From NCBI GenBank assembly GCA_027483245.1, contig JAIXVB010000570.1, positions 1 to 33,103 of the forward strand: a stretch of DNA of 33,103 bases. Direction: 5' to 3'. How positions within the stretch are numbered: the stretch's first letter is position 1; the number at the start of each line of letters is the position of its first letter. The translations under genes and the position numbers were made by a program. The DNA is from Verrucomicrobiaceae bacterium. GTDB lineage: Bacteria > Verrucomicrobiota > Verrucomicrobiia > Verrucomicrobiales > Verrucomicrobiaceae. Below, piece after piece: positions 1 to 33,103 of the stretch. A model generated the notes under the pieces. It did no database searches, was not told where the DNA came from, and saw only the letters and a list, made by a program, of their open reading frames with translations.

Positions 1-666
1 AGCGCCACCGCCCTGACAGCAGCAGGCGGCAAACGCGTGAAAGGCGGCGAGCCCCAGACCCTGCGCAATCCCAAGGCCGACTTTGAGCAGGCTGGATTTG
101 CCGTCACGGAGGCGCTGAAAAAGGGCAATCGCGACAAAGGCTGGGCCGTCTCACCCGAAGGCGGCCAGCGTCATGAGGCCACCTTTGAGTTCACTCAACC
201 GCTGGCTTTCAAAGGCGGCGCGCAGTTGATCATCCAGATGAGCCAGCCCTTCCAAAACGGGAAATACAATCTGGGCCGCTTCCGCCTCTGGGTCACTAGC
301 AATCCCAACGTGCGCTTCGGCACGGCCAAGGTCATCGGCGATGCCATCAAGACGCCCGTGGCCAAGCGCACGCCGGAACAAAAGGCCGCCCTCAGCGCGC
401 ACTTCTTGGCTCAGTTCAAAGACTATCAAGCCACTCAGAAGCTCCTCGCCGCCGCAAAGAAACCGCTAGCGCCTGATGCCCCCCTGCTCGCGCTGGAAGC
501 CAAACACGCCGCGACCCAGAACCCAATCGTGCTTGACCCCAAACTCGTGCAACTGCGGCGCGATGCGGAACTGAGCCAAAAACAACTCGGCAACAAACGC
601 CTCACAGCCGCCCAAGATCTAGCCTGGGCCCTGATCAACTCCCCTGCATTCCTGTTCAATCACTGA
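1..666 (+). CDS. DUF1549/DUF1553 domain protein (Planctomycete-type PSD1 family), C-terminal part; 5' end lies outside the window
   Basis: Frame is open from base 1 (SATALTAAGGKRVKGGEPQT...). The C-terminus 'AAQDLAWALINSPAFLFNH' matches the typical DUF1553 ending (DLxWALxNSxEFLFNH). Confidence 0.8.
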   Translation, partial: SATALTAAGGKRVKGGEPQTLRNPKADFEQAGFAVTEALKKGNRDKGWAVSPEGGQRHEATFEFTQPLAFKGGAQLIIQMSQPFQNGKYNLGRFRLWVTSNPNVRFGTAKVIGDAIKTPVAKRTPEQKAALSAHFLAQFKDYQATQKLLAAAKKPLAPDAPLLALEAKHAATQNPIVLDPKLVQLRRDAELSQKQLGNKRLTAAQDLAWALINSPAFLFNH

Positions 667-713
667 CGCTTGAGCGGATAGGCGACCCATGGCAGGAGCC
701 GCGTCTGTGCGGA

Positions 714-739
714 GCACACTTTATTGCTTAGAAGTGTGC
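714..739 (+). terminator. Possible terminator hairpin downstream of the DUF1553 gene
   Basis: Inverted repeat GCACACTT (714-721) / AAGTGTGC (732-739) with a 10-nt loop; the T-tract after it is weak. Confidence 0.35.
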
Positions 740-857
740 CTTCTGAGCTCCTTGGGGTGTTTCGCGCTTTACTCACGAAACGAATCCAGATTAAATCCGC
801 AAATTCGGCGACTTCCGCCATCATTGCACCTCTATCCCCCCATTCATCATCCGAGCC

Positions 858-2390
858 ATGAAACTCAGCCGATCCCGCCTCGCCATCCTGGCGCTTCTCT
901 GCGGCACCTCCCTGACCCAGGCCGATATCTTGATCCTCAAGAACGGCAACAAAGTCGAAGGAACCATCCTCCAGGAAAGCCCCACCGCGGTGCGCATGAA
1001 GTATCGTCTCACGCCCAAGATCTGGGACGAGAAGGACTTCCCCATGACGGACATCCAGCAGGTGGTGAAACAAACGCCTGAAGAGGTTGAAGTCATCGAG
1101 CTGCGCAAGCTGCTGCCCACGCCTGACCTCATGACGGCCGACAAATATGAGCAGACCATTCAGGACCGTCTGCGTCCCTTTGTGAACAAATACAAAGGCA
1201 CCAAGGAAGCCACCGAGGTCGAAGCCATCATCGCCACCTATCAAGAGGAGAAAGCCAAAGTCTCCAACGGTCAGGCCAAACTCGAAGGCAAATGGCTCTC
1301 TGCCGCAGAGGCCAAGGCCAGCGAGTATGACATCGGAGCCTTCAAACTGCTGGTCAGCCTGCGTGCCAAGATCGCCGATCAGAAGTGGAATGAAGCCCTG
1401 CGTGAGTTCGACAAGTTTTACAACGTGCGCACCGGGTACCCTGCCTCCATCTACTACGTGGAAGCCATCCGCGAGATCATGGTGGTGATCGAGAAATACG
1501 ACGCCCTGATCGCCAAGATGGTCAGCGATCAACCCCAGGCGCTGCAAGCCCGCAACGACGGTCTGAAGAAGCTGGTCGATCCGGATCTCTCCCGCACCAA
1601 GGCCGCGATCGCACGTGAGCAAGACAGCTGGAAGGCCACCTACGATGCCGAGCGCCGCGCTGCTGTGCGCTGGTTGGTGCCCTACAAGTATGATCTCCGC
1701 TCCCTCCAGGATTGCCAGCGTGTCGTCGCTGCCGAGCGCACCCGCCTCGCTGCGTATGATCTGGAAGTGCTCCGCCAGCAAAACGAATCTCTGGGCGCAG
1801 CCATCCGTGCCATCGCAAGCTACAATCCGGCGGACGCCGAAGCGGCCATCGATCGTGCGATGAAGATCCCAGGCGGCAATCCACGTGAGTTCAATGCCGT
1901 CCTCAATGACGTGCGCATGCGCTACGCCGCCATGCGTGGTGAAATGGCCAAAAGACAAATGTCCGGCATCCCAACGACAAGTGGTTCCACCGCGATCGGC
2001 GGCACCGCCAGTGCAGGAGTGGATGATCGAGTCGCACGCATTTTGGCTGAGGCCAATGGCACTGCCCCGCCCCCTGCTCCAGGCACCATGCCTGCCGCCA
2101 GCGGCACGGCTCCAGCCCCAGCACCTGTTGCCCCCGCTCCCGTCGCGCAATACGCTCCAGGTGCCCCTGGTGCTGCCCCTGTGGCCCCTGGCGTGAATCC
2201 AGCCCTGGCCCAGCAGCGTCCCATGGTCGCCCCGCAGCCGATGCCTGCTCAGCCCATTGCTCCTGTCGCCGCCTATGTGCCGCCACCCGAAGAGTCCAGT
2301 TTCCAGACCTACATCATTGTAGGCATGGGCGCGCTGCTCGTTCTTCTGGGCGTGATGCTCTTCCAGCAAAAGAAGAAGCAGCAAGACTGA
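858..2390 (+). CDS. Secreted/membrane protein of unknown function with a signal peptide, Pro/Ala-rich linker and C-terminal TM helix
   Basis: 510-aa ORF. N-terminal signal-like MKLSRSRLAILALLCGTSLTQA; low-complexity APAPVAPAPVAQYAPGAPGAAPVAPG linker; C-terminal TYIIVGMGALLVLLGVMLF followed by QQKKKQQD. Confidence 0.85.
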   Translation: MKLSRSRLAILALLCGTSLTQADILILKNGNKVEGTILQESPTAVRMKYRLTPKIWDEKDFPMTDIQQVVKQTPEEVEVIELRKLLPTPDLMTADKYEQTIQDRLRPFVNKYKGTKEATEVEAIIATYQEEKAKVSNGQAKLEGKWLSAAEAKASEYDIGAFKLLVSLRAKIADQKWNEALREFDKFYNVRTGYPASIYYVEAIREIMVVIEKYDALIAKMVSDQPQALQARNDGLKKLVDPDLSRTKAAIAREQDSWKATYDAERRAAVRWLVPYKYDLRSLQDCQRVVAAERTRLAAYDLEVLRQQNESLGAAIRAIASYNPADAEAAIDRAMKIPGGNPREFNAVLNDVRMRYAAMRGEMAKRQMSGIPTTSGSTAIGGTASAGVDDRVARILAEANGTAPPPAPGTMPAASGTAPAPAPVAPAPVAQYAPGAPGAAPVAPGVNPALAQQRPMVAPQPMPAQPIAPVAAYVPPPEESSFQTYIIVGMGALLVLLGVMLFQQKKKQQD

Positions 2391-2414
2391 TTTCTCGCTC
2401 TGTCCCTAACCATG

Positions 2415-2455
2415 AAGCCGGGTGTCCTTTGCAGGGCATCCGGTTTTCTTCTTTT
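2415..2455 (+). terminator. Rho-independent terminator after the 858..2390 gene
   Basis: Stem CCGGGTGTCC (2418-2427) / GGGCATCCGG (2434-2443) with two G-U pairs and loop TTTGCA, followed by TTTTCTTCTTTT (2444-2455). Confidence 0.75.
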
Positions 2456-2514
2456 CAACGGCCCCTTCTCTGACCAAAGAACCCGCAGTTGAACCGCGTA
2501 ACTCTCCCTCTGCC

Positions 2515-3846
2515 ATGAATTCTGCCTCTGCTCATCCCACGCGCCGTCGTTTCCTCACCCAAGCAGCCAGCACGCTGTTTGCGGCTCCTTTTGTCACCTC
2601 CGGCATGCGTGCGGCATCTCCGAACGGGAAACTGCGCCATGCGGCCTTTGGTGCCTCCGGCATGTCATGGACAGACATGACCGCGATGTCCAATCACGAT
2701 CAGTGGGAACTGCATGCCATCTGCGATGTGGACACGCGCAACTTCGCCCGTGTGAAAGAAAAGTGGCCGCAGGTGAAATGCTACCAGGACTGGCAGGAGC
2801 TGCTGGAGAAGGAGGCCGACAACATCGACTCCGTCAATGTCTCCACCCCTGATCACATGCATGGCCCCATCGGCCTGCGCGCTCTAGAACTCGGCAAACA
2901 CATGTATGGTCAGAAACCCCTGGCGCAGAACCTGCACGAATGCCGTCAGCTCATGCTAAAAGCGCGTGAAAAAGGTGTCATGACCCAAATGGGCATCCAG
3001 GTCTCCTCCTCATTCACGGAACGCCACGCCGTGGCCATCATCCAGCAGGGTGCCATCGGAAAGGTCAAGGAAGTGCACACCTTCTCCAACAAATTCTGGG
3101 GTGACATGGCCCCGGTGCCCGCCAAAAGCGATCCTGTCCCTGCCGAGTTCGATTGGCAAAAGTGGCTGGGCACCGCCACCGATCGCCCGTTCATCCAGGG
3201 CTACTACCACCCCGGCCAATGGCGCAAGCGCCGCGACTTCGGCACCGGCACCCTCGGAGACATGGGCTGTCACATGTTCAGCGGCTGGTTCCGCGCCTTG
3301 GATCTCGCCGCTCCAGTCGCCGTGAAGTCCACCGGCCCCGCTCCCCTCAATGCCACCAACTGGGCCATCAATGCCGTGGTCGAATACACCTTCAAAGGCA
3401 CCGCTTACACCGCAGGAGACACCGTCAAAGTCACCTGGTATGATGGCGATGCCCGCCCACCCGCAGAGGTCATGGCTTTGGCCGATGCCGCCAAGTTCCC
3501 CGGCCAAGGCAGCCTCTACATCGGCACCGATGGGGTGCTGCTTTCCTCTCACGGCAGCACTCCCCTGCTCTACCCACGCGAGAAATTCACCGGCTTTAAA
3601 TACCCCAAACTAGAGCCCCGCGATCACTGGAAAGACTTCATCGACTGCTGTCTGAAGGGTGACAAACAACCCAGTGCCAACTTCGACTACGCGGGCCCCC
3701 TCACGGAAGCCGTGCTCCTCGGTTGCCTAGCCAGCCCCTTCCCCGGTGAGACTCTGCAATGGGATGCCCCGGCACTCAAAATCACCAATCACGAAGCCGC
3801 CAACAGCCTCGTGAAGCGGCAGTATCGTCCTGGAACCGAAATCTGA
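2515..3846 (+). CDS. Gfo/Idh/MocA family oxidoreductase with a twin-arginine signal
   Basis: Start placed at MNSASAHPTRRRFLTQAASTLFAAPFVTSG (Tat-like RRRF). Then GKLRHAAFGASGMSWTDM, 'CDVDTRNF', 'DSVNVSTPDHMHGPIGLRALELGKHMYGQKPLAQNLHECRQL', characteristic of the family. The ORF track extends to 2422, but 2422-2455 is the preceding terminator. Confidence 0.88.
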   Translation: MNSASAHPTRRRFLTQAASTLFAAPFVTSGMRAASPNGKLRHAAFGASGMSWTDMTAMSNHDQWELHAICDVDTRNFARVKEKWPQVKCYQDWQELLEKEADNIDSVNVSTPDHMHGPIGLRALELGKHMYGQKPLAQNLHECRQLMLKAREKGVMTQMGIQVSSSFTERHAVAIIQQGAIGKVKEVHTFSNKFWGDMAPVPAKSDPVPAEFDWQKWLGTATDRPFIQGYYHPGQWRKRRDFGTGTLGDMGCHMFSGWFRALDLAAPVAVKSTGPAPLNATNWAINAVVEYTFKGTAYTAGDTVKVTWYDGDARPPAEVMALADAAKFPGQGSLYIGTDGVLLSSHGSTPLLYPREKFTGFKYPKLEPRDHWKDFIDCCLKGDKQPSANFDYAGPLTEAVLLGCLASPFPGETLQWDAPALKITNHEAANSLVKRQYRPGTEI

Positions 3847-3862
3847 TCAGGCCTGAACGTGG

Positions 3863-3890
3863 AACGAGGCGCTCTTGGGAGCGCCTCGTT
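3863..3890. terminator. Bidirectional hairpin terminator between convergent genes (Gfo/Idh/MocA and gcvH)
   Basis: Perfect 12-bp inverted repeat AACGAGGCGCTC (3863-3874) / GAGCGCCTCGTT (3879-3890) with loop TTGG, in the 74-bp gap between convergent ORFs. Confidence 0.65.
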
Positions 3891-3920
3891 CTGAAGTCAA
3901 AGGACCGTCGAAAAACAGCC

Positions 3921-4298
3921 TCAGCCAATGTGTGCCCGGTAAGCCGTGGCATCCATCAGAGCAGCGGCAGCATCTGGGCCACTGGTCTTGATTTTAAAAA
4001 TCCAGCCTGCGCCGTAGGGGTCCGTATTGATCAGTCCTGGCTCACCATTCAGCGCTTCATTCACCTCCACGATCTCGCCAGCCACGGGGGCATAGATGTC
4101 GCTCGCGGCTTTCACGGACTCGATCACACAGACCTGCTGGCCTGCCGTCACGGAGCCCAGCTTGGGCAGGTCCACAAAAACCACATCCGTCAGCTCTGCT
4201 TGGGCATGATCGGTGATGCCCACAGGAGACACCGCTTGGGTTGGGTCCACCCATTCATGGGAGTCACGGTAGCGGAGTTGATCAGGAACAGAGCTCAT
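3921..4298 (-). CDS. gcvH: Glycine cleavage system H protein (lipoyl carrier)
   Basis: 125 aa: LRYRDSHEWV...VGITDHAQAELTDVVFVDLPKLGSVTAGQQVCVIESVKAASDIYAPVAGEIVEVNEAL...PGLINTDPYGAGWIFKI; lipoyl-lysine motif ESVKAAS. Confidence 0.96.
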   Translation of the reverse strand: MSSVPDQLRYRDSHEWVDPTQAVSPVGITDHAQAELTDVVFVDLPKLGSVTAGQQVCVIESVKAASDIYAPVAGEIVEVNEALNGEPGLINTDPYGAGWIFKIKTSGPDAAAALMDATAYRAHIG

Positions 4299-4324
4299 GG
4301 AGGTTCGACTGGTTGAATTGGAAA

Positions 4325-4924
4325 TTAGGCAGCGAAACCCAGCGCCGTCATGCGCTCGTGGATGGCGTCTTTAGCCTCCAGCAGTTCCGCGATCGGGTCC
4401 CACTTACCGCTTGTGAGCGCCTCATGCGCGGTGGTCGGGATCGTCACTTCAAAGCTTTCGTCACCGTAGTTCACGCGGCTGTTTGCCACATCCACCGTCA
4501 CCGCCAGTTGCGGGTTGGCTTCCACCGCCGCCGCGGCTTTCGCGATGTCTTCGGCCGAGGCCATCACGCAGGGAATGCCCAGCGTCGTGCAATTGCCGAA
4601 AAAGATCTCGGCGAAGCTTTGGGCGATGACGGCGCGGAAACCAAACCGATAGAGTGCCTGGGGGGCGTGCTCACGGGAGCTGCCGCAGCCAAAGTTCGTG
4701 CCCGAAAGCAGGATCGAGGCGCCTTTGAAGCGAGGATCATCCAGCGGGTGACCCGTCAGCTTGCCGTCCTTGTCGTAGCGCACATCATAAAAGGCATATT
4801 CCCCGAGACCATCAAAGGTCACGCACTTCATGAAGCGAGCAGGGATGATGCGGTCCGTATCGATGTCGGAACCAGGAACGTGAACGGCAGTGCCGGCGAC
4901 TTGTGTGATCTTTGCGAGGGCCAT
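4325..4924 (-). CDS. leuD: 3-isopropylmalate dehydratase small subunit
   Basis: MALAKITQVAGTAVHVPGSDIDTDRIIPARFMK...LSGTNFGCGSSREHAPQALYRFGFRAVIAQSFAEIFFGNCTTLGIPCV. The start was set at the internal ATG (4924) because LeuD homology begins there. Confidence 0.94.
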   Translation of the reverse strand: MALAKITQVAGTAVHVPGSDIDTDRIIPARFMKCVTFDGLGEYAFYDVRYDKDGKLTGHPLDDPRFKGASILLSGTNFGCGSSREHAPQALYRFGFRAVIAQSFAEIFFGNCTTLGIPCVMASAEDIAKAAAAVEANPQLAVTVDVANSRVNYGDESFEVTIPTTAHEALTSGKWDPIAELLEAKDAIHERMTALGFAA

Positions 4925-4979
4925 GGGAAGCCGACCTTTAGCAGGCAAACCGACAGGATCAAATGCGGAGAATGACAGA

Positions 4980-5603
4980 TCAGAGGGCCCCCGCAGCCCC
5001 CACGGCACCTTGCTGCTGCCGCGACCGATGGAAAACCCAGCCAATTCCCGCCCCGAATCCGAGTCCATAACACAGGCCCCAGGACAACTTCGCCACGGTG
5101 CCCAGTTGCGCCTTGGTCAGTGTCCCCTCAGCGATCAGGTGCTTTTTCGGCAGCCAAAAATCATACATCGCCCAATCCCCCGTAAAATAACCCGCCGAGT
5201 GCAGGGCAAACAGCCCCACCGCCGCCACCCACCAGCCACGCGCACTCCCCTGCATCCGCAGAATGATCCAAGCAAAGGCCGCACACCCAGCCGCAGCACC
5301 GACCCATTCCCCCAGCCGCCCGTGCAGACCAAACCACGCCGCGCACCACAGCACCGCATAGATGAAAAACGCCGGCAGAAACGCCCGGTAAAATCGCCCC
5401 ATCCCACCGGCCAATCCTCCTAGCACCAGCCCAGACAACCCCAGAAACACCAGCGCGATCGCCCCATACATGCCCAGCTCACCGCCGAAATTTCTGAACC
5501 AGCCCGCCGCAAAAGCCCACACCGAAAACGCCGCCACACTCACCAGCGCAAAACCCAGCGCCCCCTGCACCACATCCCACACTCCATGACGAAACGAATT
5601 CAT
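4980..5603 (-). CDS. Multi-pass membrane protein of unknown function
   Basis: 207-aa ORF with several hydrophobic helices (GALGFALVSVAAFSVWAFAAGWF; GAIALVFLGLSGLVLGGLAGG; AFFIYAVLWCAAWFGL; AAAGCAAFAWIIL; LCYGLGFGAGIGWVF). Same strand as leuD-gcvH. Confidence 0.75.
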   Translation of the reverse strand: MNSFRHGVWDVVQGALGFALVSVAAFSVWAFAAGWFRNFGGELGMYGAIALVFLGLSGLVLGGLAGGMGRFYRAFLPAFFIYAVLWCAAWFGLHGRLGEWVGAAAGCAAFAWIILRMQGSARGWWVAAVGLFALHSAGYFTGDWAMYDFWLPKKHLIAEGTLTKAQLGTVAKLSWGLCYGLGFGAGIGWVFHRSRQQQGAVGAAGAL

Positions 5604-5704
5604 CCCCTCAAAACGTCCCCCACCCCCTGCCGATTGCAGCCTTTCTGGGATAAGCCAGTCTCAAATCGCGAAGGCCAGGCAGATCATCGTTCGAACCGGA
5701 TTCA

Positions 5705-5850
5705 TGTTTCGTCCCTGTTCAGTCCTTCGATATCGGCCAGATCCTTGTGACGACCGCTTGCTCTTTTGTTTTGGATCAGATCCTCCACCGCAATTACCGG
5801 CACTAGGAGCCCGTCAAAATCCGCCCATTCCCTCCGTTGGATGCAGTCGG
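5705..5850 (-). pseudogene. C-terminal remnant of a DUF6036/AbiEii-like nucleotidyltransferase-type gene
   Basis: The minus-strand peptide 'FDGLLVPVIAVEDLIQNKRASGRHKDLADIEGL' resembles the conserved C-terminus (VPVIsLEDLIxNKRAxGRpKDLADIEaL) of such proteins. No catalytic N-terminal part is present; upstream lies the lpdA terminator and then lpdA. Confidence 0.55.
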
Positions 5851-5852
5851 CG

Positions 5853-5890
5853 AAAAAAAGGGGAATGCCTCGATTGCGACATTCCCCTCT
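5853..5890 (-). terminator. Rho-independent terminator of lpdA
   Basis: On the minus strand GGGGAATG-TCGCAATCGAGG-CATTCCCC followed by TTTTTTT (plus-strand A-tract 5853-5859; stem arms 5860-5867 and 5880-5887). Confidence 0.85.
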
Positions 5891-5943
5891 TTGATTATTC
5901 GAGTAGCTCACCTTTGATGAGCTTCCCGGATTATTGATTCACC

Positions 5944-7320
5944 TCACACGTGAATCGGATGCCCCTTGGCCACTTCCGTCGCTTCTTTGATCATCTCGGA
6001 CAGGGTCGGATGGGCGTGGATGGTGGCTTCGATCTCGTCCCAGGTGGCTTCGAGGTTCATGGCGAGGCCGATCTCGGCGATCATCTCGGTGCTTTCGCTG
6101 CCGATGATGTGCGCGCCGATGATTTCTCCGTGAGGCTCTCCGTAGAGGATCTTGACGAAACCTTCGGGCTCAGCGGCAGCGAGGGCCTTGCCACTGGCGA
6201 CGTAGGGGAACTTACCGACCTTGAATTTGAGGCCTTTTTCCTTCGCGGCACGCTCGGTGAGACCGATGCTGGCGACCTGCGGATGGCAGTAAGTGCAACC
6301 TGGGAAAACGGTGACTTTCTTGGGCTTGGTCTTCGTGAACATGCCTTCGACGCACTGCACGGCCTCGTAACTGGCGACGTGGGCGAGCCAAGGTGGCCCG
6401 ATGATGTCACCGGCACCGTAGATGCCTTTGACGCTGGTTTCGTAACGATCGTTGGTGTCCAACCAGCCGCGATCACTGAGCTTCAGCTCGATGCCGCCGG
6501 GCAGCACGGGGGAGACGCCGATGGCGACCAGGGCCACATCGGCTTCCAGGGTTTCATTGGCGGCACCTTCGACAGTGATCTTCACGCCTTTGCCGTCTTC
6601 GGAAGTACTCGTGATCTTGGTGTTGGTGAGGATGCGGATGCCTGACTTGGTGAGGCTCTTTTCCAGGGTCTTGCTGACCTCGGTGTCCTCGACCGGGAGA
6701 ATGTCTGGCTGCATTTCAACGACGGTGACCTTGGTGCCGTAAGCGTTGAAGAAATAAGCGAATTCGATGCCGATGGCACCTGCACCAATGACGATGACGC
6801 TCTTCGGCTGGGTGGCCAGGGTCATGGCTTCTTTGCTGCCAATGACGGTGGTGCCGTTGAAGGGGAAACCGGGCATCGGGCGGCTCTTCGCCCCCGTGGC
6901 GATGAGGATGTTTGCGGCGTCATAGGTCGCCTTGGTGCCATCGGCCGCGGTGACTTCGACCTTGCCCGCAGCGGGGATGCTGGCGGTGCCTTTGAGGTAA
7001 TCGACCTTGTTCTTCTTGAAGAGGAACTCGATGCCTTTGTTCAGCTTGTCGGACACCCCCCGGCTACGACCGATGACCTTGGACCAATCATACTCGATGC
7101 TGCCAATCTTGAGGCCAAACTCCTCCGCGCGATGCGTGAGGGTGTGATACAACTCCGCATTTTTCAGCAGGGCCTTCGTCGGGATACAACCCCAGTTCAG
7201 GCAGGTGCCACCGGCGCGGTCGTTTTCGACGCAGGCCACTTTTTTACCGAGTTGAGCGCCGCGGATGGCTGCGACATAGCCCGCAGGGCCGCCGCCAATG
7301 ACAATGAGGTCGTAGTTCAT
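5944..7320 (-). CDS. lpdA: Dihydrolipoyl dehydrogenase (E3)
   Basis: MNYDLIVIGGGPAGYVAAIRGAQLGKKVACVENDRAGGTCLNWGCIPTKALL (FAD motif and redox CxxxxC); C-terminal HAHPTLSEMIKEA. Start set at the ATG at 7320; the ORF track extends to 7395. Confidence 0.96.
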   Translation of the reverse strand: MNYDLIVIGGGPAGYVAAIRGAQLGKKVACVENDRAGGTCLNWGCIPTKALLKNAELYHTLTHRAEEFGLKIGSIEYDWSKVIGRSRGVSDKLNKGIEFLFKKNKVDYLKGTASIPAAGKVEVTAADGTKATYDAANILIATGAKSRPMPGFPFNGTTVIGSKEAMTLATQPKSVIVIGAGAIGIEFAYFFNAYGTKVTVVEMQPDILPVEDTEVSKTLEKSLTKSGIRILTNTKITSTSEDGKGVKITVEGAANETLEADVALVAIGVSPVLPGGIELKLSDRGWLDTNDRYETSVKGIYGAGDIIGPPWLAHVASYEAVQCVEGMFTKTKPKKVTVFPGCTYCHPQVASIGLTERAAKEKGLKFKVGKFPYVASGKALAAAEPEGFVKILYGEPHGEIIGAHIIGSESTEMIAEIGLAMNLEATWDEIEATIHAHPTLSEMIKEATEVAKGHPIHV

Positions 7321-7401
7321 GTGAGGTGTGATGGGGGAAAAATGAGACTTGAGAGAAAAGCGCAGGGGGTGGGGATGTTCAACCGGGGATTCCACTTCGG
7401 C

Positions 7402-9345
7402 TCACAACATCGTCTCCGCCTGGGCGAGCACGTCGGCAAAGGGGATACGCTCGAAAAGTCCAAAGGTCTCTTGTCGGGTGAGGCGAGCGCGAGACGTGGC
7501 GGGACTGGTGATACCGCAAAGGAAGCGAGTCACCTGACGCGGGGTGCGCAACGCAGCATGACGCTGGCTAATCAGATCACGCATGATGGCCACGTCTTCG
7601 GTGTTAAGGTCACGCGCTGGGCTCTGGGGAATCGGGCGCGGTTCGGTCATGTCCTGGCCTTTCGCGCGCTCTTGACAGCTGGTGCAGGTGCCGCAGTCCG
7701 CCTCCATTTCCTCACCAAAATAGCGCAACAACCAGCGGGTGAGGCAGCCGCGATGACTGGCGAGTTCGAGGATCTGACTGAGGCGCTGGACATCCCGCTC
7801 CTCACGCCCGGCAAAGAGGCGCTGCATCTTCACCGTGACCCGCTCAGGATCACGCGCGGCGGCATCGCCACACAGGCGGTAGCGCTGGCGGGCACCGCTA
7901 GGTTTCATCTGGATTTCTCCCGACTCCTCCAGCCAACTCAACGCCTTCATGATGCGCTCACGCGGTTCCTGAAGGTCAGCAGCGGCTTCATCCGGGTTCA
8001 CCGTGGTCCATTTCGGTCCGCGTTTGCCACAGGCGAAGAGGCGGCGCAAAAAGGCCTGTCGCTCCGGTTTGTGACCCGCCAAAATGCGTGCCTCGGGCTG
8101 GAGAAACTGATACTGATAGGTGGCGTAGAACATGCCGAGCGGATGCACCAGGCCATCCAGCTCCAGGTTGGTCAGCACGGTCTCGATCACCAGCGGCCGG
8201 ATGTCAGTGCTGCCAGAGAGCTCATAAATGGAGACATCGAACTCCTCTCCCTGACGCAGCAAATGATCCACCAGCTGACGCAGCGCCTGAGGGGTCGGCG
8301 TGTCACCAAACGTGAAGTTCTCCAGCACGATGCAGTCATCCTGGGAGGCCAGCATTTCGCACACCGAGGCCTTGCCATCCCGGCCCGCACGTCCGGTTTC
8401 CTGCATGTAATTTTCCAGCGTCTTTGGCAGATTGTAGTGATACACCGCGCGGATGTCGGCTTTGTCGATGCCCATGCCGAAGGCAATCGTGGCGACGATT
8501 ACTTCCGTGCGACCGGTCATGAAACCATCCTGCGCCGCATGGCGATGTTCATCTGGCAGACCGGCGTGATAGGCCAGGGCATTCACGCCCTGACGCTGAA
8601 GATGCGTGGCCACTTCCTCCGCCGTTTGCTGAAGCGTGACATAGACGATCGAGGGCACCTTGCGTTTGAGCAGCAGCTTGGTGAGCAGCTCTTTGCGTTT
8701 CGCCGCAGCGCAGGGCGTGATGCGATAGTGCAAATTCGGCCGGTGAAAGGAGGTCTGCACGTGATCTGCCTCGGCGATCTCAAAAGCCCGTCGAATGTCA
8801 GCGGCGACACTGGGGGTGGCCGTCGCGGTCAAGGCCAGCACGGGTTTGATCCCCAGTTCACGGGCCACCAGGGCTAGGCGCAGATATTCAGGCCTGAAAT
8901 TGTGCCCCCACTCCGAGATGCAATGCGCCTCATCCACGGCCATCATGGCGATCTTCAAACGCTTCAGTCTCTCAATGAAGTTCTCATTCATCAGCCGCTC
9001 CGGCGCGATGTAGAGCAGCTTCACCGCACCCGTGCGCAGGTCCTCGAAGACTTGCTGCACCTCCTCGAGCTTCAGTGACGAATCCAATCGTGCCGCGCCA
9101 ATGCCCCGTGCTCGCAGGCCCTCGACCTGATCTTTCATGAGGGCGATCAGAGGAGAAATCACCAACGTCACCCCATCCATCAGCAGCGCTGGCAACTGAT
9201 AACACAGCGACTTCCCTGCGCTGGTGGGAAACAGCGCCAGGGCACTCCGACCCGCCAGCAAAGCCTGCATCACCTGTTCTTGTCCCGGTCGAAACGCGGC
9301 ATGGCCAAAATGCTGGCGGAGGGTGGCTGAGAGGTCAGAAGGCAT
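7402..9345 (-). CDS. RecQ-family ATP-dependent DNA helicase
   Basis: FRPGQEQVMQALLAGRSALALFPTSAGKSLCYQLPALL, DEAHCISEWGHNFRPEYLRL, ALTATATPSVAADI, AFGMGIDKADIRAVYHYNLPKTLENYMQETGRAGRDG; C-terminal Cys cluster CLTRWLLRYFGEEMEADCGTCTSC. Confidence 0.93.
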   Translation of the reverse strand: MPSDLSATLRQHFGHAAFRPGQEQVMQALLAGRSALALFPTSAGKSLCYQLPALLMDGVTLVISPLIALMKDQVEGLRARGIGAARLDSSLKLEEVQQVFEDLRTGAVKLLYIAPERLMNENFIERLKRLKIAMMAVDEAHCISEWGHNFRPEYLRLALVARELGIKPVLALTATATPSVAADIRRAFEIAEADHVQTSFHRPNLHYRITPCAAAKRKELLTKLLLKRKVPSIVYVTLQQTAEEVATHLQRQGVNALAYHAGLPDEHRHAAQDGFMTGRTEVIVATIAFGMGIDKADIRAVYHYNLPKTLENYMQETGRAGRDGKASVCEMLASQDDCIVLENFTFGDTPTPQALRQLVDHLLRQGEEFDVSIYELSGSTDIRPLVIETVLTNLELDGLVHPLGMFYATYQYQFLQPEARILAGHKPERQAFLRRLFACGKRGPKWTTVNPDEAAADLQEPRERIMKALSWLEESGEIQMKPSGARQRYRLCGDAAARDPERVTVKMQRLFAGREERDVQRLSQILELASHRGCLTRWLLRYFGEEMEADCGTCTSCQERAKGQDMTEPRPIPQSPARDLNTEDVAIMRDLISQRHAALRTPRQVTRFLCGITSPATSRARLTRQETFGLFERIPFADVLAQAETML

Positions 9346-9506
9346 CGCGATTCATGCCACAGACTGCTGGAGAACCGAAACAAGTTTTATCCCCAGCCTT
9401 TCCGCACGAGACGGAAATGTGATCAACATCGGTATCAATGTTTCCAGCTCCGACAAAGACACCCCACGGACTCCGTAGCTCTCATTCGCGATCGCTGCTT
9501 TCCACC

Positions 9507-11117
9507 ATGAGAACTCTCCTGCTGCTCCTCACCCTCACCTTGTCAGCCCTGGCCGCTGATGAACCCTTCCCTGTGGTGCTGCAAAGCCGTAATCTCACCG
9601 GCAAAAAACTCTACACCCGCGAGCAATGGTTGCCCTCCAAGACGGCCATGATCGTTTGCGACATGTGGGATCGCCACACCAGCCCCAACGCGATGAAGCG
9701 TGAAGGCGAGATCGCTCCACGCATGAATGAGCTGCTGGAAAAGGCACGCGGTCAGGGCATCCTGATCATTCACGCCCCCAGCAGCTGCATGAAAAGCTAT
9801 GAGGGACACCCCGCTCGACTGCGCGCCCAAAGCGCCCCAACCGCAGCGCGACTACCCGACAAAATCGCCGAGTGGTGCAAACAAATTCCCACTGAGGAGC
9901 AGGCAATCTATCCCCTGGACCAGAGCGATGGTGGCTCGGATGACGATCCTGCCGTTCACGCCGCCTGGGCCCAAGAGGTCGCAGCTCAGGGCCTGAATCC
10001 CAAAGCACCTTGGACAAAACAGATCGATGTCTTGCGCATCGACCCAGCGACGGATGCGATCAGTGACTCTGGCATTGAGATCTGGAACCTCCTCGAAGCG
10101 CGCCAGATCGACAACGTCATCCTCATGGGCGTGCACACCAACATGTGCGTCTCCGGCCGCCCCTTTGGCCTGCGTCAAATGGCCAAGAATGGCAAACACG
10201 TCGCTCTCATGCGCGACTTGACCGACACGATGTACAACCCCCAACGCTGGCCCTTTGTCAGTCATCAGCGCGGCACGGAGCTCTACATCCAGCACGTGGA
10301 AAAGCGCATCTGCCCCACCCTCAGTTCCGATCAATTTCTCGGCGGGCAGCCCTTCACACTCAGCCAAGCCACGGCGGGTAAAAAACGGCTACAAATCCTT
10401 TTGTTAGGCGATAGCACCACCGAGGCGAAGTTTCCCAAGCTCTTGGCTCCCGATGAACCTCAACTGGAAGACAGTCTGCGCATTCTCCTCGCCAGCGAGC
10501 CCGATCTGCCACCCACCGATGTTCACAATGAAGGTCTCAGTGGCGAATACATCCGCCGACTGCTCGACACACGCTATGACCAAGCCGTGAAAGACAAACC
10601 TCAGGCCGATTACATCTTCATCCGCTACGGCATCAATGACTTGGCCAAACGAGAGTCGTTCGACACCCAATTCGTCCTGGATTACACCGAACTGATCAGT
10701 CGTCTGCGCCGCGATCATCCGCAGGCACAGATCATTCCCATGACTGTAATTCCCTATGGCTCAGAAGAGAACAACCAGAAGGTCAATCAGCTCATCCAAC
10801 AGGTCGCCAAGCAGCAGCAATTGACACTTTTTGACCTCTACCCTGCCTACGCCACCGCCCTGAAAGCGGGGCCCAACATGCTGAACTATCGGCGCATGGC
10901 TCTCTCGAAAATCCCTGCGCCGCTTCAGGCATTGGTCACGCCTTATGTCCAACCCGGCACAGTGCCAGAAGTGGTGGTTTTAGACAATCGACTGGATGCT
11001 CATCTGGGGCACCTCCCAGGCTGGTATGGCGATCGTCATCCCAACCTCGCGGGCTATCAAGTCATTGCCAGTGAAACTGCCAAGTTCCTGGCTCCGCTGA
11101 TCCGCCAGCGGAAGTAG
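9507..11117 (+). CDS. Secreted bifunctional protein: isochorismatase-like cysteine hydrolase fused to an SGNH/GDSL hydrolase
   Basis: Signal peptide MRTLLLLLTLTLSALAADE. N-terminal half has MIVCDMWDRHTS...ILMGVHTNMCVSGRPFGLRQM (isochorismatase-like D and C). C-terminal half has LQILLLGDSTTEA, FIRYGINDLAKRES and YGDRHPNLAGY (SGNH blocks). Confidence 0.85.
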   Translation: MRTLLLLLTLTLSALAADEPFPVVLQSRNLTGKKLYTREQWLPSKTAMIVCDMWDRHTSPNAMKREGEIAPRMNELLEKARGQGILIIHAPSSCMKSYEGHPARLRAQSAPTAARLPDKIAEWCKQIPTEEQAIYPLDQSDGGSDDDPAVHAAWAQEVAAQGLNPKAPWTKQIDVLRIDPATDAISDSGIEIWNLLEARQIDNVILMGVHTNMCVSGRPFGLRQMAKNGKHVALMRDLTDTMYNPQRWPFVSHQRGTELYIQHVEKRICPTLSSDQFLGGQPFTLSQATAGKKRLQILLLGDSTTEAKFPKLLAPDEPQLEDSLRILLASEPDLPPTDVHNEGLSGEYIRRLLDTRYDQAVKDKPQADYIFIRYGINDLAKRESFDTQFVLDYTELISRLRRDHPQAQIIPMTVIPYGSEENNQKVNQLIQQVAKQQQLTLFDLYPAYATALKAGPNMLNYRRMALSKIPAPLQALVTPYVQPGTVPEVVVLDNRLDAHLGHLPGWYGDRHPNLAGYQVIASETAKFLAPLIRQRK

Positions 11118-11125
11118 CAGAGCTC

Positions 11126-12175
11126 TCACTTTGCCCGTGTCGGATAGGTCCGTGAATGCTTTTGAGAGGGGACGTTCATCGTGTAGCTTTTGCCATCGTC
11201 ACTGACTTGGCAGTGCAGATGATGAGCGGCACAGGCATCCCCTGAGTCCGCGTGATTGGCGATCATCGACTTGTCTGCGGTGTTCTCTCGATCTTCACGT
11301 ATGTTCTCATGGACTTGATACATGGCCTGAATGGATGGAGTGGATTTGAGCGCGTCCATCGCTGATTGGCTGGTGCCTTTCTTCGGTCCATTGTTCATCA
11401 CCGAAACCGTGGGCTGAAGGCTGCGGATGAGCACGGGATTGTTGCTGGTATCCAGACCGTGATGATTCACCTGATACAGATCGACAACCCCCACGAGATT
11501 GATCGGTGTCACCAGCTTCTCCTCCACATTCCAGGTCAGATCACCTCCATCAAAGAAACGGAAGTCTCCGAACTCGAGCACCAGCACCACACTGTTGGCA
11601 TTGTCGCTGGGATCTGGCGCTTTTGGCGGCACTGAGCCTGTCAGCGGATTCTGTGCAGCACCCTCAGGAGCCTTGATGAACTTTTGGTTCGCGCCTAAAC
11701 AACGCAGCTTCAGCTTGGGGCCACGTGTGGGTTGCTTCAAAGTCACCTCATCGCCGGCTGTCAGCGTCGATCTTTTCGCCACCTTTGCGTTCAGATAAGG
11801 ACGACTCATCAGGGTCCAGCGCATGTCCTGGGGCTTGCCATCAGGACTGCCCTCCGGCACACCTTTGTCATGCAACGTGCCGATGGGCAGAAGCTCCGCC
11901 AGTTCTGCCAACCCACCGAAGTGATCCGCATGAAAATGCGTGATGATCACATGGTCGATCCGCTCCAGACCCGCAACTTCGCGAGCGATCTTGGCGATGC
12001 GCTGGGGATCACGCCCGCCAGGGTTCCCTGTGTCCACCAGCACTGACTCACCCTCGGGCGTCACGATCAACGTCGATCCCCCGCCCTCAGAGTCGATCCA
12101 ATAAAAATCCAGAGTCTGCTCACGAGCAAAGGCGGTGAAGGTAAGTGCCCAAAGGGCAACCAAAAGTAGTTTCAT
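11126..12175 (-). CDS. Secreted MBL-fold metallohydrolase
   Basis: Signal peptide MKLLLVALWALTFTAFA; ESVLVDTGNPGG; IDHVIITHFHADHFGGLAEL (HxHxDH). Start set at the ATG at 12175; the ORF track extends to 12274. Confidence 0.88.
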   Translation of the reverse strand: MKLLLVALWALTFTAFAREQTLDFYWIDSEGGGSTLIVTPEGESVLVDTGNPGGRDPQRIAKIAREVAGLERIDHVIITHFHADHFGGLAELAELLPIGTLHDKGVPEGSPDGKPQDMRWTLMSRPYLNAKVAKRSTLTAGDEVTLKQPTRGPKLKLRCLGANQKFIKAPEGAAQNPLTGSVPPKAPDPSDNANSVVLVLEFGDFRFFDGGDLTWNVEEKLVTPINLVGVVDLYQVNHHGLDTSNNPVLIRSLQPTVSVMNNGPKKGTSQSAMDALKSTPSIQAMYQVHENIREDRENTADKSMIANHADSGDACAAHHLHCQVSDDGKSYTMNVPSQKHSRTYPTRAK

Positions 12176-12290
12176 GATGTGTGTGCTCCTATCACCCCAG
12201 CTGAACGGACAAACTTTCATCTGAATCGAATTTCTCAGACGAGGCAGCGTTCGCAGAAAGGGTTCTCTGCCCAAGCATAACCAGCGGAAG

Positions 12291-14777
12291 TCAGTCTTTT
12301 TTCTGCAGGAGCGCCTTGGCCTTGTCAGCAGTCATGCCCATCGCGGGCAGATCATAGTCCAGCGTGTCGCCATTGGGCTCAAAGCCCTGACCATCGACAT
12401 CCACATAAATGGGATTGTTGTAAGCGCAGGGCCGCATCTTCGCGTAGTCGCTGGTTCCGTAGCCGATCTTTTGATTGCCCTTTTCGTCCAGGGCCACAAC
12501 GATCAAGTGGGCGTCCTGCTGCAAGGGCACGTGAATCGTTTGATCAAACTTCACCACGCCCTGCTGGAACATCTGCGGATGGGTTTCGCGCGTGAAGTTG
12601 AGCTTGGGATCCGGGCGGCTATTGACCAGCACCTGCACACGATTGATGTCCATCCAGTCAGTGCATTGCACGCGCACTTTGAGATCCAGACCACCTGTGG
12701 CGCGGTCATCATCGCCGGCGATTTTACCATTCTGCGTGGTGACCTCTAAAAACGGACCGGTCGTGAGCACGATGTTGCCCTGTTTGACCCTGGGAGCCAA
12801 TTCTGCCCAGTCAATCTTTGCCGGATCATCCGTGCTGCTGGGGATGTAACCCCGCCAGCAGCCAACACCATTTCCATAAACGCTGTGGGCATCCGCCACC
12901 CCCACGGCCGTGACTCGCAGGCCTTGATTCAAAAGCTGACGCCAGATGAACTCACGCACGCTGCGCGCCTTGGCCGCCAGCGCACCTGGAGCACGACTGA
13001 CAATGAAAGGCGCATCATGCAGGATGTCGGTCCCAGGGCCATTTTGCGTCTCGGAACCATCAATCATCGAGCCCACTCCGACAAACCCACCATCGGCGAT
13101 GCTGTCCCCATCCCGATCGACGAACATGTTGGAGAGATCCGGGTGATTGAACTGAATCCAACGATCCGCACGCTCACCCTGCCAACGGCGAAGAGTGAGG
13201 GCGGTGATGCGCGGGTCATCATTCCAAACCGGCGCTCCCCCATCCTGAGCCAGCGGATCGGGCTCAAAAGGAAAGGCATTGAAGTGCTGACGACTGCCCG
13301 TGAGTTCCATGCCTTTGACGGTCTTGATGTGCGCCTCCAGGCCCAACTGTTTGATCATCGGCTCCCAATCATAGAGTCGATTGTGCTCCGTTGTCGGTGC
13401 GAATTCCAAATGCTCGGCAGCGATGTTGATGAGCCGACCATCGGTATCGCAGACATTGTCGCCGCTCGGGGTACTGTGATTGTGGAAGTCACTGCTGATC
13501 CAGCCCTTGGTATCCACCAGACGCTTCAGCGTGCCTTTGAAAACAAACTCCTGCTCTGTAGCCAGGGTGACCTCCTGAGACAGATGACCATACTCGGGGC
13601 CGCGCACCACCACCACACGATACTTGCCAGCGGGCAGTTGAACGGAGAACTGGCCTTTTTCACTGTGATACTGATCCACACAGCCATGAGCACGGTGTTT
13701 CGGGCCGAGATGGAGCTTCGGGGCCCCTGCGTCGAGCGGCTCAAAGTGCGCCTTGCACGGCATGGACAGGCCGGAGTCATCGGTGATGTCAAAGCGAATG
13801 CTTGAGGCACTGGCCAGCACCACAGGCTTGCCGGGCGTGATGGCGGTCTTCAAAGAAGCACGGCCCAGATCTTCAATCACAAGTTCGGTTTCTTTCGAAG
13901 CCAGTTTCAAAGTGAAATTCCCTTCGCTGTCGGCATACGCAGGGATGGGGTCCTTGCCCTCTGGGACAAACAACGTCGCCGTGGAGATGCCCTTGCCCTG
14001 TTTATCCACGAGCCGCCCACTGACCGTTTCCAGAGCCGTGCCACCTTTCACTGCACGAAATTCACCCACCGCCTGGGCAGGCGAAGTGCCGACCGCAAAG
14101 AAACGCGCGATGACCACCTCCTGCTTGGGCGCGAGCTCCAGCGTGTCGGTCAGCTTCTCCACGCCCGTTAAATTGAGCGTCCCCACCGCGTAACCACATT
14201 TGTGGGCAGGGTTGATGGCATCGGTCCAAAAAATACCATCTTCAGTCATGCCCGTGGATTCAAATCGAGTGAAGTCCGACTTCGTGTTCACCTTCTGGGC
14301 TTTGTCCGATTCATTGCGCAGAATCGTGGTGATGAAGACCCCCTGAACACCGTCTTTGACCCGGTATTCGTGACGTTTGAAGATCCCGCCGTTTTTCGCC
14401 GACGTTGTCACGGACTCGACCGCCGCAGCACTGTCTTCTTTGACCGCGACCGTCTTCACATACGATACCGGGCCATGACCGCAGGGACCATAAACCACGA
14501 GCTGATCATTGTTAGTCCCACGCAGGGTCAAATCATAAAGACAACCCGGCGAGACACCCTCTGGACCATAAAAGGTGCTCATGTTGGCGCGACGCAGCGG
14601 CGCATTGTGCGAGATGACCGCTTCCACCCTGTCACTACGCAGCACAAAGTCCCCACGAATGCCATCCGCCTCCTTTCCCCCCGGCAGTTCAGTTTCGCGC
14701 CCCAGCGCCGCCTCAAACACCTCCGCCGAATGAAGAGTCGAAAGGGAAGCGAAACAAAGAATCAAGAGGGTGCGCAT
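12291..14777 (-). CDS. CehA/McbA-type (PHP-like) metallohydrolase with carboxypeptidase-regulatory-like domain(s)
   Basis: MRTLLILCFASLSTLHSAE signal; VSGRLVDKQGKGISTATLFVPEG...ADSEGNFTLKLASKE; GWISSDFHNHSTPSGDN (HxH), FAPTTEHNRLYDWEP, VTAVGVADAHSVYG. Confidence 0.8.
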   Translation of the reverse strand: MRTLLILCFASLSTLHSAEVFEAALGRETELPGGKEADGIRGDFVLRSDRVEAVISHNAPLRRANMSTFYGPEGVSPGCLYDLTLRGTNNDQLVVYGPCGHGPVSYVKTVAVKEDSAAAVESVTTSAKNGGIFKRHEYRVKDGVQGVFITTILRNESDKAQKVNTKSDFTRFESTGMTEDGIFWTDAINPAHKCGYAVGTLNLTGVEKLTDTLELAPKQEVVIARFFAVGTSPAQAVGEFRAVKGGTALETVSGRLVDKQGKGISTATLFVPEGKDPIPAYADSEGNFTLKLASKETELVIEDLGRASLKTAITPGKPVVLASASSIRFDITDDSGLSMPCKAHFEPLDAGAPKLHLGPKHRAHGCVDQYHSEKGQFSVQLPAGKYRVVVVRGPEYGHLSQEVTLATEQEFVFKGTLKRLVDTKGWISSDFHNHSTPSGDNVCDTDGRLINIAAEHLEFAPTTEHNRLYDWEPMIKQLGLEAHIKTVKGMELTGSRQHFNAFPFEPDPLAQDGGAPVWNDDPRITALTLRRWQGERADRWIQFNHPDLSNMFVDRDGDSIADGGFVGVGSMIDGSETQNGPGTDILHDAPFIVSRAPGALAAKARSVREFIWRQLLNQGLRVTAVGVADAHSVYGNGVGCWRGYIPSSTDDPAKIDWAELAPRVKQGNIVLTTGPFLEVTTQNGKIAGDDDRATGGLDLKVRVQCTDWMDINRVQVLVNSRPDPKLNFTRETHPQMFQQGVVKFDQTIHVPLQQDAHLIVVALDEKGNQKIGYGTSDYAKMRPCAYNNPIYVDVDGQGFEPNGDTLDYDLPAMGMTADKAKALLQKKD

Positions 14778-15154
14778 GATCGGGAAGAGAAGCTGGGCAG
14801 AAAGAACGCTCCTGCACCCCCATCTCTCTCGTGACAAGATCGATGCAGAGGGCAATCGTTTGAAACCCCACCGAGAAAAATCCAAGACCTCAGCGACCTG
14901 AATCAGGCCCTTGGCAATCAAGGCATCGAACTCAGCCAGAATAGTTCGGCGATCCAGTCCCGCACAGTGCGGGGCAAGTTAGGTTTCATTCTAGCTTCAT
15001 GACTCATAGCCATCAGCCTCTGGTTTCAGTAACAGATTTGAGAAATTCCACAGACTGAAGCCTGGGATTCAACTAAAGATCTGCTTACAGCGGCTGATTT
15101 TTTGCATTGTGCCAAAGACCTCCCCAGCTTTGACTGTTCTCGATTTCCAAGTTC

Positions 15155-16066
15155 ATGACCGTCCCCAGTTACCAAGATCTGATGTTGCCGCTTTTGCGGG
15201 TGCTAGGCACCGTGGAAAAAGATCTGCACCAGAAGGAATGCACGCAGCATGTTTCGGAGTTGCTCAAACTGACACCAGAACAACGGGAAGAGAGGCTGCC
15301 CAGCGGCTATCAGACCTATGTCCACAATCGCATCGGCTGGGCGGGGTGGTACATGCAACAGGCAGGACTGGTGATGAAGCCCAAGAAGGGGTTTCTCCGC
15401 ATCACCGATGAAGGCAGAGCGCTCCTCGCGAAAAATCCGGCTGCGATAGATACCAAGTTGCTGGCCACCTATGCCAGTTTTCAGAAGAGAGTGATGCAGA
15501 GCGGAGAAACGGCCACCGAGGCCACAATTCTGACCGCGATTCCTAACGAACAAACGCCAACTGACCAGATCGAGGAAGCTCATCAGAAGCTAAACCAGAC
15601 ACTTGCTTCAGACCTTCTCGATCTGATGGCCAAGATGGACCCTTACAAGTTTGAGCAGCTAGTGGTCGATCTGTTGTTTGCCATGGGCTACGGCGGCTCG
15701 AGGGCTGAGGCGGCCTTGGTCACGAAGAAATCGGGAGATGAAGGCATTGACGGCATCATCAATGAAGATCGCCTGGGACTGGATGTGATTTATGTCCAAG
15801 CCAAGCGCTGGCAGGCCACCGTTGGGCGTGTAGAGGTGCAGAACTTTGTCGGCGCGCTCGTTGGCAAACACGCACACAAGGGGGTCTTCATCACCACGAG
15901 TGACTTCCACAAAACCGCCATCGAGTATGCCAAAAACGTGCAGCACAAGGTCATCCTGATTAGTGGCCAGCGCCTCGCCGAGCTGATGATCGAATACGGT
16001 GTCGGAGTCTCCACCATCCGCACCATCGCCATCAAGCGACTGGATTCAGACTACTTTGAAGAGTGA
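15155..16066 (+). CDS. mrr: Mrr-type restriction endonuclease (winged-helix Mrr_N plus PD-(D/E)xK nuclease)
   Basis: N-terminal IGWAGWYMQQAGLVMKPKKGFLRITDEGRALLAKNP; C-terminal FEQLVVDLLFAMGYGGSRAEAALVTKKSGDEGIDGIINEDRLGLDVIYVQAKRW...VQNFVGALVGKHAHKGVFITTSDFHKTAIEYA. Confidence 0.9.
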   Translation: MTVPSYQDLMLPLLRVLGTVEKDLHQKECTQHVSELLKLTPEQREERLPSGYQTYVHNRIGWAGWYMQQAGLVMKPKKGFLRITDEGRALLAKNPAAIDTKLLATYASFQKRVMQSGETATEATILTAIPNEQTPTDQIEEAHQKLNQTLASDLLDLMAKMDPYKFEQLVVDLLFAMGYGGSRAEAALVTKKSGDEGIDGIINEDRLGLDVIYVQAKRWQATVGRVEVQNFVGALVGKHAHKGVFITTSDFHKTAIEYAKNVQHKVILISGQRLAELMIEYGVGVSTIRTIAIKRLDSDYFEE

Positions 16067-16195
16067 GTTCTAGGCTGCCCATAGGGTAACATGGCTTCAG
16101 CAAACCCAAAACCAGGGCAAACGGCCTCAAAACTTGCGAAGCGCACATCCAGCCATGGAGGCGCCTTCAGAACAAAGGCAAGGAGCCGACTCTGA

Positions 16196-17557
16196 CTACC
16201 CCTTCATGCCTTCCTGGCGCAGGAAGTTTTCGACCCAGGTGATGTCGTAGTTGCCTTGCTGGAAGTCGCTGGTGGTCAGGACTTTGCTTTGCAGGGGAAT
16301 GGTGGTTTTGATGCCTTCGACGACGAACTCGCTTAGGGCACGACGCATGCGCCGGATGGCGATCTCGCGGGTGGCTCCGGTGACGATGAGCTTGGCAATC
16401 ATCGAGTCATAATACGGGGGCACATCGTAACCTGAATAGACGTGGCTATCGACACGGACGCCGCGGCCACCGGAGGTATACCAGAGATTGATCTTGCCGG
16501 GGCTGGGGGCGAAATTGCGGGCAGGATCTTCAGCGTTGATGCGGCACTCAATGCTGTGTCCGCGTGGGACGGCGTTGAGGACGTGCTCACTCAGGGGCAG
16601 GCCTGCCGCGATGCGGATCTGTTCTTTGATCAAATCACAGCCATAAACTTCTTCCGTGATCGGATGCTCCACCTGAATGCGGGTGTTCATCTCCATGAAG
16701 TAGAAATCTTCACGGTTGTTATCGACGAGGAACTCGATCGTGCCGCAGTTCTCGTAACCGATTTCTTTGCAGATGCGGACGGTGGCGTCGCCCATCTTTT
16801 TGCGCAGCGCGTCGGTCATCTTCGGGCTGGGGCACTCTTCGATGATCTTTTGATTGCGACGCTGCATGGAGCAGTCGCGCTCGCCGAGATGAACGACGTT
16901 ACCGAGGCTGTCGGCGACGATTTGGAACTCGATGTGATGGGGTTTCTCGACGAGTTTTTCCATGTACATGGAGCCGTCTCCGAAGCACTTGAGCGCCTCG
17001 AGCGAAGCGGCTTGGAAGCTGGAGATCAGGGTCGCCTCATTCAGCACCGGGCGCATGCCGCGTCCACCACCGCCAGCGCTGGCTTTGATGATGACGGGGT
17101 AGCCGATTTTACGGGCCCAAAAAAGTGCTTCTTCTTCCGTGTGGATCAGTCCGTCAGAGCCAGGTGTGACAGGCACACCAGCAGCACGAGCGGTGGCACG
17201 GGCGACGTTTTTGTCACCCATCATCGCGATGACGCGTGAGCTGGGGCCGATGAACTTGATTTTGCACTGCTCGCAGACGTCCGCGAACTCGGCCTTTTCA
17301 GAAAGGAAACCGTAACCGGGATGGATGGCATCCACGTTGGCGATTTCAGCCGCGCTGATGATGCGGCTGATCTTCAGGTAGCTCTCACTGCTGGGGCCAG
17401 GGCCGATGCAGATGGCCTCGTCGGCGAGGTGAACATGCATGGAGTCCACGTCCGCTTCGGAGTAAACAGCGACGGTTTTGACATCCAGCTCTTTGCAGGC
17501 GCGGATGATGCGGACAGCGATCTCACCACGATTGGCGACGAGGACTTTGCGGAACAT
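16196..17557 (-). CDS. accC: Acetyl-CoA carboxylase, biotin carboxylase subunit
   Basis: [53 protein letters not shown]...[15 protein letters not shown]...[18 protein letters not shown]. Confidence 0.96.
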
Positions 17558-17584
17558 GTAGGGGGAGTGAAAAGGAGTGCGTGT

Positions 17585-17637
17585 CTTGACTTTCTGACGG
17601 TTGACCTCCTGGCCCGCCTGACCGTCAAGAAGTCAGG
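17585..17637. other. Imperfect inverted repeat / potential RNA hairpin in the accB-accC intergenic region
   Basis: CTTGACTTTCTGACGGT (17585-17601) against the reverse complement of ACCGTCAAGAAGTCAGG (17621-17637): 14/17 identical. Confidence 0.45.
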
Positions 17638-17665
17638 CAGTCAAGGATGCGTCCTGGGGACTGCC

Positions 17666-18193
17666 TCAGGCCTTCAACTCGAACAGCGGTTGACCGTATT
17701 GGACGGGTTTGCCGTCCTCGACCAAGATGCGGGCGATGGTGCCCCGCAATTCGGCTTTGATTTCATTCATTACCTTCATGGCCTCAATGATGCAAACATT
17801 GCTGTTTTCATCCACCGAGTCGCCGATGTTGACGAAGGCTTTTTCACCTGGGGCGGCAGAACGATAAAATGTGCCCACCATGGGGCTGTTGATCGTTGGG
17901 CCCGCAGGCTCAGAAACAGGTGCAGCGGCGACTGCTGGGGCTGCGGCTGCAGGGGCTGCGACCAGGGCGGGGGCTGCCGCGACTGACATGGGAGCAGCGG
18001 ATTGGACTGGCAGGGCCTTCAGGAGTTCCTTGGCAGCTTCCAGGTCGGAGCCGCGGCGGAGTTCCAGTTTAGACCCCTGATTTTCGAAATGAAAATAACT
18101 CAGGCCGTTTTCAGCCATGAGGCTCACGATTTGGCGAATTTGCTTCAGGTCCAAGGCCGTGGCCTCCTTTTCAGGTGCTTTGTTAGCGTCCAT
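17666..18193 (-). CDS. accB: Acetyl-CoA carboxylase, biotin carboxyl carrier protein
   Basis: LDLKQIRQIVSLMAENGLSYFHFENQGSKLELRRG; Ala/Pro linker; INSPMVGTFYRSAAPGEKAFVNIGDSVDENSNVCIIEAMKVMNEIKAELRG (biotinyl EAMKVMNE). Confidence 0.95.
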   Translation of the reverse strand: MDANKAPEKEATALDLKQIRQIVSLMAENGLSYFHFENQGSKLELRRGSDLEAAKELLKALPVQSAAPMSVAAAPALVAAPAAAAPAVAAAPVSEPAGPTINSPMVGTFYRSAAPGEKAFVNIGDSVDENSNVCIIEAMKVMNEIKAELRGTIARILVEDGKPVQYGQPLFELKA

Positions 18194-18340
18194 TCTCGGG
18201 ATAGTGTGGGTGCGGGATGCGGATGCGAGAGTAGCGGCTGCAACGACGGTGGCAAGGATAAAACCGGGCTTGGCAAGCCCGAGGGGTCCAAGAATTCAAA
18301 AACTGCATCCACTAGAATCACTCAAACACCACCTTAGAGA

Positions 18341-18368
18341 TTGAGTCGCTCATTTATTTTGGTAATGT
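18341..18368 (+). promoter_or_regulatory. Weak candidate promoter upstream of ftsK
   Basis: TTGAGT (18341-18346), 16-bp spacer, TAATGT (18363-18368), in the AT-richer accB/ftsK divergent intergenic region. Confidence 0.3.
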
Positions 18369-18411
18369 TAAAGGTCTAATTCTCTGAGTTAATTCTCACC
18401 CCTCACTTTCC

Positions 18412-21060
18412 ATGGCTGCCGAACTCGTCAAATCTCGCCCTGCCCGTGCCCGTGTGCAGGAAAAAGAAAGCCCCTGGAATGATGCCATCGGCATCGCCAT
18501 GCTGGTGCTCGCCGCCATGTATCTCCTGGCGCTCATTTCGTATGACCCACTGGATTTGCCCGCCTGGTTCTGGCTGAGCGTCACGGATCAACCCAGCGTG
18601 GTGGTGAAAAACTTCGTCGGGCGCTTTGGAGCCATGCTCGCGGGGGCCTCTCTGCATCTGGCTGGCATGGCGACATATCTGCTGCCCTTCAGCGTCACGT
18701 GGTTCGGTGTGTGCAAACTGGCCTCGAATGTGAAGGTCACCGGGCGCTCTTGGCTCGGAGTCGCGCTCATGGTGGTGACGACTGCAGCCATTTTTGAGGT
18801 GCAGGATATTTTAAATCAACGGGATGACATCACGCCGCTGGGTGGCGGTGGTGGAATAGGTTATCTGATTGGCGGCAGTATTTTGGCCAATTTGCTCGGC
18901 AAAGTCGGCTCCACGGTGATCCTCGCGGCCATTTACGCGGTTGGATTTTTTCTCGCCAGCGGCATTCATCCACTTCAGGCCATCCAGGCGATCCGCCTGG
19001 AAATCACCAAGGCCTGGGAAACCTATCAAATCCGCCGTGAGATCGCCGCCCGCGAGGCGGAATTGCAAGACAACCCGAACGCTGTGCCTGCACCCCTGCG
19101 ACGGAAAAAACCCGCGACTGAGATCCGAGCTGAAACGGCACCTGCGGGCCCGCTTGTCACACCGGAACTCGGGCTCACCTTTGAGCCGCCCAAGCCGAAA
19201 ATCATCGACGCCTCCGCCACGCGCCATCAGACGGATTCCGCCGATAAACCGCGCCTTTCTGAAGTGTGGGAGAAAAAACGCGCGCAAAAAATGGAGCAGG
19301 CCCCGCATGGATCTCTGGGGAATCTGGCCGTGCGCTTCAAAGACTACAAACTGCCAGAACTGGACCTGCTTTCCTGGCCGGATGAATCTCAGCGCACGCC
19401 GACTGACACGGGTGAACTGATCGCGATTCAGGACACCATTATTAAATCCCTGGCCAGCTTTGGCGTGAAGGTGGAGGCCGGTGACATCACGCGCGGTCCT
19501 GCCATCACTCGTTATGAGGTGCGCCCGGTCGATGGTCTGCGTGTCGCCCGAATCGCCGCACTCGATGACGACATCGCCCGTGCTACCTGTGCCGAGCGCA
19601 TCAACATTTTGGCACCGATCCCTGGCAAGGACACGGTCGGCATCGAGTTGGCCAATCGTGATAAAATCATCGTGCCGATTCGTGAGCTTTTGGAGGATGA
19701 GGTTTTCTCCAATGGCAAAGCCAAACTGCCCATCGCCCTCGGCAAGGACGTTTATGGCAAGACGATCATCGGTGACCTCGCTGCCATGCCTCACTTGCTG
19801 GTCGCCGGGGCCACGGGTTCGGGTAAATCCGTCTGCATCAATGGCATTATCACCAGCCTGCTGTGCCGTTTCGCTCCAGACGAGCTGCGTTTCATCATGA
19901 TCGACCCCAAAGTCGTGGAAATGCAGAATTATGCTGAGCTACCTCACTTGGCGGTGCCAGTCGTGACCGATCCGAAAAAAGCGCTGCTCGCCCTGCGCTG
20001 GGTGGTGCGGGAGATGGAAAACCGGTATCAAATGTTCGCCCAAGAAGGCTGCCGTAACTTTGAGACCTTCAACAACCGCAATCGCAAACGGGCAGCGGCC
20101 AACGAGGCCAAAAAAGCCGCGGCTGCTGCTCAAGAGGCGGCCAATCCCACACCGGTTGCTCCGGTCAAGCCGACTCTATCTGCGGGCACTGACGATGTTC
20201 GTGTCTCAGCAGCCTTTGCCAAAGCCGCCGCCGCTGCGGACAATTTGGTGGATGGCACCACTCCGCCCTGGGAAGAAACCAGCGCCGAAACCGAGGTCCT
20301 GCCTGTCGATCTGCCCGTGGATCACAATGGCGATTGGATCGGCGATTCCCAGCCGCCGCCACGCGTGAAACCACGCCAGGAAATGGTCATTCCAGACACC
20401 CTGCCCTACATCGTGGTCATCATCGATGAGCTGGCGGACCTGATGCAGACCGCGCCTGCGGACATCGAAGTCGCCATCGCCCGCATCACCCAAATGGCGC
20501 GTGCCGCTGGCATTCACCTCATCGTCGCCACGCAGACTCCGCGAGCTGACGTGCTCACGGGCGTCATCAAAGCCAACATCCCCACCCGCATTGCCTTCCA
20601 AGTTTCCAGCGCCCTGGACAGCCGCGTCATCTTAGATCGCAAAGGCGCGGAAAATTTGGTCGGCAAAGGGGACATGCTTTATGTCCCACCTGGCGGTGCC
20701 CAGCCCATCCGCAGCCAAGGCGCCCTGGTCACCGATGATGAAATTCATGCCGTGGTCGAGCGTTGCGTTGCCCAAGGCAAACCGGTCTTTGACGTCAAAG
20801 TGGACGATGAGAGCGGTGAAATGGGGGACGACGATGAAGACGGCGGCGGGGTGAACAGCGAAGAGGAAGAGACTTTGGAAAAATGCCTCGAAGTCATTCG
20901 CCAGGAGAAAAAAGCCTCTACATCTCTCTTCCAACGTCGCTTGAAACTCGGTTACGGTCGCGCCGCCCGCATGATGGACATCCTGGAGGATCGCGGCATC
21001 ATCGGTCCTGGCGAAGGAGCCAAACCGCGTGAGATCCTCGTGGACATGGACATGATCTGA
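18412..21060 (+). CDS. ftsK: FtsK/SpoIIIE family DNA translocase
   Basis: N-terminal TM segments; PHLLVAGATGSGKSVCINGIITSLLCRFAPDELRFIMIDPKVVEMQNY; PYIVVIIDELADLMQTAPADIEVAIARITQMARAAGIHLIVATQTPRADVLTGVIKANIPTRIAFQVSS; gamma-like C-terminus FQRRLKLGYGRAARMMDILEDRGIIGPGEGAKPREIL. Confidence 0.94.
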   Translation: MAAELVKSRPARARVQEKESPWNDAIGIAMLVLAAMYLLALISYDPLDLPAWFWLSVTDQPSVVVKNFVGRFGAMLAGASLHLAGMATYLLPFSVTWFGVCKLASNVKVTGRSWLGVALMVVTTAAIFEVQDILNQRDDITPLGGGGGIGYLIGGSILANLLGKVGSTVILAAIYAVGFFLASGIHPLQAIQAIRLEITKAWETYQIRREIAAREAELQDNPNAVPAPLRRKKPATEIRAETAPAGPLVTPELGLTFEPPKPKIIDASATRHQTDSADKPRLSEVWEKKRAQKMEQAPHGSLGNLAVRFKDYKLPELDLLSWPDESQRTPTDTGELIAIQDTIIKSLASFGVKVEAGDITRGPAITRYEVRPVDGLRVARIAALDDDIARATCAERINILAPIPGKDTVGIELANRDKIIVPIRELLEDEVFSNGKAKLPIALGKDVYGKTIIGDLAAMPHLLVAGATGSGKSVCINGIITSLLCRFAPDELRFIMIDPKVVEMQNYAELPHLAVPVVTDPKKALLALRWVVREMENRYQMFAQEGCRNFETFNNRNRKRAAANEAKKAAAAAQEAANPTPVAPVKPTLSAGTDDVRVSAAFAKAAAAADNLVDGTTPPWEETSAETEVLPVDLPVDHNGDWIGDSQPPPRVKPRQEMVIPDTLPYIVVIIDELADLMQTAPADIEVAIARITQMARAAGIHLIVATQTPRADVLTGVIKANIPTRIAFQVSSALDSRVILDRKGAENLVGKGDMLYVPPGGAQPIRSQGALVTDDEIHAVVERCVAQGKPVFDVKVDDESGEMGDDDEDGGGVNSEEEETLEKCLEVIRQEKKASTSLFQRRLKLGYGRAARMMDILEDRGIIGPGEGAKPREILVDMDMI

Positions 21061-21078
21061 AGCGCGCCTCGTTAGCCC

Positions 21079-21645
21079 TCATTTGAAATCCAGGTCCGGC
21101 GGGAAATTGCGGATCTGATCATCATCCGTGTAGGGCAACTTGTCGGGGCCATCATAAATGAGCTGAAAAGCACAACCGCTGCTGGAGATGACATGAAGTC
21201 GAATGCCGGGTGACTCTGGCGCAGAACGAAAGGCATCCCCTCTCAGCGCAGGATGCTCTTTGGGAACCAGGGCCAACTGCTTGCGATTGGCCCCGGCGAG
21301 TTGAGCCCGGACATCCTCCCAATTGCCGTTCGGCAGAGAGCGAACGGTCGTCCAATAATCGATCAGCATCTGGCCAATGATCGTCGTTTGCTGCTCTGGA
21401 GTCAGGTCAGGTTTCAGCAGATCATTGAGCGGCGAAGGCGGCAATCCAGCCGCTGGATCAGGCTGAGGCAGCCCAGCTTTCAAGGCAAGGTCCAGAGGAA
21501 CAAGCGCATCACTTTTCGGAGCCACCCAGCTTTTCAAATCCGCCCACAATCCCGAAAACCCTCCCCCCTGCCCCAGCATCAGTCCAAACAGAACCGCCAG
21601 CAGCAGCAGGAAAGCAAAAGCCAAGGGGCGAAGAAGACGTTTCAA
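21079..21645 (-). CDS. Small membrane-anchored protein of unknown function
   Basis: 188-aa ORF: one N-terminal TM (LLRPLAFAFLLLLAVLFGLMLG); C-terminal 'FQLIYDGPDKLPYTDDDQIRNFPPDLDF'. 41 nt downstream of the DUF1501 gene on the same strand. Confidence 0.7.
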   Translation of the reverse strand: MKRLLRPLAFAFLLLLAVLFGLMLGQGGGFSGLWADLKSWVAPKSDALVPLDLALKAGLPQPDPAAGLPPSPLNDLLKPDLTPEQQTTIIGQMLIDYWTTVRSLPNGNWEDVRAQLAGANRKQLALVPKEHPALRGDAFRSAPESPGIRLHVISSSGCAFQLIYDGPDKLPYTDDDQIRNFPPDLDFK

Positions 21646-21686
21646 GGCAGTCTGGCGGGGCGGTGAGGTTGGAAGGCAACTCTTGG

Positions 21687-23093
21687 TTAGGCCTTCATGA
21701 ATCCAAGATCCGCATCGAAATTCTGAATGTTCGGAAAGACCTCACGGATCTGCGTTGGACTAAGACCAAACCACTTGGCCATCGTCGCCGCGTATTGATC
21801 GACCGCCGTGGTGGGAATCCAGTTGCCGCGTCCGGTGTTGAGCGGATGCCCCGCGAGATTGATGTCAGGATCAGGATACGAGCCATAGATCCTTTGGCCG
21901 TTCACACCTCCGCCCATGACCAAATGATGGCCACCCCAACCGTGGTCGGACCCGCGACCATTGGAGTCGTAGGTGCGATTAAAATCCGAGGCGGTGAAAC
22001 TGGTGACGGAATCTCCCATGCCGATGGTTTCCAGTCCATCTTGAAAGCCCTTCAACGCGGCACTGACCCCGCCCAACAGACCCGCATGGGTATCGAGCTG
22101 CGGTCCATGCGTGTCGAAACCACCGGTGGCGACAAAGAAGATCTGGCGAGTGATGCCCAGCGGTCCTTGGGCTTGAATCATCTTGGCCACCGTGCGCAAT
22201 TGCTCACCGAGACCCGAGTTCGGAATCGTGGGGAAATTGGACGTGCCCTGCAGCGCGGTGTTGATGGTATCCGCTTCGATGATCGACTTGTTCGAGAGAT
22301 CCGCAAAAGCGTCTTCCATCAGGTTCGCATACTCCGCGTTGAGGATGTTGCGAAAGGCGGTGTAGCGCGTCACATCCTGACTGCTGCTGCCTTGTCCCAG
22401 ACGAAACACAGGCGTGCCTCCTGGTCCTGGACGGAAGGGCAGCAGCGTCTTGCCTACTTGGAAAAAATTGGTGCCGCTGAGAGAGACCAGCATGGACACC
22501 GAGGTGCGTGCTTGGGTGCCGACCAGGGCCTCCGCCATGCGTGCGCCCCAACCCGTCTGGTTGTAGGCCGAATTCATCGTGCTGGCCGAGGTTTGCCACT
22601 GCAGTTGCTGATCGCTGTGTGAAAAAAGATTGTCTGGGATCGCCGCAGTGCCATTGCGGTAATCCTGCATCGTCGCTGGCGCGATGAGCGTGCCAACATT
22701 CGAGAGCAACGCCAATTTCCCCTGATTGTAGAGATCTCGACAGCCCGTCATGGAGGGATGCAGGCCCAGTTGCAGGCCATTGTCGTTGAGCGTGTTCAGC
22801 GCCAGGATATTGGCCTGCGGAATCGTCAGCACGCTGCGGCTAGCGGCATACTTGGAATGCGCCGAGGACTCGCGCGGCATGAGCAGATTGTTTGAGTCAT
22901 TGCCACCGTAGAGAAAAACACAGACAATCGCCTTGTAGGGCGTGCCTGGCGCCAGCACATCAGCTGCCTGGGCGTTCACGTGACGCAGCGTGAGGATCGT
23001 GTTCAGCAGGCAGGTCGTGGACATCGCCGAGCACGCGCTGGAGCCGAGGAAGTTCCGCCGCGTGAGAAGCGTGGGCATGTCATTGGGAGTCAT
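21687..23093 (-). CDS. DUF1501 domain-containing protein with a Tat-like signal
   Basis: MTPNDMPTLLTRRNFLGSSACSAM; KAIVCVFLYGGNDSNNLLMPRES; 'ATGGFDTHGPQLDTHAGLLGGVSAALKGFQDGLETIGMGDSVTSFTASDFNRTYDSNGRGSDHGWGGHHLVMGGGVNGQRIYGSYPD' are DUF1501 hallmarks. The ORF-track start at 23117 would be a TTG; ATGs are at 23093 and 23078. Confidence 0.93.
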   Translation of the reverse strand: MTPNDMPTLLTRRNFLGSSACSAMSTTCLLNTILTLRHVNAQAADVLAPGTPYKAIVCVFLYGGNDSNNLLMPRESSAHSKYAASRSVLTIPQANILALNTLNDNGLQLGLHPSMTGCRDLYNQGKLALLSNVGTLIAPATMQDYRNGTAAIPDNLFSHSDQQLQWQTSASTMNSAYNQTGWGARMAEALVGTQARTSVSMLVSLSGTNFFQVGKTLLPFRPGPGGTPVFRLGQGSSSQDVTRYTAFRNILNAEYANLMEDAFADLSNKSIIEADTINTALQGTSNFPTIPNSGLGEQLRTVAKMIQAQGPLGITRQIFFVATGGFDTHGPQLDTHAGLLGGVSAALKGFQDGLETIGMGDSVTSFTASDFNRTYDSNGRGSDHGWGGHHLVMGGGVNGQRIYGSYPDPDINLAGHPLNTGRGNWIPTTAVDQYAATMAKWFGLSPTQIREVFPNIQNFDADLGFMKA

Positions 23094-23113
23094 GAGGAAA
23101 GAAAAGGCGGGGA

Positions 23114-26100
23114 TCAACGCTCCGTGGAGAACTCAGGGGAAGCCGTCAGCAGTTGCAGCATGACCTTCACTCCGTTGCTGGCATTGCTGGCATGCAGTGT
23201 GTGCAGACTGAGCAGGGACGCGCGCAGGTCTGCCGAGGCAGCGCGGCCTAACAAGAGGGTCTCTAATTTGGCAATCAAATCATTCGGGGTGCTCCACAGG
23301 GCGATCAAAGGAGCCAGGTCGAGACCGATGCGGCTGCCTTCATTGGTGTAGAAACCATGGGTCACGCCTTCAAAGAAATAGTTCGCCGTATCGGTGACCG
23401 TCAGCTCCGTGGTGATCTCATACTCAGGCGCAACAAAGCCGGCGTCCAAAATCGGCCCTGGAGGCTGGTAAGTGGGAACGAAGAAATTAAACACCGTCGG
23501 TGCCTGCATGGGCCACTGACCGAGTTCATCTCCCGCATTCCACAGGATGTAACGTCCTAAAGTCGGTGGATTGCTGCTCGGTGGCTTCGGAAAGGCGCGC
23601 AACAGACGCGTGAGGCGGATCATCGGCTCACTGAGTTTACCCGCACTGGCCGTGCTGCCGAGCGTGCGCGCTTCAGGGTCCAAAAGCAGCGCTTTCACCA
23701 CCGCGCTAAGATCACCCCGCACGCCTTTGCCATTGTCATCCCAGACTCGGCTCACACGAAAGACAAACGCAGGGCTGGGGTTGCTGGTGACCAAACGCTG
23801 TATGAGTTGTTTGGCAATGAACGGCCCGACATTCGGGTGCGCGGCCAAGAGATCCAAACAACGACGCACATCTTGCAGCGCCGTTTGGCCCGCAGGCACC
23901 GTGGCTCCACCGATGATGACTTTTTGTCCGCGATCATGCTGATCTTCAAAGGACATCAGCGGGTTGATTTCATCGGTCGCATTGCCACTCCAGGTGAAGG
24001 AGCGTGAGTTGTTGTAGGTCCAGCCCGTGAAAGCTCGAGAGAGCTCGCGAATCTGAGTCTGGTTGTAAGTCGGGATGGCATTGCCTGAGCCATCACGCTT
24101 GAAGGTGCCATCCTTGTTCAGATGCTCCAAACCAATGCTGAAGAGCTGCATGATCTCGCGCGGATAGTTTTCATCGGGCTGGGTCTTCGAGCTGCGCACG
24201 AGAGTCAGCCAAGTGGCCATCATGGGATTCAAGGTGACGTCTTCCAGCAGCTTGCGATATGTGGTGCCAGGCGTGATGCCACGCACCAGCAGATCGTAGT
24301 AGTTCGTGCAGCCTCGTGGGTAATTGCGCAGCGAGCCTGATTTGTCAGAAATCACCAGGATCTCGCTCAATGCGAGCGCAACTCTTTGACGCAACTGATC
24401 TGGGGCCGTCGCGGCCAAGGTCCACCAACTGTAAAGGCGATCTTCCGTGTTCAGAGGCGTGTTCGTCATCGGCATCACCGCTCCGGGCAAGCCCAAGGTG
24501 GTGGCCGTTCTTGAGAGCTCCAGTAGCTTTTCTTGAGCGCCTTCAAACAACGCCATGCGATCCAGATGCGTGAGGTGTGAGGACACCGGCAACGCGAGCT
24601 GTTCGTCGATCCACTTGGAGAAACCGATCTGCTTCACACGGGCAATGTCAGCCTCCGAAGGACCAAAACTGGCCTGCTTCAGAAAACGCGACGCCTCCGC
24701 GTCCGAGATCGTCGCAGGCGCAGTCCAGGGGGTGGTGGAATGGGTGCCACTGGCGTCTGCAGGATACGTCGGTGCCGTGCCTTCCGCGACCGCCACCGTG
24801 ACACGTCGAGTCGCCACCACGGACTGATTTCCGGCTGAATCGGTCACGACATAGCGCAGCACATAGGTGCCCGGTGTGGACGTGTCCACCGTGCCCTGCG
24901 TTGTCACCGAACCCGTGAGATCGCCATCTTCCAAATCCTGCGCGCTGAAGCCGGGATCGATGAAACTACCACCAACGCCGACCGTGACATCGCCTCCGCC
25001 TGTGAGGGTGATGGTGGGGGCCTGTCTGTCAGCCAGCTTGAAGGGTGAAAGAAACGCACCGTCGATGACTTCAAAATTGGTTAATCCAGGTCGCAGCCAA
25101 GCCAGCGCCAAGTGATCTCTCCAACCGGATTCTTTGTAGCGAATCTCGATGTAAACCGGCTTGCCCTTGGTCAGCATGATCGGACGCGAAAGCTGGTAGT
25201 CTGGGAACTTCCGCCACTCATAGTAGTCCGTGGCGGCTGGCACAAAACAGACGAGCTCCTTTTTCTCCGGCGTGAGATCCGAGCTGAGATAGACCTCGCT
25301 CCATTCATCGGAGGCGAGATTAAACCGGTGAATGCCTGTGGTCGGCACATGCAAATAACCGCGTAGCAGCATGCCGTAATTGTCGCCCGTGTTGGACACG
25401 ATCTCTGCCGAGCGAAGCTGGATGCGGTCATCCGGGCTGTTCGGGAACTTCGGGGACTTCACCAAATCTGTCACCCAACTGCCCGTGATGCCCGTGAAGG
25501 TTTCCGCGAGGATCGAACCAGTGCCTGGAGCCAGCGCCGGGGCTAGAACAAAAGTCGCCGTCGAACTGCGTGAGTGCGTGCCATCGGTGGCCGTGAGTTG
25601 GACCTGATAGGTGCCTGCCGAGGCAAATTCCACCTGTGTCGTCAGCGCTGTGGGTGCATCGAAGACCGTGTTGGCAACCGCGCCCGCCGGACCACTGATC
25701 ACAGACCAACGATAAGCCAGGGCTTGCGGTCCAGGCACATAATCCACCGCTGTGCCACGCAGAGTGAATCGAGCCCGCGGCCAGTAACTGCTCTGCCCAT
25801 CACCCGCACGCACACTGATCTCACCATCAAAGGCCGCCGCGTTGGTGCCATCAGGCGGGCTGAGCAAGACACCGGGCACAATCTGCGCTTCGGCATCGGT
25901 TTGTGAAGCGAGCCGATACGCCACGGCAAAGTAGTCATCGCTATTGCCCTCTTTGTGCAGCGCTTGCAGGTAATAACGTTTACCAGGAACCAAACGAATC
26001 GACGCGGACTTTTGCGAGGCATAACGGGTCCAGTTGTGATAACCCGTCGCCTGTGGTGTAAAGGCAATCTTCTGCGCGCCCGCCGCGGCTTCACCTGCAG

Positions 26101-29100
26101 GATTCAACCACAGCGCGCTTTCATCATCGCTAGCCACCAAGAATACATAATCGCCTTCGACGGGCACTTGGAGGTAACCCGTGAGCCGCTGCCCATAGTT
26201 GTCGGACCAGTTGCTCGGGGCTTCCAGATTTGGCAGGAGGTCACTGAAATTGGGCCGGCCGCTGTAGGCACTTGATTGGGTGAGGTTGGCCAATTGATAA
26301 CCCGAGACACCTGTCCACACTTCCCGAAGTAAACCGCCAGCCTTTGGCGCGAGTGGGTTTTGCACCGTGACGAGCAGGATATCGCTGCCCGTATTCGCTC
26401 CATCCGTGGCCGTGACTTTGATCTCATACACGCCCGGGCCTGTGAACTTCGCCATGGCAACCGGACCTGTTGCGCTGTCAAAACTCACCTTGGTGGACTT
26501 CGAGGACCATTGATAGGTCAAGGCTCGGGGTCCCTGCTTCAAATCATAAACCAGTGCTGCCAGTGCCAGCTGATTTTGTGGCCAGAGAATCGTGCGATCC
26601 GTGCCCAGGGCGACGGTGATTTCAGGATTGAATGCCGGAGCCACGCCTTCAGGTTTCAAAAATGCCCGTGAAAGCACTTCCCGCCCATTCGTGGCAGGAC
26701 CTTCGAGGGCGGCTGAGAAGTGATCATTGCCATTGCGTTCCTTGTGCAAGAACTGAATCGGATAAGCCACGTTCGCCACGAGATCCACCGTGCTGGATTT
26801 ATGATTTGGATGCCCATCCCAATCGCGGGGTGCGTGGCCTTCGTGATCGACATAAGCCAACCGCGTCGGCCCGGCCCCATCCTTCAAGTCCAATTGGAAA
26901 TCCGCCGAATCATCTGCGGCGATCCAAAAGGTGTAGCGTCCAGAAATCGGCACCGTGAGGGACCCCTTCAATCGCGTCGCATAATAATCTGCCCAGTTTT
27001 GCGGAGGCTCAACACCGGGCAGTTGATCCACCAGATGAGGGTAAGAGAGCGTGGAATCATAGGCCAAGAGGTCCTGCAAGGTTCCGCCTTCCACATCCAG
27101 CCAGACAGAGCGTGTCAGCGCGCCCGTGCCTGTCGCGATGGCTTTTTGAATCGTGAAGACGACGCTGTCACGATGCGTGTAAGTGCCCTCCGTCACGGCC
27201 AGTTCAAAGGTGTAAGTGCCGACGGCTGAGAAGATCACTTCACTGGTTAGGCTCGTGGGTTCCAACAGCGTGGCTTTCGGACCTGAAAGCTGTTTCCAAA
27301 GCGCCGTCGGTGTGTTGCTGGAGCTCAGGACCTTGATCGACGAACCTGCGAGTCGAGTGCGATCATGCGGCCACCAGTAGGTGCGATCGCGACCTGCGTT
27401 GGCATAAAAGGTCAAGGTTGGGTCAAAGGCGGAGGCTTTTTGTGCGGGCTCCAGGTAGCTGCCTTCAATGACCTGCGGACGACGATCTCCTTGCTTCGCC
27501 CACGCGACCGCAAAGTAATCGCTGCTCCACATTTCCTTGTGCAGCAGCTCGACAAAATAACGTCCGCCTGGCTTCAGCGATACAGGGGCAGATGTCTGGC
27601 TCGCTTCGTTCGTCCAGACTTCACGACCACTGGCAGTGGTGGTGAAGGCGACTTTTTGCAAATTGGCCGGGCTCGTGTCCGTGCTGATGGAAAACTCCGC
27701 GACATCATCTCCACTGACATAAAAAGTGTAATTCACCGGTGTCGTGCCAGAGCCAGGCACATTCAAGATGCCCGTGACTCGCGTGCCATAACGATCCGCC
27801 CAGTTGTTGTGCTGTTTCAGATCAGGAATCGTGTCCACGATGTCCGGCTGATGAGGAAAGGCCGGATCCGCACGCAGGGCATCCAGGTTGGCATAACTGC
27901 GATTCCACCAGATTTGACGAGTCAGGCTGCCCACGTTGGCATTGAGGGTAGGTTTTACTTCCACCGTCACTTCATCCGTGCTGGTGTTGTTCACCGTCGT
28001 CACGCTGTAGCGCAGCACATAAGTTCCGACTTTTGGAAAAGTGACCAGCGTTTGCGCCTTGTCTGCGGTCGAAAACAACACTCCAGGTGGGCCGCTGACC
28101 AGTGACCAAAGGCGTGTGGGAGTGTCGGCTCCCCAGATGCGGCGGGATTCATAGGCACTGAGGGAAAGGGAATTGCGCGGCCAATGGAGCAGGCCATCAC
28201 GACCTGCATTCAAAAGGTAATCATGCGTGAGATCAAACTCCTGCGTGCCCGCGATCACGGCTGCTGCGTTCGCCGGTGGGGCCAAATACTCACCGCTGAT
28301 CTCACTCAGGTATTCCTGCCCTGGTTGCTGCCACATGACCGTGAGATGGTCTGTGCCCCATTCCTCTTTGTGACGAATTTCAAATGCATACTTCTGCCCC
28401 GCAGTCAGCGAGATTGCCTCTGAGGCCTGCGTGACTTGATTGGCAAAGTCAGCCGGATTCACCGCTGTCGTGACCGAGGCGCGCAATTGCAGATTCTCAG
28501 GTGACGCATCCGTGCTCAGATGAAACTCCGCCTTTTCATTCGCTGCGATGAAGAAACGATAACTCCCTGTCGCAGGCACCAAGATAAAACCCCGGGTGCG
28601 AGTGCCAAAAAGATCCGCCAGACTCTGGGTGTTCGTGAGCGAGGTCACGAGGCGATGCGCATGCGGGAAGTTCGGGTAGTCGATGCTGCCCATGAGCGCC
28701 GCCACGGTGCTGCCATTCACGCCGAACCAATATTCTGACAACGCTTTGCCAGCATCCGCCGCAAGGGCTGGCAAGATCGTCACGGTGACGTCATCCGTCG
28801 CACTGTTCCCGGAGTGAGTGGCCGTGGCGCGAAAGACATAGGTGCCTTCACGAGTCACCGTCACAGGGGTGGAAGCCTGGGCAGGCGTGGTGATCGTCGC
28901 GGTCGGGCCGCTGACTTGACTCCAAAGAATCGACGGCGTCGTGTTCGCATTGGCGATATTCAGGGTCTGTGCCGTGAGCTGGATGCGATAGTTGGGGGCG
29001 TATTGCGTGACCGCTTTTCCAGCTTCGACCAAGAGACCCGTGGGGATGACTGCAGGCACTTCGAAAGGTGTCAGATTGGCCCCTGGAATCACCTGCGGTG

Positions 29101-29614
29101 TTGCATCAGGGGAGGTCGCCCAGCCAACAGCCAGACTATCACCGCCATTGCCCTCTTTCATCAGCGCCTCGATGTAATAACGCTGTCCGGCTTGCAGCGA
29201 GACCGGTGCGGATTTCTGTTCCGGGAACTTGGTCCAGCGCTGCGCCTCCGTCCAACCGGGCACATGAGCGATGCGCACCTTTTGGTTTGGCGAGTCATTC
29301 GTGCTCAGCCAGAGTTCGCAATGGTCATCACCACTGACCCAAAAAGTGTAACTGCCCGTGGTCGTGGGGGTCAAAAAGGCACGCATCCGTGTCCCATACA
29401 GTTCGGCCCAGTTGACCGGTGCCGCAAAGGTCGCCTCCACCGTTCTAAGAATCGGATTGCTGGGATAATCCGCCGACAAAGTCAGGTCCGCGATCTCCCC
29501 GCCTTCGAGCTGGGTCCACACCTCTCGCAGCACCCCTGAGGTCTGCGCTTGCATCGCCGGTGTCGCCGCCAAGAAAACAGCCAGGGAACTGGAAAAGAGG
29601 AAACGCATTACCAT
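23114..29614 (-). CDS. Giant secreted DUF1800 domain protein with six PA14-like and five PKD/Ig-like modules
   Basis: 2166-aa ORF. Signal MVMRFLFSSSLAVFLAATPAMQA. Repeated PA14-like modules, e.g. 'GTRMRAFLTPTTTGSYTFWVSGDDHCELWLSTN...RYYIEALMKEGNGGDSLAVGW'. C-terminus 'ASRFLKQASFGPSEADIARVKQIGFSKWIDEQL...NYPREIMQLFSIGLEHLNKDG...RELSRAFTGWTY' is DUF1800. Start may be 29614 or 29608. Confidence 0.93.
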   Translation of the reverse strand: MVMRFLFSSSLAVFLAATPAMQAQTSGVLREVWTQLEGGEIADLTLSADYPSNPILRTVEATFAAPVNWAELYGTRMRAFLTPTTTGSYTFWVSGDDHCELWLSTNDSPNQKVRIAHVPGWTEAQRWTKFPEQKSAPVSLQAGQRYYIEALMKEGNGGDSLAVGWATSPDATPQVIPGANLTPFEVPAVIPTGLLVEAGKAVTQYAPNYRIQLTAQTLNIANANTTPSILWSQVSGPTATITTPAQASTPVTVTREGTYVFRATATHSGNSATDDVTVTILPALAADAGKALSEYWFGVNGSTVAALMGSIDYPNFPHAHRLVTSLTNTQSLADLFGTRTRGFILVPATGSYRFFIAANEKAEFHLSTDASPENLQLRASVTTAVNPADFANQVTQASEAISLTAGQKYAFEIRHKEEWGTDHLTVMWQQPGQEYLSEISGEYLAPPANAAAVIAGTQEFDLTHDYLLNAGRDGLLHWPRNSLSLSAYESRRIWGADTPTRLWSLVSGPPGVLFSTADKAQTLVTFPKVGTYVLRYSVTTVNNTSTDEVTVEVKPTLNANVGSLTRQIWWNRSYANLDALRADPAFPHQPDIVDTIPDLKQHNNWADRYGTRVTGILNVPGSGTTPVNYTFYVSGDDVAEFSISTDTSPANLQKVAFTTTASGREVWTNEASQTSAPVSLKPGGRYFVELLHKEMWSSDYFAVAWAKQGDRRPQVIEGSYLEPAQKASAFDPTLTFYANAGRDRTYWWPHDRTRLAGSSIKVLSSSNTPTALWKQLSGPKATLLEPTSLTSEVIFSAVGTYTFELAVTEGTYTHRDSVVFTIQKAIATGTGALTRSVWLDVEGGTLQDLLAYDSTLSYPHLVDQLPGVEPPQNWADYYATRLKGSLTVPISGRYTFWIAADDSADFQLDLKDGAGPTRLAYVDHEGHAPRDWDGHPNHKSSTVDLVANVAYPIQFLHKERNGNDHFSAALEGPATNGREVLSRAFLKPEGVAPAFNPEITVALGTDRTILWPQNQLALAALVYDLKQGPRALTYQWSSKSTKVSFDSATGPVAMAKFTGPGVYEIKVTATDGANTGSDILLVTVQNPLAPKAGGLLREVWTGVSGYQLANLTQSSAYSGRPNFSDLLPNLEAPSNWSDNYGQRLTGYLQVPVEGDYVFLVASDDESALWLNPAGEAAAGAQKIAFTPQATGYHNWTRYASQKSASIRLVPGKRYYLQALHKEGNSDDYFAVAYRLASQTDAEAQIVPGVLLSPPDGTNAAAFDGEISVRAGDGQSSYWPRARFTLRGTAVDYVPGPQALAYRWSVISGPAGAVANTVFDAPTALTTQVEFASAGTYQVQLTATDGTHSRSSTATFVLAPALAPGTGSILAETFTGITGSWVTDLVKSPKFPNSPDDRIQLRSAEIVSNTGDNYGMLLRGYLHVPTTGIHRFNLASDEWSEVYLSSDLTPEKKELVCFVPAATDYYEWRKFPDYQLSRPIMLTKGKPVYIEIRYKESGWRDHLALAWLRPGLTNFEVIDGAFLSPFKLADRQAPTITLTGGGDVTVGVGGSFIDPGFSAQDLEDGDLTGSVTTQGTVDTSTPGTYVLRYVVTDSAGNQSVVATRRVTVAVAEGTAPTYPADASGTHSTTPWTAPATISDAEASRFLKQASFGPSEADIARVKQIGFSKWIDEQLALPVSSHLTHLDRMALFEGAQEKLLELSRTATTLGLPGAVMPMTNTPLNTEDRLYSWWTLAATAPDQLRQRVALALSEILVISDKSGSLRNYPRGCTNYYDLLVRGITPGTTYRKLLEDVTLNPMMATWLTLVRSSKTQPDENYPREIMQLFSIGLEHLNKDGTFKRDGSGNAIPTYNQTQIRELSRAFTGWTYNNSRSFTWSGNATDEINPLMSFEDQHDRGQKVIIGGATVPAGQTALQDVRRCLDLLAAHPNVGPFIAKQLIQRLVTSNPSPAFVFRVSRVWDDNGKGVRGDLSAVVKALLLDPEARTLGSTASAGKLSEPMIRLTRLLRAFPKPPSSNPPTLGRYILWNAGDELGQWPMQAPTVFNFFVPTYQPPGPILDAGFVAPEYEITTELTVTDTANYFFEGVTHGFYTNEGSRIGLDLAPLIALWSTPNDLIAKLETLLLGRAASADLRASLLSLHTLHASNASNGVKVMLQLLTASPEFSTER
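25037..29533 (-). repeat. Protein-level tandem repeat: six PA14-like modules alternating with five PKD/Ig-like modules
   Basis: PA14-like modules start at about aa 28, 290, 563, 831, 1093 and 1367 (spacing 262-274 aa). Each has REVWxxxxGxxxxDL...NWADxYGTRxxGxLxVPxxGxYTFWVxxDDxxExxLS...KxGxRYYxExLHKExxxxDxFAVAW...VIPGxxLxP. The intervening 'AGRD...WPxxxLxL...W...SGP...F...GTYxxxxxxTDG' modules are PKD-like. Confidence 0.85.
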
Positions 29615-29622
29615 TTATAGTT

Positions 29623-29651
29623 ATTATAATCGAAAAGCCAGCAACTGGCAA
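29623..29651 (-). promoter_or_regulatory. Near-consensus sigma70-type promoter for the DUF1800 gene
   Basis: Minus strand TTGCCA (29646-29651), exact 17-bp spacer, TATAAT (29623-29628). Confidence 0.7.
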
Positions 29652-29783
29652 TCCATGTCATGCGACAAATACGCTGGAAAGTCTTGAGCCTCAACGTTTT
29701 GCCTTTCTCAGCCGGGCCACCCCGCCATGACGATGCTTCTTGAATGCCGCCGTCATTGCCCTTATGACGACGCCCCTCGCCTC

Positions 29784-30716
29784 ATGCTCGACTTTGCCAG
29801 CATCCTCACCGTCATCCTGCCCGTGTATCTGATCATGGCGACAGGCGCTGCGGTGCGGAAGATCGGAATCGTGCCCCAGGAGGCTGATGCAGGGCTGATG
29901 CGCCTCGCCGTTGCGGTGCTGACGCCCTGTCTGATTCTGGAGCGAGTCGTCGGCAATGAAGCGGTGATGTTGCCAGGTCCCGTGCTGGTGGCCGCTGGTC
30001 TGGGGTATGGCCTGGTGACCCTCGGCATCGCGATCTCTTACTTTGCCGCTCTCTTGATTGGCTTGAGAAAACACGAAGGGCGGCGGACCTTTGCGGTGTC
30101 TTGTGGTCTGCAAAATTACGGTTTTGTGGCCATCCCCATCGTCACGGCCTTGTTTCCTGACAAAGGCACACTGGGGGTCATGTTCACCTTTACCCTGGGG
30201 GTGGAGTTAGCCTGCTGGACAGCCGGAGTCAGCCTGCTGACAGGCCTGGGAAAGGCTCCCTGGAAACTGGCGCTGAATCCACCCGTGATCACGATCCTGA
30301 TCTCTCTGATCCTCAATTTCACGGGCCTTCACGCGCATGTTCCTCAGGTCCTTCACAACACCCTTGGCATGTTGGGAAACTGCGCCGTTCCTCTTGCCCT
30401 GCTGCTGATCGGAGCCTCCATCGCCGATATCTGGGGTCAGGAAAAGATGCGCTGGTCCATTTCCATCCTCGCTCCGGTGCTGCGGCTGGGCGTGATCCCG
30501 ATCGCCTTTCTCGCCGCCGCGTTTTACCTGCCCGTGTCCACTGAACTGAAGCGAGTCCTCATTGTTCAGGGAGCCATGCCGAGCGCCGTCTTCAACATCA
30601 TGATCGCACGCCATTACGGCGGCCACGCCCCCACGGCCGTTCAGTGCGTACTGGCCACCACGCTGGTGAGTTTGGTCACAACCCCCTTGGTGATCGCCTG
30701 GGCCTTGCGAGATTGA
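29784..30716 (+). CDS. AEC (auxin efflux carrier) family transporter
   Basis: Multi-TM protein: MLDFASILTVILPVYLIMATGAAVRKIGIV...LMRLAVAVLTPCLILERVV...FAVSCGLQNYGFVAIPIVTALF...NCAVPLALLLIGASIAD...QGAMPSAVFNIMIARHYGG. An upstream in-frame ATG at 29727 is possible. Confidence 0.88.
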   Translation: MLDFASILTVILPVYLIMATGAAVRKIGIVPQEADAGLMRLAVAVLTPCLILERVVGNEAVMLPGPVLVAAGLGYGLVTLGIAISYFAALLIGLRKHEGRRTFAVSCGLQNYGFVAIPIVTALFPDKGTLGVMFTFTLGVELACWTAGVSLLTGLGKAPWKLALNPPVITILISLILNFTGLHAHVPQVLHNTLGMLGNCAVPLALLLIGASIADIWGQEKMRWSISILAPVLRLGVIPIAFLAAAFYLPVSTELKRVLIVQGAMPSAVFNIMIARHYGGHAPTAVQCVLATTLVSLVTTPLVIAWALRD

Positions 30717-30722
30717 GCCGAC

Positions 30723-33103
30723 TCACGCTGGTCCGTGAACGATCATGCCACGGAAGGCGCTGCTGCTCATCATCGGCTGCAAGAGGCTCATGGCCGCACG
30801 CAGCTTAGCTGGATTGGAAACCGACGGATTATTGACAATGAGGACATCGGTGGCCAGAGGCGCGAGCGGGGCGACATCGGCAAAGTTCCGCAAGATCGGT
30901 CCGCCATCCAGGATGATCCAGTCCACCTGCTGACGTGCGCGGTCGATCCAGGAGCGATAGCCATCCAGCAACTCGTTGGTCGCATAGGCAGGCAAATCAT
31001 GCGCTGGCAGCAGGAAAAGATTGGTTTTGCCATAACGCAGCGACTCCAGGTCATGCGCCCAGGAGCTGTGATTCGACGCGTGGGGGAACCATTGATGCAA
31101 GGTGGGAGACACGGCATTGCACTCCATCATGAAAACACTGCGGCCTTGATGACAGAAAGCGGCGGCCAAGGCAGCTGCGGAGAGGGTCTTGCCTTCCCCC
31201 GCTTCAGCACTGGTCAGCAGAATGATGCCCCCAAGACCGCTGCGGCGCAGAGCCTGGAGTTCCAGGGTGGTGGTAAGCTGCGAGAGTGCCCCCGCGGCCC
31301 CCTGCGGCTCCGGTTTTAAAAGCTGACCAAGCATGGTCTCGGGGTGTCCTTGACCGATGAGAGGCAGCCGAGCGAGCACCGGCGCTTGATTCGGTGTTTG
31401 CAGAGACAGAGGCGAGGGCGCTTGCTGCTGCGGAGCACTCATCACAGGTGGCTGGGGTCGTGCGCTGGGCATGGGCGCAGGAGCAGGAGAGGCCATTGTC
31501 TGTCCCGCCTGCATCGTCGCCATGTGAGGCACTTCTTTGACCGACGGGATATTCGCGGAAGGGGAACCGCCCTGGCGCAGCATCTTCAGCACATGATCGT
31601 CGAACAATCCCCAAGTCACCGGCAGGCCAATGAGGATGAAGCCAAACAGGATCATGCTGGCCACCGCAGCGATGGGTTTGTTCGGTTTCACAGGCTTGTC
31701 AGGTGCTGTCGCGATGTCGGATAAACTCAGGGCTCCGCTGTCTTTGAACTGGCCCGTGACCTCAGCCTGATTCAGCCGCTTCACGATGGTCTGATACATT
31801 TCACGATCTGCGGCCACCTGATCACTCAGGAGTTTTTGCTGCACATTCTTGCCGCTCATGTCCAGGACCTGACCGCGCGCGGACTGGCTTTGATTTTGAA
31901 AGTCGGTGATCTGGCGTTCCAGATTGGCCACTTCCGCCTCGGCCATTCTGACCACGCCGCCTGAAGCTTGATCGAGCGCAGCTCTGGCCGACTCAATCTT
32001 ACCTGCGAGAGCGATCATCTGCGGATGGCGACGACCACACAACGGCTCGAGCTGTTTGCGCTCGGTGATGGCGGATTCGAGTTCTTTGCGGTTGAAAGCG
32101 ACATCGGGATTGTCCGCGATGAGGCGCACCTCTAGGAGATCGCGCCCTGCTTGTTGAGTGGTGCGGATGCTCTGCAAATCGCTTTTGGCTTTCGCGAGTC
32201 GGATCTCGGCATCGGTGATGGCCGTGGTGAGCTGGCGGACACGATCACTGTCCACATCCTTGGTCTCATCACTCTGCATGAGGTTCTCTGACTTGCGATA
32301 CTCCGCCAGCTTGCGCTCACTGTCCTCCAGACGCTGTTTCAGCTCGTCCGCTTTCGACTGCAAAAAGTCGCGCTCACCTTGAGTTTGGCCGCTTTCTTGT
32401 TCGCCATAAAAACGGATGTAACCCTGGGCAAAGCTATTGGCGATGTCAGCCGCCATGCGCGGATCGCGATTGCGCACCAGCACACGCAAGATGTGACTTT
32501 CCTTTTGGGGTTCGACACGCACCGCGCTGTTGATGCTCTCGGCAAAAATCTCTTTTGGAAGGCCCGGTTTCCCAGGTTTGTAGAGTCCGAGCAGCTTGAG
32601 GAGCTCGTCTTTACGCCCAAGAGCGCTGCCCTCAGCCTTCACAAACGTGTCTCGTTTGGTGGGATCAAATTGCTCGTGAAAATAATCGATGAACCGACGC
32701 GACTTCAGCTCGGTAAGGTGATTGTTGATCAACTGCGGGGCACTCAGTTCCGTGACTCCCTGGCGACCCATTTCATTGAAGTTAAAGACGTTGGTGTCTT
32801 GCAGACGCAGGCGCAACTTGGCCTCTGCTTCATACACATTGGCTCCCATGCCCAGCACATAAAAGACAGCCGCTGCCGTGGGAAGCCCCACCAGAAAACC
32901 CAACCACCAACGCTTCTTCAGGTAACCCAGCAGATCCACGAGGCTGATGATCGCCTCACTGAACTGCGGGGCTGGCGTGGAAAGATACGGATTGGTATCA
33001 ACCTGCGGCAGAGGCAGCGGTGCTCCGAGTGCGGACGGTGCCAGCGGCACGAGTCCCCGCGACCCAGCACCCGCACCGGGCTGAGTGTGGACGGTATCAA
33101 GAG
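30723..33103 (-). CDS. Wzz-domain polysaccharide chain-length/export protein fused to a BY-kinase-like (CpsD/Etk-like) ATPase domain; 5' end probably beyond the window
   Basis: Wzz-like N-terminus (SLVDLLGYLKKRWWLGFLVGLPTAAAVFYVL), coiled-coil, PDKPVKPNKPIAAVASMILFGFILIGLPVTWGLFDD; C-terminal GGIILLTSAEAGEGKTLSAAALAAAF and DWIILDGGPI. The ORF track starts at a GTG (33050), but the frame stays open to the window edge. Confidence 0.88.
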   Translation of the reverse strand, partial: LDTVHTQPGAGAGSRGLVPLAPSALGAPLPLPQVDTNPYLSTPAPQFSEAIISLVDLLGYLKKRWWLGFLVGLPTAAAVFYVLGMGANVYEAEAKLRLRLQDTNVFNFNEMGRQGVTELSAPQLINNHLTELKSRRFIDYFHEQFDPTKRDTFVKAEGSALGRKDELLKLLGLYKPGKPGLPKEIFAESINSAVRVEPQKESHILRVLVRNRDPRMAADIANSFAQGYIRFYGEQESGQTQGERDFLQSKADELKQRLEDSERKLAEYRKSENLMQSDETKDVDSDRVRQLTTAITDAEIRLAKAKSDLQSIRTTQQAGRDLLEVRLIADNPDVAFNRKELESAITERKQLEPLCGRRHPQMIALAGKIESARAALDQASGGVVRMAEAEVANLERQITDFQNQSQSARGQVLDMSGKNVQQKLLSDQVAADREMYQTIVKRLNQAEVTGQFKDSGALSLSDIATAPDKPVKPNKPIAAVASMILFGFILIGLPVTWGLFDDHVLKMLRQGGSPSANIPSVKEVPHMATMQAGQTMASPAPAPMPSARPQPPVMSAPQQQAPSPLSLQTPNQAPVLARLPLIGQGHPETMLGQLLKPEPQGAAGALSQLTTTLELQALRRSGLGGIILLTSAEAGEGKTLSAAALAAAFCHQGRSVFMMECNAVSPTLHQWFPHASNHSSWAHDLESLRYGKTNLFLLPAHDLPAYATNELLDGYRSWIDRARQQVDWIILDGGPILRNFADVAPLAPLATDVLIVNNPSVSNPAKLRAAMSLLQPMMSSSAFRGMIVHGPA

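Follow-up and report, generated by a model that had tools for sequence, protein, structure and literature searches.

The DUF1800 protein of 2166 amino acids encoded in the window (the whole 33,103-nucleotide stretch of DNA analysed) is the first product of an operon that continues with a Tat-type DUF1501 protein and then with the small protein orf188. Judged from sequence, we propose tentatively, with a probability of roughly 0.45, that the first two may constitute an exported, glycan-targeted module in which DUF1501 would be an alkaline phosphatase/sulfatase-like hydrolase and DUF1800 its helical partner. DUF1800, DUF1501 and PSD1 are widespread families whose function is not known; from the homology of DUF1800 to PSD1 and the presence of the pair in phage virion clusters follows a single hypothesis that can be tested, namely processing of surface glycans. 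With its obvious lectin modules and conserved third gene, the window operon is well suited to such a test.

Architecture and export of the 2166-aa protein

The open reading frame and Pfam assignments gave the order signal peptide, (PA14-PKD)5-PA14, Ig-like module and C-terminal DUF1800. The host is a freshwater-type Verrucomicrobium. The features were as follows.

23114..29614, minus strand: exported DUF1800 protein, 2166 aa, ATG start (ORF, Pfam, orthologues L012-L018 and L155)
29543..29614, minus strand: Sec-type signal peptide region, about aa 1-24, MVMRFLFSSSLAVFLAATPAMQAQ (sequence; contains the top-hydrophobicity 19-mer of the protein)
29054..29533, minus strand: PA14 module 1 (Pfam; GDD motif in all five orthologues compared)
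28748..29053, minus strand: PKD module 1 (Pfam)
28271..28747, minus strand: PA14 module 2 (Pfam; ANE in the window protein, DE or DA elsewhere; DD not conserved)
27929..28270, minus strand: PKD module 2 (Pfam)
27443..27928, minus strand: PA14 module 3 (Pfam; DD everywhere except L018)
27125..27442, minus strand: PKD module 3 (Pfam)
26645..27124, minus strand: PA14 module 4 (Pfam; DD in the window protein, DH/DE in most orthologues)
26339..26644, minus strand: PKD module 4 (Pfam)
25853..26338, minus strand: PA14 module 5 (Pfam; SDD motif in all five orthologues compared)
25517..25852, minus strand: PKD module 5 (Pfam)
25037..25516, minus strand: PA14 module 6 (Pfam; DE in the window protein, DD or DE in orthologues)
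24791..25036, minus strand: bacterial surface Ig-like module, PF16403 (Pfam; solved relatives 2kpn, 5fq3)
23117..24697, minus strand: DUF1800 domain (Pfam; AlphaFold2 model; conservation)
21687..23117, minus strand: DUF1501 partner (Pfam E 6.1e-30; Tat motif TRRNFL; alignment)
21079..21645, minus strand: orf188, conserved third gene of the operon, encoding a small protein with a single membrane helix at its N-terminus

Pfam matched PA14 in six stretches (E 1e-43), K319L-like_PKD in five (E 6e-36), Bact_surface_Ig-like (PF16403) at residues 1535-1607 (E 7.5e-20) and DUF1800 (PF08811) at residues 1643-2163 (E 7.7e-79), the last spanning profile positions 1-418 of 419 and scoring 266.2 bits with a cut-off of 26.1; PKD (PF00801) fell slightly under its cut-off. 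These domain counts agree, far beyond chance, with the array described in the initial annotation, and the profiles did assign PA14 and K319L-like_PKD to its modules. The Ig-like module after the sixth PA14 was also present, but is assigned to PF16403 instead of the DUF5011/HYR-like type named previously.

The PA14 copies of the window protein shared 30-40% identity with the first copy, and in five full-length orthologues every copy has a counterpart at the same place in the array, 57-76% identical; a sixth orthologue (L155), from another family of the order, also carries six. Because the whole architecture is fixed across orthologues from other Verrucomicrobiaceae and one further family of the order, with modules orthologous position by position, a recent repeat expansion was ruled out. 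In PA14 lectins, an Asp-Asp pair forms the Ca2+/sugar site. Modules 3, 4 and 6 vary at this pair and module 2 does not conserve it, so that four of the six modules fail to keep it in all orthologues. Its invariance in modules 1 and 5 only means that multivalent glycan binding, as suggested earlier, was overstated.

Predicted export of the protein is supported by its Sec-type N-terminus, the only strongly hydrophobic segment in a hydrophobicity scan. Sequence inspection, hydrophobicity and profile searches revealed no sorting tail, transmembrane segment or match to a known anchor family, which is still compatible with an anchor of unknown type. The protein had been described as a surface rod; export and the resemblance of PA14/PKD to adhesive stalk proteins are in line with this, but as the chain ends inside DUF1800 with neither sorting tail nor transmembrane segment, the surface location is unproven. 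The features most informative about function, namely the pairing with DUF1501, the presence of orf188, the relation of DUF1800 to PSD1 and the occurrence in phages, do not appear in the initial annotation.

The DUF1501 partner and its association with DUF1800

The likely start codon of the DUF1501 gene is an ATG some 25 nt past the DUF1800 stop. Its product contains alkaline phosphatase/sulfatase-like metal-ligand motifs (GFDTH, SDFNRT, GSDHGWGGHH), of which D335, H337, R381, D391 and H392 were invariant in an alignment of 19 sequences. The elements GFDTH, SxFxR and DH were invariant or nearly so across DUF1800-linked, PSD1-linked and phage DUF1501 proteins, and the metal-ligand-like residues stayed constant despite overall identities of 17-19%. 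The Asp/His motifs thus fit the alkaline phosphatase superfamily, and metal binding is predicted. A DUF1501 profile searched against the PDB touched only sulfatase chains, weakly (E 0.05-0.8). The window DUF1501 lacks the formylglycine signature of S1 sulfatases, [CS]xPxR, which rules out its assignment as an S1 sulfatase and yields no nucleophile by signature.

DUF1501 was encoded immediately downstream of DUF1800 in 58 of 70 bacterial genes by a strict adjacency rule that overlooks some overlapping ORFs, and 54 of these 58 pairs had a Tat motif on DUF1501. The window pair likewise has an adjacent DUF1501 on the same strand with a Tat signal. Tree distances of DUF1800 and DUF1501 were correlated across 72 pairs (r 0.90; permutation maximum 0.18), showing that the two families evolve in correlation. 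Across the order this core is constant while the lectin-like front end is exchanged (PA14, H-lectin, CHRD, TSP3). In the source genome, DUF1501 accounts for as many as 49 stretches and DUF1800 for about nine genes.

The three-gene operon was conserved in relatives and its flanking genes were not. No Pfam family was found for orf188. In the window, a gene of Wzz/GNVR type is found 1.1 kb upstream, and no chitin synthase was present among the window proteins scanned. A functional tie to the AEC transporter, Wzz/GNVR, FtsK or other window genes was rejected because these are not conserved beside the operon.

DUF1800 fold, homology to PSD1 and phage versions

The DUF1800 domain was modelled by AlphaFold2 as all helical (pLDDT 82.5, pTM 0.85) and contains a conserved motif, E1815-N1816-x-x-R1819-E1820. 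No PDB relative was found by sequence or by fold (best E 1.1), and a role can therefore not be read from the structure. A BFVD search, in which it also served as positive control, returned a phage DUF1800 as sole match (TM 0.75).

Homology links the C-terminal half of DUF1800 to that of PSD1/DUF1553, the other DUF1501 partner (hhalign 93.4%, E 2.5e-7). An initial comparison with shallow alignments was weak (34%), significance being reached only with deeper alignments. Reversed and shuffled controls scored far below the match, and in reciprocal HMM searches DUF1800 and PSD1 cross-hit solely each other. Other combinations of DUF1800 and PSCyt2-PSD1 halves were not significant in hhalign, including the N-terminal half of DUF1800 with PSCyt2, where no homology was detected (E 0.036). 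The AlphaFold2 model of a PSCyt2-PSD1 protein had a pLDDT of 50.8.

Under the same strict rule, DUF1501 followed DUF1800 directly in 11 of 13 viral-contig genes. On tailed-phage contigs the pair adjoins terminase, portal, head, baseplate and tail genes, and Tat motifs occurred in 0 of 11 phage pairs compared with 54 of 58 bacterial ones; phage pairs thus lack export signals and sit within a virion gene context. Among named phage genomes the pair was found in one unannotated record only. The ZC03 gene reported as 'DUF1501' (PMC5418858) gave a weak 61-aa match and was left out of the counts.

Proposed function and relation to known systems

In the proposed mechanism, DUF1501, the probable catalytic half, would be exported folded via Tat and, as a metal-dependent member of the alkaline phosphatase/sulfatase superfamily of hydrolases, act on ester groups in a polysaccharide. 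Its dedicated all-helical partner would be DUF1800, and the glycan would be chosen by the Sec-exported PA14/PKD rod bearing DUF1800 at its C-terminus; other copies in the order have H-lectin, CHRD or TSP3 modules in place of the PA14 array. A plausible role for the third gene product, orf188, is to tether the pair or assemble it. We infer the physical interaction of DUF1800 with DUF1501, the glycan target, the hydrolysis chemistry and the role of orf188. Phages appear to fix the pair onto virion parts rather than export it, which would place it on the virion. More broadly, and still tentatively, DUF1800 and PSD1 may have branched from a single family of helical proteins that partner DUF1501 hydrolases, and the pair may be a portable glycan-processing device, Sec/Tat-exported behind interchangeable lectin fronts and captured at least twice by tailed phages as a virion component acting on the host surface.

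An unlikely alternative is a pure fibrillar adhesin, in which the PA14/PKD rod attaches and DUF1800-DUF1501 is no enzyme but a helper pair for export, folding or surface anchoring of the rod. In fibrillar-adhesin-like proteins PA14 serves as a promiscuous adhesive domain (PMC8286594), a C-terminal DUF1800 would fit an anchor or secretion domain, and DUF1501 lacks the signature nucleophile. Yet many DUF1800 proteins of about 500 aa have no adhesive part and keep DUF1501, phage pairs face no export problem, and the DUF1501 metal-ligand-like residues persist in highly divergent sequences.

It is rather improbable that the pair edits the cell's own nascent secreted polysaccharide instead of a foreign glycan. 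Pairs do occur in an operon with chitin synthase and an epimerase in enterobacteria and Agrobacterium (PMC5122149), and the upstream Wzz/GNVR-type gene of the window would agree with such a role, but neither it nor the AEC gene keeps its place in relatives, and many divergent pairs per genome with varied lectin fronts better suit substrate diversity. It is very improbable that the pair belongs to a redox module or heme-linked electron-transfer module of PVC bacteria, as the PSCyt/PSD cytochrome domains might suggest. In favour is the C-terminal half common to DUF1800 and PSD1, a family whose proteins can bear a PSCyt1 cytochrome domain, but no cytochrome domain was assigned in the window protein or in nine other DUF1800 proteins scanned.

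The hydrolase module that we favour can be set beside several known systems. DUF1501 resembles S1-type sulfatases and the alkaline phosphatase superfamily in its metal-ligand-like D/H motifs and weak profile match to sulfatase structures, unlike S1-type sulfatases in having no CxPxR/SxPxR formylglycine signature. Fibrillar-adhesin-like proteins (PMC8286594) similarly alternate adhesive PA14 with an Ig/PKD-type stalk behind a Sec-type signal; the window protein differs in ending in DUF1800, with no anchor found, and in its constant DUF1501 partner. The PSCyt2(DUF1549)-PSD1(DUF1553) proteins of Planctomycetes and Verrucomicrobia have a DUF1501 neighbour and the homologous C-terminal half, and carbohydrate-binding modules including PA14 are reported on members of the family (PMC5615132), whereas their N-terminal half is PSCyt2, in which no similarity to that of DUF1800 was detected, and some carry a cytochrome c domain. 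In Dickeya, Pectobacterium and Agrobacterium vitis, DUF1501-DUF1800 accompany a sugar epimerase and a chitin synthase of bacterial type (PMC5122149); there, too, both families are adjacent with a Tat motif on DUF1501, and to this arrangement the window DUF1800 adds a 1600-aa PA14/PKD/Ig front end and orf188.

Module architecture and operon of the DUF1800 protein

The ORF encoding the DUF1800 protein was confirmed as real, and it forms an operon with a DUF1501 gene and a small gene, orf188:

23114-29614, minus strand: DUF1800 gene, encoding 2166 aa
21687-23117, minus strand: DUF1501 gene (E 6.1e-30), directly downstream of the DUF1800 gene; Tat motif TRRNFL
21079-21645, minus strand: orf188, 41 nt past the DUF1501 stop; single strong membrane helix

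Pfam analysis identified six PA14, five K319L-like PKD, one Bact_surface_Ig-like and one DUF1800 domain, confirming the module content and order reported in the initial annotation; its interpretation as a surface rod with multivalent glycan binding was partly supported. The PA14 copies share 30-40% identity with the first copy, and structures related to the Ig-like module have been solved for a bacillolysin and for lipoprotein BT_2262. A genome-collection search revealed orthologues at seven loci (best-segment identity 60-74%), every one in a Verrucomicrobiaceae MAG and some truncated or with broken frames; an eighth (L155), which comes from outside that family but within the order, likewise contains six PA14 modules. 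In five full-length orthologues every module was kept in register (PA14 57-76%, PKD 43-75% and DUF1800 56-82% identity); judged by these alignments, the PA14/PKD array is therefore a fixed architecture, and its recent expansion was ruled out. In PA14 lectins, an Asp-Asp pair is expected at the Ca2+/sugar site. Across the five full-length orthologues this pair was invariant in modules 1 and 5 only, and it was not conserved in module 2.

No Pfam family matched orf188, which was found downstream of DUF1501 (51-73% identity) at orthologue loci L012, L013, L014, L015, L017, L018 and L155; the remaining genes of the window do not accompany the operon at these loci. By eye only, its C-terminus (DGPDKxPFTDDDxIRN) faintly resembles the Ca2+-loop tail of major pseudopilins. 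At L012 and L013 a PSCyt2-PSD1 and DUF1501 operon lies head to head with the DUF1800-DUF1501-orf188 operon, and L018 has two DUF1800-DUF1501 pairs in tandem. Upstream in the window, a Wzz/GNVR-type chain-length protein is encoded at 30723-33050 (minus strand); relatives show no linkage between it and the operon.

The DUF1800-DUF1501 pair and homology to PSD1

DUF1501 lay immediately downstream of 58 of 70 bacterial DUF1800 genes under a strict adjacency rule that overlooks some overlapping ORFs. Tree distances of the two families were correlated (r 0.90, 72 pairs; permutation maximum 0.18), with a contribution from common species history. In other long DUF1800 proteins the modules found instead are H-lectin, CHRD, TSP3, PA14, GEVED or Calx-beta; the DUF1800-DUF1501 core does not vary, and the front end can be exchanged. 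Giant proteins of 2400-3200 aa (L154, L163, L158 and similar) have DUF1800, with a long insertion within the domain, near the N-terminus, followed by >1500 aa mostly without assignment.

For the DUF1800 domain, AlphaFold2 gave a model of good quality (pLDDT 82.5, pTM 0.85) that was helical nearly throughout. Foldseek gave no match in the PDB (best E 1.1) and a single match in BFVD, a phage DUF1800 (E 7e-24, TM 0.75). The motif E-N-x-x-R-E was 97-100% conserved across 89 sequences, which suggests a functional site.

The Pfam DUF1800 profile matched, above cut-off (E 6.5e-6), a gene of the source genome encoding PSD1 (DUF1553), the other partner family of DUF1501. With our own profiles against 1218 ORFs, sub-threshold matches of DUF1800 and PSD1 were exclusively each other's members. 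Deep alignments of the two families matched in hhalign (92.6%, E 4.5e-7, score 64.1), whereas the reversed control scored 19.3, a DUF1501 decoy 12.7 and the 30 column shuffles no more than 27.6. Compared half by half, only the C-terminal halves matched significantly (93.4%, E 2.5e-7); by profile alignment, the homology therefore spans the C-terminal half. The last 50 residues of PSD1 proteins L080, L082 and L085 weakly match PSD5/DUF1595, PSD2/DUF1585 and DUF4214, hinting that these families may share a C-terminal helical motif with DUF1800. The source genome holds 49 DUF1501 stretches versus ~9 DUF1800 and 34 PSD1 genes or fragments, with no DUF1501 near both, counts that are limited by contig breaks.

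Phage-borne pairs

A scan of viral contigs also found DUF1800 genes adjoined by DUF1501. Among the genes near them are those of tail-fibre families and of terminase (phrog_38, E 1.5e-95), portal (phrog_156, E 1.3e-145), major head (phrog_334, E 1.1e-77) and baseplate wedge (phrog_438, E 3.3e-165). On four phage contigs (L177, L178, L179, L180) the pairs, without Tat signals, lie amid terminase, portal, head, baseplate and tail genes; from gene order only, we infer a location of the pair in the virion. The Tat motif was present in 0/11 phage DUF1501 proteins versus 54/58 of those in bacterial pairs. In the DUF1800 tree, a single clade (0.99) that branches from within long bacterial proteins contained most phage members, and three fell elsewhere, so at least two transfers involving phages are likely. 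The pair is rare in viruses (~16 IMG/VR contigs over two scans and one named phage record, unannotated), and none of the papers in the collection searched mentions DUF1800 together with phage. One DUF1800 N-terminus among the four contigs weakly matched the baseplate wedge/tail-fibre connector phrog_677, and a 322,512-base viral contig, of jumbo-phage size, encodes two distinct DUF1800 relatives (L191 and L194).

Proposed function and relation to known systems

The DUF1501 motifs GFDTH, S[DE]FxR and DH are largely invariant across DUF1800-linked, PSD1-linked and phage members, and sulfatases were the sole, weak matches of the DUF1501 profile in the PDB, yet the S1 sulfatase signature was not found in the DUF1501 of the window. 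On this basis we propose that DUF1501 is a putative AlkP-superfamily-like metal hydrolase, which DUF1800 would assist and the PA14/PKD front end would direct to a polysaccharide target.

The results of wider reach and main interest are the homology to PSD1 and the phage versions, which lack export signals and lie in virion gene clusters. The protein of the window is a variant of the already known DUF1800-DUF1501 pair, and the proposed function agrees with the published context, in which a bacterial chitin synthase and a sugar epimerase accompany the pair (PMC5122149) and carbohydrate-binding modules, PA14 included, are present on PSCyt/PSD proteins (PMC5615132).
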